Source: Myroides odoratus DSM 2801 (GTDB taxonomy: Bacteria; Bacteroidota; Bacteroidia; Flavobacteriales; Flavobacteriaceae). Taken from it: a stretch of 64,000 nt of DNA. Each line of letters begins with the position of its first letter. The stretch's first letter is position 1. Both the position numbers and the translations under genes were made by a program. This document shows positions 1 to 64,000 of the stretch, one piece after another. The notes beneath the pieces are model-generated. The model ran no database searches and was not told the origin of the DNA. It saw only the letters and a program-made list of their open reading frames with translations. The stretch covers positions 884,019-948,018 of the forward strand of contig NZ_CM001437.1 of assembly GCF_000243275.1 (NCBI RefSeq), in the 5' to 3' direction.

Positions 1-654
1 GAAGCTAACATTCGTTGTGTTTAAGGCACTCCAATCAACGTCGTGCTCTGCTCCATGTTCATCGTAATAAACAAAAGTATTGGTTGTTGGATTGTAGTTG
101 ACGTTTCCATACTTCCCTTTTAATTCATTGACGATATTGGTAATAAAATCCTCATTGTTTGTGATGTGATTGACAAACTCAATATTATCTCCCAACTTGG
201 TAATGAACTCTTGGTTTTCTACCAAATTTGTTACAAATGTATTGTTTTTTGCAATAGCCGAAATAGCAAGAAACACTTTTCCTCCCTGCGTATCTGTGAT
301 CACTAAACTTTCAATATTATTACTATCTTTTTCAATCGTAAACGTTTGATTCTTTGTATCTATATAATTATCTCCAGATAATAATTGTGTCCATCTTGCA
401 TCTCTCCAATAGTAAAAGCCTGCAACAAGAGATGTACTTCCTGTATTGTAAACGAGTAAACTTTCTTCGGGATTAACAATAGCTGATTTATCTTGCTCAC
501 TCTTTAATTGAATTCTAGGAAGCAAAATACCTTTATCTTTAGCAACAATGTCTAATGCAGAAGCTGGATTCGGTTCTTTTGTACCTATACCGACCTGAGC
601 ACTAACGAAATTTCCTAAAAATAAAAATAATAAAGGAATAACTTTTCTAATCAT
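1..654 (-). CDS. Secreted surface protein, C-terminus cut by window edge
   Basis: This open frame runs off the left edge; 218 N-terminal residues are visible. It starts with a clear signal peptide (about residues 1-20, ending VSAQ) followed by VGIGTKEPNPASALDI and KGILLPRIQL, a signature seen at the mature N-terminus of many secreted flavobacterial proteins. Residues 136-175 hold four copies of a ten-residue repeat with Phe at 140, 150, 160 and 170 (pattern NxxF[VI]TxL). The function is unknown; a repetitive surface or adhesin-like role is inferred. It lies downstream of, and on the same strand as, the type IX-related genes but 311 bases away, so it may have its own promoter. Confidence 0.8.
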   Translation of the reverse strand, partial: MIRKVIPLLFLFLGNFVSAQVGIGTKEPNPASALDIVAKDKGILLPRIQLKSEQDKSAIVNPEESLLVYNTGSTSLVAGFYYWRDARWTQLLSGDNYIDTKNQTFTIEKDSNNIESLVITDTQGGKVFLAISAIAKNNTFVTNLVENQEFITKLGDNIEFVNHITNNEDFITNIVNELKGKYGNVNYNPTTNTFVYYDEHGAEHDVDWSALNTTNVSF

Positions 655-965
655 AATTTCTCTCAGTAGATTAATTAATAACACACTTACTTTAAAAAAC
701 GACGAACAATAACATCAATGCCTTATGTATAAATGAAGTGCATGTCCATTACTCGTCAGAAACAATTCATCTTGTTTCTCTTATTATTAAATTTATATTT
801 CCAGCATGAACCATGCTCAAAATAGGATTACTTCAAACTTTCATGAGCAACAATACTGCTCAACTAGTTGAGTTAAGAGTTCTATTTCGGTTTTATCGAA
901 ACTGTGTTCCTTACTTTTAGTACATAAACACAGCCTTGATAAACCTGTACATGTCCAACTAGACT
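655..965. other. Intergenic spacer
   Basis: About 310 AT-rich bases between the end of the OmpA-type gene and the start of the cut-off surface gene. I see no convincing gene. A perfect 14-base palindrome (CTCAACTAGTTGAG) sits at 859-872 and could be a protein binding site or part of a weak hairpin; it has no T-run. The spacer should contain the promoter of the surface gene on the minus strand, but I could not pick it out with confidence. Confidence 0.5.
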
Positions 966-2942
966 TTATATTTCTTTAATAATAAATTCACTGCGTCTAT
1001 TTTCTTGGTGTTCCGAAGTCGTACACGGTACACCATTGCTACATTTGTTTAGTAACTGACTTTCTCCGTATCCTCGTCCAGTCAAGCGACTCGGATCGAT
1101 TCCTTGTTCAATCATCCATTTAATGGTTGATTTCACACGACGATCGGACAAACTCATGTTGTATACATCATTTCCTCTACTATCTGTATGAGAGCGAACA
1201 TCAATTTTTATGGAAGGGTATTCTTTCAATACCTCGACTACTTTCATCAACTCAATCGCAGCATCTCTGCGGATATTCGATTTGTCAAAATCAAAGTAGA
1301 TCGGTTGTAAATTGAGTCTTTTAAATAAATCATCGTTTAAGCCTAACGGTTTCTCTGCTTTTTCTAAGCCAATATTTACTGTTTTTACCCCAGGTTCTCG
1401 ATTTACATTAAAAGCAACTTCAACGGTATTATAGGATTCTTTTTCTGCTTTAATGCGGTACTTATATCCACAATCTAAAAGTGAAGTGATATAATATCCT
1501 TTCGCATTGGTGTAAAGCGTATCTGATTTTTGATAGAGCGCATCTGAAATAACAATCAAGGCATTCGCTACGATTTCATTGGTATCTTTGTCGTATACTG
1601 TTCCTTCAATCGTTTGCTTACATGGTTTTTCTGCAAGGAAATAAATATCATCTGATCCTTTACCCTCTGCGCGGTTTGAACTAACAAATCCTTTATTTTG
1701 TTTAGGATCCAAGTAGAACCCAAAATCATCCATACTGCTGTTAATAGGGGTTCCCATATTCACGACAGGGCCAAAACTTCCATTCGGGTAGATCTTGGCT
1801 GTAAATACGTCCAATCCTCCTAAACCTAGATGCCCATCAGAAGAGAAATACAACTGATAATCAGAAGCTATAAAAGGAAAGTTTTCTCTACCTTCTGTAT
1901 TGATAGCGGAACCTAAATTTTCAACTGGACCATATCCCTCATACTCATACAAAGCCACGCGAAATAAATCGGACTGCCCTCTTGTACCTTGTCGATCAGA
2001 AGCAAAGTACAACCACTTATCGTCTGGCGTTAATGCAGGATGGGCGGTATTAAAATTATCCGAATTGAATGGCAATTCTTCTACTTGTCCCCACTTTCCA
2101 TCCGCTTGTTTTACTGCTTTGTATAATTTCAATAAAGAAGTCTTCTCTTTATTTTGCTTGCTTTTTCCACTTGCTTTGGAATTGTTACGCGTGAAATACA
2201 TCGTATTGCCATCTTGTGTAAAAACAGCGGTTGCATCATTAACTTCTGAATTGATTTCTGGTGCAAAAAGTACTGGTTCTCCAAAACCACTTTGACCAAT
2301 AGTTGAACGATATAAACTGGTGTAACTTTCATTTGTCCAAGCGTGGATTTTACTACTACTACCTTGCTGATCTGTAGCCCGTGCTGACGTAAATATAAAC
2401 TGATCTCCAAGCAGGGTTCCGCCATAATCTGAATAGGCTGTATTAAAATCTAAGCGTTTAATATCATAGCGATCCGATCGATTTTCAATATGAGCCAAAT
2501 AATCGCGGTTCTTGCTATATAGCTCTACCCTAGAATCTCGCTGTTCTAATACTGCAAACTGATCCATCATTTGTTTCGATTTTGTATAATCTTCCACTGA
2601 CTTTAAAGTTTGTGCATAGCGATAGTAATATTCTGAAGGTAATTTGGCCAATTCTTTATCTTCATAATTCCCTTCAAAGAGCTCCGTATACCATGTATTC
2701 GCCTCTACTAATTTCCCATTAAAATAGTAGGCATCAGCGAGGTTTTGCAGAATAGAGGTATTGACATACCCTTGATTTGCCATGCGTTCATACACTTTAA
2801 TGGCATCAACATAGGCCAGTCGATCAAAGCTTTTATCAGCCTGTTTTTCCTTTTTAATTTGACTATAACCTGTTGTGCTTAAGCCCAAGGCTATACTTAA
2901 TATTCCAAGTTGTATTATCTGTTTCACCATACTTGTACCCAT
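966..2942 (-). CDS. OmpA family protein with TPR and PD40 repeats (type IX/gliding associated)
   Basis: A 658-residue periplasmic/outer-membrane-associated protein. In order: signal peptide, TPR-like helices (about 30-150), PD40/WD40-like beta-propeller repeats (about 190-440, for example TPDDKWLYFASDRQG), a carboxypeptidase-regulatory-like beta sandwich (about 445-530), and a C-terminal OmpA domain (about 545-655) with FDFDKSNIR and the peptidoglycan-binding SHTDSRG and SDRR motifs. This architecture is standard beside PorP/SprF genes in Bacteroidota and probably anchors the complex to peptidoglycan. The listed ATG overlaps the preceding stop by one base (TAATG), but the ATG 12 bases further in gives a cleaner signal peptide (MVKQIIQLGILS). 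Confidence 0.92.
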   Translation of the reverse strand: MGTSMVKQIIQLGILSIALGLSTTGYSQIKKEKQADKSFDRLAYVDAIKVYERMANQGYVNTSILQNLADAYYFNGKLVEANTWYTELFEGNYEDKELAKLPSEYYYRYAQTLKSVEDYTKSKQMMDQFAVLEQRDSRVELYSKNRDYLAHIENRSDRYDIKRLDFNTAYSDYGGTLLGDQFIFTSARATDQQGSSSKIHAWTNESYTSLYRSTIGQSGFGEPVLFAPEINSEVNDATAVFTQDGNTMYFTRNNSKASGKSKQNKEKTSLLKLYKAVKQADGKWGQVEELPFNSDNFNTAHPALTPDDKWLYFASDRQGTRGQSDLFRVALYEYEGYGPVENLGSAINTEGRENFPFIASDYQLYFSSDGHLGLGGLDVFTAKIYPNGSFGPVVNMGTPINSSMDDFGFYLDPKQNKGFVSSNRAEGKGSDDIYFLAEKPCKQTIEGTVYDKDTNEIVANALIVISDALYQKSDTLYTNAKGYYITSLLDCGYKYRIKAEKESYNTVEVAFNVNREPGVKTVNIGLEKAEKPLGLNDDLFKRLNLQPIYFDFDKSNIRRDAAIELMKVVEVLKEYPSIKIDVRSHTDSRGNDVYNMSLSDRRVKSTIKWMIEQGIDPSRLTGRGYGESQLLNKCSNGVPCTTSEHQENRRSEFIIKEI

Positions 2943-3874
2943 TAGAAGAACCTTGGCGCAGCAACGCGCTTGTAGCTATTAAACAAAGTGAATCGCATAA
3001 AGATTTCATGAGATCCCGAATTATATCGAGCCAATTTGGAAGTTTCAGCATCATAGCTATAACCAACCATAATCTGATCTGATACTTGAAAACCAACTAA
3101 ACCACTCACAGCAGCATCCCATCGGTAAGCAACTCCTGCGGTAAACTTATCTACAAACATGAAGTTGGCAGATACATCCATTTGCAGGGGAGATCCCTGT
3201 TCCATTTTTACCATAGCAGCTGGTTTAAATTTGATGTTTGGATTCAGATCAAACACATACCCCCCTGTCACATACAAGTGCATCTTTTCACGCATTGTTT
3301 TGACATTATTATCGTCATAGCGTGAACGAGTTAGTAATGTGGGTACCGAAACACCTACATAAGCCCGATCCGAATACAAGAATAATCCCGCTCCTATATT
3401 GGCATTAAATTCATTCTTAATATCGTCTTCTGCTACTGGATCTGTCGGATTGTAAATATGTAACTTACTGTAATTCACATCTAGTAAATTTGCAGACCCT
3501 TTCAATCCAAAAGCTAACTTATAATTGTAGTTCAGATTCACTGCATAAGATAAGTCAACCGCTAAAGTATTATCGTCCATCACACCTAAATGATCATTGA
3601 CAAAACTCACCCCTAATCCCAATCCTGATTCACCCAAAGGAGTATTGACAGACAAAGTTGCTGTTTTAGGAGCCCCCTCTAATCCCACCCATTGGGTGCG
3701 ATATAAACCAAAAATATTCAACCCTTCTCTACTTCCCGCATAAGCAGGGTTGATGTTCGAGTGGTTGTACATATACTGTGTATATTGTGGATCTTGTTGT
3801 GCATAGGATTGTTCCATACAAAACAAGCCTACCCCTCCAAGAACAAAAGTCTTTATTGTGTTTTTTAGTCTCAT
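2942..3874 (-). CDS. Type IX secretion system membrane protein, PorP/SprF family
   Basis: A 310-residue outer membrane beta-barrel protein. It has a signal peptide ending SYAQ and the family hallmark right after it: QDPQYTQYMYNHSNINPAYAGSR. The remainder is alternating beta-strand sequence ending in a barrel-like C-terminus. PorP/SprF proteins are outer-membrane partners needed for delivery or surface attachment of particular type IX cargo, often the one encoded just upstream. Here the upstream neighbour (12 bases away) carries a gliding-associated sorting domain and the downstream OmpA gene overlaps by one base, so the three form a tight operon. The family assignment is strong; the cargo is inferred from position. 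Confidence 0.93.
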   Translation of the reverse strand: MRLKNTIKTFVLGGVGLFCMEQSYAQQDPQYTQYMYNHSNINPAYAGSREGLNIFGLYRTQWVGLEGAPKTATLSVNTPLGESGLGLGVSFVNDHLGVMDDNTLAVDLSYAVNLNYNYKLAFGLKGSANLLDVNYSKLHIYNPTDPVAEDDIKNEFNANIGAGLFLYSDRAYVGVSVPTLLTRSRYDDNNVKTMREKMHLYVTGGYVFDLNPNIKFKPAAMVKMEQGSPLQMDVSANFMFVDKFTAGVAYRWDAAVSGLVGFQVSDQIMVGYSYDAETSKLARYNSGSHEIFMRFTLFNSYKRVAAPRFF

Positions 3875-3886
3875 CTATTTTGGGAT

Positions 3887-5203
3887 TTAATTGGTCTCTA
3901 CATGTAAATTGGCCGCTTTCTTAATCATACGACTACCATTAGCATCTTTGTATTCATAAGTCACTACGTAGTAATACGTTCCACTTGGTAATTTTTTATT
4001 TTTATCCACTGTAATCTTACCGTCTGAATAGCCTCTAAATACATTTGTACTTCCATCTCCTTTTGGATCATACCCCGTAGTTTCATATACTTTTACTCCC
4101 CAACGGTTGTAAATCTCTACGCGGTTATTGGGATATTTGTTGATATTATCAATAATGAAGTAATCATTTTTACCATCTCCATCGGGTGTGACTAGATTGT
4201 AAATCACTACATCACCTTCAATAATCCAATCCTTTTTTACTGTGGCTAACGTGAAATAACCAAAATCTTTAATTTCTGCGACTGTTGTTACCCTATTGAG
4301 AGACATATCCACGACTCCGCCTTCATCTACCCATAGCTGTTGTTTGGCATCCCAGCGGACAATATGCAATTCCTCTTCTGGATTTTTAAGTAATTCCGGC
4401 GGGGTAGTTTCCTCATTCCAATCCAAACTCAAGACAACCATATTCGGTTGTTTTAAGTTCCCTTCCAATCGCCAATATTCTTTTTCGTTTAACACCTTAA
4501 TTACCCCTGCTGTTTTTTTGTGTGTTGTAAAAAACGGAGCATCGTCTAAATAATATTGCCCCACAATAGTGGCTAAAATGTCATCTGGTGCACTAATCAC
4601 TGCTGGTCGAAAATATTTTTTATGTCCAATAGGATATTCAAAACGATCATTTCCTTTCTTTTCTACTGCTCCTTCAATAAAGCTGTGATTGCCAACATTC
4701 TCATGTCGAGCCCCAGCAAGGAAAGTAACCATACCATTAGAAACTGAAGTAATCGCATTTTTTGTTGGATCTACTTTTACAATACCATTTTTAAAATGAG
4801 CCAACCCCGAAATATCAATATTATTCATTAAGTCAAAAGCATCTCCATTTAGTTCGCTGTCAAATTCAATATTGTAAAAAGAAGCCAAACTATTTCCGGT
4901 GATTCGCTTTGCTTGAGTAGAATTAGATAAAATAAAAAAAGTAGAAGAACTCTTCAGCGAAGAAGAAATCCCGTAATAACCATCATTCGCAAAATTCTTA
5001 TAATAATACACACTCCCATCATTCACAAAAGTACCAGAAGCTGTATTCGTAAAATCGAGCCGAGTGGATAAAATGGTTTCTGGACGGACACTGAATAAAC
5101 CTGTATTCACTAGCTGAATATGCTCCGATTCATCTTGTCCATAAGATAAGGTATGAACACAAATAAGCAGCAAGGAGGTTAATTTGAAATAATTCTGACT
5201 CAT
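3887..5203 (-). CDS. Secreted protein with gliding motility-associated C-terminal (type B) sorting domain
   Basis: About 438 residues from the chosen ATG at 5203, where MSQNYFKLTSLLLICVHTLSYGQ-like sequence gives a proper signal peptide; a longer frame reaches 5263 but adds a non-secretory N-terminus. The last roughly 90 residues form the type B sorting domain: NLVTPDGDGKNDYFIID, then VEIYNRWGVKVYE and the GTYYYVVTY strand. Such domains direct export through the type IX system and need a SprF partner, which is encoded next. The central part is beta-rich without a recognisable domain. It is small compared with the giant SprB adhesins of this family. Probable role: cell-surface protein; the ligand is unknown. 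Confidence 0.88.
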   Translation of the reverse strand: MSQNYFKLTSLLLICVHTLSYGQDESEHIQLVNTGLFSVRPETILSTRLDFTNTASGTFVNDGSVYYYKNFANDGYYGISSSLKSSSTFFILSNSTQAKRITGNSLASFYNIEFDSELNGDAFDLMNNIDISGLAHFKNGIVKVDPTKNAITSVSNGMVTFLAGARHENVGNHSFIEGAVEKKGNDRFEYPIGHKKYFRPAVISAPDDILATIVGQYYLDDAPFFTTHKKTAGVIKVLNEKEYWRLEGNLKQPNMVVLSLDWNEETTPPELLKNPEEELHIVRWDAKQQLWVDEGGVVDMSLNRVTTVAEIKDFGYFTLATVKKDWIIEGDVVIYNLVTPDGDGKNDYFIIDNINKYPNNRVEIYNRWGVKVYETTGYDPKGDGSTNVFRGYSDGKITVDKNKKLPSGTYYYVVTYEYKDANGSRMIKKAANLHVETN

Positions 5204-5636
5204 ATAAGTTTTATTAAATGGTTGGTATTCCTTTCTATTGCTCAGTATTACTATACTATCCAATATATTGAATCACTAAAACATATCTTAATTTAAATAC
5301 ACAAATATTAAAATTCACATAAATTTAAATAAAAAAATGAATCAAAACCAAATTTAAACAAATATTAAAGTAAAGTTAATTTAGTAATAACATTAACACA
5401 TGAGCAGATTTTAACAAAAAAAATAATTATATAAGTCAAAATAACACCTCTTTTAACACTTAAATACCTTCTTTGATTCAAAAAATGATTTTATGATAAT
5501 TTTATTTTTATTAAAAAAAAATAAATTCATTTATTTTAAAATAAGGAACTATCAAAATCAATAACTTGACGTTAATCCACAAAAAAACCACTAGATACCC
5601 AGTGGTTTGCTAGTGGTTTTTCAAAACGAAAGTTTT
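5204..5636. other. AT-rich intergenic spacer
   Basis: Very AT-rich spacer between mnmD and the type IX operon, apart from a terminator hairpin at its left end. It should hold the minus-strand promoter of the three-gene surface operon. No open frame or conserved RNA was recognised in it. Confidence 0.5.
5583..5622 (-). terminator. Intrinsic terminator after mnmD
   Basis: Inverted repeat AAACCACTAG ... CTAGTGGTTT with A-runs on the left and T-runs on the right, so it could act on both strands. It sits 15 bases past the stop of mnmD on the minus strand. An inner copy of the CAGTGGTTT sequence gives an alternative pairing. Confidence 0.75.
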
Positions 5637-6308
5637 CTAATTTTTATATGCGAGAAGCATTTCTCTTTTGCCAGGTGGACCTGCTACAATTTCAATAGTA
5701 AATCCAGCGGCTTTCATGTTTCTTTTAATTGGATTTCGACAAGCATAAGTCACCAACATCCCTCCCTTTTTTAAGCTGTCATAGGCAGTTTTAAAAATAG
5801 CTTCAGACCATAAATGGGGCTGAAATTGATAGCCAAAAACATCAAAATAGACCAAATCAAAATCAGCGCGTTGTAGGGCTACCGTTTCGAATGTTGCATG
5901 TAGTTTCTGTACTGATACTTGTGGATGCAAATCGATTTCAACATCCCAAGGTGCTTGATGTAAAGCCTTAAACAATACTTCTCCTTCCCTAAAGTCAGAT
6001 ACCAGCGAAGGAAAAGTCAATACACTATATTCTGATTCTGTCAGTGGAAACGCTTCAATAGTATGGTAAACTAATTTTTTTTCCTTTGGTACAACGTTCG
6101 CCATGGTTAAAAAGGCATTCAATCCTGTTCCTAAACCAAACTCCAGTATTTTTATTTCGTCTTGGTCCATAAACTTCATCAGTCCTTGTTCAATATAAAC
6201 ATGGTTAGATTCTTGTATCGCCCCGTGAATCGAATGATACGTTTCTCCCCACTCTTCTACTTCTAGCGAATGAGAACCATCTGAAGTGACTATAATCTTT
6301 CTCTTCAT
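5637..6308 (-). CDS. mnmD: tRNA 5-methylaminomethyl-2-thiouridine methyltransferase, MnmD-type
   Basis: 223 residues, corresponding to the methyltransferase half of E. coli MnmC and to stand-alone MnmD proteins. Visible features are the N-terminal DGSHSLEVEEWGETYHS segment typical of the family, the SAM-binding loop LEFGLGTGLNAFL (about 55-67), the acidic LVYFDVFGYQFQPHLW motif (about 150-165) and YACRNPIKRNMKAAGF near the end. The expected reaction is the last step of mnm5s2U formation at the tRNA wobble base. The FAD oxidase half is absent, as is usual in this phylum. Next gene upstream is 7 bases away. Confidence 0.88.
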   Translation of the reverse strand: MKRKIIVTSDGSHSLEVEEWGETYHSIHGAIQESNHVYIEQGLMKFMDQDEIKILEFGLGTGLNAFLTMANVVPKEKKLVYHTIEAFPLTESEYSVLTFPSLVSDFREGEVLFKALHQAPWDVEIDLHPQVSVQKLHATFETVALQRADFDLVYFDVFGYQFQPHLWSEAIFKTAYDSLKKGGMLVTYACRNPIKRNMKAAGFTIEIVAGPPGKREMLLAYKN

Positions 6309-6315
6309 TATACTA

Positions 6316-6762
6316 TTAAGGAATCAATAATTTTTTTATTCTCGGTATAGGTCCACCACATTTCTTTTGATGGCAACTTAAACAAGCTTCAACAATAGCG
6401 TTGAACTTTTCTTTTGTCTGTTGATTAGGATCAGCATAAAATTCTTCTTCAACTTGAATAAAGGCTTGTGCTTGTGTTTCAAAAAACAAATCTTTATCTG
6501 AAGGATCCGTCATTACTGCCGAAAATAGACGCTGATGCAAACTAGGCATTATATTATCGATAGGTAATCCTTCCATAATACGCGCTCGAATACGTTGATT
6601 ATCGACATACATCTGCTCCATTAATGCAGCCATTTCGGACATTTCATACAATTGAAACGCGCTTTCTTTTTCTGCGGTCTTGGTTTGCGTTTCTGCTTTG
6701 GATTCCTTTTTACAACTCAAACACAAACAAAGAAATAATATCACAACGCTAAAACGAATCAT
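6316..6762 (-). CDS. Small lipoprotein with one CxxCH haem motif
   Basis: About 148 residues from the ATG at 6762, chosen because MIRFSVVILFLCLCLSCKKE is a lipoprotein signal with a lipobox Cys and an AAGGA ribosome site lies just upstream; a longer frame to 6807 would overlap the previous gene by 38 bases. A single c-type haem motif CLSCH occurs about 20 residues from the end, as in small cytochrome c proteins where the rest is a four-helix bundle; here the body is helical too. Probably a periplasmic-side monohaem protein of unknown electron partner. It follows the DUF4920 gene by 7 bases, suggesting co-transcription. Confidence 0.75.
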   Translation of the reverse strand: MIRFSVVILFLCLCLSCKKESKAETQTKTAEKESAFQLYEMSEMAALMEQMYVDNQRIRARIMEGLPIDNIMPSLHQRLFSAVMTDPSDKDLFFETQAQAFIQVEEEFYADPNQQTKEKFNAIVEACLSCHQKKCGGPIPRIKKLLIP

Positions 6763-6769
6763 ACGTTCC

Positions 6770-7282
6770 TTATTTAGCAATTGCAATCCCATCTGCCTCA
6801 AATGCATAAGTCACTTTAGGTTCCGTAATCGCAGCTATTTCAGCTTCGCTTTTACCAGCATCTTTAGCATAATGTTTTAACTCATCAATAGACACCACAG
6901 ATACAAAAGCTTTTCCTTGCATCACCACCTCATGCCCTGCAGCATTCATTGGCGCAAAAAAACCATAATCCTTGAAGCGAACAAAACTACTTTTATCTTG
7001 ATCTAAATCCACTTGCATCCAACATCCTTTTTTCTGACATACTTCTTTAATTGTAGACGTAAAGGCAACCTGTAAAGTATCACCTTCTTTTAAATGATCA
7101 AATTTGCTCCACATTTCTTCTTTCGATAAAACAGGTAATTGAGCATCTAGATCTTGTCCGAACGTTTCATACTCTTTCGTTGGTGTTGTTGCGACTTCTT
7201 CTGTTACTTGTTGCTCTTGTTTCTTTGCACAACTAGTCGTTGCTAAAGCAAGTAATCCTAGGGTTAATACGAGGTATTTCAT
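6770..7282 (-). CDS. DUF4920 domain lipoprotein
   Basis: 170 residues beginning with a lipoprotein signal (MKYLVLTLGLLALATTSC). The C-terminal two thirds match the DUF4920 pattern as I know it: EVCQKKGCWMQVDL, FVRFKDYGFFAPMNAAGHEVVMQGKAF. The paired Cys residues and aromatic/Gly core suggest an OB-like fold; function is not established. It is first of a short minus-strand unit with the haem lipoprotein and possibly mnmD. A possible minus-strand -7 element (TATCTTTG read on that strand) lies at 7309-7316, about 30 bases before the start. Confidence 0.88.
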   Translation of the reverse strand: MKYLVLTLGLLALATTSCAKKQEQQVTEEVATTPTKEYETFGQDLDAQLPVLSKEEMWSKFDHLKEGDTLQVAFTSTIKEVCQKKGCWMQVDLDQDKSSFVRFKDYGFFAPMNAAGHEVVMQGKAFVSVVSIDELKHYAKDAGKSEAEIAAITEPKVTYAFEADGIAIAK

Positions 7283-7707
7283 TTGATTGTGTTAAATTAT
7301 AGTTGCATCAAAGATAATTAAAAAATAAAATGAAAATAAGCTGTATCACACCATTTCAACTCGGTTTCTTCTTCCTTATTAATAGGAAAGAAAAACAACT
7401 GCGGTTTCTTCCATTTTTACTATCTAGAAACAAAAAAACATCTTTTTTAGTAGCAAATAAAGACAGGTCTAAGTAAATCAAAAAAATAAACTAAAAACGA
7501 ATGGTTTACACAAACAAATTCAAAGTATTCTAAATTTTCTCAAGTTTTTTTTTGATAATATAATATTTTATTCAGCTACCTAAATATTCTTTAAATTAAA
7601 TTGATAAATAGCGACTTTTTTTGCTATTTTTGTAAGGCAGTTGAATAAAAAAAACTGCTTGAACGTTTTATTTAATACAACAACAACTTTTAAAAAAATA
7701 CTATAAA
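7283..7707. other. Divergent promoter region
   Basis: 425 bases between the divergent DUF4920 gene and ilvE. It is AT-rich with no open frame of note. It contains the ilvE promoter (listed separately) and a candidate minus-strand -7 element at 7309-7316. No leader peptide or attenuator hairpin, as found before some branched-chain amino acid genes, could be recognised. Confidence 0.5.
7601..7632 (+). promoter_or_regulatory. Bacteroidota-type promoter of ilvE
   Basis: A -33 TTG at 7601-7603 and a -7 TATTTTTG at 7625-7632 are separated by 21 bases, fitting the TTG-N17-23-TAnnTTTG consensus reported for flavobacteria. Transcription would start near 7637, leaving a 5' leader of about 70 bases before ilvE. 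Confidence 0.65.
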
Positions 7708-8781
7708 ATGAGTTTAGAAACAAAATTTGAACTTTCTATCGATAAAATAGAAAAGTCTAGAGTCGATTCAATTGATTTCGAGAATGTAAAATTTGGATCT
7801 ATTTTCACGGATCATATGTTGGTTTGTCATTATAAAGATGGTAAATGGGGAAAAGTGGAAATCAAACCTTATGGACCGATGAGTTTCGCACCTTCAATTA
7901 ATGTTTTCCACTACGGACAAGCTATTTTCGAGGGAATGAAAGCGTACAAAGATAACAATGACGATGTATGGTTATTCCGTCCACGCGAGAACTGGGCTCG
8001 TTTTAATAAATCTGCAGAACGTATGGCTATGCCACATATTGATGAAGAGAGATTTATTGATGGTTTAAAAGCACTTTTAGATTTAGATAGAGAATGGGTT
8101 AGAAAAGGAGAAGGAAACTCTTTATACTTACGTCCATTTATGGTTGGTACACACGAAGGTGTTGTTGCAGGACCATCTAGCGAATTTATGTTCTGTGTTA
8201 TTTGTTCTCCTGCTCGTACATACTACTCAGGAAAAGTAAAAGTACAAGTTGCTGAGCACTATAGCCGCGCAGCTAACGGAGGTGTAGGTTATACTAAATG
8301 TTCTGGAAACTACGGTGGACAGTTCTACCCTACTCAATTAGCACAACAAGAAGGATACCAACAAATTATCTGGACTGATGATGCTACACATACAAAATTA
8401 GAAGAGGCTGGTACAATGAACGTATTCTTCAGAATTGGAGATACTTTAATTACAGCGCCTACGAGTGAGCGTATCTTAGATGGTGTTACAAGAAAGAGTT
8501 TAATTGACATCGCTAAAAGCAAAGGAATCAACGTTGAAGTACGCGCTATCGTTGTTCAAGAATTATTGGATGCACATGCTAAAGGTGAATTATTAGAAAT
8601 CTTTGGTGCTGGAACTGCAGTAACTATCGGACAAATTGAAGGTTTTGCTTACCAACAAAAATACTACGAATTACCAAATGTAAAAGATGAAGATTCTTAT
8701 GCTATCATGTTGAAAACAAACCTACAAGGTATTCAACAAAAAGCAATTGAAGATACTTTCAACTGGACAGAAAAAATATAA
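7708..8781 (+). CDS. ilvE: Branched-chain amino acid aminotransferase
   Basis: 357 residues, the usual length for the class IV PLP aminotransferase of the BCAT type. Recognisable are GPMSFAPSINVFHYGQAIFEGMKAY (about 50-75), FRPRENWARFNKSAERM, YLRPFM, the PLP-lysine region GGVGYTKCSGNYGG (about 191-204), LEEAGTMNVFF and the late GTAVTIGQIEG. It interconverts Leu, Ile and Val with their 2-oxo acids in the cytoplasm; in this group the products also feed branched fatty acid synthesis. Single gene with its own promoter and terminator. Confidence 0.96.
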   Translation: MSLETKFELSIDKIEKSRVDSIDFENVKFGSIFTDHMLVCHYKDGKWGKVEIKPYGPMSFAPSINVFHYGQAIFEGMKAYKDNNDDVWLFRPRENWARFNKSAERMAMPHIDEERFIDGLKALLDLDREWVRKGEGNSLYLRPFMVGTHEGVVAGPSSEFMFCVICSPARTYYSGKVKVQVAEHYSRAANGGVGYTKCSGNYGGQFYPTQLAQQEGYQQIIWTDDATHTKLEEAGTMNVFFRIGDTLITAPTSERILDGVTRKSLIDIAKSKGINVEVRAIVVQELLDAHAKGELLEIFGAGTAVTIGQIEGFAYQQKYYELPNVKDEDSYAIMLKTNLQGIQQKAIEDTFNWTEKI

Positions 8782-8807
8782 GTATCCCAAAAGGATATTA
8801 TTTCAAG

Positions 8808-8834
8808 AACGGCAGGCATCCTGCCGTTTTTTTA
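8808..8834 (+). terminator. Intrinsic terminator after ilvE
   Basis: Hairpin AACGGCAG ... CTGCCGTT followed directly by a T-run, 27 bases after the ilvE stop. One of the clearest terminators in the window because the stem is GC-rich in an AT-rich setting. Confidence 0.9.
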
Positions 8835-8880
8835 TGCGCTATATTGAAGGTTTTTACTTATTTTTGCTAAAATCTTTATT

Positions 8881-9066
8881 ATGTTTACACCAGGGCAAAT
8901 TCAATTCGCGCTTTTCTTTATTGTTGTTTTTACGATTGTACTGATCATCATGTATCGTAAAGACCTTAACCTTCATAGAAAGTACTACAAAAATAGATTG
9001 TGGATTCTACTCGCGTTTCTTGCCTTCATTGGTTCATTATTCATCCTAAAGAATGTGCTTAAATAA
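8881..9066 (+). CDS. Small two-helix membrane protein
   Basis: 61 residues with two hydrophobic helices (about 8-24 and 41-58) joined by a basic loop containing RKDLNLHRKYYKNR. It closely resembles short conserved membrane proteins of flavobacteria with no assigned function. It lies between the ilvE terminator and a larger SRPBCC-type gene 30 bases downstream, probably in one transcript with it. The basic loop places the hairpin with both ends outside if the positive-inside rule applies. Confidence 0.7.
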   Translation: MFTPGQIQFALFFIVVFTIVLIIMYRKDLNLHRKYYKNRLWILLAFLAFIGSLFILKNVLK

Positions 9067-9096
9067 TTTCTAACCCTAGGTTGTCGACTGCTTACT

Positions 9097-10206
9097 ATGA
9101 AAATTCTCAAGTATTTCCTACTGCTTATTACCTTATTATGCGTTTCGCTTATTGTTTTTGTATTGACACAAAGTGGTAATTTCAAAATAACGAAATCCTT
9201 TGAATTAGATGCACCTCAACCTATTGTTTATCAATATATTCAAGATTTAAACAACTGGAACGACTGGATTGCAACAGAAAAATTAGCCAATGGGGTATAC
9301 GCCATTGACCTACCCAATATAGGTACGTACCAAATTCGAAAAGAATACGAAAAACTCAATGATAGTATCTCTCAAGATATTTTATATGACAATAAATTGT
9401 CTAACATCATTTGGCGTTTCTCTACACAAGGGCAAAAAACAAAAGTAGATTTCTCTTTTGAAGGTTCCATTGATCTTAGAACGAAAATCCTTACGTTCTT
9501 TTCGGGATCTCCCAATAAAGTTGTTGGAGAAGCGATCGACAATAGCATCAACGGGCTTATTGTATTTTTTATTAAACAATACAAAGAATATGATCTAACT
9601 ACAACGGGATCGGTTAATAAAGCACCGTTAAACTATATCTACCTCAACGGAACTGCGGACTATACGGATATCAAACCGTCCATTGAATTGCTACACGCAA
9701 AATTAACGGAGTTTTGTACAGCAAATCATATTAAAGTAGATACTACTCCTTTATTAATTTTTGACAACACTCCATTAACACAGACGTTGTCCTTTCAATA
9801 TGGTTTTAAACTAAACGATTCAATCTTCTTGAATGAAGAAGAACTTTTCAAAACAGCTACATTAGAAGCTAGCTCTTACTTTGAAAGCACTGTTTCGGGA
9901 TATTATTCGCATCTGCCAAAAGCATTGAGAGAGATTAGACCAATCATCAGCAAATCAGAAGTATTTACGAATAATCCAGCAGGAAAAATGATTATCGAAT
10001 TGAATCAATCTTCTTTCAATAACCGTTTACCTTCTTCTTGGAAAACAACAATTTTGATTCCGATTATACAAAATCAACAACCAACAACGGTATATGACAG
10101 CATAAGACGACCGTATACCCGTCCTTACGGAATACCCAAAGAAAACAGTACAACAACAGATACTCCTCCAACCACAACAACAGGACAAGAGGAAAACAAC
10201 GGATAA
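9097..10206 (+). CDS. SRPBCC/polyketide cyclase-like membrane-anchored protein
   Basis: 369 residues. An N-terminal membrane segment (about 5-24) is followed by an SRPBCC-type fold with the usual start FELDAPQPIVYQYIQDLNNWNDW (about 36-58) and strands through about 160. Residues about 175-335 resemble a GyrI-like effector-binding domain (paired beta-alpha units, for example FDNTPLTQTLSFQYGFKLND). The C-terminus is a Thr/Pro-rich tail (TTTDTPPTTTTGQEE). This two-domain arrangement is found in proteins annotated as transcription activator effector-binding, but no DNA-binding domain is present, so a ligand-binding role at the membrane is more likely. Specific ligand unknown. Confidence 0.75.
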   Translation: MKILKYFLLLITLLCVSLIVFVLTQSGNFKITKSFELDAPQPIVYQYIQDLNNWNDWIATEKLANGVYAIDLPNIGTYQIRKEYEKLNDSISQDILYDNKLSNIIWRFSTQGQKTKVDFSFEGSIDLRTKILTFFSGSPNKVVGEAIDNSINGLIVFFIKQYKEYDLTTTGSVNKAPLNYIYLNGTADYTDIKPSIELLHAKLTEFCTANHIKVDTTPLLIFDNTPLTQTLSFQYGFKLNDSIFLNEEELFKTATLEASSYFESTVSGYYSHLPKALREIRPIISKSEVFTNNPAGKMIIELNQSSFNNRLPSSWKTTILIPIIQNQQPTTVYDSIRRPYTRPYGIPKENSTTTDTPPTTTTGQEENNG

Positions 10207-10208
10207 AA

Positions 10209-10238
10209 AAAAGAGAATCTAAATAGATTCTCTTTTTT
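10209..10238. terminator. Bidirectional terminator
   Basis: Hairpin AAGAGAATCT aaat AGATTCTCTT flanked by A- and T-runs, lying between the convergent SRPBCC-type gene and kdsB. It ends both transcripts. Confidence 0.88.
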
Positions 10239-10240
10239 TA

Positions 10241-10978
10241 TTATAATCCACTAGCCAATAAGGCTTTAGCTCGTTCTAAATCTTCTGGCGTATCAATACC
10301 TACTCCCACGTGGTGCGTAATCGCCATTTTAATGCGCTTACCGTATTCCAAGTAACGCAATTGTTCTAATTTCTCTGTCGCTTCCAAGAACTTCATTGGC
10401 CAAGTAGTAAACTCTAACAGCGCTTCTCTTCTGAACGCATATACTCCAATATGTTGGTAATACTGCACCCCTGTTTCTCTATCGCGAGGATAAGGAATAA
10501 CAGAACGAGAGAAATACAACGCTACTTTATTTTCATCCACTACTACTTTCACATTGTTAGGATTTTCAATAATAGCCCAATCGTGAATAGGAGTCATTAA
10601 AGACGCTAAATCGATTTGTTTTGCGGTATCTTCTTTAAAAATCTCAATCAACTGCTCCAGATTATCTTTATTGACAAAAGGCTCATCTCCTTGAACGTTA
10701 ATCACAATATCGGCTTCGATATCCGCAATGGCTTCTGCAATACGATCACTGCCACTTTCATGTTCTTTTATACTGCGAACTACTTTACCTCCGTGCATTT
10801 GAATTTCATCAAAAATTAAAGGTGAATCAGTCACTACAAAAACATCATCAAATAATCCTGTTGCTACCGTAGCTTCATAGGTTCTACGAATAATGGTCTT
10901 TCCTCCTAATTCTTGCATTAATTTAGCAGGAAAACGCGTAGAGGCATAACGAGCCGGAATTACCGCAATTACTTTCAT
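10241..10978 (-). CDS. kdsB: 3-deoxy-manno-octulosonate cytidylyltransferase
   Basis: About 245 residues from the ATG at 10978, where [20 protein letters not shown] is the canonical KdsB N-terminus; the frame also opens 8 codons earlier. Other family motifs: the VVTD and [12 protein letters not shown] segments, [37 protein letters not shown], and [11 protein letters not shown] at the end. The enzyme makes CMP-Kdo from Kdo and CTP for lipopolysaccharide inner core. It shares a convergent terminator with its neighbour and is followed upstream by a helicase gene transcribed in the same direction about 80 bases away. Confidence 0.96.
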
Positions 10979-11058
10979 ATCGGTTGTATTAATTTCAATC
11001 AAAGATAAGGGATTTCAAGATTTTCCTACCATAGAAATGCTTGATTTATTACTGGTGA

Positions 11059-12498
11059 TTAATCAAATTGTTCTTCAAAATACTCCTCTTGAAAACCAAT
11101 CAAATACAATTTGCTTTTCGCCCGTGTGATGGCTGTATACAACCAACGCACATAGTCCTGATTAATCCCCTCAGGTAAATAAGGTTGCTCAATAAAAACA
11201 GTATCCCATTGCCCACCTTGTGATTTATGACAGGTTACCGCATAAGAAAACTTCACCTGCAAGGCATTAAAATATTCGTTTTCCTTTACTTTCTGGTTCT
11301 TTTTGTACTTTGAGATTTCATCCTCATAGTCCAACAACACTTCTTGATACAATCGATTACTCTCCTCATACGTCAAAGCAGGAGATTCACTCGTTAACGT
11401 ATCCAAAAGGATTACGGTATCAAACGGAATCATCTCTTCATAATCAATCATGCGAATACGCACAGAAGCAAAACGGAAACCATAAAGTTCAACCGTTTTA
11501 TAAATCTGAAGAATTTCAATGATATCCCCATTAGCTAAGAAGTCGGTTACCGTAGAATCTTTCAACCAATAGTAGTTATTTTTCACGACCATCAACAAAT
11601 CCCCCGCTGCTATTTCGCTTTCACGATCTAAAATACGCATTCGAATCTGCTGATTATACGCATTGGCACGTTTATTTGAACGCACAATAAACATCGTTTC
11701 TTCTGCTCCAGCATTAGAATAGGAAGAAAGAATTGCATCCTGAATGTCATAACTATCCGTTAAGCGAATGATATCCTTAAAACCGTATAAATTAAACTGA
11801 AACGTATCCATAAAATGGGAATCTAACAACATGCGTAATTCTGTCGCATTATAGAGAATTCCCGAATCTTCTTCTTGACGCATTACTTCGTCTAGCTCAA
11901 TATGGTGAATAGGCATATTATAATGAAACCCCAATTGGTCTGTATCCAACGCAGGGCTAACCGTCATATTAATTGGCGGAAGCTGTGCAACATCCCCAAT
12001 CAAGATTAGCTTGCAATTTTGCCCCGTATACACATAGTAAATCAAATCATCCAAAAGAGAACCATGTGGATACATGCTGCTATCACCTGCAGAACCATCG
12101 CCAATCATCGAGGCCTCATCAACAATAAAAATGGTGTTTTTATGCTTGTTTTGGCGCATAGTATATTGCATCCCTCCTCCATTTTTTAATGGTTTAGGAT
12201 AGTAAATATACTTGTGAATGGTAAAGGCCGAACGTTGAGCATAACTGCTAATCACTTTAGCAGCACGTCCCGTTGGTGCTAACATCACGGCGTATTTTTG
12301 AATCGAACGCAATTGATTCACCACTACAGATAACAAAGTCGTCTTTCCTGTACCTGCATATCCCTTCAAAACAAACAACTCATCTTGTTGATCTGCCGTA
12401 ATAAATTCAGCTATCTTCTGTAAAAAAATATCTTGTTTTAACGTCAGTTCATACGGAAATTGATGTCGTAATACCTTGTAAAATTCAGTTCCTCTCAT
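11059..12498 (-). CDS. RecD-like ATP-dependent DNA helicase
   Basis: 479 residues of helicase superfamily 1. Motif I is GYAGTGKTTLL (about 46-56); Walker B/motif II is FIVDEASMI (about 123-131); motif III LILIGDVAQLPPI (about 163-176); motif IV region with MRQEEDSGIL; and the C-terminal UvrD-type 2B/2A motif SYAVTCHKSQGGQWDTVFIEQP followed by RWLYTAITRAKSKLYLIG. This matches the stand-alone RecD-like/exodeoxyribonuclease V alpha-like proteins of flavobacteria rather than a RecBCD subunit, since no recB or recC is nearby. Role in DNA repair or replication is inferred from family. A weak minus-strand -7 element lies at 12530-12537. Confidence 0.9.
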   Translation of the reverse strand: MRGTEFYKVLRHQFPYELTLKQDIFLQKIAEFITADQQDELFVLKGYAGTGKTTLLSVVVNQLRSIQKYAVMLAPTGRAAKVISSYAQRSAFTIHKYIYYPKPLKNGGGMQYTMRQNKHKNTIFIVDEASMIGDGSAGDSSMYPHGSLLDDLIYYVYTGQNCKLILIGDVAQLPPINMTVSPALDTDQLGFHYNMPIHHIELDEVMRQEEDSGILYNATELRMLLDSHFMDTFQFNLYGFKDIIRLTDSYDIQDAILSSYSNAGAEETMFIVRSNKRANAYNQQIRMRILDRESEIAAGDLLMVVKNNYYWLKDSTVTDFLANGDIIEILQIYKTVELYGFRFASVRIRMIDYEEMIPFDTVILLDTLTSESPALTYEESNRLYQEVLLDYEDEISKYKKNQKVKENEYFNALQVKFSYAVTCHKSQGGQWDTVFIEQPYLPEGINQDYVRWLYTAITRAKSKLYLIGFQEEYFEEQFD

Positions 12499-12627
12499 GC
12501 TATTATTCTCCTAAATACACCTAAAACACCAAAGATACTAAGCTTTTTACCCCAAGACTAATATACTCCCTTAAAATTGTTTAAATTTGTCTCTCGCATT
12601 CGCAGTTAGAAATTTAGTGCAAAAACG

Positions 12628-13419
12628 ATGGAGCAAAGCTTAAACAAACTTATCATTCAGGTATCCCTTCAGAAATTTACGTTTATCATTCAAGAAATTG
12701 AATCGAAACAAATTCACCATTTTGCTTCGGAAGGGTTCAACCAAAATAGACCAATTGAAGATCAGTTGCACAGCCTCTTTGCTAAACATGAAATTTTATC
12801 GACTCCTTTCGAGGATATTTTAGTTTTACACGATAGCAACCTCAATACGTTTGTGCCAACGGCCTTATTTGATGAGCAAGCGCTAGGATCGTATTTACAA
12901 TACAACACCAAAGTATTTTCTACTGATTTTTTTGCTTTTGATGAATTATCAGCTAAAAACATCAACAATGTGTATATTCCCTATGTGCAGATCAACAATG
13001 TTTTGTTAGATCAACTTGGGGCATTTACGTATCAACATATTAATACGGCTTTAGTTGATCGCATCTTAGATCTTTCAGCGAACAATAAAGGAATCGAAGT
13101 ATATGCCTACGTGCAAAAAGATCACTTCGAACTCATCGTTGTACAAGAAGGACAATTAATTTTATTCAATTCCTTCCTATACAACACTGCACAAGATTTT
13201 ATCTACTACTTATTATTCGTATATGAACAGCTTAAACTGGATGCCGAAACGGTTCCTTTGAAGCTGTTAAGTCGTATCGAAAAAGACGACAGCTTGTTTG
13301 AACAGGCCTATACGTATATTCGACACGTAGAAATTTTGGAGGAACAAGCAACTATTGCCCCTTCTCTCCTCTTACATTATCAAGTACCCAAACAACATTA
13401 TATTTTATTCCATCTATGA
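12628..13419 (+). CDS. DUF3822 family protein
   Basis: 263 residues. It has alternating beta/alpha segments like an actin-type ATPase fold and ends QVPKQHYILFHL, as do DUF3822 proteins that I know from flavobacteria, where they are regularly placed directly before rsmD. The stop overlaps the rsmD start (ATGA), pointing to translational coupling. No catalytic residues are evident. A -7-like TAAATTTG lies at 12582-12589, about 40 bases upstream of the start, without a clear -33. Confidence 0.85.
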   Translation: MEQSLNKLIIQVSLQKFTFIIQEIESKQIHHFASEGFNQNRPIEDQLHSLFAKHEILSTPFEDILVLHDSNLNTFVPTALFDEQALGSYLQYNTKVFSTDFFAFDELSAKNINNVYIPYVQINNVLLDQLGAFTYQHINTALVDRILDLSANNKGIEVYAYVQKDHFELIVVQEGQLILFNSFLYNTAQDFIYYLLFVYEQLKLDAETVPLKLLSRIEKDDSLFEQAYTYIRHVEILEEQATIAPSLLLHYQVPKQHYILFHL

Positions 13420-13988
13420 GAATTATTTCAGGAAAATTAAAAGGAAGAAAACTAAGTCCACCTAAAAACTTACCTGTTCGCCCAACTACAGACATGAGTA
13501 AAGAAGCTTTGTTTAATATTTTAAACAATCACTTCAATTTCTCTGAGCTACAAGTCTTAGACTTATTTTCAGGCACAGGAAGTATTAGCTACGAGTTTGC
13601 TTCAAGAGGCGTGGAAAATATTGTCAGCATTGATGCTGATTACGGTTGTGTCAATTTTATTAAGAAAACAGCAAAGGATTTTGATTTAAATATCGTTCCT
13701 TACAAATCGGATGTATTCAAATTTCTTGAAAAACACCAAGGAACCTATGACATTATTTTTGCTGACCCCCCTTATGATTTCACGCAAGAGCAATTTGAAA
13801 AAATTGTAACAGATATTTTAAACAATAACCTCTTAGATGAAGAGGGAATGTTAGTAGTAGAGCACTCTAAATTCACAAAATTAGAACACCTTCCTCATTT
13901 TTCTTTTGAGAAGAACTACGGAGGATCTGTCTTTACTTTTTTTGAATACGCATCAGACGAAGAAGACGAAGATACAGACGAAGAATAA
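13416..13988 (+). CDS. rsmD: 16S rRNA (guanine966-N2)-methyltransferase
   Basis: 190 residues. Opens with MRIISGKLKGRKLSPPKN and RPTTDMSKEALFNIL, the RsmD signature. SAM-binding motif LDLFSGTGSISYEFASRG (about 48-65) and catalytic ADPPYDF (the DPPY motif, about 116-122) are intact, and VVEHSK follows. It methylates G966 of 16S rRNA on the small subunit. The C-terminus is an unusual acidic tail of Asp/Glu residues (ASDEEDEDTDEE). Overlaps DUF3822 by four bases. Confidence 0.95.
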   Translation: MRIISGKLKGRKLSPPKNLPVRPTTDMSKEALFNILNNHFNFSELQVLDLFSGTGSISYEFASRGVENIVSIDADYGCVNFIKKTAKDFDLNIVPYKSDVFKFLEKHQGTYDIIFADPPYDFTQEQFEKIVTDILNNNLLDEEGMLVVEHSKFTKLEHLPHFSFEKNYGGSVFTFFEYASDEEDEDTDEE

Positions 13989-13992
13989 TAAA

Positions 13993-14025
13993 AAAAATCC
14001 ACACCTAGGTGTGGATTTTTTTATT
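13993..14025. terminator. Bidirectional terminator between rsmD and rnpB
   Basis: Perfect palindrome AATCCACACCTAGGTGTGGATT with A-run before and T-run after, positioned between the rsmD stop and the 3' end of the RNase P RNA on the other strand. It can end both transcripts. Confidence 0.88.
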
Positions 14026-14048
14026 CTTATACATTGATTTAAAAATAA

Positions 14049-14360
14049 ATGCAGATCTATAAGCCGGATTCTGTATGCACCGAAATGCACCCTTATCATT
14101 TATCCAGGCCATCAATTACTCAATGGCTCCATCTGCCTACCCCTAAAGCATCGGGCGAGCAGCCCTCGAACGCTAAATATACATGGCATTTCACCGTATA
14201 GAGTTTACCTGATTTCACTACAGCATTACCTGTACATCCTTTCTGTTGCACTTGTCCTCACGGATTGCTCCGCGGATGGGTGTTACCCACTATACCGCTC
14301 TATGGTGTCCAGACTTTCCTCTCGTTTATTACTAAACCAGCGATAAGGCGATCTGCATAA
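14049..14360 (-). ncRNA. rnpB: RNase P RNA (bacterial class A)
   Basis: Read on the minus strand, the RNA begins with ATGCAGATCGCC and shows the conserved P4 region GAGGAAAGTCTGGAC shortly afterwards; near its 3' end it carries ACAGAATCCGGCTTAT followed by AGATCTGCAT. The first eight bases pair with the last eight (ATGCAGAT with ATCTGCAT), forming helix P1 and fixing the ends at about 14360 and 14049. The length of about 312 is normal. It is the catalytic subunit of RNase P, which trims tRNA 5' ends. The ends may be off by a few bases. Confidence 0.95.
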
Positions 14361-14422
14361 GATTGCAAAAGTACAGCTTTCCGCGAAAAGGCGAACAAAC
14401 TATTTACTTTATTTTATATCTA

Positions 14423-15262
14423 TTATGGAATCCATTTCTTAGGGAAATTCGGCTTGCGTTTTTCTAAGAATGCATTGCGTCCTTCAATCGCTTCTTCTGT
14501 CATATAAGCTAAACGAGTAGCTTCTCCAGCAAATACTTGCTGTCCTACCATACCGTCATCTGTCAAGTTCATCGCAAATTTCAACATCTTAATAGAAGTT
14601 GGTGATTTCGCTAATACTTCTTGTGCCCATTCATACGCTGTGTCTTCTAACTCAGCATGTGGAATTACCGCATTAACCATCCCCATTTCAAAAGCTTCTT
14701 GAGCCGAATAGTTTCTTCCTAAAAAGAAAATCTCTCTCGCTTTTTTCTGTCCAACCATTTTAGCTAAATACGCAGAACCATATCCACCATCAAAACTAGT
14801 TACATCTGCATCTGTTTGTTTGAAAATAGCATGCTCTTTACTCGCCAAGGTCATATCACAAACGACGTGTAAACTATGTCCTCCACCAACAGCCCATCCA
14901 GGTACTACAGCAATCACAACTTTAGGCATGAAGCGAATTAAACGCTGCACCTCTAATATATTCAAACGATGCATTCCATCTTCTCCAACATACCCTTGAT
15001 GCCCTCTCGCTTTTTGGTCTCCTCCACTACAAAAAGAATACACGCCATCTTTTGGTGAAGGGCCTTCTGCAGAAAGCAATACAACGCCAATAGAAGTATC
15101 TTCTTGCGCATCGTAAAAAGCACGGTACAACTCACTCGTTGTTTTTGGTCTAAAAGCATTTCGAACTTCTGGTCGATTAAACGCAATACGAGCTACTCCA
15201 TCACACTTTTTATAGGTAATGTCTTCAAACTCGATCGCCGTTTTCCATTCTATTTTACTCAT
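14423..15262 (-). CDS. menB: 1,4-dihydroxy-2-naphthoyl-CoA synthase
   Basis: 279 residues of the crotonase family. MenB-specific features are NRPEVRNAFRPKT, the SGGDQKARGHQGYVG loop (oxyanion and substrate region), VPGWAVGGGHSLHVVCDMTLAS, DADVTSFDGGYGSAYLAK and FLGRNYSAQEAFEMGMVN, ending in FPKKWIP as family members do. It closes the naphthoquinol ring in menaquinone synthesis. No other men genes are visible in the window. The Asp of the DVTSFDGGYGS segment identifies it as MenB rather than a generic enoyl-CoA hydratase. Confidence 0.97.
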   Translation of the reverse strand: MSKIEWKTAIEFEDITYKKCDGVARIAFNRPEVRNAFRPKTTSELYRAFYDAQEDTSIGVVLLSAEGPSPKDGVYSFCSGGDQKARGHQGYVGEDGMHRLNILEVQRLIRFMPKVVIAVVPGWAVGGGHSLHVVCDMTLASKEHAIFKQTDADVTSFDGGYGSAYLAKMVGQKKAREIFFLGRNYSAQEAFEMGMVNAVIPHAELEDTAYEWAQEVLAKSPTSIKMLKFAMNLTDDGMVGQQVFAGEATRLAYMTEEAIEGRNAFLEKRKPNFPKKWIP

Positions 15263-15522
15263 ATCTTTTACTATTTGTGAGTAAAATTACTGCTTTTTTA
15301 CTTCATATCTAAACAAAGACCAAGAGAATCTACGCCTTCGACTTATCCGTAGAAATAAATCACCAATCTTGCATTTATCGTTTTAAAAAAGAAGATGGAT
15401 TGCGTACTTCCTATTTTTTTTATGTGCAAATTGAAAGTTTAGCGAGATTTTTCTTTGATATTCGATAACTTTTACTAATTTGGTTTTTTCTTTAAAAAAT
15501 CCCTACAAAGACAGTAAGACTA

Positions 15523-16707
15523 ATGAATACCAAACTCGCAATCTCTTTAGTTAGCTTATTAGCTTTCGCTTCTTGCAAACAGCAACAAGAAGCTACTATG
15601 GATTTAGCCTTGAATATGCCCATCATCAAAGAACACAATGTCTTTGTTGATAAGCCTTATGAATCTTCATTTCAAGAACTAAAACCAGAGTATATCCTTG
15701 AAAAAGGACAACAAATCGAAGATTTCTACAATCAATATATCAAGAAAAGCGGTTATACAGGAAGCTTTTTAGTAGCACAAAACGGTAAAATTTTATATGA
15801 AAACTATTCCGGCTATGCGAATAAAAGACAAAATGAAGCCATTACCGAAACCACGCCTATTCACGTAGCCTCAGTGGGTAAAGTAGTTACAGCAATAACT
15901 ATTTTGCGCTTGGTACAAGAGGACCTATTGAGCCTAGATCAACCTGTTTCAGAAATTATCGAAGGTTTTCCTTATGAGAATATTACAGTGCGTACTTTAC
16001 TAAGTCACCGCAGTGGTTTAAAATATTATGGCTACTACCCAAACAAATGGACCAGCCAAAATGTAATTACCAATGACCAGGTCTTAGAAGTAATCAAGAG
16101 TCAAACTGTTGGTTTAGATTTCAAACCCAACACGCGTTTTACTTATAGCAACACCAATTATGTTGTTCTTGCTTCTATTGCTGAAAAAGTAACAGGTAAA
16201 AAGTTTAAACAAGTGGTTCGCGATTTAATTTTTGATCCACTAGAAATGAACCACAGCTTTGTCTTTGACGATATTACACACAAAAATGAAGTAACTCAGT
16301 CTTATAATTCAAACTACCGCGAAATGCATTGGGATTATATGGATGGTACCTATGGGGATAAAAATATTTACACCACCCCAAGAGATATGCTCAAATTAGA
16401 TACAGCAATGTATTCGGATGACTTTTTAAGTGCTGATTTAAAAGCGCAAATGACAGAAGGGTATAGCTTTGAGAGTAAAGGCACACGTAACTATGGCTTA
16501 GGTATGCGTTTAATCAAAATGAAGAACAATAAAAACTATACCTACCACAACGGTTGGTGGAGAGGAAATACATCTTCTTATATTCGCTTAGCTGATTCTA
16601 ATGCTTGTATCATTCTCTTTTCAAACAAGTATTCGAAATTAACGTATAAGACAATTGATTTATCTCATTATTTAGGAGATTATCCTGTCGGAAATGTAGA
16701 GTTGTAA
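15523..16707 (+). CDS. Serine hydrolase lipoprotein (beta-lactamase/DD-peptidase fold)
   Basis: 394 residues with a lipoprotein signal (LLAFASC, Cys 19). The penicillin-binding fold carries the nucleophile motif SVGK (SxxK, about 117-120 in VASVGKVVTAI), the second motif YSN (FTYSNTNYV, about 207) and a late HNG box (YHNGWWRG) in place of KTG, as in class C-like esterases and peptidases. Periplasmic location is inferred from the lipobox. The substrate is not predictable; it may be a peptidase or esterase rather than a beta-lactamase. Single gene with its own terminator that begins within its final codons. Confidence 0.88.
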   Translation: MNTKLAISLVSLLAFASCKQQQEATMDLALNMPIIKEHNVFVDKPYESSFQELKPEYILEKGQQIEDFYNQYIKKSGYTGSFLVAQNGKILYENYSGYANKRQNEAITETTPIHVASVGKVVTAITILRLVQEDLLSLDQPVSEIIEGFPYENITVRTLLSHRSGLKYYGYYPNKWTSQNVITNDQVLEVIKSQTVGLDFKPNTRFTYSNTNYVVLASIAEKVTGKKFKQVVRDLIFDPLEMNHSFVFDDITHKNEVTQSYNSNYREMHWDYMDGTYGDKNIYTTPRDMLKLDTAMYSDDFLSADLKAQMTEGYSFESKGTRNYGLGMRLIKMKNNKNYTYHNGWWRGNTSSYIRLADSNACIILFSNKYSKLTYKTIDLSHYLGDYPVGNVEL

Positions 16708-16731
16708 TGTAAATTACAACTCTTTTTTTTT
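16699..16731 (+). terminator. Intrinsic terminator overlapping the serine hydrolase stop codon
   Basis: Hairpin AGAGTTGTAA tgtaa TTACAACTCT followed by a T-run. The left arm includes the last codons and the TAA stop of the hydrolase gene. Confidence 0.85.
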
Positions 16732-16736
16732 ATTTA

Positions 16737-16903
16737 ATCGATAAATCTTACGACCTCACAAAGAGCAAACCTTACAATTCAATTGGAGAGAGGAAAAGGG
16801 AAAGAAGTAAATTTTCGATTAAAAACGATTTGCAAAAAACCTCTCGCAAAAAAGCAATCCTCACCCCCTCATCGTCTCATCGTCTCACAAAAAACAAACC
16901 TCA
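16737..16903. repeat. Dispersed intergenic repeat, copy 1, with CTCA-rich tail
   Basis: Positions 16737-16770 (ATCGATAAATCTTACGACCTC then ACAAAGAGCAAAC) are nearly identical to 23819-23852 in the ettA upstream spacer. It is followed, after about 90 unrelated bases, by CCTCACCCCCTCATCGTCTCATCGTCTCAC at about 16859-16890, again like the CTCACC-rich tract of copy 2. Neither copy contains a gene. Nature unknown; probably a small non-autonomous repeat family. Confidence 0.65.
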
Positions 16904-17587
16904 CTAATCATTCAATATGCGCTTAATATCTTTATTATCGCCATACAATACCATGATATCCCCTTTGTGTAAAACAGTATCATAAGAAGCGATGCCTTGT
17001 ACCTCGTGAATTTTTCGTTGTGCCCCAAAGAAATTGCGCTCTTCTCTTACCTTCAACGTAGTCAATACAACTAAGTTATAATTCGTTCTAAAGCCAATTT
17101 CCCCAAGTGTTTTATTGGCAAAACGATCCGATATTGTGATTTCAACAATACTATAGCGTCCGTTAATTTCATACGAATCGACCACTCCTTTGATGCACAA
17201 TTTCTTCGCCCAACGCTCTGCTGTTTCTTCTTCTGGGTGTACAATTTCATCAACACCAATCGCCTGTAATACATTTTCGTGTAAAGGTGTAATCGCACGA
17301 CTAATTAAACGCTTGACATTTAAATTCTTTAAAACTGCAGTGGTCATAATATTAGCCCCTTGATCTTCTCCAATAGCAACAATAACAATATCTGTATTAG
17401 CCAAAGGTAAACCCGCAACTAAATACTGATCCGTTGAATCCAAACAAATCGTATGCGATACTTTGTCCTTATTTGCATCTACGCGAGCCATATTTTTATC
17501 GACTCCGATGACTTCATTTCCTTGTTCGGTTAACTTTTGAGCCAAAGAAGCACCAAAATTTCCTAAACCGATAATTATATATTTCAT
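16904..17587 (-). CDS. Potassium uptake regulatory subunit, KtrA/TrkA type
   Basis: 227 residues: an N-terminal RCK/TrkA-N Rossmann domain with MKYIIIGLGNFGASLAQKL (GxGxxG nucleotide loop) and the VIGVDKN acidic end of strand 2, then a TrkA-C domain from about residue 140 (IVEITISDRFANKTLGEIGFRTNYNL). It is a cytoplasmic gating subunit that binds nucleotide and controls the membrane subunit encoded 13 bases upstream. The pair order (membrane subunit, then regulatory subunit) and sizes fit the Ktr system. Confidence 0.92.
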   Translation of the reverse strand: MKYIIIGLGNFGASLAQKLTEQGNEVIGVDKNMARVDANKDKVSHTICLDSTDQYLVAGLPLANTDIVIVAIGEDQGANIMTTAVLKNLNVKRLISRAITPLHENVLQAIGVDEIVHPEEETAERWAKKLCIKGVVDSYEINGRYSIVEITISDRFANKTLGEIGFRTNYNLVVLTTLKVREERNFFGAQRKIHEVQGIASYDTVLHKGDIMVLYGDNKDIKRILND

Positions 17588-17600
17588 CCTAACTTTTCTA

Positions 17601-19391
17601 TTAGTTAATCAAAATTTCTTCTGTTGGATACCTGTAATTGGTTATCGTTTCTTTTTTGCTAATTGCAATTAAAATCGTCAAGATACTCACGCGTCCTACA
17701 AACATCAACATGATGAGTGTTACTTTACTAGGATCTGCTAGTTTTGCTGTAATACCCGTACTCAATCCTGCTGTACTATAAGCTGAAAATGCTTCATAAG
17801 CCAAACGAATAATATCGATTTTAGGCTCAAAAAAAGTCAAAGCAAATAGTGCAATTCCAATACTAAACAACGATAAAAAGATGATGGCAAATGCGCGTCT
17901 TACAGCAGACTCATCTACTTCTCTACGGTTAACTTCGATTCTCGTTTTCCCTTTCATCAACGTCCATATATTCAATAACGCAATAGCAAATGTCGTCGTT
18001 TTAATCCCCCCTCCAGTAGAAATGGGAGATGCTCCAATCCACATCAAAAGCATCAGAATTAAAAATGTAGGCACAGTAAACAAATTATTATCTACCGAAG
18101 CAAACCCCGCAGTACGCGGTGAAGTAGCAGTAAAAAAGGCCACTACCACTTTTCCAATTCCGTGATGTTCGGATAAAGTATTGTTATATTCTAATAAATA
18201 AACCAAAACCGTTCCTCCAACAATTAACCCCGCTGTTGTAATAAGAATAATCTTTGTACTCAAATTGATTACACGAGGTACGTATACACTTGCTTCTTTC
18301 AAACTAAAAGGAAGAATTCGGTTCACAATAAGGTGCTTGACGTATTTATAGACATTATAGACGATAGGAAAGCCTAAACCACCCATAATAAATAAACCAG
18401 CAATAATTAATTGCAACGGATAGTTGAATCGATATTCTAGGGTATATAAATTTTCAGGTAAAGTGGAGAATCCCGCATTACAAAAAGCGGAAACTCCATG
18501 AAAAATAGCGAAGAATATTCGCTCATATATAGAATCAAATACTTGATTTCGAATGCTAATAAAAATAGCAATCATCCCAATCAATTGGATAATACCTGAG
18601 ATAATCATAATGCGTTTCAAGGTTCCAAAAACATCCCCTAACTTATCAATCGACGACACATCTTTTAAAACCAATTGATTGCCGTACGATGCTTTTCCCC
18701 TAAAGAAATAGCTAAAATAACTCGCAATAGTCATGATCCCCAATCCTCCACATTCCATCAAAAAGATCATCACCGTCTTCCCGAAAAGGGTAAACTGGCT
18801 TCCTATATCAACAGTGGATAATCCCGTAACACATACAGCACTTGTAGCGGTAAATAGCGCATCAATATAGCGCAAACTCCCTGGTGTAACCGTAGCTTTT
18901 GGAAAAGAAAGCATAAAGGCCCCAATGAAGATAATCAGCAAAAAACTGACGATAAACAACTGAGGAGGCGTTAGCTTTGTTTTCTTCAAGTTGAGCTGCA
19001 ACATGGAAAACTCACGCACAAGCATGATAAATACAGCAAAGAAAATGACCGCATTACTATCAAAAAAACGAATGGTATGTTCCGGTTGCCAACGAACAAC
19101 GACCAGCGTCAAAAATAAAAGCACGCTAAAAACATCGAAGATTTTAACCCCTAAACTGGGGAATTTCTTTTTTTGAAAAGCACTGTAATACCGATAGATG
19201 ATAATCACCATACCAAAGGTCAAACACACATTGTACAAATGGTGTAAATGGCTGTGATAATCGTTCAACGTATTGAAACCTAAATCAAAAATTAGGACAA
19301 ATAAAGAAATAAAACTAAGCAAGAACGGCAAGCGAACTAAAAAGTACTTTATTTTATTCACAACGACATCCTTGAGGTAAAATAACGGCAT
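17601..19391 (-). CDS. Potassium uptake transmembrane subunit, KtrB/TrkH type
   Basis: 596 residues with roughly a dozen hydrophobic segments. Four selectivity-filter-like loops can be picked out: TSAVCVTGLST, VSAFCNAGFST, TSPRTAGFASV and FSAYSTAGLSTGI, each with the conserved Gly of TrkH/KtrB pores. The C-terminal FVGRVSILTILIAI is typical. An additional N-terminal block of about four to five helices (residues 10-140) precedes the first pore loop and is longer than in Bacillus KtrB; this extension is common in Bacteroidota homologues. Takes up K+ with the RCK subunit downstream. It begins 2 bases after the DUF3037 gene ends. Confidence 0.93.
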   Translation of the reverse strand: MPLFYLKDVVVNKIKYFLVRLPFLLSFISLFVLIFDLGFNTLNDYHSHLHHLYNVCLTFGMVIIIYRYYSAFQKKKFPSLGVKIFDVFSVLLFLTLVVVRWQPEHTIRFFDSNAVIFFAVFIMLVREFSMLQLNLKKTKLTPPQLFIVSFLLIIFIGAFMLSFPKATVTPGSLRYIDALFTATSAVCVTGLSTVDIGSQFTLFGKTVMIFLMECGGLGIMTIASYFSYFFRGKASYGNQLVLKDVSSIDKLGDVFGTLKRIMIISGIIQLIGMIAIFISIRNQVFDSIYERIFFAIFHGVSAFCNAGFSTLPENLYTLEYRFNYPLQLIIAGLFIMGGLGFPIVYNVYKYVKHLIVNRILPFSLKEASVYVPRVINLSTKIILITTAGLIVGGTVLVYLLEYNNTLSEHHGIGKVVVAFFTATSPRTAGFASVDNNLFTVPTFLILMLLMWIGASPISTGGGIKTTTFAIALLNIWTLMKGKTRIEVNRREVDESAVRRAFAIIFLSLFSIGIALFALTFFEPKIDIIRLAYEAFSAYSTAGLSTGITAKLADPSKVTLIMLMFVGRVSILTILIAISKKETITNYRYPTEEILIN

Positions 19392-19393
19392 AG

Positions 19394-19768
19394 CTACAAG
19401 ACTAGTTCTTCAAAAAGTTGATTAAACGTTTGCTCTGCATCTGCTGTCAAACCACAATGGGTCGGCGAAACTTGAATACACGAGCTCTTTGTTGCGGCTA
19501 GCCATCTAAAGCGCTCAGCAGTATCAAATCCTGTTATAGGGCTTGCCTTGGCTTCCGCTTGTGCAATAGCGATAAAGGCTTGGATGTGTTTTTCTAAAAC
19601 ATCCAGATCGATTTCTGTAGCAAAACAAGCTAACTTTTCACGGTTTAAAAAATACTGCCCACGCAATGCTCTTTTTTGTTTGCAAAAAAGCAAAAGCCCA
19701 ATGTTAATGAACTCTCCACGTTCCACACGAGGAACGAATCGAATCACTGCATACTCATATACCAACAT
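19394..19768 (-). CDS. DUF3037 domain protein
   Basis: About 124 residues from the ATG at 19768, chosen because MLVYEYAVIRFVPRVERGEFINIGLLLFC is the usual DUF3037 start and an AAAAGG ribosome site precedes it; the open frame extends to 19807. The start lies inside the end of the HipA-like kinase gene (14-base overlap). DUF3037 genes are regularly paired with this kinase type. Function unknown; the overlap implies balanced co-expression. Weak similarity of the pair to toxin-antitoxin layouts is discussed in the findings. Confidence 0.85.
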   Translation of the reverse strand: MLVYEYAVIRFVPRVERGEFINIGLLLFCKQKRALRGQYFLNREKLACFATEIDLDVLEKHIQAFIAIAQAEAKASPITGFDTAERFRWLAATKSSCIQVSPTHCGLTADAEQTFNQLFEELVL

Positions 19769-20552
19769 GACGTACCTTTTTTGCTTCATTAACAAATAGC
19801 GATGCATGATCGCGTCTTAGTTGTAAGAACTGATAATAAACAGCTCTTATTTCTTCTGGATTTAACTCTGATTCTTCCCAAGTTAACCAATCTACCGGAA
19901 TCTGTTGTACCACTTCTTGTAAAACCTCATCCGTTAAAATACGAGTAAACGCTTCGTTTACTTCATCTAATTGAGAGGCTTTACCCAACAACACATGATC
20001 CTTGATCAGGGCGAAAGGAGTCAAAGCACTTTTTTCCCAATTGGTAAAAGAATGATGAAAATAAAAAGAAGCACCATGGTCAATCAGCCATAGTTCTTTA
20101 TGCCAAACCAACATATTGGTATTGCGAAACGTGCGGTCAACATTCGTGATAAAAGCATCCAACCAAACCACCTGAGAAGCCAATTTTTCATCTACCTCAT
20201 AGGCTTGTGGATCAAATGTCAAAGCCCCAGATAAAAAATGCAACCCCAAATTCAGTCCTTGGCTAAACTTTAATAAGTCTTGTATTTCCTCATCGGCCTC
20301 TGTTCTACCAAATGCTTCATCTAAAGTTGCAAAAACTAGCTCAGGCACTGGTAAACCTAAGGTCTTAGCCAGTAGCCCACCCAATAATTCTGCAATTAAA
20401 GCCTTTACCCCATGTCCAGCACCGCGGAACTTAATGACATATTTAAAGCCATCATCCGCATCCGCTAAGGCAGGTAAAGATCCTCCTTCGCGCAAAGGAG
20501 TGACATAACGTGTAACCACTACACTTCTTAAATCAACTGATTTATTCATCAA
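19755..20552 (-). CDS. HipA-like kinase family protein
   Basis: 265 residues with the HipA-like kinase core but no separate N-terminal HipA domain. Visible: YVIKFRGAGHG (ATP-binding lysine), an ELLGGLLAKTLGLPVPELVF helix region, WLDAFITNVDRTFRNTNML (catalytic Asp and Asn) and LWLIDHGASFYFHH (metal-binding Asp of the DHG motif). It is about 60 percent of the length of HipA. No HipB-type DNA-binding antitoxin is encoded beside it; the partner is DUF3037. A protein kinase activity is plausible from the motifs, but the target is unknown. Confidence 0.85.
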   Translation of the reverse strand: MMNKSVDLRSVVVTRYVTPLREGGSLPALADADDGFKYVIKFRGAGHGVKALIAELLGGLLAKTLGLPVPELVFATLDEAFGRTEADEEIQDLLKFSQGLNLGLHFLSGALTFDPQAYEVDEKLASQVVWLDAFITNVDRTFRNTNMLVWHKELWLIDHGASFYFHHSFTNWEKSALTPFALIKDHVLLGKASQLDEVNEAFTRILTDEVLQEVVQQIPVDWLTWEESELNPEEIRAVYYQFLQLRRDHASLFVNEAKKVRHVGI

Positions 20553-20637
20553 TTTATGTTCTTAATTATTCAAAGAATTACTCCACTAAAAGTAAACTTT
20601 CTGATGGGTTTTGCCAAACCCTAAATCTACTAAAAGG

Positions 20638-20662
20638 AAAAAAGGGATAAAATCCCTTCTTT
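20638..20662 (-). terminator. Terminator after the 132-residue membrane gene
   Basis: Hairpin AAGGGAT aaa ATCCCTT with flanking A/T runs, 42 bases past the stop of the gene starting at 21102 on the minus strand. Confidence 0.7.
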
Positions 20663-20703
20663 TATTCTTTTGTACGCTATAAATTATACGCTGTTAACCA
20701 GCC

Positions 20704-21102
20704 TTATTTCATTGTTATTTTGGCATTCGTCAAGATTTTTCTCAACGCTCCTTGTTGGTCTTTCGTCTTCAAGTTGAAAATCTCTCTTACCTTACCATTA
20801 TTCAATTTTACCACTGCTTTTGTAGCTAAACCTTTAGGCATTTTCACATACTTAATTGCTACTTTATCTATTTGTTCAGCTGCTGTTTTAGTCAGAAAAT
20901 TCTTATAAACCAAAAACAAAAAAACTGCTGCAATAATACAAAAAACGTAATCCATTTCTTTTGGACTCTCCCAATTCGCCATAAATAAACGCACCAAAGA
21001 CATCGCCAAAATAACAGCAGACATCAATCGAGAAGAGGTTAACCTTCCTTTGTAATTATCCTGAATAATCAGTTGTTTAGTCTCATTATTAAATGATAGC
21101 AT
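20704..21102 (-). CDS. Unknown membrane protein with two helices
   Basis: 132 residues. A short beta-like N-terminus (FNNETKQLIIQDNYKG) is followed by two adjacent hydrophobic helices (about 25-42 and 50-66) and a basic C-terminal half with VKLNNGKVREIFNLKTKDQQGALRKIL, resembling PH-like domains of small bacterial membrane proteins. I do not recognise the family. It is a single gene with its own terminator. Confidence 0.7.
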   Translation of the reverse strand: MLSFNNETKQLIIQDNYKGRLTSSRLMSAVILAMSLVRLFMANWESPKEMDYVFCIIAAVFLFLVYKNFLTKTAAEQIDKVAIKYVKMPKGLATKAVVKLNNGKVREIFNLKTKDQQGALRKILTNAKITMK

Positions 21103-21221
21103 AAGTATATTTTTTGATTGTATTCAATCCTACAAAGGTAAGTATTAAACTTTGAAATTGCTCTTTTTTAACCTTTTTACAAGAGATTCTCACAGAAAAA
21201 TGCCCCATTTTTTCTGCCCTG

Positions 21222-21644
21222 TTACTGCTTGGAAAAAATCGCATCAAAAACAGTAAGTGGTGCATCATTACTTTGCCCTAACAATTGCTTCAATACAGGT
21301 ACATATCCCTGATATAATGCGGCATATTCAAAAACAATCTGCTTGTTTTTCATGATATACCCGTCGTAAAAACACGTGTGTAGTTGTCCTATTTTATTAA
21401 TTACACCTACTTTCAGATAGGGATGCTTCCGACTAAAAGAAGTGATTTTATCCTCCAAGAACAACACCGAAATATCAAAATTCGTCCAACATATTTCATC
21501 AAGATTGACAGATAACAACAGGAAAGAATCATCTTCATGCACAACATAATCCATCGTTGCAAAAGGAAATAAAGCACTTAACTCCGCTGTAAAAGCTTGC
21601 TTATTTTCAGCATGTAGCGCTATAATAACATAAAGGATTTCCAT
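21222..21644 (-). CDS. Unknown cytoplasmic protein
   Basis: 140 residues, no signal peptide or membrane segment. Mixed alpha/beta with Phe- and Asp-rich stretches (FPFATMDYVVHEDDSFLLLSVNLDEI). I do not recognise it. Composition resembles its neighbours and an open frame of this length on the otherwise packed strand supports it as a real gene. It lies between ettA and the membrane protein gene, on the same strand, with more than 100 bases on either side. Confidence 0.6.
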   Translation of the reverse strand: MEILYVIIALHAENKQAFTAELSALFPFATMDYVVHEDDSFLLLSVNLDEICWTNFDISVLFLEDKITSFSRKHPYLKVGVINKIGQLHTCFYDGYIMKNKQIVFEYAALYQGYVPVLKQLLGQSNDAPLTVFDAIFSKQ

Positions 21645-21793
21645 AGACTTACTTCTTTTATTTAAAGTTAAGCGGTAAAAATGTTAATTCCTTATTTTTA
21701 ACCTTACGAAATAGTTATTAATTTATTATGTAAGTGAAGATTATGAACTATGAATGAAATTTATCTTGAGGTAAAATGAATGTTATAGAACTA

Positions 21794-21836
21794 AAAAGGG
21801 ATGGTTTTGCCGTTGCAAACCATCCCTTTTTTTATC
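21794..21836. terminator. Strong terminator after ettA
   Basis: Hairpin AAGGGATGGTTT ... AAACCATCCCTT with a nine-base loop and A/T runs on both sides, 16 bases beyond the ettA stop on the minus strand. Confidence 0.9.
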
Positions 21837-21851
21837 GTAGAAAGGTCGAAA

Positions 21852-23540
21852 TTATCGAACTAATTTTTTGTATTTCAAACGCGTTGGAGCAACATCTCCT
21901 AAGCGCTTCTTACGGTTTTCTTCATATTCAGAGAAAGATCCTTCAAAGAAGTATACTTGTGAATCTCCTTCAAATGCCAAAATATGCGTACAAATACGGT
22001 CTAAGAACCAACGGTCGTGGGAAATCACTACTGCACATCCTGCAAAGTTATCCAACCCTTCTTCTAATGCACGTAGCGTATTAACGTCCAAGTCATTCGT
22101 AGGCTCATCCAGTAACAACACGTTTCCTTCTTCTTTCAGCGTCATTGCCAAGTGTAAGCGGTTACGCTCTCCACCTGATAAAGTAGCTACCTTTTTATTT
22201 TGATCTGATCCACCAAAGTTAAAGCGGCTTAAATACGCTCTAGAATTTACTTGACGACCACCCATCATGATTAACTCTTGTCCATCACAGAAATTTTCCC
22301 AAATTGATTTTTCAGGATCAATATTAGAATGTGACTGATCGACATAAGCAATCTTCACTGTATCTCCAATAGCAAATGTTCCAGCATCTGGTGTTTGTTC
22401 TCCCATAATCATGCGGAAAATAGTTGATTTACCAGCACCATTCGGTCCGATAATCCCAACAATACCTGCTTGAGGCAACGTAAAGTTTAAGTTGTCATAA
22501 AGCAACTTATCTCCAAAAGCTTTTGCAACGCCTTTTGCTTCGATTACATTCGTTCCTAAACGAGGTCCATTTGGAATGTAAATCTCTAAATTCTCTTCCA
22601 ATTGTTTTTGATCCTCATTCAACAACTTATCGTAGTTCTGTAACCTTGCTTTTTGTTTGGTTTGACGACCTTTTGCTCCTTGACGAACCCAATCCAACTC
22701 GCGCTCTAACGTTTTACGACGTTTAGATGCTGTTTTCTCTTCTTGTTCTAAGCGTTTTGCTTTTTGGTCTAACCAAGAAGAATAGTTTCCTTTCCATGGA
22801 ATACCCTCTCCTCTATCTAATTCTAAAATCCATCCTGCAACATTATCCAAGAAATAACGGTCGTGCGTTACAGCAATAACTGTTCCTGCATATTGTTGTA
22901 AGTGTTGCTCTAACCAATGTACAGATTCTGCATCCAAGTGGTTGGTAGGCTCATCCAATAATAATACGTCTGGATTTTGTAACAATAAACGACATAAAGC
23001 CACACGGCGACGCTCCCCTCCTGATAATACTTTAATTGGTGTATCTGGATCTGGCGTACGCAAAGCGTCCATCGCAATCTCTAATTTTGTATCCAACTCC
23101 CATCCACCTACTGCATCAATTTTATCTTGTAGTTCTGCTTGTCTATCCATCAGTTTCTGCATTTTATCTGCATCTTCATATACTTCTGGTAAACCAAACA
23201 TATCGTTAATCTTATTGAATTCATCCAGAACAGCTACAATCTCAGCTGCTCCCTCTCTTACAATTTCGATTACCGTTTTCTCTTCATCTAATTCTGGTTC
23301 TTGCTCTAAATACCCCACAGTAAACCCTGGCGCAAATACAACATCCCCTTGGTAATTCTTATCAACACCAGCAATAATCTTCAATAATGAAGATTTACCT
23401 GAACCGTTAAGACCCAAAATACCAATTTTAGCCCCATAAAAGAAGCTCAAATAAATGTCTTTTAAAACTGTTTTGTTTGTTGATGAGTACGTCTTACTCA
23501 CCTTCGACATGGAAAAAATTACCTTTTTATCGTCTGACAT
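21852..23540 (-). CDS. ettA: Energy-dependent translational throttle protein EttA (ABC-F)
   Basis: 562 residues, two ABC ATPase domains and no membrane segments. First domain: Walker A GLNGSGKSSL (about 41-50), signature LSGGERRRVAL, Walker B LLLDEPTNHLD. A charged linker (KAKRLEQEEKTASKRRKTLERELDWVRQG) links to the second domain: Walker A GPNGAGKSTI, signature LSGGERNRLHL, LLLDEPTNDLD. The PtIM-arm region and length match EttA. It binds the ribosomal E site and gates entry into elongation in response to ATP/ADP ratio. A minus-strand -7-like element lies at 23621-23628. Confidence 0.95.
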   Translation of the reverse strand: MSDDKKVIFSMSKVSKTYSSTNKTVLKDIYLSFFYGAKIGILGLNGSGKSSLLKIIAGVDKNYQGDVVFAPGFTVGYLEQEPELDEEKTVIEIVREGAAEIVAVLDEFNKINDMFGLPEVYEDADKMQKLMDRQAELQDKIDAVGGWELDTKLEIAMDALRTPDPDTPIKVLSGGERRRVALCRLLLQNPDVLLLDEPTNHLDAESVHWLEQHLQQYAGTVIAVTHDRYFLDNVAGWILELDRGEGIPWKGNYSSWLDQKAKRLEQEEKTASKRRKTLERELDWVRQGAKGRQTKQKARLQNYDKLLNEDQKQLEENLEIYIPNGPRLGTNVIEAKGVAKAFGDKLLYDNLNFTLPQAGIVGIIGPNGAGKSTIFRMIMGEQTPDAGTFAIGDTVKIAYVDQSHSNIDPEKSIWENFCDGQELIMMGGRQVNSRAYLSRFNFGGSDQNKKVATLSGGERNRLHLAMTLKEEGNVLLLDEPTNDLDVNTLRALEEGLDNFAGCAVVISHDRWFLDRICTHILAFEGDSQVYFFEGSFSEYEENRKKRLGDVAPTRLKYKKLVR

Positions 23541-24050
23541 AAAGTAAAAAATTGATTGAATAATGATGTAATGCTCTTGTTATCACTCACCCTGAGTACG
23601 AACAATAGCATCGAATACCCCAAAAATACACATTATTACGGAGATAAGAAATAATTTTCAATAGGGCGAAAAGAATAATCTTGTTGTGAGGGGGTGAGGC
23701 GGTGAGAAGATGAGGCGGGCGATGAGAGGTAAAATCCCGTAGCGGCAAATGGCAATTTGCCAAGTAACAAGATAAATTATGGGACGCCTTTTCGTTTTTT
23801 TTGCAATCACACCCTTAAATCGAGAAATCTTACGACTTCACAAAGAGCAAACAACAAACCTCACCCTCTCACCACCTCACCATCTCACCTTTTTTACCAC
23901 AACTTCACGTACACTTTTTTTCTTCAACCAGACAAAAAACAAAACAAGCAACTGATAAACAACAGCATACAACGCTATATTATTTTATCAATATTTAATC
24001 TAAATAAAAATAAGTTGTATTACATTTGCCCCATCATTAAATAATCAATT
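23541..24050. repeat. Intergenic region with dispersed repeat copy 2 and inverted GGTGAG/CTCACC tracts
   Basis: No gene seen in these 510 bases. Positions 23691-23729 are rich in GGTGAG/GATGAG units and 23860-23890 are rich in CTCACC units, so the two tracts are inverse complements across about 130 bases. Between them are a hairpin at 23744-23761 (GGCAAATGGCAATTTGCC) and a copy of the dispersed repeat at 23816-23852, matching 16733-16770 at almost every base. The last 60 bases hold the probable promoter of the following lipoprotein gene (TACATTTG at 24021-24028). Confidence 0.65.
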
Positions 24051-25250
24051 ATGTTTACCAAAAAATTCACCAATTTCGCAGTGATTTTGCTGCTTAGCGC
24101 TTTTGTTTTCGGTTGCAGTAGTGACGACTCAACAACAGAAGAACTAACCTTAACACTTGAAGCGAGTACTAAAAACATTTTACTGGGAGAAGAAGTTTCT
24201 TTTGTTGTATTAGACAACAAGGGGAAAGCAATCACAGACGCTACCATTCTAGTTGACAACAAAGCTATTGTGGGCTATACGTATAAAGCACCTGCAGCTG
24301 CTATATACCAAGTGGTAGCAACGAAACAAAACTACCAAAGCAGTACTCCTATTAGCATCACTGTTGCAGAAGAAACGTTAACCATAAAAGCCAATAAAGA
24401 AGTGGCTAAGGTTAATGATACTATCACATTCTCTGCTTTTAATAGCGAGCAAAAAGACATAACAACCAAGGCAATTTTTTACGTTAATGCTAAACCAATT
24501 GAAGGCAATACCTACACCGTTAAAGCAACAGACGTCCCACATCTTAAAGTTTACGCAGCGCGAACAAACATTAAATCCAATGAAATTGCCATTCAAATAG
24601 AGCAAGAACAACACAATCTAGCGCAACTAATCCGTGGGAAATGGAAATTAGAGAATGCAGCTTCACACGATATCATCTATAATTTTTATGCTGATGATAC
24701 GTTCAACTTTGTATACTTCGGTACGTTAATGCAAGGAGAATACAGAATACTTGGGGACAAAGTTCACTTAGATGTGATTTCCTCTGGTATGAAAATGACC
24801 GATTATTCTATTATTGAGGTTAAACAGTACATTTCTACTAATGAATTGAATGTGCTATTAACCGTATCGGGTATTCATGAACAAGGACAAGCTGGTCGGT
24901 TAATTCGCCAAAAAGAAGATGTTACCCTAGACGTACAACAAATGATTGGTACGTGGAAAGCAGAGCTCAATGGACAAAAAGTCTTCACCATTACCTTTAA
25001 TGACAACGGTTCATGTTCCGTAATTCAAGCAGAGAACACCACAGGGATTGCGAATATGGAAACCGTACAGTACATGAGTAAATACGAAAAATATTCCGCT
25101 AATACGCTTATTTTGGAAAACCGAAACGGTGCCTATACGTATTACTTAACAGTTGAGGAATTTCTCCATGCAAATGAAATCAAAGCGACATTATTTGAAT
25201 ATGTTTTATTCCCTCAAAAATCAAGTGCATTGATTTTGAAAAAAATGTAA
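24051..25250 (+). CDS. Lipoprotein with Ig-like and lipocalin-like repeats
   Basis: 399 residues. Lipoprotein signal with lipobox FVFGC (Cys 22) followed by SSDDSTTEE, a typical linker of flavobacterial lipoproteins. Residues about 30-185 form two Ig-like beta repeats (each with LLGEEVSFVV or KVNDTITFSA and a buried YT/YKA strand). Residues about 190-290 and 295-395 are two related domains starting RGKWKLENA and IGTWKAELN, each like a lipocalin-like strand set. No enzyme motif. Probably exposed at the outer membrane; binding target unknown. Confidence 0.8.
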   Translation: MFTKKFTNFAVILLLSAFVFGCSSDDSTTEELTLTLEASTKNILLGEEVSFVVLDNKGKAITDATILVDNKAIVGYTYKAPAAAIYQVVATKQNYQSSTPISITVAEETLTIKANKEVAKVNDTITFSAFNSEQKDITTKAIFYVNAKPIEGNTYTVKATDVPHLKVYAARTNIKSNEIAIQIEQEQHNLAQLIRGKWKLENAASHDIIYNFYADDTFNFVYFGTLMQGEYRILGDKVHLDVISSGMKMTDYSIIEVKQYISTNELNVLLTVSGIHEQGQAGRLIRQKEDVTLDVQQMIGTWKAELNGQKVFTITFNDNGSCSVIQAENTTGIANMETVQYMSKYEKYSANTLILENRNGAYTYYLTVEEFLHANEIKATLFEYVLFPQKSSALILKKM

Positions 25251-25269
25251 GTTGATTCTAATCTATTTC

Positions 25270-25303
25270 TAAAAAAGAAGCTCATTGGTAGCTTCTTTTT
25301 TTT
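25270..25303. terminator. Bidirectional terminator
   Basis: Hairpin AAGAAGCT cattggt AGCTTCTT with A-run before and T-run after, between the convergent lipoprotein gene and the following minus-strand gene. Confidence 0.85.
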
Positions 25304-25313
25304 ATCCCTATTT

Positions 25314-25805
25314 TTAATTAAAAACCAGCCAAATGGACACCACACAAAACAACATAAAGCCCGTAAACAAAACATAGTTTTGATACTGATTGACGGTCAA
25401 AGGTTCAGTACCCGAGAGTTTGATCAATCCAATAATCGTTGAAAAAGTCAATACAACAATCAAAACGAGACTAAATCCATTAAATCCAGAGGACAAAAGT
25501 GAGGAGTAATCGCGTTTTTCCGTTTTCACACGGACCACTTGTTTATACAAGGTCGTTCGACTTAAAACAACAACATCTTCTTTAACAAAATCCTGCTCTA
25601 AAGAAAACTCCGTTCCCTTATCAGTATAAAAATGATAGCCGGTAACAGTGTCACTTTTGCCTTGTTTGATGAGGCTATAGGCCACTATTGTTTCCTCAGA
25701 CTCCTGATAGGGAAACAAGAATAAATCGACAAAAACCATACTGACTGCAAAGAGAATGGCTACCAATCCCCAAACTACGTATCTTCTATTTTTAATATCA
25801 AACAT
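25314..25805 (-). CDS. Unknown membrane protein
   Basis: 163 residues with three predicted membrane segments: near the N-terminus (about 10-30), about 103-127 and about 140-161. The loop of about 70 residues between the first and second contains GYHFYTDKGTEFSLEQDF, a beta-like extracytoplasmic domain. I do not recognise the family. Single gene convergent with the lipoprotein gene. Confidence 0.65.
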   Translation of the reverse strand: MFDIKNRRYVVWGLVAILFAVSMVFVDLFLFPYQESEETIVAYSLIKQGKSDTVTGYHFYTDKGTEFSLEQDFVKEDVVVLSRTTLYKQVVRVKTEKRDYSSLLSSGFNGFSLVLIVVLTFSTIIGLIKLSGTEPLTVNQYQNYVLFTGFMLFCVVSIWLVFN

Positions 25806-26005
25806 GATTACATCCCAACTCGAGAGTTAAACGCGTCTTCCTTTTCATTGTTCAAATCTTAAAAACGGTTAAATCAACTCCTTTTATACAATTGAAAATC
25901 CACTATATGTTAAAGTTTTTAAAAATAGTAATTAATAGTTCAAAAACACCCAAAATAATCGATTTTTTATTTGTATATTTAAAGTAATAAAAACACAGAA
26001 ATTGT

Positions 26006-26194
26006 ATGGAAAGATTTTTTAGAACGATCCGTTTTAAAGACCTACAAGAGCAGGATGTTGATACAACCCAATCGGTAGGCGAAAACTTAAACTATCCACT
26101 AGGTGAGGCTGATATGCCAGCTGGACTGTACGTAGATTTAGAAGAGGAAGAAATAGATTATTACGATGAGTACGCAGAGCACCTTGGAATTTAA
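26006..26194 (+). CDS. Small acidic protein of unknown function
   Basis: 62 residues. The N-terminal 13 residues are basic (MERFFRTIRFKDL), the rest is strongly acidic, with DLEEEEIDYYDEY near the C-terminus. No homologue comes to mind. Support for it being a real gene: a strong terminator hairpin starts 9 bases after the stop, and no other gene on this strand could use it. It could be a small regulatory or stress protein, but this is only a guess. Confidence 0.5.
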   Translation: MERFFRTIRFKDLQEQDVDTTQSVGENLNYPLGEADMPAGLYVDLEEEEIDYYDEYAEHLGI

Positions 26195-26202
26195 GCACAT
26201 AG

Positions 26203-26263
26203 GATCTTGTAACTGATTATTCGTTTTTGACAAAAAAACAACAATCAATTACAAGATTTTTTA
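26203..26263 (+). terminator. Long-stem terminator after the small acidic gene
   Basis: Arms GATCTTGTAACTGATT (26203-26218) and AATCAATTACAAGAT (26243-26257) pair with few mismatches and are followed by TTTTTTATTTTT. Confidence 0.8.
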
Positions 26264-26375
26264 TTTTTAACTATTTCCTTCTTTTTAACTAGCTTTTGTA
26301 GTTTTAATTCAAGCTAGACCATATAGCACGCTTTCTTATTTTTTTGACGTTGAACAAAACAGCAGTCAAAAAAAC

Positions 26376-26564
26376 TTATACGCGTCCTTTTAAAGCATTA
26401 AATACCCAAGCGATGGCCAAGAAGCCAACGCCAACAGCTGCAAATCCCCATCCTGCTATTTCGTAGTATTTTAATGTTCCTAGGGCAATCAATACAATTC
26501 CCATCAAAATCATAATTAAGGTTGCATACCCTAATATTTTATTCTTATTCAAGTTATTCGCCAT
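26376..26564 (-). CDS. CAL67264 family small membrane protein
   Basis: 62 residues with two hydrophobic helices (about 12-29 and 35-56) after MANNLNKNKILGYATL. Sequence and length fit the conserved flavobacterial family named after CAL67264. No function is known. It follows holA by 10 bases on the same strand, so the two are probably co-transcribed. Confidence 0.85.
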   Translation of the reverse strand: MANNLNKNKILGYATLIMILMGIVLIALGTLKYYEIAGWGFAAVGVGFLAIAWVFNALKGRV

Positions 26565-26574
26565 TTCCTTTGTT

Positions 26575-27579
26575 TTAATTAAAGATTTTCATCAACATTT
26601 CTTTCAACAAATCACCCTGTGGCAATTGTGCTGCTCCTACTCCTTTTCCTTTTAAATCTACCTCTTTTAAGTGAGCAATAATTTGGCTTACTCTCTTCAT
26701 CGGATATGTTTTAAAACCCAATTCATAATCTTTTATTGCGTACTGTACGATTTTTAACTGTCTCATTACATTCTGCGGTGACTTATCTTGCAGTCCATGA
26801 TACAATAGCAACTTAGAGAAATAGGCATAAACAATACCAATCGTTACGACAAATGGATTATTTTTTGGGTTTTGTGCAAAGTGGTTGGCTATCTTATAGG
26901 CTTGTAATTGATTGCGATCGACAATCGCTTTCATCAATTCAAAATTATTATAATCCTTACTGATACCAATATTCTTTTCGATTACTTCAGCTGTAATGGG
27001 CTGTCCTTTAGGTAAAACAATAGTCAATTTATCTAATTCTTTGACAATTTTAGATAAGTCGTTCCCCAAAAACTCAATCAGCATCGCAGCTGATTTAGGA
27101 TCAATACTATATCCGCGTTTGGCCACGGTTTGCTGCAACCACCCTTCTAATTTATAATCCTTCAAGCGATTACTTTCAAAAAGCACGGCGTGTTTTTGCA
27201 GGCTTTTATATAGTTTTTTTCGCTTGTCAATTGTTTTATATTTATAGCAAAACACCAATACAGTTGAAGGTTGCGGTTGATTGACATAATCATCCAACTG
27301 CTCAATAGTCTTGGCTAAATCCTGAGCTTCTTTCACAATGATTACTTGCTTTTCTGCCATCAAAGGAAAGCGCTTTGCATTCGATACAATATCTTGAATA
27401 GTAACATCTCTCCCGTAAAGTATCATCTGATTAAATCCTTTTTCTTCTTCAGTCAAGACATTACTTTCGATATAATCCGCAACATTATCAATGTAATAAG
27501 GTTCATCTCCCATCAAAAAATACACAGGGGCAATGGTCTTATTCTTAATATTCTTTACGATTTCTTTGAGTTGTTCCAA
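26575..27579 (-). CDS. holA: DNA polymerase III subunit delta
   Basis: 334 residues, normal length for HolA. N-terminal domain with PVYFLMGDEPYYIDNVADYIE (a degenerate Walker A region), the GFNQMILYG segment, and RFPLMAEKQVIIVKEAQDL; middle ATPase-like domain with FLGNDLSKIVKELDKL (typical of delta); C-terminal oligomerisation helices. It opens the sliding clamp within the clamp loader. Diverges from the HsdR_N-type gene at 27632 with only 52 bases between starts. Confidence 0.93.
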   Translation of the reverse strand: MEQLKEIVKNIKNKTIAPVYFLMGDEPYYIDNVADYIESNVLTEEEKGFNQMILYGRDVTIQDIVSNAKRFPLMAEKQVIIVKEAQDLAKTIEQLDDYVNQPQPSTVLVFCYKYKTIDKRKKLYKSLQKHAVLFESNRLKDYKLEGWLQQTVAKRGYSIDPKSAAMLIEFLGNDLSKIVKELDKLTIVLPKGQPITAEVIEKNIGISKDYNNFELMKAIVDRNQLQAYKIANHFAQNPKNNPFVVTIGIVYAYFSKLLLYHGLQDKSPQNVMRQLKIVQYAIKDYELGFKTYPMKRVSQIIAHLKEVDLKGKGVGAAQLPQGDLLKEMLMKIFN

Positions 27580-27597
27580 AATATAATTTACTTAAAA

Positions 27598-27627
27598 TTG
27601 TACTATTCGCTTAAACAAATATCTTTG
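27598..27627 (+). promoter_or_regulatory. Promoter with start codon at the expected transcription start
   Basis: TTG at 27598-27600 and TATCTTTG at 27620-27627 are 19 bases apart, an excellent match to the flavobacterial consensus. The ATG at 27632 begins only 5 bases after the -7 element, so the transcript is predicted to be leaderless. Confidence 0.65.
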
Positions 27628-27631
27628 TGTT

Positions 27632-28090
27632 ATGCAAAGATTAAACTTTCCAGCTTTTAATTTCCGATTCAAAAATAGTGAAAATAAGGTAGCTATTTTT
27701 GATGTGATCCGTAAAAAATTTATTCTTCTAACTCCTGAAGAGTGGGTAAGACAACATGTCGTACACGATTTAATGGAGCATAAAGGCTATCCTATTTCGC
27801 TCATTAGTGTCGAAAAGATTGTCAAGATCAACGGAATGAACAAGCGTTATGATGTCGTGGTCTTTAAACCCAATGGAGCAATTGCCATTCTCATTGAATG
27901 TAAAGCTCCTTCGGTTGCTATTACCCAGCAGACCTTTGACCAAATTGCCCGCTACAATTTTCAACTGCGCGCGGAGCATTTGTATGTAACCAATGGATTA
28001 AATCACTACTTCTGCCAGATGGACTACGAGAAAGAAAGTTATTTCTTTTTGCCATCGCTACCGAACTACACTACCTTTACAACTGAATAA
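27632..28090 (+). CDS. Stand-alone HsdR N-terminal-type nuclease domain protein
   Basis: 152 residues matching the HsdR_N family (type I restriction subunit N-terminal domain) as a single-domain protein. Catalytic-type motif is seen as RYDVVVFKPNGAIAILIECKAP (Asp 73 region, ExK of the PD-(D/E)xK nuclease fold), preceded by the conserved LTPEEWVRQHVVHDLMEHKGYP. No hsdM or hsdS is present nearby, so this is not a type I restriction system; such solo proteins are common in Bacteroidota and of unknown role. Followed by a glycosyltransferase gene 9 bases on. Confidence 0.88.
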   Translation: MQRLNFPAFNFRFKNSENKVAIFDVIRKKFILLTPEEWVRQHVVHDLMEHKGYPISLISVEKIVKINGMNKRYDVVVFKPNGAIAILIECKAPSVAITQQTFDQIARYNFQLRAEHLYVTNGLNHYFCQMDYEKESYFFLPSLPNYTTFTTE

Positions 28091-28099
28091 ACGAGGATT

Positions 28100-29107
28100 A
28101 TGGGGAAACAATTTGCACTAGTTGTCTTAAACTGGAACGGCAAAAAACTTTTAGAAACATTTTTACCAGCCATGGAGCAATTTTCACCACAAGCTAACTT
28201 GTACGTGGTTGACAATGCATCTACAGATGGGAGTCAAGCGTTTATTCAGGAGGCATTCCCTTCGGTAAAAATCATCCAAAACAACGGAAACTATGGCTAT
28301 GCTAAAGGATATAATGAAGGACTAGCTGGCTTAACGGAACCCATCCTCATTTTAATTAATTCGGACATTGAAGTAACGCCTGATTGGTTAACTCCCATTG
28401 CGGCTTTGTTTGATGCTAATCCTGACTTAGCGATTGTACAGCCCAAGATACTCGATTATAAAAACAAGGCGTATTTTGAATATGCAGGAGCAGCGGGAGG
28501 CTATATTGACAAATACGGTTTTCCATATTGTAGAGGGCGTATTTTTGACTCCATCGAAAAAGATGAAGGGCAATATGATGATGTAGTCGATATCTTTTGG
28601 GCAAGTGGAGCTTGCCTGTGCATTAAAAACGAGGTTTTCCAAGCCTTAAATGGATTTGATGAGGATTTCTTTGCGCACCAAGAAGAAATCGACTTGTGTT
28701 GGCGTGCGCAAAATAGAGGCTATCGCATTCAATATTGTGGTTTCTCAACTGTATACCATGTAGGTGGAGCAACATTAAACTACAACAATCCAAGAAAAAC
28801 GTACCTCAACTTTCGCAACTCCTTGATGATGATGTACAAAAATTTACCTGCTCGTCACAAGTTTAGTACGATATTCATTCGCCTTTGCCTGGATGGCATT
28901 GCTGGCGTTCGTTTCCTGTTACAATTCAAACCCAAGCATTGTTGGGCGATCATTCGATCTCATTTTGCCTTCTATAAACGCATTCCAAAACTCAAAAATA
29001 AAGTAGAATTCACAAGTATTAACAATTATTTTACAGAAAAATCCGTAATTTTTTCGTACTTTGTACTTAGAAAAAAGAATTTCATCATAATTCGAAACAA
29101 ACAATAA
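28100..29107 (+). CDS. Glycosyltransferase family 2 (rhamnosyltransferase-like)
   Basis: 335 residues. GT-A fold: FALVVLNWNGKKLLETFL, YVVDNASTDGS (about 33-44), NNGNYGYAKGYNEGL and the metal/nucleotide-binding ILINSDIEV (DxD-like NSD, about 87). EEIDLCWRAQNRGYRI is the conserved acceptor-side motif with the catalytic acid and is followed by an HVGGAT motif. The C-terminus (about 250-335) is basic and amphipathic, suggesting peripheral membrane binding. Acts in the cytoplasm on a lipid-linked glycan; the sugar is not predictable. Confidence 0.9.
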   Translation: MGKQFALVVLNWNGKKLLETFLPAMEQFSPQANLYVVDNASTDGSQAFIQEAFPSVKIIQNNGNYGYAKGYNEGLAGLTEPILILINSDIEVTPDWLTPIAALFDANPDLAIVQPKILDYKNKAYFEYAGAAGGYIDKYGFPYCRGRIFDSIEKDEGQYDDVVDIFWASGACLCIKNEVFQALNGFDEDFFAHQEEIDLCWRAQNRGYRIQYCGFSTVYHVGGATLNYNNPRKTYLNFRNSLMMMYKNLPARHKFSTIFIRLCLDGIAGVRFLLQFKPKHCWAIIRSHFAFYKRIPKLKNKVEFTSINNYFTEKSVIFSYFVLRKKNFIIIRNKQ

Positions 29108-29183
29108 ATAATTTTTACTCAGATATGCCAGAATCTCAATGCTTTTGGTATATTTGACTCAAAATTCAATCATTTTTTTATTT

Positions 29184-30017
29184 ATGAAAAAAGTAGTTTT
29201 AGGTTTATCAGTTTTGGCTCTTGCACTTACGTCTTGTGGTACAAAACAAAAAATTGCTGATTTAGAAGCAAAAAACAAAGCAGTACAAGATTTATTAAAT
29301 ACTTGTACTATCGAGTTGAACTCTGCACTTGCTGAGAAAAAAGTTTTATCAGATCAAGTACACGATTTAAAGAAAAACACATCTGATTTGATTAGCAACG
29401 TAGGTAACTTAACCATGTTATCTTCAAAAGGAGCTGACAACTTAGAAAAATCTTTAGAAAGTTTAAAAGAAAAAGATTTAAAAATTACAAGATTACAAGA
29501 CGCACTTACGAAGAAAGACTCTGTGACTCTAGCTTTAGTAAAGAGCGTGAAAAAAGAAGTTGGGTTTGACGATCCAGATATTGAAGTTAACGTAGAAAAA
29601 GGAGTTGTATACATTTCAATTGCTGACAAATTGTTATTCAAATCTGCTAGTTACCAAGTAAATGATAAAGCAAAAGCTGTATTAGCAAAAGTAGCTAAGA
29701 TTGCAAAAAGCAAACCTGATTTTGAATTGATGGTTGAAGGACACACAGATAACGTGCCTATCAAAAACACAATGTTTGAAGATAACTGGGACTTAAGTGT
29801 GAAAAGAGCAACTTCTATCGTTAGAGTGTTACAAAAAGATTTAGGTTTAGATCCTAAACAATTAGTAGCTTCAGGACGTGGAGAGTATGTGCCTTTAGTT
29901 GATAATGATTCTGCTGAAAACAAAGCAAGAAACAGAAGAACTAGAATCATCTTGATGCCAAAAATCGATCAATTCTATGATATGATCGAAAAAGAAATGA
30001 AAGAAATGAAGAAATAA
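29184..30017 (+). CDS. OmpA family lipoprotein with coiled-coil linker
   Basis: About 277 residues from the ATG at 29184 (MKKVVLGLSVLALALTSC, lipobox Cys 18). A frame continues back to 29139, but this would include the likely -7 element TATATTTG (29149-29156), so the later ATG is chosen. A Lys/Glu-rich coiled coil fills about residues 25-120 (LEAKNKAVQDLLN, LKEKDLKITRLQDAL). The OmpA domain follows: ADKLLFKSASYQVNDKAK, VEGHTDNVPIK (peptidoglycan-binding), NWDLSVKRATSIV and NRRTRIILMP. Links outer membrane to peptidoglycan. Confidence 0.92.
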   Translation: MKKVVLGLSVLALALTSCGTKQKIADLEAKNKAVQDLLNTCTIELNSALAEKKVLSDQVHDLKKNTSDLISNVGNLTMLSSKGADNLEKSLESLKEKDLKITRLQDALTKKDSVTLALVKSVKKEVGFDDPDIEVNVEKGVVYISIADKLLFKSASYQVNDKAKAVLAKVAKIAKSKPDFELMVEGHTDNVPIKNTMFEDNWDLSVKRATSIVRVLQKDLGLDPKQLVASGRGEYVPLVDNDSAENKARNRRTRIILMPKIDQFYDMIEKEMKEMKK

Positions 30018-30037
30018 TCATTTTCTGAATAGTAATA

Positions 30038-30069
30038 AAAGCCACTTGTAGTACAAGTGGCTTTTTTTA
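30038..30069 (+). terminator. Intrinsic terminator after the OmpA lipoprotein gene
   Basis: Hairpin AAAGCCACTTGTA gtac-type loop ACAAGTGGCTTT followed by a T-run. Confidence 0.9.
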
Positions 30070-30184
30070 TTTCTTATTCTTCTAAAATTAAAGAATTATT
30101 TCTTTGTTTCTTTCTAAGAATATTAGTATTTTATTCCTTTATTTAAACCGACTACTAACCATTTTTTTCATACATATCTAAACT

Positions 30185-31135
30185 ATGAATCGAATTCAAA
30201 AAAACTTTAACAATTTTGACATTATTGGTGATATACATGGTCACAGCAATGACTTAAAAAATTTATTAGGTGCCTTAGGCTACAAGTTAAAAGGGAACTA
30301 CTACCAACATCCGGAAAGAAAAGTACTCTTTTTGGGCGATTATATTGACCGAGGTGTAAATGTTGTTGAAGTACTAGAAATTGTCAAAAACATGGTAGAC
30401 AATGGAGAAGCCATTGCTTTAATGGGAAACCACGAATACAACGCCATCTGCTATAATACACTAACTGCTGATGGAACTTATTTGCGAGAGCACAGTAAGA
30501 AAAACTTCAATCAACACGCTATTACCATGGCAGCTTTTATGCAAAAACCCAACTTGTATAAAATGTATATTGAATGGTTTAAGACACTACCTTTATTTTA
30601 TGAAAATGATTCTTTTCGTGCGATTCACGCTTGTTGGGATGAAGAAAGTGTAGCTTACCTTAAAACACGTCTATTAAATGATTGTTTGACCACCGATTTA
30701 CTAGAAGAAGCCAATACGGCAGACACTCCTTTATATCATGCTGTAGAAATTGTATTGAAAGGAAAAGAGATAAACCTACCCAACAATCAATCCTTTATTG
30801 ATAAAGACGGGATTATTCGCCATTCCTTCCGAGTAAAATGGTGGGAAGAACCTCAAAAACCACATACCTTAAGTACCGTAAGTGCCTCGGTGATTAAACA
30901 CCATATTGATGAGGCTGTAGATATTCAAGAAGTGAATTTCTATACCAAAGACGCAAAACCAGTATTCTTTGGACACTATTGGATGAAAGTCAATGCAAAT
31001 CGCACACCAGTGATCTTAACTCCAAATACCTGTTGCTTGGATTATAGTGTAGCCAAAAATGGGCATTTGGTTTGCTATCGCTACACTGGAGAACAAGAAC
31101 TAAACTCCAATGCCATTAATTTCATTAAGGAATAA
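30185..31135 (+). CDS. Calcineurin-like metallophosphoesterase
   Basis: 316 residues. The full metallophosphoesterase motif set is present: GDIHGHSNDL (about 17-26), LFLGDYIDRG (about 50-59), LMGNHEYNAI (about 82-91), and the later HACWDEE and FFGHYWMK blocks with His ligands. This fits protein phosphatases of the ApaH/PrpE or serine/threonine phosphatase type; the closest type cannot be decided from sequence alone. Cytoplasmic, dimetal-dependent. Its stop directly abuts the end of the convergent DUF4421 gene (no spacer base). Confidence 0.9.
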   Translation: MNRIQKNFNNFDIIGDIHGHSNDLKNLLGALGYKLKGNYYQHPERKVLFLGDYIDRGVNVVEVLEIVKNMVDNGEAIALMGNHEYNAICYNTLTADGTYLREHSKKNFNQHAITMAAFMQKPNLYKMYIEWFKTLPLFYENDSFRAIHACWDEESVAYLKTRLLNDCLTTDLLEEANTADTPLYHAVEIVLKGKEINLPNNQSFIDKDGIIRHSFRVKWWEEPQKPHTLSTVSASVIKHHIDEAVDIQEVNFYTKDAKPVFFGHYWMKVNANRTPVILTPNTCCLDYSVAKNGHLVCYRYTGEQELNSNAINFIKE

Positions 31136-32110
31136 CTAATACGTAGAAGGATTCAACAAATCAATCAAGTCATATTGTAAGATTTTTGGATCCTTTTTCA
31201 ATGAAAATCGCTTCGTCAAAAACAAAGAAAAGCTTTTATTGGATAGCTGTGTCGTATAGCCCTCCACTTTATCAAAGTACATAGCACTTAATGACGAGCG
31301 TATTCCAACTCCCCATTCTTCTCCTTGATAGGCAAGATTGAGCGTACTCGCTATTTGCCCATTAACATAAAATACCGTATTTCTGGTTTGGAGATTCTCA
31401 TCAAAGATGCCATTAATCCCCACACTGAAAGATGGTGAAACTAAAAACTTCTTCCAGAGCACCCAATTGTAAGCATAACCAACAGTCGGACCAAAACTAA
31501 AACTACGCCTATCATTTCCCTGTATACCTTCAGATAATTCAGGTGTATTTTTAATAACAGTCAAAAAACTAGTTCCGCCAATCAACAAGGCTCCAGCTGA
31601 TTTTTTCTGTATGCTATTTTTATTGTTCGCCGCACCGATTGAAAACTTATCGGAATTAAATACATAGGTAAATCGACCTCCATACATATTAATTCTCAAA
31701 TCATTAAAACTGAGGTACGTTTTACTATCCCCATCATAGCGATAAAACCCTTTATATTGTTGAAAATAGAAATCAACCAAAAACTTCTTGCCAACCAAAT
31801 GATATTGCAAATCAACCGTACTACTTTTACCTTTCTCTTTATCGCGCATTCCAGAAAAACCATGGCGATAACTCAAGGAAGAGTTTTTCCAGGAAAAAGC
31901 TAATCCAATATTTAAAGGTCGATTGGGTTCAAACGTAAACTCCTTTTTGTCTTCTTCATAATTGAGAGACAAATACTCTTGGGTCAAACTGGTCGATGCT
32001 CCATAGGTATGATTATATTTCCCAATATACAACGTATCCACTTGAGCCAAACTACAAGTCCAACAAAGCAAGCTGATGCTTACAACAAGTATGTTCCTTT
32101 TCCTCTCCAA
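31136..32110 (-). CDS. DUF4421 family outer membrane protein
   Basis: 324 residues with a signal peptide (LLCWTCSLAQ) followed by VDTLYIGKYNHTYGASTSLTQEYLSLNY, the usual DUF4421 opening. The rest consists of amphipathic beta-strands with aromatic girdles, fitting a beta-barrel. DUF4421 proteins are restricted to Bacteroidota and have no assigned function. It lies 14 bases after the end of the 490-residue membrane protein gene, so they may be co-transcribed. Confidence 0.85.
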   Translation of the reverse strand: MERKRNILVVSISLLCWTCSLAQVDTLYIGKYNHTYGASTSLTQEYLSLNYEEDKKEFTFEPNRPLNIGLAFSWKNSSLSYRHGFSGMRDKEKGKSSTVDLQYHLVGKKFLVDFYFQQYKGFYRYDGDSKTYLSFNDLRINMYGGRFTYVFNSDKFSIGAANNKNSIQKKSAGALLIGGTSFLTVIKNTPELSEGIQGNDRRSFSFGPTVGYAYNWVLWKKFLVSPSFSVGINGIFDENLQTRNTVFYVNGQIASTLNLAYQGEEWGVGIRSSLSAMYFDKVEGYTTQLSNKSFSLFLTKRFSLKKDPKILQYDLIDLLNPSTY

Positions 32111-32124
32111 TCTAAAGTGGTTTA

Positions 32125-33603
32125 TTAAGTGAATAATTCTTCAATTTTCTGAATACCATCACGCTGACAAATAATACGATAACGTTTATATTCCGTATGA
32201 TCTTCATATTCAATCTGAGAGATAAAATTAATATAATAAACTTTATCTGCATGAAAGCCGATGACTTGCTCATTTTGTTCGTCTAAGCTCAACACCGAAA
32301 CTTTGGGATTATCCATGCGTTGCAATAAACGCGTGAGATTAAATCGAAAAATATCGTGAACCCCTTTGAAAAAATAGGTGCTATTTTTCATCATTTCTCC
32401 TCGGTCCAAAGAGACTTTCTTGCGATATAACAATATTTTTTCATTGTGAATTCTATTTTCAACCTCTAATAGCACTGAGCGATTTCGGATATTGAGGATC
32501 TCAGAAGGAACTTTTTCATCCGTAATAAAATCAACCGCTTCTTTAATCCATCCTATCTGTTTTCCCTTAATACTAATAGACGTTTTATTGTCAAAGTACT
32601 TCCCTCCTAATTTACCAGCAAAATAGAAGCGCATCAAATCTTTGATTCGATCTTTTAGCATATAACCTACAACCAAAGCGACAAATAAAGGCATCGTAAA
32701 GTTGCCGTATTTTTGCTGAAAAGAAAATGCCACAATCGTCGCAAAAACCATAGATATTCCTGCAGCAATGCTATAATATACCTGCTGTACAAAAACGCCA
32801 TCGCTATCTTTTTTCTTATTTGATTCTAAAATCAAATCGGACTCTACGTATTTATTCAACATGGCATAGCGATAAATAACCGCTTGATTGGTTGCCTTTT
32901 CATTGGCTTTAATGAAACTATATCCCATGTTCTTCATATAGGCCTGCTCCGATAAAATCAACTGTTTTACTTGATGTTGTAGCAATTGAAAACGTTCATC
33001 TGATACAAGCATCAATCGATCTAACAACAAAAAGCTATAACGCAATAAGGTATAGGACAAATATTCATCCGCAAAACTAAAATAGTTTAGATATTCCTTT
33101 CCTGTTACTGCTTCATTTTGGTGTAATTCTTCTTTTAATGCTCTATACTTATCGCGGATGGAGGTACTTGAACTGACATATGTTTGAATTAAATCTACAT
33201 GTTGATCTTCTGTGGCTTGTTTAAAATCAGTAACTGCATTGCGCAAGGCACTTCTAAAAATAGCCATAAACATCTTCAGTTGGAACTCTATTTCATAGAC
33301 ATGGATTGCAGTTTCTTCTCTCAACAAATCCTGAGTAGCTGCACTTAAGTTATTATAAGGAATCGCTCCTTCATCCACAATAGCAGCAAGCTTATACACT
33401 GGCGTAATGAAGCGTATTTTAGACTTTACATCTGAGTAAAACTGATCTTTAGAATAGGTCGTCTTATTCAGATCTAACGTATTGGGAACGAAAATCCAAG
33501 TATTAATTGTAAAATCGCTTTTATGCTGATTTTCACCCTTTATAAAGCCAACTTTCATTTCTAAAGTATACGCATCATGCGACCTAACCTTGATATCTAG
33601 CAT
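32125..33603 (-). CDS. Large protein of unknown function with two membrane helices
   Basis: About 492 residues from the ATG at 33603 (MLDIKVRSHDAYTLEMKVG); a frame upstream to 33714 adds an unlikely segment. The N-terminal half is soluble and helical. Two adjacent hydrophobic helices occur around residues 275-320 (YSIAAGISMVFATIVAF and FTMPLFVALVVGYMLKD). The C-terminal part has KEAVDFITDEKVPSEILNIRNRS and RYRIICQRDGIQ. I do not recognise a named family with certainty; similar proteins occur across Bacteroidota. Both termini are probably cytoplasmic because the only two helices form a hairpin. Confidence 0.75.
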   Translation of the reverse strand: MLDIKVRSHDAYTLEMKVGFIKGENQHKSDFTINTWIFVPNTLDLNKTTYSKDQFYSDVKSKIRFITPVYKLAAIVDEGAIPYNNLSAATQDLLREETAIHVYEIEFQLKMFMAIFRSALRNAVTDFKQATEDQHVDLIQTYVSSSTSIRDKYRALKEELHQNEAVTGKEYLNYFSFADEYLSYTLLRYSFLLLDRLMLVSDERFQLLQHQVKQLILSEQAYMKNMGYSFIKANEKATNQAVIYRYAMLNKYVESDLILESNKKKDSDGVFVQQVYYSIAAGISMVFATIVAFSFQQKYGNFTMPLFVALVVGYMLKDRIKDLMRFYFAGKLGGKYFDNKTSISIKGKQIGWIKEAVDFITDEKVPSEILNIRNRSVLLEVENRIHNEKILLYRKKVSLDRGEMMKNSTYFFKGVHDIFRFNLTRLLQRMDNPKVSVLSLDEQNEQVIGFHADKVYYINFISQIEYEDHTEYKRYRIICQRDGIQKIEELFT

Positions 33604-33921
33604 TTTAATTGTATTTAAAATTACTTTACCCCTACCTGCTTTGTGTAACACTTGAAGATCTTCCAGTGACTTCTTCTCAGCGCAGATTGATACAAATTTA
33701 ATTATAAAAACCACATATTTATACCTTTACTATTTTCAAAGTTTATCTCCCTTTCCTTCTTGTATAGCAAAATGCTTTTCTATGCTATTTCAATTTCCAA
33801 CCGCCAGCTGTACTAATTATATGTAAAGTTTTTGATTCAATTTTGTCCCAAACAAAAATCTTTACTTATCTTTCAACTCTCATTGGTAATCACTTTACCT
33901 TGATTTAAAAAAAACAACACT
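33604..33921. other. Divergent spacer upstream of rfbA
   Basis: 318 bases between the minus-strand membrane protein gene and rfbA. AT-rich, with no open frame, repeat or hairpin worth noting. It must hold two divergent promoters, but a full TTG/TAnnTTTG pair was not found. Confidence 0.45.
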
Positions 33922-34803
33922 ATGAAGGGAATTATATTGGCAGGTGGTTCAGGAACACGATTACATCCTCTTACTTTATCTATATCGAAACAACTTTTAC
34001 CCGTTTACGATAAGCCAATGATTTACTACCCTTTATCAACACTCATGTTGGCGGGTATTCGCGATATCTTAATTATCTCGACACCTCGAGATTTGCCTTT
34101 ATTTGAATCTTTATTGGGAACAGGTGCACAATTGGGAATTCAACTTTCCTATGCTGTACAACCACAACCAGAAGGAATTGCTCAAGCTTTACTTATCGCA
34201 GAAGACTTTATTGGAACCGATCCTGTTTGTTTAATTTTAGGGGATAATATTTTCTATGGCAATGATTTAAAAAACAAATTACAACAAGCCATCCTTGCAG
34301 TAGAAGAAGAAGAAAAGGCCGTTGTCTTTGGCTATACGGTTAAAGACCCACAGCGCTACGGTGTTGTTGAGTTTGATGCACAACACAAGGCTATTTCAAT
34401 TGAAGAAAAACCAACCGATCCTAAATCTAACTTTGCTGTAGTTGGCTTATACTTCTACCCGAATAGTGCCGTAAATCACGCCAAAACGCTACAACCTTCT
34501 ACTCGCGGTGAACTGGAAATAACAAGTTTGAATAATCTGTACTTGCAGCAAGATAATTTATTAGTGCAGCCTTTAGGACGCGGTTTTGCTTGGCTCGATA
34601 CAGGAACACACGAATCCTTAGTCGAGGCTACTGAATTTGTAAAAACAGTAGAAAAGAGAACGGGACTTAAAATTGCTTGTTTAGAGGAAATTGCCTTATA
34701 CAAAAAATGGATTTCCATCGATGCCTTAGCGCAACATATCGCTCCTTATAAAGGAGAATATTACGACTATATTCGAGACAATATTCGCTTCATGCAAAAA
34801 TAA
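33922..34803 (+). CDS. rfbA: Glucose-1-phosphate thymidylyltransferase
   Basis: 293 residues. Opens [18 protein letters not shown], the nucleotidyltransferase signature GGSGTRL; further motifs are [33 protein letters not shown], and the late [11 protein letters not shown]. The length fits RfbA/RmlA. It makes dTDP-glucose, the first step to dTDP-L-rhamnose and related sugars. The second enzyme (rfbB) is encoded convergently 6 bases away. rfbC and rfbD are not in this window. Confidence 0.96.
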
Positions 34804-34809
34804 AACCGC

Positions 34810-35832
34810 TTACTTTTTTTGCTCAATGGCAGTAATCCAATCCTGATTAGCTAAATACCAAGCTACGGTTTTTCGCATGCCCTCTTGTACTTTTTCAGCA
34901 GGCATCCAACCCAGGGCTTGTAATTTTGTAGCATCAATTGCATATCGGAAATCATGTCCTTTTCGATCTTCTACAAAGCGAATCAATTGTTGACTCGTTC
35001 CTTGTTCTAGTTGTAACTCTTCATCTAATATTTCGCATAAAAGATGTACAAGCTCAATGTTTTTTACTTCATTAAAACCTCCGACATTATACGTTTCACC
35101 AAGTATTCCATGATCTAAAATGAAACGAATCGCCTCCGCATGATCTTCAACATACAACCAATCGCGGATATTTTCTCCAGTTCCATAAACAGGAATTGGC
35201 TTTTGCTGTAAGATATGCTGAATCGTTAAAGGAATTAACTTTTCTGGATATTGATTAGGTCCATAATTATTAGAGCAATTGCTAATCAAATAAGGCATTT
35301 GATAGGTTTCTCCATACGCGCGAACAAAGTGATCAGAACTAGCCTTAGAAGCGGAATAAGGCGAATTGGGAGAATAGGCTGTCGTTTCTGTAAACAAACC
35401 TTCACTCCCTAAAGTTCCATACACCTCATCCGTACTAATGTGGTAAAATACCTTTCCTTCCCAATTGTTTTCCCATAATTGGCGAAAAGCATTCAGTAGC
35501 ACAACGGTTCCCATTACATTTGTCGTTACAAACGCCAACGGATCGGCAATAGAACGATCAACATGAGATTCTGCAGCTAAATGAACAACATGGGTAAATT
35601 GATAGGTTTCAAATAATTGCTGGATGAAATATTCATCGCGAATATCCCCTTGTACAAATTGATAATTGGAATATTCCGCTATATCTTGAATATTAGCTAG
35701 GTTTCCAGCATACGTTAGTGCATCTAAATTGACAATTATATCATCGGGATAAGCTGTTACAAATTTGCGTACAACATGACTTCCTATAAAGCCAGCGCCT
35801 CCCGTAATTAAAATGCATTTTGAAGATTTCAT
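34810..35832 (-). CDS. rfbB: dTDP-glucose 4,6-dehydratase
   Basis: About 340 residues from the ATG at 35832 (MKSSKCILITGGAGFIGSHV); 8 extra codons are open upstream, but this start fits the family and a -7-like element for the minus strand (TATATTTG) is at 35858-35865. Rossmann GGAGFIG, the catalytic STDEVYG and YSASKASSDH motifs of the extended SDR family, SNCSNNYGPNQYPEKLIP and NIRDWLYVEDHAEAI are intact. Converts dTDP-glucose to the 4-keto-6-deoxy sugar for surface glycans. Confidence 0.96.
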   Translation of the reverse strand: MKSSKCILITGGAGFIGSHVVRKFVTAYPDDIIVNLDALTYAGNLANIQDIAEYSNYQFVQGDIRDEYFIQQLFETYQFTHVVHLAAESHVDRSIADPLAFVTTNVMGTVVLLNAFRQLWENNWEGKVFYHISTDEVYGTLGSEGLFTETTAYSPNSPYSASKASSDHFVRAYGETYQMPYLISNCSNNYGPNQYPEKLIPLTIQHILQQKPIPVYGTGENIRDWLYVEDHAEAIRFILDHGILGETYNVGGFNEVKNIELVHLLCEILDEELQLEQGTSQQLIRFVEDRKGHDFRYAIDATKLQALGWMPAEKVQEGMRKTVAWYLANQDWITAIEQKK

Positions 35833-35874
35833 TTGCTTGTCTATTATCAATAACAAACAAATATAGTTATAAAA

Positions 35875-35904
35875 AAGCTACGCATACCTCGATATGCGTA
35901 GCTT
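35875..35904. terminator. Stem-loop between dnaN and rfbB
   Basis: Arms AAGCTACGCATA and TATGCGTAGCTT pair perfectly around a six-base loop, with an A-run before it but only a weak T-run after. On the minus strand the A-run becomes a T-run, so it may act there. It lies upstream of rfbB. Confidence 0.6.
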
Positions 35905-35914
35905 AATTTAATCA

Positions 35915-35943
35915 AAAAAGGTCTATATACTATAGACCTTTTT
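35915..35943. terminator. Terminator after dnaN
   Basis: Arms AAAAAGGTCTATA and TATAGACCTTTTT around a three-base loop, immediately after the dnaN stop on the minus strand. Confidence 0.8.
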
Positions 35944-35946
35944 GTA

Positions 35947-37065
35947 TTAGTTATTTAACATAACAGGCATTACAAGCATAGTTACTGCTTCTCCATCTTC
36001 TAGACCATCTACTGGTGTTAAGATACCTGCTCTGTTTGGTAATGACATTTCTAATTGAATCTCATCCGATTGAAGGTTGTTTAACATCTCCAATAAGAAT
36101 CTTGAATTAAATCCGATTTGCATATCGTCTCCTTGATAATCACAAGTTAAACGCTCATCTGCTTTGTTTGAGTAATCGATATCTTCTGCTGAGATATTCA
36201 ACTCTGTACCTGCAATACGCAATCTGATTTGGTGTGTAGTTTTATTTGCATAAATAGCCACACGACGAACTGAATTCAAGAATTGAACTCTGTTCAATAA
36301 TAATTTATTCGGGTTTTCCTTCGGAATTACCGCTTCGTAATTTGGATATTTCCCATCGATTAAACGACACGTTAATGCGTAGTTATCAAACGTGAATTTC
36401 GCATTTGAATCATTAAATTCAATCACTACATCCGCTCCAGACGCCATTAAAATATTCTTTAAAATATTCAATGGTTTCTTTGGCATGATAAAACTAGCTT
36501 CACTTGGTGAAGTGATATCTGTACGAGAATATTTAACTAACTTATGTGCATCCGTAGCAACGAAAATTAATCCTGTCGGTGCAAATTGGAAAAATACCCC
36601 TGACATTACTGGTCTTAAATCGTCGTTACCTGCTGCGAAAATTGTTTTGCTAATTGCTGTTGCTAAAACACCAGCTGACACTTCTGTTCTTGATGGATCT
36701 TCTAAGCTCTCTGCTTTAGGGAATTCATCTCCTGCAGAATAAGCTAAAACGTATTTTCCAACATCTGAACTAATTTCAATCGTATTGTTTTCCTTTACTG
36801 AGAAAGTCAATGGTTGCTCAGGAAATGTCTTCAATGTTTCCAACAATAACTTAGCAGGAACAGCAATACTTCCTTGACTAGTTGATTCTATCTCTAGACT
36901 AGCAGACATTGTTGTTTCCAAGTCAGACGCTGAAACTCTCAAGATATTATTATCCAATTCAAACAAGAAATTGTCTAATATATGTAAGGTATTACTACTA
37001 CTAATAACACTTCCTAATACCTGTAATTGCTTCAACAAATAGGAACTCGATACTATAAATTTCAT
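35947..37065 (-). CDS. dnaN: DNA polymerase III sliding clamp, beta subunit
   Basis: 372 residues, the standard length of three repeated clamp domains. Recognisable: MKFIVSSSYLLKQLQVLGSVI at the start, TLHILDNFLFELDNNILRVSASDLET, LRPVMSGVFFQF, FVATDAHKLV and C-terminal MLVMPVMLNN (the family ends in MPMR/L-type motifs). It encircles DNA and tethers the replicative polymerase. It stands away from dnaA here, as is usual in flavobacteria. A minus-strand -7-like TATATTTG lies at 37103-37110. Confidence 0.97.
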   Translation of the reverse strand: MKFIVSSSYLLKQLQVLGSVISSSNTLHILDNFLFELDNNILRVSASDLETTMSASLEIESTSQGSIAVPAKLLLETLKTFPEQPLTFSVKENNTIEISSDVGKYVLAYSAGDEFPKAESLEDPSRTEVSAGVLATAISKTIFAAGNDDLRPVMSGVFFQFAPTGLIFVATDAHKLVKYSRTDITSPSEASFIMPKKPLNILKNILMASGADVVIEFNDSNAKFTFDNYALTCRLIDGKYPNYEAVIPKENPNKLLLNRVQFLNSVRRVAIYANKTTHQIRLRIAGTELNISAEDIDYSNKADERLTCDYQGDDMQIGFNSRFLLEMLNNLQSDEIQLEMSLPNRAGILTPVDGLEDGEAVTMLVMPVMLNN

Positions 37066-37145
37066 ATTAAAATATTTTTATACGTAAAAGGCTTTACACC
37101 TACAAATATATTCGATTAACTTCAATAATAAAAGTAGAATTTGCA

Positions 37146-38834
37146 CTACTTTTTAACAAAAGCCTTTCTTTTAAAGAAAGAAAACAAAAATCCAATCACC
37201 AACAGAACGACAATCGGAACAACTAACACAATAATTTGGATGGTTGTATGCTTTTCAAAAACCTTCATCTTATCTAAAACTGGAATTTTAACTTCCTTAG
37301 TACGAAGGTTAATCAGTCCAGAATCATCCAATAAATAGTTCACCGCATTGAACAAAAACTCTTTATTTCCGTATAGTTTATTGGTCCATTTATCATAGCC
37401 CAATTCCATCGGTTGATAGTCCCGATCCAATTGATTTTTGATGATATCTCCATCACTTATCACGATCATTTTCGTTTCTTCACTTTGTTTTTTCGCATTT
37501 GGTAAAGCAAATGGCAATACTCTATTTTCAAAAACAGACTTGAATTGCCCTTCTAGCAGCACCCCCAACACATAATTCCCCTTTCCTTCATATACTTCAG
37601 GAGTTGTTTCTTCATTGAGTATATCCAAGGTAATCTCCGCTGGAGTACCAACAGTCAAAGAATATTGAGACGATTGTAAGAGCACCGTTTTACGAATGCC
37701 GTTTTTCAACGTGTCAATTGGCGAAGCAAAATCCATGCGAACCCCTTCAATATTCTTTACAATAGGATGATTTGACTCAGGGTAAACAAAAGGAGCAAAT
37801 TTCCAAATAAACTCTCCGTATTGTGTTTCACTTCCTTGACGTCCCAATGCTAATTTTATCGGAGTTGCCACCTCATCTTTTACCAAAAGAGGATTAATGC
37901 GCACGCCGTATTTGAATAGCATTTCTCCCAAAGACTGATCCTTTGGATAAGCCAACATGGTTCCTTTGGCACGTAAACTATCAAAATCTGCTTGTACTTG
38001 ATCTAACAACCACAAGGTTTTTCCTCCATTCATAATGAATTGATCCAAAACCTCTACTTGTTTTTCATCAAATTCTCGCGTTGGTTTAGCCACAATAGCC
38101 AAATCAAATTCCTTCAGCTGTGCTAATGTTTTTTCTGGTGCTTTAGCAACTGAATCTAACGTAAAAGGTGCAATGTGATAGTTCTCTTTAGCCGAAATTA
38201 AAAAATCTGCGATATATTGATCCTCTAATTGGCCATTGCCCTTTAGAATCGCAATCTTCTTCGATTTAGGCGTATTAATCTTTGCAATAGCTTCCGTAAA
38301 AGCATATTCTAAATGTTGAATAGAAGTCAATACTTTCTCTTCGGTATTCGCTCCAATCATATTTTTCAACAATTGAACTTTTACCATTTGTTCCCCTTTG
38401 CTAACAAAAGCCCAAGGAAATACTAAAGATTGAGATTGAATCCCTTTATCATTAACCGTTAAGGTAACGGGCTTAGCCCCTAACCCATATAAGTTACTTA
38501 CGATTTGATCTTCTGTTCCGCCTCCTTCTTCTAAAGGATTGACAAAACGGAATAAAATATTTGAATTTTCAGCACTAAACTCTTCTAGTAATTGACGTGT
38601 TTCTCCCTGTAGTTTGACGAACTCTTGAGAAAATTGACCTTCTAACAGCACCTCAATTAAAATAGGTTCTTCTACTTGATCGATAATTTCATTGGTGATT
38701 GGAGAAAGGGTGTAACGCTTGTCTTGCGTCAAGTCGAAACGATGATGTACAACTGCTCCAATACCGTTTAACAGTACAATTCCGGCAATAAAACTACCAA
38801 GCTGAACAATATTTTTCTTTGTCTCTCTTTTCAT
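37146..38834 (-). CDS. gldG: Gliding motility ABC transporter component GldG
   Basis: 562 residues. N-terminal membrane segment (about 12-30), a large extracytoplasmic region with IKNLYGLGAKPVTLTV-like and KKIAILKGNGQLEDQYIADFL segments (the ABC-type uncharacterised GldG/IFT52-like domain), and a C-terminal membrane helix (about 530-550). Lengths and order match GldG of gliding flavobacteria. With GldF and the ATPase GldA (not here) it forms an ABC transporter required for gliding in some species. It overlaps the end of gldF by one base. Confidence 0.92.
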   Translation of the reverse strand: MKRETKKNIVQLGSFIAGIVLLNGIGAVVHHRFDLTQDKRYTLSPITNEIIDQVEEPILIEVLLEGQFSQEFVKLQGETRQLLEEFSAENSNILFRFVNPLEEGGGTEDQIVSNLYGLGAKPVTLTVNDKGIQSQSLVFPWAFVSKGEQMVKVQLLKNMIGANTEEKVLTSIQHLEYAFTEAIAKINTPKSKKIAILKGNGQLEDQYIADFLISAKENYHIAPFTLDSVAKAPEKTLAQLKEFDLAIVAKPTREFDEKQVEVLDQFIMNGGKTLWLLDQVQADFDSLRAKGTMLAYPKDQSLGEMLFKYGVRINPLLVKDEVATPIKLALGRQGSETQYGEFIWKFAPFVYPESNHPIVKNIEGVRMDFASPIDTLKNGIRKTVLLQSSQYSLTVGTPAEITLDILNEETTPEVYEGKGNYVLGVLLEGQFKSVFENRVLPFALPNAKKQSEETKMIVISDGDIIKNQLDRDYQPMELGYDKWTNKLYGNKEFLFNAVNYLLDDSGLINLRTKEVKIPVLDKMKVFEKHTTIQIIVLVVPIVVLLVIGFLFSFFKRKAFVKK

Positions 38835-39553
38835 TATTTGCGCAATTGATTAATTCGGAATACAGTCAAACTCAAAAATAAAGCAGAAAAGGAGATAAAG
38901 TAAAGTAAATCTCTTGTATCAATTACTCCCCTAGAAATACTGCTAAAGTGAGCATGTATTCCCAATTTGCCAATACCGTGTAAGGCTTGTACACGATCCA
39001 ATAGAGTTAATCCATAAGAAGCCAACAGACAAAACAGGACGGCTAAGATAAAAGAGACCACCTGATTACTTGTCAAAGAAGAAGCAAAAAGCCCCATCGC
39101 TACATAGGCTGCCCCTAAAAATAGAAGTCCCAAATACGAACCAATCACACTTCCTAAATCAAAGGTTTGTCCTGCTAAAAGATACTCTTGCAACACCCAA
39201 ACGTACACCAAAGTTGGCAGGATAGCTAAGAGCACAAGTGTGAGTACTCCAAAAAATTTCCCCAACACAATTTGCCATGGAGACAACGGTTTGGTTAAAA
39301 GCAATTCTATGGTTCCTTGTTTAATTTCTTCTGAAAAACTTCGCATGGTCACCGCGGGAATTAAAAATAAAAATACCCAAGGAGACAAAAAGAAAAAAGG
39401 AGATAAATCGGCAAATCCACTTTGGGGGATATTATAATCTCCATCCAAGACCCAAAGGAAGATTCCATTGACAATCAAAAAGACAATGATTACTAAATAA
39501 CCGATTGGCGATCCAAAAAAGGATTTAATTTCGCGCAAACACAGTGCTTTCAT
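38834..39553 (-). CDS. gldF: Gliding motility ABC transporter permease GldF
   Basis: 239 residues with six hydrophobic helices. Opens MKALCLREIKSFFGSPIGYLVI and contains RSFSEEIKQGTIELLLTKPLSPWQIVLGKFFG, the ABC-2 permease motif shared with NosY/GldF. The stop overlaps the gldG start. Membrane-spanning partner of GldA/GldG. Confidence 0.93.
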   Translation of the reverse strand: MKALCLREIKSFFGSPIGYLVIIVFLIVNGIFLWVLDGDYNIPQSGFADLSPFFFLSPWVFLFLIPAVTMRSFSEEIKQGTIELLLTKPLSPWQIVLGKFFGVLTLVLLAILPTLVYVWVLQEYLLAGQTFDLGSVIGSYLGLLFLGAAYVAMGLFASSLTSNQVVSFILAVLFCLLASYGLTLLDRVQALHGIGKLGIHAHFSSISRGVIDTRDLLYFISFSALFLSLTVFRINQLRK

Positions 39554-39566
39554 ATAGTAAATGCGT

Positions 39567-39863
39567 TTATTTTAACGTAGCGTATTTATCCACACTCCAC
39601 GCTTCAGCTTTTTCTTTGAATAATTTCTTGAAATAAGGCCAAACTTCTCCAAACAACGTTGATTTTTTATACGTATCTAAATCTGATTCTTCAGTCCAAT
39701 AGCTGTAAGTAAAAAAGATATTCGGTTGATGTTTATCTCTGTATACTTCTAGAAATTGACAACCCGGAAAGTTGCGAATTTGGTCTTTGTATTTTTCAAA
39801 ATGATTTAAAAAATCATCTATTTTATCCTCTTGTAAGGTAAGTTTTACGATACGTACAAACAT
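39567..39863 (-). CDS. Antibiotic biosynthesis monooxygenase (ABM) domain protein
   Basis: 98 residues with the ferredoxin-like ABM fold: MFVRIVKLTLQEDKIDDFLNHF, FPGCQFLEVYRDKHQPNIFFTYSYWTEESDL and the C-terminal KKLFKEKAEAWSV helix. Such small proteins include haem-degrading and quinol-oxidising enzymes and many of unknown role; no haem ligand can be assigned here. It is 16 bases from the SAM hydrolase gene and 13 from gldF on the same strand, so the four genes 40707 to 37146 may share a transcript. Confidence 0.85.
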   Translation of the reverse strand: MFVRIVKLTLQEDKIDDFLNHFEKYKDQIRNFPGCQFLEVYRDKHQPNIFFTYSYWTEESDLDTYKKSTLFGEVWPYFKKLFKEKAEAWSVDKYATLK

Positions 39864-39879
39864 ATTTTTTTACTTTAGA

Positions 39880-40707
39880 TTACTCTTCACTAAATTCTAT
39901 AAACAACTGATCTTCTAAATGCACGCCTAATAACGTTCGGATAGAACCACCAGGTTCATTTGTTGTTGAATACATAATCGCCACTACCAATTGTCCAACT
40001 TCATTAAATAAAGCGAGTAATTCTCCAGCTTTATTGAGCAATTCACTTGGATCATTGACATTGAAATCAGCGTAGTATTCATTTATTTTTGTAATTGTAC
40101 GATTTTTTATTCGAATACCAAAGTTTCTCCCCCTTCCCACTTGTTCAAACAATTCTCTCGAAATATTCGTCACTAGATTTCCGAATTTATCTTCATACAC
40201 GTATGTTCCAATAATGAGATTCGGTTTAACGGTAAGATTTTCAAGCAATAAGTTCATCTTATACAAAGAATCAATTGGTTGTCCGATTGCTTGTAACTCT
40301 TTTCCTTCACACAATTGATACGCACAGTACACGAATACGTCATTGGTACTCATGCCTTCCACGTGATTAATCGCAACTGCTTCTTCAAACTCATGCGTAC
40401 CGAGTGCAACTGCAATTGCCCCATTATCCGTTCCGATAAAGTAATGGTCTTGATATTTCACGCATATAGCAGCCGAAAAAGGCAAGATAGCAGAGGCTAC
40501 GGATAGAATATGAATGGTTCCTTTTGGAAAATGGCTATAGGCCATAGAAAGCACAAAACCAGCATCTGCCACTCGATAGTTTCTCACTCCATGAGAAATA
40601 TCAACTACATTACAATTTTGAATATTAGAATATATCTTCCCCTTTAAAACGCCTACATAATAATCCGTATATCCAAAATCAGTTGTTAATGTAATTATTC
40701 TCTGCAT
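39880..40707 (-). CDS. SAM hydroxide adenosyltransferase (DUF62 family)
   Basis: 275 residues. Family motifs: ITLTTDFGYTDYYVGVLKGKI (about 4-24, with the Asp of the substrate loop), NVVDISHGV, DAGFVLSMAYSHFPKGTIHILSV, FIGTDNGAI and VYEDKFGNLVTNI. These proteins split S-adenosylmethionine to adenosine and methionine; they are related to fluorinases and chlorinases but lack a halide-specific loop, so hydrolysis is expected. Diverges from phoH. Confidence 0.92.
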   Translation of the reverse strand: MQRIITLTTDFGYTDYYVGVLKGKIYSNIQNCNVVDISHGVRNYRVADAGFVLSMAYSHFPKGTIHILSVASAILPFSAAICVKYQDHYFIGTDNGAIAVALGTHEFEEAVAINHVEGMSTNDVFVYCAYQLCEGKELQAIGQPIDSLYKMNLLLENLTVKPNLIIGTYVYEDKFGNLVTNISRELFEQVGRGRNFGIRIKNRTITKINEYYADFNVNDPSELLNKAGELLALFNEVGQLVVAIMYSTTNEPGGSIRTLLGVHLEDQLFIEFSEE

Positions 40708-40803
40708 TATTTTTTAGTCTCTATTTTTATAAGAAAAATCAATTTTTTATAGTAGATTTGAAATACAAAATTAGACTATTTTTTTAATTAATTCGTATTA
40801 GTA

Positions 40804-41790
40804 TTGAACGAAAGAATAATAGAACTATCGGAAATTAGCCCTAAAGAGTTTTGGGGACCTCAAGACATCCACTTAGACGTTTTAAAAAAGCTTTACCCTC
40901 GTGTTAAAATAATCGCAAGAGGATCTCTATTAAAAATATATGGAGAGGAAGAAGTTTTAGATGAATTTGAACGAAAATTTGTCCGTTTGGTCAAATACTT
41001 CACTCGATATAATAAGATTGATGAAAATGCAATTGAGCGCATTGTATTGGATAGTGACATCCAACAAACCACGGCTTTAGACGATGTCTTGGTGCATGGT
41101 GTTGGAGGGAAGCTAATCAAGGCTATGACAGAGAATCAGCATAAGTTAGTCAAATTTGTAGAGAAAAACGACATGGTTTTTGCCATAGGCCCTGCGGGTA
41201 CTGGAAAAACCTATACGGGTGTTGCTTTGGCTGTTCGCGCTTTAAAGAACAAAGAGGTTAAGCGTATTATTCTAACACGTCCTGCAGTGGAAGCTGGTGA
41301 AAACTTAGGTTTCTTACCTGGGGATATGAAGGAAAAATTAGATCCGTACATGCAACCGTTATACGATGCATTGCGAGATATGATTCCGCCACAAACCTTA
41401 GAAGACTATTTATTCAAAGGCGTGATTCAAATTGCACCTTTAGCGTTTATGCGAGGTCGTACCTTAGATAATGCTTTTGTCATTCTAGATGAGGCACAAA
41501 ATACCACGCATTCTCAGATGAAAATGTTTTTGACGCGTATGGGAAAAAATGCCAAGTTCATCATTACTGGAGACCCAGGACAGATTGACTTACCGCGCAA
41601 AGTTTCTTCTGGATTAAAAGAAGCAATAGAAATTCTGAAAGATGTTGAAGGAATTGGTATGCTTTACTTGGATGACAAAGATATTGTACGCCATAAATTA
41701 GTAAAACGCATTGTAAATGCTTACAAAATTGTGGAAGACAGACGAGATACTATCAAACCAGATGATATAAAAAAGGTTGAAAACAATTAA
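40804..41790 (+). CDS. PhoH family ATPase (TTG start)
   Basis: 328 residues. The start is TTG at 40804: an in-frame stop at 40789 and no ATG or GTG between it and the conserved N-terminus (NERIIELSEISPKEFWGPQD) leave little choice. PhoH features: a KH-like N-terminal part (about 20-100), then the ATPase with FAIGPAGTGKTYTG (Walker A), ILTRPAVEAGENLGFLPGD, AFVILDEAQNTTHSQMKMFLTRMG (Walker B) and FIITGDPGQIDLP. Probably an RNA-binding ATPase/helicase; exact role in this phylum is unsettled. Confidence 0.93.
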   Translation: MNERIIELSEISPKEFWGPQDIHLDVLKKLYPRVKIIARGSLLKIYGEEEVLDEFERKFVRLVKYFTRYNKIDENAIERIVLDSDIQQTTALDDVLVHGVGGKLIKAMTENQHKLVKFVEKNDMVFAIGPAGTGKTYTGVALAVRALKNKEVKRIILTRPAVEAGENLGFLPGDMKEKLDPYMQPLYDALRDMIPPQTLEDYLFKGVIQIAPLAFMRGRTLDNAFVILDEAQNTTHSQMKMFLTRMGKNAKFIITGDPGQIDLPRKVSSGLKEAIEILKDVEGIGMLYLDDKDIVRHKLVKRIVNAYKIVEDRRDTIKPDDIKKVENN

Positions 41791-41808
41791 GTTTTCAACC
41801 TTTTTTTA
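41771..41808 (+). terminator. Terminator overlapping the end of phoH
   Basis: Arms AAAGGTTGAAAAC and GTTTTCAACCTTT pair perfectly; the stop codon is in the loop. A-run and T-run flank it, so it can also serve the convergent gene. Confidence 0.88.
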
Positions 41809-41832
41809 ATATTCAATTATTTACTCCCAATG

Positions 41833-42606
41833 TTATACGTTATAGGTATCTCTGAAAAATTGCAATTTTAATTCTTCCCCTATAAACAAATTCAAATCAT
41901 CTCCATCTAATTCATAACGATCGCATTCTTCAAGAATTTCTAACAATTCTTTCTCTTTGCTTTCGTTCAAAGAAACATAGTCCGGAGACAATACGATTTT
42001 AAAAGCGATGCTCTCTCCTTCACAACGGAGGTCACCATAAATCATGTGATTTCCACCACTTCCAGAAAAACTACGTGTATTTACATCAATACACACTAAA
42101 GGAATTTGATTAATTCCCAACTCTTCTATTCTTTTATTTTCAAAAGCTTTGAATACCCAGTTTCCAGATAATTTCTTATCGTACAAGTAATGTCCAAAGC
42201 ATGCGAAATCTGTTTCAACACCATCTTTCTTGCTCAAGCTAACAGCAACTGAATGATCAAATCTTCCATCTAAAAAAGAACGAGCGCTATCATCTTTGTA
42301 AATGACAATTTCAATCTTCTCATTTGCAGTCGATGATCGGTATACTCTTCACTCTCCTTCAATTAGGGGTTCTTCATAAGGAAAAACGATTTTTACATTC
42401 GGTTTCATACTAGCATAAACAATCCCTTTCTTACTGATGGTGATTGTTTGTAAAGAATCTTGTGCTAATATTTTAAAAAACACGCCCTCTGAATCTTCTT
42501 TCTTTAAGAGGTCCAGTTGTTTTGTATCATTTTCTTTTTGTCCCTTTTCAGTTAAATTATCACTTCCACAAGAGGGAAACAATGAAACAGTTAAAGCCAA
42601 TATCAT
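41833..42606 (-). pseudogene. COG3650/META-like lipoprotein gene interrupted by one in-frame TGA
   Basis: Two open frames (42606-42349, 85 residues with lipobox FPSC; and 42237-41833) lie in the same frame. The only thing between them is a TGA at 42349-42351 followed by 37 open codons (RVYRSSTANEKIEIVIYKDD ...). Read through, the product is a single lipoprotein of 256 sense codons: a beta-rich N-terminal domain of the COG3650 kind, a degenerate C/DxSDxxxxxxVxV segment, ACFGHYLY, and a META-like C-terminal domain (WVFKAFENKRIEEL, PLVCIDVNTRSFSGSGGNHMIYGD). There is no frameshift. Either a recent nonsense mutation, a sequencing error, or readthrough; the first is most likely. Confidence 0.75.
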
Positions 42607-43064
42607 ATTCTCAATCTTTTACGTTACAAAGATAATCCCAAACAACATACCAAAAAAAACGAACTTTTTTTATTTAGTAATACTTTAACGTTTATTACTC
42701 ATTATTTTAGAATTTCAATTATAAAATTAAATAAATAATTAGGAACAAAAAAATAATATCACCTAAATATCAGAAGTAAAATCAATAAATTAACAAATAG
42801 ATAAAAACTGAGATAAAATATTTACATTGAGATCAATTAACAATTTTAACTCCTCTTAACCTCAAACCCCTTAATAAAAACAAAAAACAAAAAAACATTT
42901 GCCTTCATTCTACTTACAAATTTGATTTTCACCTCTACAAAAAAAGGAAGACTTGAGGTTAACCTCCTCATTTTGGGGCAAAAAAAAACTGTTTACACCT
43001 CAAAGGGAGAAACAGTTTCACATGCGTAGACCACTAATTTTGAAGTCGTGAAATAAGTCCATCT
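42607..43064. other. AT-rich intergenic region
   Basis: About 460 bases, very AT-rich, with no gene seen. It includes the palindrome GAGGTTAACCTC at 42952-42963 and, at its right end, a terminator for the small gene that follows. The left end should hold the promoter of the interrupted lipoprotein gene. Confidence 0.5.
42979..43019 (-). terminator. Terminator after the 78-residue gene
   Basis: Read on the minus strand, AAACTGTTT ... AAACAGTTT encloses a 14-base loop and is followed by a run of T. It is 46 bases beyond the stop of the small gene at 43065. Confidence 0.6.
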
Positions 43065-43301
43065 TTACAATAAAGCCGTTTTATATCCTGTTTGGCGAAG
43101 ACAAAACATCAAATCTTCTTCATTATTACTTATACAATACACGCGTATTGTTGAATTGTCTTTTTTCTGAAAAATAGGTTTAAAACTTTTTGGTAAACTA
43201 GCATAAAATGGATCCATTTCTTTTAATTCATACTTTGGATCTATATCTACAGTAACCAATACCACGAACTCATTTGCTTTTAATACAATTGGTAATTTCA
43301 T
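43065..43301 (-). CDS. Small protein of unknown function
   Basis: 78 residues, no signal peptide or membrane segment. Begins MKLPIVLKANEFVVLVTVDID and continues with charged beta-like segments (FKPIFQKKDNSTIRVYCISNNEEDLMF). I do not recognise it. A downstream terminator and isolation in a gene-poor stretch support it being expressed on its own. Could be a small regulator or remnant; no function is proposed. Confidence 0.55.
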   Translation of the reverse strand: MKLPIVLKANEFVVLVTVDIDPKYELKEMDPFYASLPKSFKPIFQKKDNSTIRVYCISNNEEDLMFCLRQTGYKTALL

Positions 43302-43605
43302 ATATCTTATTTTTTAATTCTATCGAAATTTAAAAAAAATTTCAGACAATTCATATTTCATTATCAAAAATCTTCTGTAATGTCAACTAAAAACACACAG
43401 ATAAAATAGCTGTTCTGAAATTTAATTCATTTTTTTTCAGCATTATTATTTAATAAGTAACAAAAATGCATTCTTAAAAAGAATACATTGGTCTATATTC
43501 CATTTGTTTTACACTATTAAATAAATGTTATATTCTAATAGTATAAGCTATTTTACCTACTTTTGTTTCATCTAAAAACAGTAAGAGCACATAACAACTT
43601 AGAAA
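43302..43605. other. Spacer upstream of the oxygenase gene
   Basis: 304 AT-rich bases with no gene. A -7 element TACTTTTG at 43558-43565 is a good candidate for the promoter of the following oxygenase gene, giving a leader of about 35 bases; no clear -33 TTG was found. Confidence 0.5.
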
Positions 43606-44553
43606 ATGCAAAACATTCCTAGTGTTAACTTACGTGATTTCCTATCGGATGACCCGGTACGTAAACAAAAGTTTGTAAATGAAATCGGCCAAGCCTACGA
43701 AGAAATTGGATTCGTAGCATTAAAAGGACACTTCTTAGATGATCAATTAGTTGAGAATCTGTACACTGAAGTTCGCAATTTTTTCAACCTTCCTTTAGAG
43801 ACCAAAAAGAAATACGAAATCCCAGGCATTGGTGGCCAAAGAGGATATGTATCTTTTGGAAAAGAACATGCCAAAGGAAGATCAGAAGGAGATTTAAAAG
43901 AATTTTTTCACTTTGGGCAGTATGTTGAAGACAACCCTGAATTAGAAAAAAGTTATCCTGCCAACGTAACTGTTGACGAATTACCTCAATTCAATCCCAT
44001 CGGAAAAGAAACGTATCAAATGTTAGAAAAAACAGGGGTTTACGTTTTACGTGCATTAGCAATCTACTTGGGACTTGATGAATTTTACTTCGATAAGTTC
44101 GTCAAAAACGGAAACAGTATTTTAAGACCTATCCACTATCCACCGATTACGGATGAGCCTAAAAATGCAGTTCGCGCAGCAGCTCATGGAGATATCAATT
44201 TGATTACGCTACTTATGGGCGCACAAGGTAAAGGGTTACAAGTACAAAATCACAAAGGCGAATGGATTGATGCTATCGCTGCAGAAGATGAATTAGTAAT
44301 CAATGTAGGAGATATGTTATCTAGACATTCAAACAACCGATTGAAATCTACTATTCACCAAGTGGTTAATCCACCGAGAGAACTATGGAGTACTTCTCGT
44401 TATTCGATTCCTTTCTTCATGCACCCTATTAGTGAAATGCCACTCAATTGCTTAGACAATTGTATTGATGAAACTAATCCTAAAAAATTTGAGGATATCA
44501 CAGCAGGTGAGTTTTTACACCAACGCTTGGTTGAATTAGGTTTAATTAAATAG
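43606..44553 (+). CDS. 2-oxoglutarate/Fe(II) oxygenase of the isopenicillin N synthase type
   Basis: 315 residues. N-terminal DIOX_N region (PSVNLRDFLSDDP, YEEIGFVALKGH) and C-terminal double-stranded beta-helix with the facial triad in AAAHGDINLITLL (HxD, about 193-195) and the distal His in RLKSTIHQVVNP (about 251), followed by RYSIPFFMHP with the 2OG-binding Arg (RxS). All active-site residues are intact. The substrate is unknown: the family includes ethylene-forming, penicillin and gibberellin enzymes, and bacterial members of this length are mostly uncharacterised. Confidence 0.92.
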   Translation: MQNIPSVNLRDFLSDDPVRKQKFVNEIGQAYEEIGFVALKGHFLDDQLVENLYTEVRNFFNLPLETKKKYEIPGIGGQRGYVSFGKEHAKGRSEGDLKEFFHFGQYVEDNPELEKSYPANVTVDELPQFNPIGKETYQMLEKTGVYVLRALAIYLGLDEFYFDKFVKNGNSILRPIHYPPITDEPKNAVRAAAHGDINLITLLMGAQGKGLQVQNHKGEWIDAIAAEDELVINVGDMLSRHSNNRLKSTIHQVVNPPRELWSTSRYSIPFFMHPISEMPLNCLDNCIDETNPKKFEDITAGEFLHQRLVELGLIK

Positions 44554-44566
44554 TTTTATTGGAGAT

Positions 44567-44678
44567 GGGTTATGAGTTATGAGTTATGAGTTATGAGTTA
44601 TGAGTTATGAGTTATGAGTTATGAGTTATGGGTCATGAGTTATGGGTCATGAGTTATGGGTCATGAGTTATGGGTCAT
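44567..44678 (+). repeat. Heptanucleotide tandem array (16 units)
   Basis: Sixteen consecutive 7-base units starting 14 bases after the oxygenase stop: one GGGTTAT, eight GAGTTAT, then GGGTCAT alternating with GAGTTAT, ending with GGGTCAT and a partial GAGTAAC. The first block is perfect; the second shows a 14-base higher-order unit (GGGTCATGAGTTAT). Related, decayed tracts occur at 48336-48402 and 48704-48751. The unit length is not a multiple of three, and the array lies outside genes. Confidence 0.95.
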
Positions 44679-44815
44679 GAGTAACAAACATCATAAACCT
44701 TATAAACATCCCTTTTCCCATCTCCAATTTCCATTTTCTCCTCTCCCATTTTCCCTTTTTTTACTATCTTTGAGTAATACCAATACAAGTAGATTTATAA
44801 ATCCAAATTAAAATA

Positions 44816-45163
44816 ATGGCAAAGAAAATCAGTAGTTTAGAAGACTTAGGTGGTTTTGTTTTTTCAACAAATAAAGACTTTGAATTCAGTCAAGAAGAAG
44901 TAATGGATACATTATCTCCTAATGAACAACGATTGGAAGCTCATTTGGACAAGAAAAACAGAGGTGGTAAGGTGGCTACAATCATCAAGGGTTTTGAAGG
45001 AAACGAAGATGATTTAAAAACATTAGCCAAAGATTTAAAAACACTTTGTGGCGTTGGAGGGAGTGCTAAGGATGGTGAAATTATCATTCAGGGAAATTTT
45101 CGTGATAAAATCATGGAGTATTTACAAAAAAAAGGCTACAAAGTGAAACGTGTAGGCGGATAA
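44816..45163 (+). CDS. eIF1/SUI1-like translation factor (YciH family)
   Basis: 115 residues. The N-terminal 40 are charged and variable; the SUI1 domain follows from about residue 45: HLDKKNRGGKVATIIKGFEGNEDDLKTLAKDLKTLCGVGGSAKDGEIIIQGNF-type pattern with the conserved GGS and QG(N/D) motifs, ending in YLQKKGYKVKRVGG. Bacterial YciH proteins have been linked to initiation fidelity under stress. A -7 element TATCTTTG is at 44765-44772, just after the heptamer array, and the phosphorylase gene follows 13 bases on. Confidence 0.93.
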   Translation: MAKKISSLEDLGGFVFSTNKDFEFSQEEVMDTLSPNEQRLEAHLDKKNRGGKVATIIKGFEGNEDDLKTLAKDLKTLCGVGGSAKDGEIIIQGNFRDKIMEYLQKKGYKVKRVGG

Positions 45164-45176
45164 AAAAAGGAATAAT

Positions 45177-46049
45177 ATGAAAATAAAATCATCTGAACTT
45201 ATTTTAAATCCTGATGGTAGTGTTTACCACTTGAATTTAAGACCTGAGCACTTGGCAGAGAATATTATCTTCGTAGGTGATCAGAATCGAGTAGATCGAA
45301 TTTCGAGACATTTTGATACGATTGAATTTTCTACACAAAAAAGAGAATTCAAAACGCAAACAGGTACGTATAAAGGCAAGCGTTTTTCTGTAATTTCAAC
45401 AGGTATTGGTCCTGATAACATTGATATTGTCGTAAACGAAATTGATGCCTTATTCAATATTGATTTAGAAACTAGAGAAATTAAGAAAGAACTGACTTCA
45501 GTGAATATTGTGCGTATTGGTACTTCGGGATCTTTACAAGCGGATATTCCTGTTAATAGTTTTGTTTTATCTCAATATGGCTTAGGACTGGACAACATGA
45601 TGCGTTCGTATCTTATAGAGGATATTACGGATTATGCCATGGAAGAAGCATTTATTGCTCATACCCAATGGGATTTGAGAAAAGGACGTCCTTATTTCAT
45701 TCAAAACAGCCCTTGGTTAGAAGAAAAATTGAGCAGTGATCAAACCTTTAAGGGAATTACAGGTACTGCTGGTGGATTCTACGGTCCACAAGGTCGTGTC
45801 TTGCGTTTAGGGATTCAAGATCCAGAATTGAATCACAAAATTGACAATTTTAAGTTTAACGACTACCGCATTACTAATTTTGAAATGGAAACTTCAGCTA
45901 TCTATGGATTAGCTAAATTGCTAGGACATCACGCTGTTTCCTTAAATACCATTATCGCGAATAGAGCTAATGGTACTTTTTCAGAAGATCCCTATGCAGC
46001 TGTAGATCAATTGATTCTTTATACCTTAGATAAATTAAGCGAAATTTAA
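45177..46049 (+). CDS. Nucleoside phosphorylase (uridine phosphorylase-like)
   Basis: 290 residues of the PNP/UDP family. Features: HLAENIIFVGDQNRVDRIS (phosphate-binding GDxxR), STGIGPDNIDIVVNEIDAL, VRIGTSGSLQADI (GTSG nucleoside-phosphate loop), and FEMETSAIYGLAKLLGHHAVSLNTIIANR near the end, with the Glu-Met-Glu ribose-binding motif. Splits uridine or a related nucleoside with phosphate. Longer than E. coli Udp by about 40 residues, as in other Bacteroidota. Co-transcribed with the SUI1-like gene. Confidence 0.9.
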   Translation: MKIKSSELILNPDGSVYHLNLRPEHLAENIIFVGDQNRVDRISRHFDTIEFSTQKREFKTQTGTYKGKRFSVISTGIGPDNIDIVVNEIDALFNIDLETREIKKELTSVNIVRIGTSGSLQADIPVNSFVLSQYGLGLDNMMRSYLIEDITDYAMEEAFIAHTQWDLRKGRPYFIQNSPWLEEKLSSDQTFKGITGTAGGFYGPQGRVLRLGIQDPELNHKIDNFKFNDYRITNFEMETSAIYGLAKLLGHHAVSLNTIIANRANGTFSEDPYAAVDQLILYTLDKLSEI

Positions 46050-46073
46050 TACTATATATCGCTTCTTGATACT

Positions 46074-46107
46074 AAAAAAGCTCAGCTAAGGCTGAGCTTT
46101 TTATTTT
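46074..46107. terminator. Bidirectional terminator
   Basis: Hairpin AAAGCTCAGC taag GCTGAGCTTT with A and T runs, between the convergent phosphorylase and pseudouridine synthase genes. Confidence 0.9.
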
Positions 46108-46802
46108 TTATAATACGCTTGAAGGTCAAACCCCAACAAAGTGTTATACTTTTCGTACTGTTCATCTATCGTTGCTGTGAGGTGAATTTGCTCATTTGTC
46201 ACAGGATGCTCAAAAGTTAACTCAACAGCATGAAGCAACATGGCAGTAAGACCAAATTGATCCAACCACAATTTATTTTGCTTATTACATCCGTGGGGTC
46301 TACTCCCCAAAATTGGATGAAAAATATGTTTAAAATGTTTGCGCAATTGGTGTTGTCTTCCCGTTTCTGGATAGGCTTCTACCAACGAATAACGCGAAGT
46401 AGCATGCTTGCCAAAAGGAATCGCTGCTTCTACTCGTTGTAAAGTTTTATAATACGTCTTTGCCTCTTGTAATTGTCCACTATCATTTGTCAGTGCATAA
46501 TCAATGGTCTCTTCCTCTACTGTATATCCTCTTACTATAGCCATGTATTTTTTCTCCACTTGTCGAGTAGCAAAAATTTCATTGAGTTGTTTTAAGACCT
46601 CTTTACTCAAAGCAAATAACAACACCCCCGATGTTTTGCGATCCAATCGGTGCACAGGATATACATATTGCCCAATCTGATCTCGCAAAATTTGAATGGC
46701 ATATTCTTGAATATCGCTTGCAATAAAAGACTTGTGCACTAATAAATCACGAGGTTTATTAATCGCTACGATATATTCGTCTTGATACAAAATTTCTAAC
46801 AT
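46101..46802 (-). CDS. RluA-family pseudouridine synthase (TruC-like)
   Basis: About 233 residues from the ATG at 46802 (MLEILYQDEYIVAINKPRDLLVHKS); 13 more codons are open upstream but do not fit the family. The catalytic motif is YPVHRLDRKTSGVLLFALS (Asp in HRLDRKTSG), with ETGRQHQLRKHFKHIFHPILG and the late LHAVELTF. This fits TruC-type enzymes that act on tRNA position 65, but rRNA-specific relatives cannot be excluded. Confidence 0.9.
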   Translation of the reverse strand: MLEILYQDEYIVAINKPRDLLVHKSFIASDIQEYAIQILRDQIGQYVYPVHRLDRKTSGVLLFALSKEVLKQLNEIFATRQVEKKYMAIVRGYTVEEETIDYALTNDSGQLQEAKTYYKTLQRVEAAIPFGKHATSRYSLVEAYPETGRQHQLRKHFKHIFHPILGSRPHGCNKQNKLWLDQFGLTAMLLHAVELTFEHPVTNEQIHLTATIDEQYEKYNTLLGFDLQAYYKK

Positions 46803-46906
46803 GCCGCAAAGATACTTCAACTTGATTACTACCAAAGCCATTGGTATAATTTATAATCTTCATTTTTAAATAAAATAATACATTTGCGTACTTTTTTGCA
46901 TCGTAT

Positions 46907-48322
46907 ATGACAACTCAAATAGCTCAGAAAAAAGGTGTTTTTGCTCTTATTAAACAATCCTTTTCCAATGAAACAATCGATTTAACGAAAATTCCAACGA
47001 ATAAGGCAGTTCTGCTCTTGGCTATTCCTATGATGTTTGAAATGTTGATGGAATCCGTTTTCGCTTTAGTGGATTTATATTTTGTCGGGCATCTGAAAGA
47101 AAGTGCTTTTGCTATTCAAACTGTAGGACTGACTGAATCGCTCTTGTCGATTATCTATGCTATTTGTATTGGTATTAGTATGGCAGCCACTGCTATTATT
47201 GCCCGTCGTATTGGAGAAAAAGATAGAGAACAAGCCTCTATTAATGCCGCTCAAGCGATTTCTATTGCCACCATCATCACTATCGTTTTGAGTGTTTCGG
47301 GTTTCATTTTTGCCAAAGATTGGTTGATTTGGATGGGTGCTTCAGAAGAATCGGCAGAATATGGCTATGGTTATACGCGTATTTTACTTGTGAGCTGTGT
47401 ATCTATCATGATGCTCTTTCTGATCAATGGTATTTTTCGCGGAGCTGGAAATGCGGCGATTGCCATGAAAAGTTTGTGGTTTGGTAATTTATTCAATATT
47501 ATACTTTGTCCCATACTCGTTCGGGGTTGGTGGATTTTCCCAGAAATGGGGTTAGATGGAGCAGCCTATTCAACGGCTATTGGACGCAGTGTAGGGGTAT
47601 TATATCAGATTTACTATCTCACGCGAAAAGATTCCTTAATTCAACTCAAATGGCACTATTTCAAAATGCAGGGAGAAAAGGTTTGGCACATTCTAAAAAT
47701 TGCTATTCCGGGTATGATTCAATATATGATTTCAACATGTAGTTGGGTGATTTTAGCGCGTATTGTTGCGCAAAGTAGTGGAGAAATTGGGTCTTCTGGT
47801 TTCTTAACGTGCTTGCGCTTGATGATTTTCTTTATTTTACCAGCTTGGGGATTGAGTAATGCTGCTTCTACTTTAGTAGGGCAACATTTGGGAAATAAAG
47901 ATCCACAACGGGCAGCTCAATCTGTCATGACTACATTAAAATACAACGTTATTTATATGTTAGTTGTGACCGTTATCTTCTTTACTATGGCAGATTATCT
48001 AGCTTCTATTTTTACCACACAAGAAGATATTAAATCCGTTACTATTTTAGCCATGTATATCGGTGCTAGTGGCTTTATCTTTTACGGAATAGGAATGACG
48101 TTAATGAATGCGTTCAATGGAGCAGGAGATACTTTAACCCCTTCTATTTTAAACTTTGTCGGATTCTGGTTGTTCCAGATTCCCCTAGCTTATGCGTTAG
48201 TATACTATTTCAACTGGGGCTCAGAAGGCGTATTTATTGCAATTCCTGCCGCAGAAACACTGATTGCAGTTTTGGCCTTTATTGCCTTTAGAAGAGGAAA
48301 ATGGAAGTTGAAACAGGTGTAA
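46907..48322 (+). CDS. MATE family efflux transporter
   Basis: 471 residues with about twelve hydrophobic helices in two related halves. MATE features: LLAIPMMFEMLMESVFALVDLYFVGHL, the IARRIGEKDREQA loop, FRGAGNAAIAMK, and in the second half SNAASTLVGQHLGNKDPQRA and FNGAGDTLTPSILNFVGFW. Expected to export cationic compounds in exchange for Na+ or H+. The 34-base-wide amphipathic N-terminus (about 30 residues) is longer than average. A -7 element TACATTTG lies at 46879-46886, 21 bases upstream of the start. Confidence 0.93.
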   Translation: MTTQIAQKKGVFALIKQSFSNETIDLTKIPTNKAVLLLAIPMMFEMLMESVFALVDLYFVGHLKESAFAIQTVGLTESLLSIIYAICIGISMAATAIIARRIGEKDREQASINAAQAISIATIITIVLSVSGFIFAKDWLIWMGASEESAEYGYGYTRILLVSCVSIMMLFLINGIFRGAGNAAIAMKSLWFGNLFNIILCPILVRGWWIFPEMGLDGAAYSTAIGRSVGVLYQIYYLTRKDSLIQLKWHYFKMQGEKVWHILKIAIPGMIQYMISTCSWVILARIVAQSSGEIGSSGFLTCLRLMIFFILPAWGLSNAASTLVGQHLGNKDPQRAAQSVMTTLKYNVIYMLVVTVIFFTMADYLASIFTTQEDIKSVTILAMYIGASGFIFYGIGMTLMNAFNGAGDTLTPSILNFVGFWLFQIPLAYALVYYFNWGSEGVFIAIPAAETLIAVLAFIAFRRGKWKLKQV

Positions 48323-48335
48323 TGGGGATGGAAAA

Positions 48336-48402
48336 GGGTTAGGAGTTATGGATTAGAAGTTATGGGTGTGGGAGATATGGGTTAGGAGTGAAGGGTTTAG
48401 GG
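48336..48402 (+). repeat. Degenerate heptamer tract, left of the transposase remnant
   Basis: Decayed units of the 44567 array type: GGGTTAG GAGTTAT GGATTAG AAGTTAT GGGTGTG, then GGGTTAG GAGTGAA GGGTTTA. It begins 14 bases after the MATE gene stop, the same spacing as the array after the oxygenase gene. Confidence 0.75.
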
Positions 48403-48440
48403 TGTCTTTTTTAATCATTAAACAAATTGGTTTTTTATGA

Positions 48441-48605
48441 TTAACCTCTATCAAGGACATACAAACCATTAAAAATAATTCTTTAGAATATTGTAACCCC
48501 AAAAGTTTTTATGAACTCAGAAGATTAATTAAAAAAGCAGTCAACCAGTATAATAATACCAGGCCTCATCATTCAATAGCAAAAATGAAACGGGGTTTCA
48601 TTTAA
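48441..48605 (+). pseudogene. Transposase C-terminal remnant (rve-type)
   Basis: 54 open codons ending in TAA with the tail NPKSFYELRRLIKKAVNQYN and NTRPHHSIAKM, the C-terminal signature of DDE transposases of the IS3/IS481 type (YNxxRPHxSL...). A stop lies immediately upstream and no start or catalytic part is present, so this is a dead fragment. It is flanked by heptamer tracts in opposite orientation and followed by a strong stem-loop. Confidence 0.7.
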
Positions 48606-48608
48606 AAA

Positions 48609-48648
48609 TAAATGGTTTAGAAAAAAGTACTTTTTCCAAACCATTTAT
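48609..48648 (+). terminator. Stem-loop after the transposase remnant
   Basis: Arms AAATGGTTTAGAAAAA and TTTTTCCAAACCATTT pair with one or two mismatches; may be a terminator or the end of the former element. Confidence 0.6.
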
Positions 48649-48703
48649 TACTATATTTAATAATGACGCTAATGTTTAAAAACGCCCCCTATTTAAAGAC
48701 GTT

Positions 48704-48751
48704 CAACTCTTAACCCATAACTCTTAACCCATAACTCTTAACTCATACCCC
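48704..48751 (-). repeat. Degenerate heptamer tract, right of the transposase remnant, overlapping a gene end
   Basis: On the minus strand this reads GGGGTATGAGTTAAGAGTTA then TGGGTTAAGAGTTATGGGTTAAGAG, clearly the same unit family. It is in opposite orientation to the left tract and includes the TGA stop codon (48743-48745) and final codons of the GNAT gene. Confidence 0.75.
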
Positions 48752-49198
48752 TTGTCTAACCATATCCAAATGTGGAATACCATCTTCTAAATATTCTTCT
48801 GAAACAGGTTCAAATCCAAATGATCCATAAAATTTCTTCAAATACGATTGTGCGCCGATTTGAATGGCTTGGGCACCGAACTCCTCTTCAATTTTCTCTA
48901 ATGCCAAGTCGATTAAAACTCTTCCCAATCCGTCTTTTCTATACTCCTGATGAACTGCTACCCTTCCGATTGAAATTTCTTTATAGCTCAAACCTGGAGG
49001 AACAATTCTCGCATAAGCAATTACATTTCCGTGTTGTGTAGCAAACACGTGTAAGCAATTTTTATCTTTTCCATCTAGTTCTGGATAAGGACAATTTTGT
49101 TCCACTACAAAGATATTAGTACGTAGTTGCATGATATCATACAATTCATCCGACGTCAATTCTTCAAACGCTTTTGTATGCCAATGAATGCTATTCAT
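48743..49198 (-). CDS. GNAT acetyltransferase, ElaA family
   Basis: 151 residues. ElaA-like start IHWHTKAFEELTSDELYDIMQLRTNIFVVEQ, the conserved YPELDGKD motif and the acetyl-CoA loop VAVHQEYRKDGLGRVLIDLAL (RxxGxG). Substrate unknown. The last codons lie in a heptamer repeat tract, so the C-terminus (VRQGV) may have been altered by the repeat. Confidence 0.9.
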   Translation of the reverse strand: MNSIHWHTKAFEELTSDELYDIMQLRTNIFVVEQNCPYPELDGKDKNCLHVFATQHGNVIAYARIVPPGLSYKEISIGRVAVHQEYRKDGLGRVLIDLALEKIEEEFGAQAIQIGAQSYLKKFYGSFGFEPVSEEYLEDGIPHLDMVRQGV

Positions 49199-49281
49199 AA
49201 CTTAATTAATTTAAGGCAAAAGTAAAAAAAATATGGGTATTCCGATGTGATGTTATTCCATTTTATCGCGTAGTTCATCAT

Positions 49282-49998
49282 TTATTGAGGTAGTAACAAA
49301 TACACGCCTACAGCAAAGCCATTATTCAAAACGTGAAAGAAATAACCGTACCAAAACCCAAAACGCATGCGCAAATATCCCATTCCCAATCCCAGTACAA
49401 ACTGTGGCAAAGTAATAAGTGGAGCTAGAAGGATAACACGTAAAGGAAACTCTTCAAAATTAAAAATGTGTATTGCAGCAAATGCAACCGAAGCGATATA
49501 AAAAACCACGGGAAAATGGGCGGTCCACCAATGCGCAACGCGCGTCTGGTATTTCAAACATGAGAAAAGAAATAAAGCTAATAATAGACCCGAAAAAATA
49601 TAGAGGTACATTGGCCCTTGCGAACTGATATTTTCTGCAATCGGAAAAGCAGCTTGCGTCATATAAGCCGTAAATGCAAGGACACCTATAATCACATTTC
49701 GCAAGCGAAAACGCATCGCTAATCGAAAGGCAACTTCCTCTAGCAATGGGCCGAGTAGCACTGCAAAACCAATAAACCCAAAAATTCCTATTTGTTCCAT
49801 GACTTCTTCAAAACGGTCATGCATGGGAATATCAATAAGAGAATCTAAAAGTGCTCCACCAAAGATGATGAATACAAAAAGGCATAACCACAAACGAAAG
49901 GTATACCCTAATCCTTGTCTAAGTGTTTCTGTACTTTTTTCAGTGTTAGGTCTTCGCAAGAAAGACAGAAAATCAATTAGTAATTCGCGAGTTGACAT
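49282..49998 (-). CDS. CPBP family intramembrane glutamic protease
   Basis: 238 residues with about six to seven helices. The motif 1 LLGPLLEEVAFRLAMRFRL (EExxxR, about 83-101) and the later FAAIHIFNF (FxxxH-like, about 170) and HVLNNGFAVGV (HxxxN) place it in the CPBP/CAAX-like protease family. Many members act in bacteriocin immunity or protein maturation; it lies directly upstream of the peptide cluster but on the opposite strand with about 835 bases between starts, so a link is only a possibility. Confidence 0.88.
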   Translation of the reverse strand: MSTRELLIDFLSFLRRPNTEKSTETLRQGLGYTFRLWLCLFVFIIFGGALLDSLIDIPMHDRFEEVMEQIGIFGFIGFAVLLGPLLEEVAFRLAMRFRLRNVIIGVLAFTAYMTQAAFPIAENISSQGPMYLYIFSGLLLALFLFSCLKYQTRVAHWWTAHFPVVFYIASVAFAAIHIFNFEEFPLRVILLAPLITLPQFVLGLGMGYLRMRFGFWYGYFFHVLNNGFAVGVYLLLPQ

Positions 49999-50833
49999 GT
50001 TCTGTTTTATTTGAGTTCAAGGTACTAAAAAATATCCATCAATAAAAAATGGCTAATATGAATCCTTGTAGCATTCTTTCGTAACTATAAAGTCAATCAC
50101 TTCGAGGATTAACCAATCTTTTTCGAGTTATTAATTAACTTTTTAACTCAGTTTATTTGAAAGCTTAATTAACGTTTTTTGATTATCAATTCCCCTTCTT
50201 GTTAAGTTTTAAAGCATCGTTTTTTTTTATAATATTTCCTAGTTAATTTTAATTCAAGATATCAAAAACAAATGATGCTTTTAATCCAATTTACATTAGA
50301 TATCAGGGTGTTAATAAAATTTTTACACAAAACGTGATGGAAACTATCATGAATAATTCATATAGTATCAGAAATAAGTGAGTCTCGTTGCATTGAAATT
50401 AAGGAAGATTCTATTTGAAAAAGATTTCTTTAAATTATGATGAATAAAATAGACTTTTTTTAAAATCAGTAACCTTTTGCAAAAGTCTTGAAACCCCATG
50501 ATTATATATAATATGAATAGCTAATACCAAGTGTTTATCATGAATTTGTGTTTACATTATTTAATAGTATTATTTTATAAATCCCTGTGTAACAAGATTT
50601 AGAAATCATCATTATGTACAATACTACTTTATATCTTGTTAGTCTCTTTTAAAATTCTAGTATTTTACTTATTTGGTATAATACAATAAAAGACGTTTAT
50701 ATTTTAATATAATTTTTGAGTCTCTTCATAATTACAATATTGAAGAAGAAATACTCTTGGCCGAGAGATAGACCGAACTACAACAATTAAAGTCTTAAAT
50801 CTATGATTAATATTAACTAAAATATCAATAACC
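49999..50833. other. Long AT-rich upstream region of the peptide operon
   Basis: 835 bases without any credible gene on either strand, strikingly AT-rich. It must contain the promoter of the peptide operon and of the CPBP protease. I saw only weak features: a TCTTCA/TGAAGA pair at about 50723-50746 and several near-consensus -7 sequences, none with proper spacing. No tRNA, transposase or ORF remnant recognised. Confidence 0.5.
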
Positions 50834-50977
50834 ATGAGAAAATTAAAACCAGAAAATTTCCTAGAAATTGAAGAGCTTTCAGCCTTAGAAAACGAAACCT
50901 TAAAAGGAGGTACAGCTGAAGCAGATGTTAAGGTTGAAAAGAAAGTTGAAAAGAAAAAAATCGAAAAATCTATCTAA
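50834..50977 (+). CDS. Precursor peptide 1 with Gly-Gly leader and Lys/Glu core
   Basis: 47 codons. Residues 1-26 are a leader ending LKGG, with acidic amphipathic segment KPENFLEIEELSALENETL (5-23), the kind of Gly-Gly leader seen on Bacteroidota natural product precursors (TIGR04149-like). The core (27-47) has seven Lys and four Glu among 21 residues, no Cys, one Thr and one Ser. A second, near-identical leader follows 11 bases later. The encoded C39 exporter 2 kb downstream is the expected processing enzyme. Short length explains why it is easily missed. No start alternative is plausible. Confidence 0.85.
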   Translation: MRKLKPENFLEIEELSALENETLKGGTAEADVKVEKKVEKKKIEKSI

Positions 50978-50988
50978 ATCTAGTAATC

Positions 50989-51132
50989 ATGCAAAATTTT
51001 AAGCCCGAAAATTTCTTAGAAATTGAAGAATTGTCAGCATTAGAAAATGAGACCTTAAGAGGAGGAGCTTCAGAGAGTGTTGAAATTAAGAAAGAGAAGA
51101 AGAAAGAGAAGAAAATAGAATCTAATAAATAA
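50989..51132 (+). CDS. Precursor peptide 2 with Gly-Gly leader and Lys/Glu core
   Basis: 47 codons, a duplicate of peptide 1. Residues 5-23 of the leader are identical in both, followed by LRGG here instead of LKGG. The core (27-47) has eight Lys and five Glu, no Cys and three Ser, but shares little exact order with the core of peptide 1 beyond the K/E pattern. The leader conservation combined with core divergence is what is expected when the leader is recognised by common enzymes. The pair is separated by 11 bases, so they are co-transcribed. Confidence 0.85.
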   Translation: MQNFKPENFLEIEELSALENETLRGGASESVEIKKEKKKEKKIESNK

Positions 51133-51142
51133 TTAATTCTAA

Positions 51143-51176
51143 ATAAGGAGGTGTTTAAGTCAAAGCACCTCCTTAT
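51143..51176 (+). promoter_or_regulatory. Stem-loop between precursor and enzyme genes
   Basis: Perfect 11-base arms ATAAGGAGGTG (51143-51153) and CACCTCCTTAT (51166-51176) around a 12-base loop, 10 bases after the peptide 2 stop. There is only a weak T-run after it (TCCTTTT), so partial termination or RNA processing is more likely than full termination. The arms match the full Shine-Dalgarno sequence and the 3' tail of 16S rRNA. Confidence 0.75.
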
Positions 51177-51198
51177 AAATCCTTTTAAAATTATATAT

Positions 51199-52494
51199 AT
51201 GAAAACAAATAAATTTTCTAAAGATTGGTGGTATTCATTTGTGGACAGAAATCTCTCTTTTTCAGAGTGTCAAGTCTACAAAGAGGTGATTTCAGAAGAT
51301 ATTTTAATTTCACTGGATCATGGAGTGAGAGAGATGTTAAGATCTAGAATCAATGAATTTAATATTAGAGATGGATTTAGACTATATATTGATGAAAGAG
51401 AGTTAAGCGATTCTGAGATAAGAAAGTTAATTAAAGATAATAAGATAGATGATTCAGAAAGTATTGAAGCATATTGTAATCGGGTCTTTGGTAATAAATT
51501 TGGGATAATTACTAACTATTGCGAAAAACATTCTGAAATATTAGCTAATACTGTGCTAAAAACAATTAGCCCATTGTTTGAAATCGTGGGTATTCCGCCT
51601 TGGGGTATAGAATTAACAACTTTTATTGGAAATTATGGTTGGACACCTATAGGAATACATAAAGACAATCGTGGAGAAAATGTTTTACATTATCATTTGG
51701 GACCAGGTAAAAAAATAATGTATGTATGGGATGAGGACCTATATAACAAAGTAACTGGTGGGGTTTCTAATAATAAGGATGTAGAACCATTACTCAAATA
51801 TGCAAAAAAACATGAATTTGGAGTTGGGGATTTATACTATATGCCTTGGAATAAGTATCATATAGGGTATTCTGCAAATTTCTCAATTGGGGTAACTTTA
51901 TGGTTTAATAATCCGACTAGATATGATTTTTCTACGTTGATGGTTGAAACCATTAAGAATTTATGTTTGAAAAATGATCAGAGTATTATAGAAAGTCAAT
52001 TAGATTATAGTACTAATGAAAATACTTTTAATGATTTTATAAATACTCTTAATATTAAACAAGAAGTTTTAGAAAAGCCATTAATTGATTTTTTTAAGTC
52101 TATTTATAACGAATATAAAAAGTGTCTGATGAGTAACGGAGGTTGGCAAAATATACCTCTTAGTCTATATGCTAAAATTGATAGTGAAAAAGATTATTTT
52201 CCAAACTTAGAAAGTAAATCCCTTCTACCAAATGATTTATTTAATATCAAATTTGAGATTATAGAAAGTAGGTTGATTATTTATGTCCGAGGTTCAAAAC
52301 TAACTTTTAAGTATTTTCCAGAATTAGTATCAATCATTAATATTATTAATACTTCTGAGACAGAGATTGACATTAAATCTATTATTTGTAGATATGAAAC
52401 CTTACCTAAAGAAGTGATTTTATACTTTTTGAAGGTTTTGATTAATAATCGTGGAGTTAAAGTTAAAGATTTGAATTTAATGGAACTAAATTAA
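51199..52494 (+). CDS. Putative JmjC/cupin-type 2-oxoglutarate Fe(II) oxygenase for peptide modification
   Basis: 431 residues from the ATG at 51199; a GTG at 51151 lies inside the stem-loop and is unlikely. The middle shows a metal-site pattern like JmjC/cupin hydroxylases: GWTPIGIHKDNRGENVLHYHLG (HxD, His 154 and Asp 156) and DLYYMPWNKYHIGYS (His 221) with a following GVTLWFNNP strand. The N-terminal 120 residues are helical and charged; the C-terminal 130 contain beta-rich and helical parts that could be a winged-helix or peptide-recognition domain. No known family name can be given with confidence. Position just after the precursors, in a compact operon, supports a role in modifying them; lysine hydroxylation is inference. 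Confidence 0.75.
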   Translation: MKTNKFSKDWWYSFVDRNLSFSECQVYKEVISEDILISLDHGVREMLRSRINEFNIRDGFRLYIDERELSDSEIRKLIKDNKIDDSESIEAYCNRVFGNKFGIITNYCEKHSEILANTVLKTISPLFEIVGIPPWGIELTTFIGNYGWTPIGIHKDNRGENVLHYHLGPGKKIMYVWDEDLYNKVTGGVSNNKDVEPLLKYAKKHEFGVGDLYYMPWNKYHIGYSANFSIGVTLWFNNPTRYDFSTLMVETIKNLCLKNDQSIIESQLDYSTNENTFNDFINTLNIKQEVLEKPLIDFFKSIYNEYKKCLMSNGGWQNIPLSLYAKIDSEKDYFPNLESKSLLPNDLFNIKFEIIESRLIIYVRGSKLTFKYFPELVSIINIINTSETEIDIKSIICRYETLPKEVILYFLKVLINNRGVKVKDLNLMELN

Positions 52495-52496
52495 TT

Positions 52497-53000
52497 ATGG
52501 AGGGATATGAAATTGTTAAAGAAGGTGAGGGTACTTATATTTTTGTAACTGATAATAATATTGAATATCAATTAGAGACAAAACGCTCTGGAATTGTATA
52601 CGAAGACTTTCAAGGAGAATGCAAAGATATCATAGAATTAGCATTGAATTGTGATATAAATACAGCTTCTAAAGATTATAAAACGACATTGACATTAGCC
52701 AATTTTTTTGAGGGACTCGCCAGTTCTCATGACGCGATTTATTTGCAGATACATAATCAGCCAGAACACCTTTATGAGGATAAGGTTCAGAGAAGAGGAT
52801 TATCTCGACTAAAACTTTGGAATCGAGAGATTTCAAAATTTTTTAAAAATCATATAATGTTGAATAATTTAGTATTGAACCCAAATAAAAGCAGTGATAT
52901 TTTAAGTATTATAATAAAAAAAGATTCTATTTATTATAGCCAATTTGTAATAAAATTTTATAGATTCTGTTATTTTAAAATGTATAAAGATATTTCTTGA
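52497..53000 (+). CDS. Unknown protein in peptide operon
   Basis: 167 residues, starting 2 bases after the oxygenase-like gene. Opens YEIVKEGEGTYIFVTDNNIEYQLETK, beta-like, then turns helical and basic (RRGLSRLKLWNREISKFFKNH). It resembles small Bacteroidota proteins of the DUF6169 kind in its first 60 residues, but I am not certain. Two roles seem possible: a leader-binding adaptor or an immunity protein. It has no membrane segment or enzyme motif. Confidence 0.7.
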   Translation: MEGYEIVKEGEGTYIFVTDNNIEYQLETKRSGIVYEDFQGECKDIIELALNCDINTASKDYKTTLTLANFFEGLASSHDAIYLQIHNQPEHLYEDKVQRRGLSRLKLWNREISKFFKNHIMLNNLVLNPNKSSDILSIIIKKDSIYYSQFVIKFYRFCYFKMYKDIS

Positions 53001-53006
53001 TTGAAA

Positions 53007-55202
53007 ATGTTTAGAAAAAGAAAATATATTAAGCTAACTCGTCAACATGATTTAATGGACTGTGGGCCTGCTTCATTAAGTATGATAACTAGTTTTTATG
53101 GCAATAGATTTTCTCTATGTAACCTTAGAGAATTGTGCCAAATTGGCAAAGACGGAGTTTCAATGCTTGGAATCATTCACGCTGCACAAGAAATCGGGTT
53201 TGAAGCAAAAGCGGTCAAATTAAATCTAACTCAACTTGTTTATAATTTTACGTCTCCATGTATTCTTTATTGGAATAAAAATCATTTTTTAGTTTTAGAA
53301 TCAATTGCTATTGTAAATAATAATCGTTTTTTTAAAATTGCAGATCCAGCTCATGGAAAAGTAACTTTAGGAGAGAAAGAATTTATTGATGCTTGGTTGA
53401 AAAATGAAGAGAAGGGAATAGCCTTATTTCTTAATCCTACAGAACAGTTTTATTTATTAAAAGATCAAAATGATTTTAAGGAAAGAGTAAATGAAATATT
53501 AAAATTGTTTGTTCCCTATAAGAGAAAGATTTTTTTATTAATGTTTTTTGTTCTAGTAAGTAATATGTTGAGTATAGCTCTTCCTTTTTTAACCGAATCT
53601 TTGATAGATAATGGGGTAGAAAAAAAGGATCTAAACTTTATTACTTTAATTCTTTTAGCTCAACTATTTATTTTTTTAGGTATTATGGTAATAGATCTTT
53701 TAAGGAATTGGTATACACTTATAATCGGTGCAAATTTTAGTATTGATGTAATATACTCATACCTAGATAAGATTTTAAGGCTTCCTATTCGTTTTTTTGA
53801 CACTAAGAATTCAGGAGATTTTAATCAGAGGATACAGGATAATGTAAAAATTGAGGAATTCTTTACTTCGGATAGTATACTAACTATTTTTTCCTCTTTG
53901 ACTTTGATTATTTATTCAATTATCTTGCTTTATTATGACATCTTTCTGTTTATTATTTATTTGGGACTTACTGTCTTATCAATTCTATGGTCGTTTTTTT
54001 GGTTAAAAAAAAGAAGAACCTTGGACTATCAATTGTTTAGTGCAAAATCTGAAAATCAAGAAGCTGTGTACGAGTTTTATAATGGGATTATGGAAATGAA
54101 ACTCAATCAGTTTGAAGATTATAAGAAAAAGAAATGGATTTATTTACAAAAAAAAATATTAAAACTTAACATTAAGTCATTAAAAAACAATCAGTTTCAA
54201 TCAATCGGATTTACTTTCTTTAATCAACTTAAAAACATTTTGGTAACTTTTTTGGCAGCAAGTTATGTTATAAAGGATGTAATGACTTTAGGAGCTTTAT
54301 TAAGTGTTTCTTTTATTATAGGACAGATGAATACACCAGTTTATCAATTACTAAACTTTATTAAATCACAACAAGATGCATTTTTAAGTTTTAATAGATT
54401 AAATGAAGTATACTCACAAAAGGATGAAGAAAAAGATACAGATGTCAAACTTGATCTAGCACATGGACCGTTAGACATTCGAATGGAAAACGTTAGTTTT
54501 AAGTATAATATACTATCACATAAAAATGTTCTGAAAAAAGTCAATTTAATTATTCCTAAGGGAAAGATAACAGCAATCGTTGGACATAGTGGAAGCGGAA
54601 AAACAACATTAATGAAGTTATTATTGAATTTTTTCTTGCCATCTGAAGGAAAAATAGCGTTTGGAGAAGATGAAATAACGCAAATATCAGCCAAGAGCCT
54701 TAGAGAAAATTCTGGTATAGTGATGCAGGATGGTTATATATTCAACGATACCATAGAAAGAAATATAGCTATGAATGATGAAATAGTGGACAAACATAAA
54801 ATGAAAAATGTTCTTGAAGCTGTTAATTTATTTGAGTTTGTCAATTCACTTGCACTAAAAGAGTTTACTAAGATTGGCTCTGGAGGAAATGGACTATCTG
54901 GGGGGCAAATGCAAAGAATACTGATAGCAAGAGCATTATATAAAAATCCAAAATACATTTTTTTAGATGAAGCTACCTCTGCACTTGATTCTATAAATGA
55001 AAAAGAAATACATAATAATCTCAGGCAATTATTTGATAATAAAACGGTTGTAATAATTGCTCATCGATTAAGTACTGTTCAAAATGCAGATCAAATAATA
55101 GTACTTTCAAATGGTGAAGTCGTAGAACAGGGAAAACACAAAGAGTTGATAAATAAAAATAATTACTATTTTACATTAGTTAAAAATCAATTAGATATAT
55201 GA
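53007..55202 (+). CDS. C39 peptidase-containing ABC exporter
   Basis: 731 residues from the ATG at 53007 (TTG two codons earlier is possible). Numbering from that TTG: C39 peptidase with Cys 21 in QHDLMDCGPASLSM, His 95 in WNKNHFLVLE and Asp 115 in IADPAHGK; then six membrane helices (about 170-440) and an ABC ATPase with GHSGSGKTTLM, signature GLSGGQMQRILIARAL, Walker B KYIFLDEATSALD and the switch His in IAHRLSTVQNADQI. This is a PCAT-type transporter: it cuts leaders after Gly-Gly and exports the core. All catalytic residues are present. No HlyD-type adaptor gene follows. Confidence 0.96.
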   Translation: MFRKRKYIKLTRQHDLMDCGPASLSMITSFYGNRFSLCNLRELCQIGKDGVSMLGIIHAAQEIGFEAKAVKLNLTQLVYNFTSPCILYWNKNHFLVLESIAIVNNNRFFKIADPAHGKVTLGEKEFIDAWLKNEEKGIALFLNPTEQFYLLKDQNDFKERVNEILKLFVPYKRKIFLLMFFVLVSNMLSIALPFLTESLIDNGVEKKDLNFITLILLAQLFIFLGIMVIDLLRNWYTLIIGANFSIDVIYSYLDKILRLPIRFFDTKNSGDFNQRIQDNVKIEEFFTSDSILTIFSSLTLIIYSIILLYYDIFLFIIYLGLTVLSILWSFFWLKKRRTLDYQLFSAKSENQEAVYEFYNGIMEMKLNQFEDYKKKKWIYLQKKILKLNIKSLKNNQFQSIGFTFFNQLKNILVTFLAASYVIKDVMTLGALLSVSFIIGQMNTPVYQLLNFIKSQQDAFLSFNRLNEVYSQKDEEKDTDVKLDLAHGPLDIRMENVSFKYNILSHKNVLKKVNLIIPKGKITAIVGHSGSGKTTLMKLLLNFFLPSEGKIAFGEDEITQISAKSLRENSGIVMQDGYIFNDTIERNIAMNDEIVDKHKMKNVLEAVNLFEFVNSLALKEFTKIGSGGNGLSGGQMQRILIARALYKNPKYIFLDEATSALDSINEKEIHNNLRQLFDNKTVVIIAHRLSTVQNADQIIVLSNGEVVEQGKHKELINKNNYYFTLVKNQLDI

Positions 55203-55543
55203 GAGTAATAATGTCTTTTTTGTTAAAATTTGTTATAGTTGTTGGTGTCGTTTTTGCTACTATGTCTTTTACTGTAACATCAAAATACGAGAAAATAATT
55301 TATAAAAGTATAAATACAAGTGAGTATACTTTAATCTATCAAATACTTAAAAATAATATTGAAGATTTTCCTGAGAAAGAGAATAAGAGTATTAAGTATA
55401 AAGATTATAACACCAATTATTCATTTCAAATCGTATTAAAAAGCAATCATTTTAGATTGAAGTACTTGAGTAATAAAACGTGTAATGAGAAAGTAGATTC
55501 TATAATAGCAAAGATTGAAGAAGTGACAAATAATAGACAATGA
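55199..55543 (+). CDS. Small membrane-anchored protein of the peptide operon
   Basis: 114 residues. Its ATG overlaps the exporter stop (ATGA). An N-terminal hydrophobic segment (about 5-27, MSFLLKFVIVVGVVFATMSFTV) is followed by about 85 charged, mostly helical residues with two Lys-rich stretches. Could start 12 bases later. Not recognised. Position between the exporter and the outer membrane barrel suggests a periplasmic adaptor, chaperone or immunity role, none of which is shown. Confidence 0.7.
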   Translation: MRVIMSFLLKFVIVVGVVFATMSFTVTSKYEKIIYKSINTSEYTLIYQILKNNIEDFPEKENKSIKYKDYNTNYSFQIVLKSNHFRLKYLSNKTCNEKVDSIIAKIEEVTNNRQ

Positions 55544-57912
55544 TGAAGATAAGAATAATAATAGTTAGCCTTTTGTTATGTACAGGAATGGTGTATTCTC
55601 AAGGTACTATATCTGGAAAAGTACTTGACCAATTAAAAGCGCCTTTACCTTTCGTAAATGTTGTTCTGTATAATGCTGAGACAGACGAATTAGTTACAGG
55701 AACAATTAGTGATGATGCTGGGAATTTTTCATTCTCGAATATTAGTATAGGAAGCTATTTCCTCGACGTCTCGTTTATTGGTTTTAAAACTCAAAAATCA
55801 TCCCTATTCCGTATTTCTTATGAACATTCAAATGTAAATTTAGACTTTGTTTTGGAGGAAAATATTGAATTGTTGAATGAAGTAGTCATTACTAGTCGTC
55901 GACCAGTAATTCAGCAAACAGCTGAGAAATTAATCATTAATTTAGAACAATCGCAGATGATAAGCTCAAATTTACAAGATGTGCTTAAAAAGGTTCCTGG
56001 AATTATTGTTATTAATGGAAATGTTACTTATGGAGGACAGCAAGGAGTTAAAATTTTAATCAATGGAAAAACAACAGACTATATGGATATCGCATCCTTA
56101 TTACGCGACTTTCCAGCCGATAATATTGCTAAAGTAGAATTGATTCAGCAACCAGGAGCTGAATTCGATGCAGATGGTTCAGGTCCTTTAATTAATATTA
56201 TCCTTAAAAAAAATGTTAGCCTTGGAACTAATGGAAGTGTAAAATTTAACGTAGGATATGATAATAAACCAGAATATGGGCTAAGTAGTTCCATTGCTAG
56301 CTATAAAAACAAACTTAACTGGCAATTAGATGCTGGATACAAAAAATCGGCATGGAGAGAGGATTTATTTATTAAGAGAAATATAAATAACCAAATATAT
56401 GATCAGGCTACTATTGAACCCTATAGCCCAAAAACGATTAGATTTAACGGAGGAATAGATTATTATATTACGGAACAACACGTAATTGGTGTTGAAGCAA
56501 GATTAATTGACACAGAGTCTGATAGAATAGCTTCAAATAGTACCTACATTATTAAAGGAGATGTATCCGAAAATCTATTTACGGATAATAGCTTTGAACG
56601 TAATAGTAAAACTTTTAATCTGAATCCATATTATAAGTTTGAGGATGAAAAAAATCAATTGATTTTAGATTTTGATTATGTGAATTACAACAACGATAAT
56701 ATTAATACTATTTACAAAGTTGAAGAAAGTGATGTCTCATACAATGATCAACGCTATTTTCAAGATGGAAAATATAAGATAATAACGTATAAGGGGGATT
56801 ATAAGCGTTCTGTAAATGATGGTTTTAACTGGATGTTTGGAAGTAAATATTCTAAAGTTTCAACTGATAATGACTTAGAATCTTTTGTACATACTGCTAC
56901 TGGAGAATTTGGGTTAGATGCCAATCAAAGTAATCGTTTTTTAATAAGCGAAGACATAGTTGCATTATATTTTAAAGTGTTTAAAAAATGGAAAACTTGG
57001 TCTTTTTCAGGGGGATTACGTTGGGAACATAGCGATACGAAAGGGACATCTTCAAATCCATATGAAGTAAAAAATAGAGTTATCTCTAAGTTGTTTCCTA
57101 GTGTGAGCATTGACAGAAGTATTAATGAACAGTTTGGAATAAATTTATCCTATAGTTATCGAATTTTGAGACCTTCCTATAATTCTTTAAATTCTTTTGT
57201 ATTTTATTATGATCCCTATACTTTTGAAAAAGGGAATCCAAATTTAAAACCTGAATTCACAAATAGCTTCCAGTTCAACTTAACTTTTGAGCGTAAGCCT
57301 TTTTTCAGCATAGCTTACAATAATACAAATGATGCTTTGTTTGAATTAGTTTCACAGAATGATCTTACAGCCCAAACTTCAAGATCTATTATTAATCTTT
57401 CTAAACGAGAAAATTGGAATTTCAGAGTTTTTGCTCCTGTAAAATTTGGCAATAGATTAGATGGTTACAGTGGAATAATAGTAAATTATAATAAGTATAA
57501 ATCAAGTGTATTAAGTCCTAAACTAGATCTAGATAAATGGAGTTTAACATGGTATACCAACATAGAATATCAACTTCTTTGGGATATTCATTCAGAATTA
57601 ATAGGATATTATACAACAGGAGGCCTTCAAGGACAGATTGAGCACGATTGGTTGGCAGGATTAAGTTTTGCTTTGGGCAAAAAGTTTATGAATGATAAAT
57701 TCAAAGTAAATCTTGGAATTGAAGAAGTCTTAAATCGTAAATTTGAAGGACGAATTAGATATGATAATATTAATGCAGATATCCAAAGTGATTGGTCACG
57801 ACAAAATGTATATCTTCAATTGACCTATAATTTTGGTTCAAATTTTAATAAGAAGAAAGAAACAAGAAGTGCATCTGAAGAGGAACAAGAAAGAATTAAG
57901 GAAAATAATTAA
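55540..57912 (+). CDS. TonB-receptor-like outer membrane beta-barrel protein
   Basis: 790 residues. Signal peptide (MKIRIIIVSLLLCTGMVYSQ), a carboxypeptidase-regulatory-like domain (about 22-105: GTISGKVLDQLKAPLPFVNV), a plug domain (about 125-215: VPGIIVINGNVTYGGQQGVKILINGK, IELIQQPGAEFDADG) and a large barrel of the OMP_b-brl_3 type. Ends with LQLTYNFGSNFNKKKETRSASEEEQE. This family resembles SusC-like receptors but lacks a partner SusD. In this operon it may be a release channel, receptor or target/immunity protein for the peptide. Its ATG overlaps the previous stop. Confidence 0.88.
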   Translation: MMKIRIIIVSLLLCTGMVYSQGTISGKVLDQLKAPLPFVNVVLYNAETDELVTGTISDDAGNFSFSNISIGSYFLDVSFIGFKTQKSSLFRISYEHSNVNLDFVLEENIELLNEVVITSRRPVIQQTAEKLIINLEQSQMISSNLQDVLKKVPGIIVINGNVTYGGQQGVKILINGKTTDYMDIASLLRDFPADNIAKVELIQQPGAEFDADGSGPLINIILKKNVSLGTNGSVKFNVGYDNKPEYGLSSSIASYKNKLNWQLDAGYKKSAWREDLFIKRNINNQIYDQATIEPYSPKTIRFNGGIDYYITEQHVIGVEARLIDTESDRIASNSTYIIKGDVSENLFTDNSFERNSKTFNLNPYYKFEDEKNQLILDFDYVNYNNDNINTIYKVEESDVSYNDQRYFQDGKYKIITYKGDYKRSVNDGFNWMFGSKYSKVSTDNDLESFVHTATGEFGLDANQSNRFLISEDIVALYFKVFKKWKTWSFSGGLRWEHSDTKGTSSNPYEVKNRVISKLFPSVSIDRSINEQFGINLSYSYRILRPSYNSLNSFVFYYDPYTFEKGNPNLKPEFTNSFQFNLTFERKPFFSIAYNNTNDALFELVSQNDLTAQTSRSIINLSKRENWNFRVFAPVKFGNRLDGYSGIIVNYNKYKSSVLSPKLDLDKWSLTWYTNIEYQLLWDIHSELIGYYTTGGLQGQIEHDWLAGLSFALGKKFMNDKFKVNLGIEEVLNRKFEGRIRYDNINADIQSDWSRQNVYLQLTYNFGSNFNKKKETRSASEEEQERIKENN

Positions 57913-58047
57913 ACTTGTAACTATTAGGCAATAGAAAATAACTGAGACACTGTGCCAAAAACTGTGTAAGAATAGAATTTACAGAAACTGAGCTCGATTC
58001 TTTCAAAACCGTTTCTGATATTGTTAATATAATAAAAAGAAAAATAA
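57913..58047. mobile_element. Possible IS end remnant
   Basis: Around 57948-57970 the sequence GAGACACTGTGCCAAAAACT then GTGTAAGAA looks like a terminal inverted repeat of the IS256-like kind (ends with ...TGTGTAA), and on the minus strand an open stretch encodes TQFLAQCLS and nearby residues. There is no gene in this spacer. Evidence is resemblance only. Confidence 0.3.
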
Positions 58048-58479
58048 ATGAATAACTCTTTTTATATCTTAGATTATATTCCACATTGTTATCCTTATCG
58101 TTTTATTGATTCTATTAGCGAGATAAGTAAATCACATGTTATAGGAAAATGTTTTTTATCAAGTGAATCATTTTTCTATAAAGGGCATTTTCCTCAGAGC
58201 CCCATTACACCTGGTTACATAATCACAGAAATAATGGCACAAATAGGTGTATTGGCATTAGGCATCTATTTAAATAAAGAAAACATACAGAAAATAAATG
58301 CTGCATTCCTAACAAGTACAAATGTCAAATTTTTTAATATCAGCTATCCCAATGATACAATAACAGTAAAATCAAAACTTATTTACTACAAACTAAATAC
58401 AATTAAATGCAAAATAGAAGCCTACAATCAACATGAATTACTGTTATGTAAAGGTGTACTGACAGGAAAAATCAAGTAA
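58048..58479 (+). CDS. FabZ-like 3-hydroxyacyl dehydratase
   Basis: 143 residues with the hot-dog fold motif YKGHFPQSPITPGYIITEIMAQIG; catalytic His 47 and Glu 61 are 14 apart exactly as in FabZ. The N-terminal IPHCYPYRFIDSI and the AAFLTSTNVKFFN segment also fit. A housekeeping FabZ is usually next to lpxC/lpxA in Bacteroidota, so this separate copy is likely specialised, for example for aryl-polyene (flexirubin-type) or another polyketide-like acyl chain. Followed 7 bases on by a membrane protein gene. Confidence 0.8.
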   Translation: MNNSFYILDYIPHCYPYRFIDSISEISKSHVIGKCFLSSESFFYKGHFPQSPITPGYIITEIMAQIGVLALGIYLNKENIQKINAAFLTSTNVKFFNISYPNDTITVKSKLIYYKLNTIKCKIEAYNQHELLLCKGVLTGKIK

Positions 58480-58485
58480 GTATAA

Positions 58486-58899
58486 ATGAAAAATAAAAAT
58501 AAAAATAAAGTTGACCTCTATCCTGCTTTATGGGTAATCGTTTGGGATGTTGCTATAACTGCTATATACCAACCGAAAGAATATTGGCAAGGTAATTTAC
58601 GAATGGTTAATGAGGGAAATCCGATAGGGTATATTTGTATGACTACTAATCAATATGGCCTTTTCTATCTAGCCTTCATATGGCTTGTTGCTGTAGTACT
58701 CTTTGCTAAAATACTCCCCTACTCTCTTAGTAAAACCTTTTTATTATTTGTTTTTATCTCCCATAATATCGGGATAGTTAATTGGATGCTATTCAAAAAT
58801 CATTTCGTATTCGCAATTCTATTTATATTACTAAATTCTTTATTCTTTGATAGAAAAGAAATTTGTTCAAATAGCAAAACAACTTTATTTAAAAATTAA
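58486..58899 (+). CDS. Unknown small membrane protein
   Basis: 137 residues with a Lys/Asn-rich N-terminus and four hydrophobic segments (about 11-28, 57-75, 83-102, 104-120). Not recognised. Co-transcribed with the FabZ-like gene by position. It may be a lipid- or pigment-related membrane protein, but no motif is present. Confidence 0.6.
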   Translation: MKNKNKNKVDLYPALWVIVWDVAITAIYQPKEYWQGNLRMVNEGNPIGYICMTTNQYGLFYLAFIWLVAVVLFAKILPYSLSKTFLLFVFISHNIGIVNWMLFKNHFVFAILFILLNSLFFDRKEICSNSKTTLFKN

Positions 58900-59008
58900 T
58901 CACTTAAAATAAATCCAGTTGTAATCTAAATGCTACTGATTCCTATTTTGTATTTTTCTTGTCTCTCTCTTCCCAAAATCTACGTGGTTGTTACCCTCAA
59001 AAAACGAA

Positions 59009-59638
59009 TTAAATTATCTTACATACTCTCAGCACAGCTAACAATTCTTGATAGTCTTTGACATTAAATGCTACCATCATTTTAGATACCCTTTTTTGAA
59101 TTGCGCTCCTACTCAACAAAATTTCATCACTTAACTGATAAATCCGATAACCCTGTGACAACAACGCAATGATGCGCCTATTTTTTGAATCGAGTAATGT
59201 GTTATTTTTAATTATTGTTTGAATTGCTCCTTCTGCCAAAGGACTTAAATAAGGCAAGGTATATTTATTGGATTCCACCAGATCTAATAACAACTCTTTC
59301 GTAAAGTCTGATTGAACAATTAAAGCATCTGTCTCTATTGTTTTATACATTGTATACAACGCAAGTGCTTTTTCACTTTCTGACAGCAAGATAATCTTAC
59401 AATAGGGAATATTTCTTTTGATTACTAAAACACAATCAGAAACTGATACTAGCTTATTTTCAGAAACTCCAACAAGGTCATATGTAATAATGGCTAGGTC
59501 GAGATCTAATATTGTTTCAAAAAGAGTAAAAAAATCTTCACAATTTGTTGTATTTAAAAAAGTATGCTTCTTCTTTCCAAGAATAGAAATATATCCTTCC
59601 ACTACCATAAGATTACTTTCAACGATCAATATTTTCAT
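59009..59638 (-). CDS. Response regulator with degenerate receiver and LuxR-type DNA-binding domain
   Basis: About 209 residues from the ATG at 59638 (MKILIVESNLMVVEGYISIL); a longer frame reaches 59689. The receiver-like domain (about 1-125) keeps one Asp in DLAIITYDLVGV but lacks the usual acidic pair at the start (VES in place of DD) and the conserved Lys near the end (IVQSD). The C-terminus (about 145-205) is a LuxR-type helix-turn-helix: NRRIIALLSQGYRIYQLSDEILLSRSAIQKRVSKMM. Probably a regulator that does not use ordinary phosphorylation. Possible target: the neighbouring AT-rich genes. Confidence 0.75.
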   Translation of the reverse strand: MKILIVESNLMVVEGYISILGKKKHTFLNTTNCEDFFTLFETILDLDLAIITYDLVGVSENKLVSVSDCVLVIKRNIPYCKIILLSESEKALALYTMYKTIETDALIVQSDFTKELLLDLVESNKYTLPYLSPLAEGAIQTIIKNNTLLDSKNRRIIALLSQGYRIYQLSDEILLSRSAIQKRVSKMMVAFNVKDYQELLAVLRVCKII

Positions 59639-59747
59639 TTTTATGTTCAAAATAGAATAAAAAATAAACAAGAAACAACTATTTAACAATTTTAATAAAT
59701 AAATATTCGAAAAACAAATATTTTACGGTATTAAGAAAAATAAAAAA

Positions 59748-59779
59748 ACCAAAAAGTAAATTACTTTTTGGTTTTTTTA
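59748..59779 (-). terminator. Terminator after the Gly-rich gene
   Basis: Perfect palindrome AACCAAAAAGTAATTACTTT then TTGGTT, with A-run before and T-run after, about 20 bases beyond the stop at 59799 on the minus strand. Confidence 0.85.
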
Positions 59780-59798
59780 TCTTATATCGTATGAAGTA

Positions 59799-60284
59799 TT
59801 AAAACAACCCTTTCAACGCATCAATCGCGCCTCCTAGCCCTTCTTTTCCTCCAGTTAGGGAACCAAGCATATCTTTAATTCCTCCTCCATTTCCATCGCT
59901 CAAACCACCAATTAAATCAGTCAGTTGAAATCCACTTTCTCCTCCTTGTACTTTAGAAACAATCATTTCAATTACAGATGGAATTACCGTACCTGCAAAA
60001 TTTGACGCAACGCCTTCTGGCAATCCTATTTTTTCTGTCAAACCAGAAACTAAGTTTCCAATCATTCCCGATACCATCGGATTTGATGTTAAATTACTAA
60101 CACCTCCGCTCAAAAGATCAGTTAATCCACTGATATTACCACTGCTAATGCTGTCTTTGAATCCGTTGATAATACTATCTCCTGTTTCTTTTGTAACAGC
60201 CGAAGTTAAGTCGTTTGAAATCGCAGAACCGCTGATTTCTTTCGCGCTTACTTGCTCAATTAATTTTGTAATTTGCTCTACCAT
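59799..60284 (-). CDS. Gly-rich DUF937-like protein
   Basis: 161 residues. Low-complexity Gly/Ser/Leu sequence with repeating turns (SGLTDLLSGG, VSGMIGNLVSGL, TDLIGGLSDGNGGGIKDMLGSL). It is like the DUF937/YidB type of bacterial protein in composition, but the match is loose. No signal peptide. Function unknown. Lies 32 bases after the dehydrogenase gene, possibly co-transcribed. Confidence 0.65.
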   Translation of the reverse strand: MVEQITKLIEQVSAKEISGSAISNDLTSAVTKETGDSIINGFKDSISSGNISGLTDLLSGGVSNLTSNPMVSGMIGNLVSGLTEKIGLPEGVASNFAGTVIPSVIEMIVSKVQGGESGFQLTDLIGGLSDGNGGGIKDMLGSLTGGKEGLGGAIDALKGLF

Positions 60285-60315
60285 AGTTTTTATTATTTCA
60301 AATAAAACTAAGCAA

Positions 60316-61266
60316 TTAATTCAACAAATCTTTTATTTTAACAGTTATTTCAGACCAAACAGCATGCTGACTTTCATGAGTTGCTGTTGCGATATTCGGT
60401 GACAGTGAAAAAGCAGGTTGCATCAATACTTGAATCACAGGATGTGGCTCTTCTTCGAATCGATCTAACCCGGCAAAAAGGATGGTTTCTTTGTTTACCT
60501 CATCAACTAAATCAACTTCATTAATAGCCTCTGGATAAGCACAATTGATTACACCTATGAGGTTCTCCGCTTTTTCAAACGACTCTTTATTCACGATATA
60601 GCGCTGAAAGTATTTTGTATGAACAGAGATAAAATGCGCTTGTTCAAGTAACTCCTCCATGGCCATGGATTCCATCGCTACAGGAAACACAATTCCATTA
60701 GGCAACTCAAACTCTGTTTTGACTTTCGGTGTAGAATTATCCGTATAAACAACGTGCATACCCAATCCTAGCGCTTTTTGTGCTAAAAACTGTCCTGCTA
60801 GGTTCATCCCTATAATTCCCAAGGTTTTTCCTGACACCTCAATACCAGAGCTATACGATTGTTGTAATGATTTAAACATCGTATCCCCTTCCAAGGGCAT
60901 ATTTCGATTTGCTTCTTGTAGTAACCTTGTCCCACTAAATAAGTGAGCCAACACCATTTCTGCCGTTGCATTCGCCAACGATTCTTCTGCCCAAATTACA
61001 GTAATTCCATTACTCTTGATGTGATCAATAAGTTCTAAATTCACTACAACCCCTGCGAAAACAATGGCTTTTAAATGTTTTAATTCGTCAATCATCGTTT
61101 TGTTCAACAACGTACCTTGCTGTACTAACAAAACCTCAATCTCATTTTTTTTTGTGTAAGCTACAAGTTGTTCATGCGCTACACGTACTTCTTTTATTTC
61201 AAATCCTAACGATTCTAATGCTTGTTTATTATTTTCTGGTATACCATCATTGGCTAATACTCTCAT
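60316..61266 (-). CDS. serA: D-3-phosphoglycerate dehydrogenase-like 2-hydroxyacid dehydrogenase
   Basis: 316 residues with the NAD-binding region KTLGIIGMNLAGQFLAQKALGLGMHVVYTD (GxxxxG in a slightly altered form) and a catalytic core. It sits 19 bases downstream of serC on the same strand, which strongly suggests phosphoglycerate oxidation in serine synthesis. It lacks the C-terminal ACT domain of long SerA proteins, so feedback regulation would differ. The His of the usual catalytic pair appears in ATHESQHAVW. The gene name is based mainly on context. Confidence 0.8.
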   Translation of the reverse strand: MRVLANDGIPENNKQALESLGFEIKEVRVAHEQLVAYTKKNEIEVLLVQQGTLLNKTMIDELKHLKAIVFAGVVVNLELIDHIKSNGITVIWAEESLANATAEMVLAHLFSGTRLLQEANRNMPLEGDTMFKSLQQSYSSGIEVSGKTLGIIGMNLAGQFLAQKALGLGMHVVYTDNSTPKVKTEFELPNGIVFPVAMESMAMEELLEQAHFISVHTKYFQRYIVNKESFEKAENLIGVINCAYPEAINEVDLVDEVNKETILFAGLDRFEEEPHPVIQVLMQPAFSLSPNIATATHESQHAVWSEITVKIKDLLN

Positions 61267-61285
61267 TGTATTCTAATTTAGTAAG

Positions 61286-62353
61286 TTAGACTAAGGTCTT
61301 CATCTGTTGCAATACCGTAGTTAGTGTCTCTACACTTGAAAGAGATACAGCATTATACAAGGATGCGCGGTATCCACCTACCGAACGATGTCCCTTAATA
61401 TTGGTAATCTGAGCTTCCGTACACAGCTGGTCAAATATAGGATTCAGTTGTTCATCCTTGAACGTAAATGTAACATTCATCTTCGATCGATCTTCTATTG
61501 CTGCTGTTCCAGATACAAAATCTAGTTCATCCAACGTTTGGTATAACAACGCTGCTTTTTTATTGTTGATGACTTCAATCGCTGCAACTCCACCTTGTTG
61601 TTTCAGCCATCTCAGGTTTAACAAACACGTATAAACGGCAAAAACATTGGCTGTATGATATAAACTATCTTTAGCAATATGTTCTTGATAATCCAGCATT
61701 TGCGGAATGACTCTCTTAGTTTTTCCAAGAATTTCCTCTTTGGTAATAATCAAACTAACACCTGCTGAACCAATATTTTTCTGTGCCCCTGCGTAGATTA
61801 AATCAATCTGATCGTAAGCAAATTCGCGTGAATAAATATCCGAGCTCATATCACAGACTAGCGGTGCATTCGTCTGTGGGAGGTAATTAAACTGTGTTCC
61901 ATAAATCGTATTATTCGAGGTAAAATGAAGGTAATCAACCGCCTCTTCTACTCGTACCTCTTTTGGAATATAGGAAAAATGCTGATCTTCAGAACTCGCT
62001 ACTACCTTTACTTCTCCAAGCATTTGCGCTTGTTCAATTGCTTTACTAGACCAAGTACCTGTATTGATATAAGCTGCTTTTTGTTGCATTAAATTATAGG
62101 GAATACGCAAAAACTCCATGCTTGCTCCTCCTTGTAAGAATAAAGCGACATACCCTTTCTTGTCCAATCCCAATAGCTCTAAACTCAAATGCCTCGCTTC
62201 TTCCAATGCAGCAATAAATTCTTTACTGCGATGTGAAATAGAGAGAATCGACATTCCTGTATTTTCAAAATTGAGAACAGCCTGAGCCGCTTGTTCGTAT
62301 ACCGTTTGAGGCAACAAACTAGGTCCTGCACAAAAGTTATGTACTGCTTTCAT
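61286..62353 (-). CDS. serC: 3-phosphoserine aminotransferase
   Basis: 355 residues. Family motifs: HNFCAGPSLLPQTVYEQAAQAV at the start, GMSILSISHRSKEF, LFLQGGASMEF, and the PLP lysine in YAGAQKNIGSAGVSLII (Lys about 194). Late RASLYNAVSLSSVETL. Converts 3-phosphohydroxypyruvate to phosphoserine; same pathway as the dehydrogenase downstream. Upstream neighbour (4 bases) is a LuxC-like reductase. Confidence 0.96.
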   Translation of the reverse strand: MKAVHNFCAGPSLLPQTVYEQAAQAVLNFENTGMSILSISHRSKEFIAALEEARHLSLELLGLDKKGYVALFLQGGASMEFLRIPYNLMQQKAAYINTGTWSSKAIEQAQMLGEVKVVASSEDQHFSYIPKEVRVEEAVDYLHFTSNNTIYGTQFNYLPQTNAPLVCDMSSDIYSREFAYDQIDLIYAGAQKNIGSAGVSLIITKEEILGKTKRVIPQMLDYQEHIAKDSLYHTANVFAVYTCLLNLRWLKQQGGVAAIEVINNKKAALLYQTLDELDFVSGTAAIEDRSKMNVTFTFKDEQLNPIFDQLCTEAQITNIKGHRSVGGYRASLYNAVSLSSVETLTTVLQQMKTLV

Positions 62354-62357
62354 ACCG

Positions 62358-63416
62358 TTATAATTTTAATAAAAATTCAAGCGTATCCACTTGATCTGCG
62401 TAATCCCAAAGCTGTGGATGTTGCGTTTGTCCAAAGGCAATGCTATCCTCTGTTAATTCATTGGATACAATACACTGTATTTTATCCTCATCCTTACGCA
62501 ATCGTTCAACCACCTCATCAATAGCATCATAATACTCATAATAGATGGAAGAGATTGGTGAAGCATACGAAGCATCTTCTTTTATAGTCAAGAATCCATT
62601 GTCTAATAGCTTGAACTCACTCATCAGGAAAACAGCTTTATTATAATCGTAATTATTTGCGTAGCGCTCATATTCAATTACGTCTCTTTGTTCGTACATG
62701 CCTTGAAAAAACGCATCGAAGTTATAACCTCTAGGAACAAATAGTTTCGATACATTGCGACAACCTAATCCGTAAAACGTAAAAATATCTTTTCCTAATT
62801 CAACTAATTGTTCAGGCGTCTCTTCACCAGTAAGCAAAGCAACAGAATTTCTATTTTTGCGGATAACGTGCGGAACTGAATTAAAATAATAATCAAAATA
62901 ACGAGCTGTATTATTGCTCCCTGTTGCAATCACAGCGTCAAATCCTTCCATTTTTCCCTCGATAAAAATCAGGCGATTTTGAAATTGAGGTTCAACGGCT
63001 TGCAAGTATTTCGCTAGGAAAGGCAAAAGTTTTTGATCGTTTGATGATAATTTGACCAAAGCGATATTTCCAGAAATCAAAACAGATAATAAATCGTGAA
63101 ATCCTACTAATGGAATATTTCCGGCTAAGATTAGTCCTACCTTTTTTAGAGGTTCTCTCGAAAAATCATAGGCGGAGCACCATTGTACAATATTTTCTTC
63201 CGTTAGGGCATCTGCCCAAGATTGCACGGCAAGAAGAACTTGTTCTTTTACAAACCATCCGTTATAATGTACAGATGTTTCAATTAAAGCTTCAAATGAG
63301 GAGAAAAAAGCATCATTATGTTCAACTTTTTCACTTTTTATAAATTCATTAGTAGCAAATTGTCTTAAAAAATCTCCTAACGCTACGAATGCTTTTTTTT
63401 TAGCTTCTAAATCCAT
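62358..63416 (-). CDS. LuxC-like acyl-CoA reductase
   Basis: 352 residues similar to LuxC/acyl-CoA reductase proteins of Bacteroidota. Visible: ILAGNIPLVGFHDLLSVLISGNIALVKLSSND (nucleotide-binding segment), IATGSNNTARYFDYYF, FYGLGCRNVSKLFVPRGY with the active-site Cys in GLGCRN. Reduces an acyl-CoA to an aldehyde; the acyl chain is unknown. It is transcribed with serC and serA (4- and 19-base gaps), a common arrangement in flavobacteria. Its start is 73 bases from that of the divergent ferredoxin gene. Confidence 0.9.
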   Translation of the reverse strand: MDLEAKKKAFVALGDFLRQFATNEFIKSEKVEHNDAFFSSFEALIETSVHYNGWFVKEQVLLAVQSWADALTEENIVQWCSAYDFSREPLKKVGLILAGNIPLVGFHDLLSVLISGNIALVKLSSNDQKLLPFLAKYLQAVEPQFQNRLIFIEGKMEGFDAVIATGSNNTARYFDYYFNSVPHVIRKNRNSVALLTGEETPEQLVELGKDIFTFYGLGCRNVSKLFVPRGYNFDAFFQGMYEQRDVIEYERYANNYDYNKAVFLMSEFKLLDNGFLTIKEDASYASPISSIYYEYYDAIDEVVERLRKDEDKIQCIVSNELTEDSIAFGQTQHPQLWDYADQVDTLEFLLKL

Positions 63417-63422
63417 ATTGAT

Positions 63423-63453
63423 TTGTTTCTGAAATGTTTTGGGTGTAAATTTG
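63423..63453 (+). promoter_or_regulatory. Promoter of the ferredoxin gene
   Basis: TTG at 63423-63425 and TAAATTTG at 63446-63453 with 20 bases between, matching the flavobacterial consensus. Start of transcription expected near 63458, giving a leader of about 32 bases. Confidence 0.7.
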
Positions 63454-63486
63454 TAGCAAAGTTAATACATATAAAACAAAATATAA

Positions 63487-63840
<354 letters not shown>

Positions 63841-63881
63841 GACAGAAGAAATCACAGCGATATGCTGAGATATTTCATAAC

Positions 63882-63920
63882 GAAAAAGAGATTTGGGCCC
63901 TTTCCAAATCTCTTTTTTTT
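63882..63920 (+). terminator. Terminator after the ferredoxin gene
   Basis: Arms AAAGAGATTTGG and CCAAATCTCTTT with a loop of seven bases, followed by a T-run. Confidence 0.9.
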
Positions 63921-63931
63921 ATCCGTTTATT

Positions 63932-64000
63932 TTATTTTTTACTCGGTGTTAGTACAAAATAGATTACATAAATCCACCCTAACAATCCGTGAATAATAGC
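63932..64000 (-). CDS. C-terminal end of a membrane protein gene, cut by window edge
   Basis: The minus strand is open for 22 codons from the edge and ends with TAA at 63932-63934. The residues AIIHGLLGWIYVIYFVLTPSKK are a hydrophobic helix followed by a basic end, as expected at the C-terminus of a small integral membrane protein. The sense is supported by the preceding terminator and by lack of overlap with the ferredoxin gene. Too short for assignment. Confidence 0.5.
   Translation of the reverse strand, partial: AIIHGLLGWIYVIYFVLTPSKK

What the first reader, a model, noticed from the sequence alone, without database searches (positions are those of the whole stretch)
50834..57912. Candidate new peptide (RiPP-type) operon: Lys/Glu-core twins, JmjC-like enzyme, C39 exporter, outer membrane barrel
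Seven closely packed plus-strand genes: two short precursors with Gly-Gly leaders, an HxD...H oxygenase-like protein, an unknown protein, a C39 ABC exporter, a small anchored protein and a TonB-receptor-like barrel. Gaps are 2-66 bases and three junctions are overlapping or nearly so. The cores hold almost only Lys and Glu and no Cys, and no lanthipeptide cyclase, radical-SAM or YcaO gene is present, so the usual RiPP classes do not fit. Base composition is visibly more AT-rich than neighbouring housekeeping genes. Inference: peptides are hydroxylated (perhaps on lysine), cut after Gly-Gly, and exported. I cannot tell whether this is already described.
Basis: partly seen in the sequence, partly recalled or inferred. 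Interest (0 to 1): 0.88.

Follow-up and report, generated by a model that had tools for sequence, protein, structure and literature searches.

The report
Secreted peptide operon with JmjC oxygenase
This stretch encodes short peptides with a removable front part, an oxygen-using enzyme that probably decorates them, and an exporter; relatives in many bacteria share the plan with strikingly repetitive peptides, and we found no name for the family in the databases and papers searched.

The parts
50834..50977 (+). Precursor peptide A, 47 aa; leader to Gly-Gly (50834-50911), 21-residue core (50912-50974)
   Evidence: leader profile E 4e-11 (this precursor was among those the profile was built on)
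50989..51132 (+). Precursor peptide B, 47 aa; leader to Gly-Gly (50989-51066), 21-residue core (51067-51129)
   Evidence: leader profile E 2e-12 (also among those the profile was built on)
51143..51176 (+). Stem-loop between precursor B and the oxygenase gene (14-bp stem); likely partial terminator or processing site that keeps precursor mRNA in excess (inferred)
   Evidence: -20.4 kcal/mol, z -6.1, 0 of 200 shuffles; strong hairpin in the same place in 33 of 38 other loci, not in the near relatives L004 and L005
51199..52494 (+). ROX-type JmjC oxygenase, 431 aa; triad H154 (51658), D156 (51664), H221 (51859); invariant K172
52219..52470 (+). C-terminal beta3-alpha3 domain of the oxygenase (about residues 341-424), RRE-like / ROX winged helix; probable leader-binding part (inferred)
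52497..53000 (+). 167-aa protein of the window's branch (and a distant copy in L018); weak GNAT-like fold; function unknown
53001..55202 (+). C39 peptidase-ABC exporter (PCAT type); start TTG 53001 or ATG 53007
   Evidence: Peptidase_C39, ABC_membrane, ABC_tran; motif QHDLMDCGPASLSM in the translation
55199..55543 (+). 114-aa protein with hydrophobic N-terminus; relatives in the three nearest loci (L004-L006) only
55540..57912 (+). Outer-membrane barrel: CarboxypepD_reg-like, weak plug, OMP_b-brl_3
   Evidence: barrel gene of this type in 27 of 47 loci

Best explanation
A RiPP-type operon. (1) Two precursors share a leader of the type FLxxxxLSxLExxxLxGG. (2) The JmjC protein binds the leader, probably through its C-terminal RRE-like domain, and as an Fe(II)/2-oxoglutarate oxygenase of the ribosomal-oxygenase (YcfD/NO66/MINA53) fold oxidises, most likely hydroxylates, side chains in the low-complexity core. 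(3) The C39 domain of the exporter cuts after Gly-Gly and the ABC part exports the core. (4) The barrel serves as outer-membrane exit or receptor. (5) A hairpin after the precursors keeps peptide in excess over enzyme. Shown by computation: gene association, shared leader, fold, conserved triad, C39 exporter, hairpin. Inferred: leader binding, hydroxylation, cleavage, export route, role of barrel and hairpin. Not known: target residue and biological role.
Against: No chemistry was observed. The window enzyme reaches no Pfam or NCBIfam model for JmjC; PF08007 appears weakly in 21 of 38 rows. No PqqD/RRE model appears at E up to 0.1. 8 of 47 loci lack the leader: 2 cut contigs (L015, L046), 1 with a broken-up enzyme gene (L044), 5 distant or long branches (L034, L043, L047, L048, L049). 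Three further distant relatives (L058-L060) have neither leader nor C39. A finer four-class labelling of cores (Lys, Val, Gln, His) needed 6 changes and was not compared with shuffles; Lys and Val were merged with the rest afterwards. L030 has a Q-rich core beside an enzyme of the His branch; in the 'all rows' count that row bore the label H. The link of core class and enzyme can also come from operons moving as a unit. The hairpin is absent (z above -2) in L004, L005, L025, L035 and L040, two of them near relatives of the window. One genome (G724) has a leader-like hit without enzyme.
Confidence: 0.72

Rival explanations
1. The JmjC protein oxidises the peptide in another way than simple side-chain hydroxylation: cross-link or macrocycle formation, desaturation or backbone oxidation at the repetitive core.
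For: Fe/2OG enzymes can do more than hydroxylate (general knowledge); a 2025 paper on 2OG-dioxygenase-catalysed macrocyclisation in RiPPs is cited in PMC12710340 (title seen in its reference list only). Regular i,i+2 repeats such as KVKVKVK would suit repeated side-chain linking.
Against: The nearest folds are YcfD and NO66/MINA53, hydroxylases of Arg and His (passages of PMC9994133), and the RiPP JmjC enzymes studied hydroxylate ornithine (passages).
Confidence: 0.15
2. In the window's branch the 167-aa protein is a divergent GNAT that N-acylates core lysines, so that the product is an acylated, lysine-rich peptide and the JmjC protein is a second tailoring enzyme.
For: Model of the 167-aa protein (pLDDT 88.5) has acyltransferases of the GNAT type among nearly all listed matches; it occurs in the Lys-core loci L001 (window), L004-L006 and in L018, whose core also holds Lys. 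GNAT lysine acylation in RiPPs is recalled (selidamides); acylated lysines in nostolysamides were seen in the start of an abstract (PMC13060382).
Confidence: 0.12
3. The peptides are plain, unmodified class II microcin- or pheromone-like GG peptides, and the JmjC protein acts on another target such as a ribosomal protein or immunity factor.
For: YcfD acts on a ribosomal protein (passage of PMC9994133); C39 exporters also secrete unmodified peptides (general knowledge).
Against: Enzyme and leader family co-occur, core class follows the enzyme tree, several loci have two or three adjacent JmjC copies, and distant JmjC relatives exist outside such loci.
Confidence: 0.1
4. The product is a metal-binding peptide (hydroxy-His/hydroxy-Asp ligands) re-imported by the barrel.
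For: His/Asp-rich cores in Chitinophaga, Chromobacterium and Paucibacter and a TonB-receptor-like barrel in 27 of 47 loci.
Against: PolyQ, KEKE and Val/Thr cores have no evident metal ligands; the His-core loci of Chromobacterium and Paucibacter (L030, L035, L039, L040, L042) have no relative of the window's barrel in the fetched stretch.
Confidence: 0.07

Closest known systems
Ribosomal oxygenases (ROX): YcfD, NO66, MINA53 (PF08007, JmjC_2)
   Same: Nearly whole-length fold including the C-terminal winged-helix/RRE-like domain; HxD...H triad
   Different: About 9-15% identity; gene lies beside GG-leader peptides and a C39 exporter; whether it acts on a ribosomal protein was not tested
Biphenomycin-type RiPPs with JmjC/cupin-like ornithine hydroxylase (BipG, BpmG, PbsQ)
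   Same: JmjC-type hydroxylase in a RiPP pathway (passages read)
   Different: There it tailors ornithine in a pathway with MNIO, arginase and B12 radical SAM enzymes, none of which was recognised among the nine window proteins scanned; leader removal there is by a TldD-type protease
RRE-JmjC (PF08007) fusions noted in PMC12710340 (mSystems 2025)
   Same: Beta3-alpha3 domain on a PF08007-type JmjC protein; bacterial relatives (~30% identity) in RiPP-like contexts (section read)
   Different: A short passage about fish and algal proteins; no precursor family, core types or operon described in the section read
GG-leader peptides exported by C39-ABC transporters (lanthipeptides, class II microcins, graspetides)
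   Same: Double-glycine leader, C39-ABC exporter
   Different: No lanthionine, ATP-grasp, radical SAM or YcaO enzyme among the hits of the window proteins; Cys is 0.8% of core residues over 60 precursors

Membership tests
RiPP (ribosomal, post-translationally modified peptide) | Short precursor with conserved leader and variable core | tested here: met
   60 distinct precursors; shared leader, divergent cores
RiPP (ribosomal, post-translationally modified peptide) | Dedicated modifying enzyme encoded beside the precursor | tested here: met
   39 of 47 loci; 9 of 10 leader-bearing genomes of 395 have the enzyme; that it modifies the peptide is inferred
RiPP (ribosomal, post-translationally modified peptide) | A post-translational modification is present in the product | not testable with these tools
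   needs mass spectrometry
ROX/JmjC 2OG oxygenase (PF08007) | JmjC double-stranded beta-helix fold with ROX domain order | tested here: met
ROX/JmjC 2OG oxygenase (PF08007) | HxD...H iron triad | tested here: met
   H154, D156, H221 invariant in 38 of 38
ROX/JmjC 2OG oxygenase (PF08007) | Basic residue for the 2OG carboxylate | tested here: inconclusive
   K172 invariant; its role is recalled from ROX structures, not checked in 3D
ROX/JmjC 2OG oxygenase (PF08007) | Pfam PF08007 match by sequence | tested here: not met
   no hit for the window protein; weak hits in 21 of 38 rows, best E 3e-4
[quoted passage not shown]
   E351-355, E358-363, E366-371, H374-385, H392-398, H404-416; order of elements only, domain not folded or searched alone
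RiPP recognition element (RRE) | Sequence match to PqqD/RRE models | tested here: not met
   none among Pfam hits of 38 rows at E up to 0.1; RRE-Finder models not available here
RiPP recognition element (RRE) | Leader binding | not testable with these tools
   no complex prediction run
PCAT exporter | C39 peptidase + ABC membrane + ATPase domains in one chain | tested here: met
Lanthipeptide / radical SAM / YcaO / ATP-grasp RiPPs | Class-defining enzyme in the operon | tested here: not met
   none among the Pfam and NCBIfam hits of nine window proteins (the exporter's NCBIfam list was cut at 25 of 192)
Biphenomycin-type RiPP | MNIO, arginase, B12 radical SAM beside the JmjC hydroxylase | tested here: not met
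   none among the Pfam/NCBIfam hits of the nine window proteins scanned

The most novel reading that the evidence does not exclude
An undescribed RiPP family defined by a leader-guided ribosomal-oxygenase-type JmjC enzyme that repeatedly hydroxylates homopolymer or dipeptide-repeat cores (polyGln, KEKE, VKVK, HxH, CKCK), enzyme branches being tuned to residue classes, giving secreted poly-hydroxylated peptides in Bacteroidota and some Betaproteobacteria; it would also mean that the winged helix of YcfD, NO66 and MINA53 and a RiPP leader-binding domain are one kind of module.
Probability: 0.42. Interest if true: 0.87.

Novelty: new variant of a known kind. Interest (0 to 1): 0.73.

Why it matters
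If true, one enzyme fold known for marking ribosomal proteins also builds secreted peptides, with substrates that are among the simplest repeats in biology, including polyglutamine. The precursor-enzyme pairs come as natural sets with different core residues on one scaffold, so rules for JmjC residue choice become directly testable by swapping pairs in E. coli. It also offers a genome-mining handle (leader profile plus ROX-type JmjC) for a peptide family that the Pfam and NCBIfam releases searched here do not name.

Tried and rejected
FabZ-like (58048-58479) and 137-aa (58486-58899) genes as part of the system: no relative of either was found in the fetched stretches of the other loci (11 further regions), so they are left out. 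HlyD-type adaptor: none recognised among the nine window proteins; two protein clusters (8 and 18) were taken for HlyD-like by eye, not tested. Lysine as the general target: rejected for the family because polyQ cores lack it. PolyQ as slippage or assembly artefact: rejected on mixed CAA/CAG codons (6 loci), though one locus (L031) has a masked stretch inside its tract. Bacteroidota-type promoter motif upstream of the operon: a simple pattern scan found none. Sequence search of the enzyme in the PDB: nothing, and only chance-level hits with the profile. The 167-aa protein as a known family: only a weak GNAT-like fold and one DUF6169 hit. Leader-like hit in G724 (L062): no enzyme or C39 relative in the 12 kb fetched, treated as spurious or a stray. 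Core labels: a four-class rule gave 6 changes, then a three-class rule was used for the shuffle test. Literature: ten searches listed no paper that by title, abstract start or passages read describes this system; several lists were cut (20 of 495, 20 of 390, 12 of 1,169), and subscription papers are mostly not held. A 2010 survey of peptide-modifying dioxygenases that may have touched on such operons (Iyer et al., recalled) is not held.
Full report
What is there. Nine closely spaced plus-strand ORFs start at 50834; the first seven form the unit described. The precursors are 47 residues each with 26-residue leaders ending in GG and 21-residue cores. Pfam recognises the exporter (Peptidase_C39, ABC_membrane, ABC_tran), the barrel (CarboxypepD_reg-like, OMP_b-brl_3, weak Plug) and the downstream FabZ-like protein; the precursors, the 431-aa, 167-aa and 114-aa proteins have no match over a cut-off in Pfam or NCBIfam.

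Relatives of the oxygenase. 141 proteins were found at E <= 0.001, 120 listed, the first being the window's own; names, where a source gave one, are 'hypothetical', 'JmjC domain-containing' or 'cupin domain-containing'. I aligned 38 rows (the window protein and 37 of the 120 listed): H154, D156, H221 and K172 are among the invariant residues. A genome scan gave 47 loci, mostly Bacteroidota (Aquimarina, Chryseobacterium, Flavobacterium, Tenacibaculum, Zobellia, Kordia, Chitinophaga, Niastella, Pedobacter and others) plus Chromobacterium, Paucibacter and Massilia. In samples of whole genomes the enzyme is rare: 3 of 60 relatives, 3 of 395 of the class (one of them a weak partial hit), 11 of 395 of the order, the window's genome included each time.

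Neighbourhoods. Among the 47 loci (L004-L050) a leader-profile hit lies beside the enzyme in 39, a relative of the exporter in 43, a barrel relative in 27, leader plus exporter in 38, all three in 27. Of the 43 exporters 41 carry the C39 motif; the L025 ORF lies at the end of the fetched stretch and is probably cut, and L043 is an ABC protein without C39. Barrels of this kind are common in Bacteroidota, and I measured no chance rate for them. No other protein family recurs in more than 9 of 50 loci. The 8 loci without leader are L015 and L046 (contig ends just upstream of the enzyme), L044 (enzyme gene in pieces), and L034, L043, L047, L048, L049 (deep or long branches of the tree). L034 and L048 have short GG-type ORFs of another leader type, L049 one with a leader hit at E 0.5. 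Of the 7 others 4 have enzyme, C39 exporter and leader (L052, L054, L055, L056), 3 have the enzyme alone (L058, L059, L060).

Reciprocal test. A profile of 29 leaders searched in 395 genomes of the order (E <= 0.01) hit 10 genomes; 9 of them are among the 11 with the enzyme (E <= 0.001) (the handles show the same draw). The two enzyme-only genomes hold the distant L058 and L059; the one leader-only genome has neither enzyme nor exporter relative in the 12 kb fetched. Several of the 9 are species whose leaders were in the profile, so the strength lies in the near absence of leader hits elsewhere. Fisher p is 9e-16 without correcting for relatedness.

Cores. For 60 distinct precursors (E < 1e-5 plus four) the cores have median length 21 and are made mostly of V, K, Q, E, A, T and D; aromatic residues and Cys are nearly absent (W none, Y 0.1%, F 1.1%, C 0.8%). 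Types seen: VEVKKEKKKEK (window branch), KVKVKVKIK, KEKEKEKEKEK, VVRQVRQVVQVV, VVTTVVKVVTV, runs of up to 17 Gln, HHHDHD, HVHVH and one TKCKCKCKCKEE. PolyGln tracts of 7 to 17 mix CAA and CAG in all 6 loci inspected. A four-class labelling (Lys, Val, Gln, His) needed 6 changes on the enzyme tree, with no shuffles run. With three classes (polyQ, His-rich, other; by majority within a locus), the 40 first JmjC copies of loci with a classed precursor need 2 changes; 1000 label shuffles need 9 or more, mean 12.9. The tree is a quick one with some long branches. Shuffles ignore relatedness; what speaks for more than common descent is that single genera hold different classes (Aquimarina aggregata: L021 KVKV, L045 polyQ; Chryseobacterium: L028 polyQ, others Val/Lys; Chitinophaga: L025 Lys/Glu, L032 and L038 His). 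Against a perfect match, L030 has a Q-rich precursor beside an enzyme of the His branch; the 'all rows' figure labelled that row H. Operons moving as units would give the same pattern without enzyme tuning.

RNA. A 14-bp stem-loop lies between precursor B and the oxygenase gene (51143-51176; -20.4 kcal/mol, z -6.1). In 38 other loci the 80 bases after the last precursor fold with z below -2 in 33 (median -4.2); L004, L005, L025, L035 and L040 do not; of 31 control stretches before the exporter gene 2 do (median 0.0). The stems differ in sequence. This is the expected place for a partial terminator that raises precursor over enzyme (inference).

Setting. In one same-genus relative (G020) the genes on both sides are the same and in the same order, but two other genes (806-aa and 418-aa ORFs, without a match to the window's ORFs) lie between them instead of the 9.8-kb AT-rich segment. 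The operon therefore sits in a variable spot, in line with its patchy spread.

What is known. JmjC hydroxylases in RiPP pathways are established for biphenomycin-type peptides (BipG, BpmG, PbsQ; passages read). Term searches inside the main texts of papers on Bacteroidales RiPPs (PMC10352776), graspetides (PMC8939145) and Pedobacter (PMC12181424) found no JmjC or cupin mention. The ten literature searches listed under Tried and rejected listed nothing on this family. NCBIfam release 20.0 gave only scattered single-member hits for the 38 enzyme rows and one chance-level hit for 10 further precursors.

Judgement. That this is a peptide maturation and export operon is well supported. That the JmjC protein oxidises the core is likely from fold, triad and association; hydroxylation is the default chemistry of the fold. 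Target residue, role of the barrel, the 167-aa and 114-aa proteins, and biological activity are open.

Noticed in passing
window 49999-59798; L066: Variable spot: a same-genus relative has the same flanking genes but other genes between them; GC of the segment is 25-30% against about 35% around it.
   Followed up: yes
window 58048-58899: FabZ-like 143-aa and unknown 137-aa ORFs just downstream, same strand, 135 bases after the barrel; not found in the fetched stretches of related loci.
   Followed up: partly
window 59009-59689 (-): 226-aa ORF that looks by eye like a response regulator with a LuxR-type helix-turn-helix, inside the AT-rich segment; might control the operon.
   Followed up: no
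L005:8647-8799: Precursor with core TKCKCKCKCKEE beside Lys/Glu-core sisters: alternating Cys-Lys in the same operon.
   Followed up: no
L011, L023, L024, L025, L030, L032, L035, L037-L040, L042, L047, L049: Two or three JmjC copies per locus; in the His branch first and second copies form two parallel subtrees, as if two enzymes act in turn.
   Followed up: partly
P0113: A relative of the oxygenase is listed under an Enterobacter hormaechei assembly; transfer or contamination not examined.
   Followed up: no
L058-L060: Related JmjC proteins of about 400 aa without leader genes or C39 exporter nearby: a possible non-RiPP sister group.
   Followed up: partly
L034:10363-16129: A JmjC relative beside other GG-type peptides, a C39 exporter and two proteins without Pfam match at E 1e-5: perhaps a different peptide pathway that uses the same enzyme type.
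   Followed up: no
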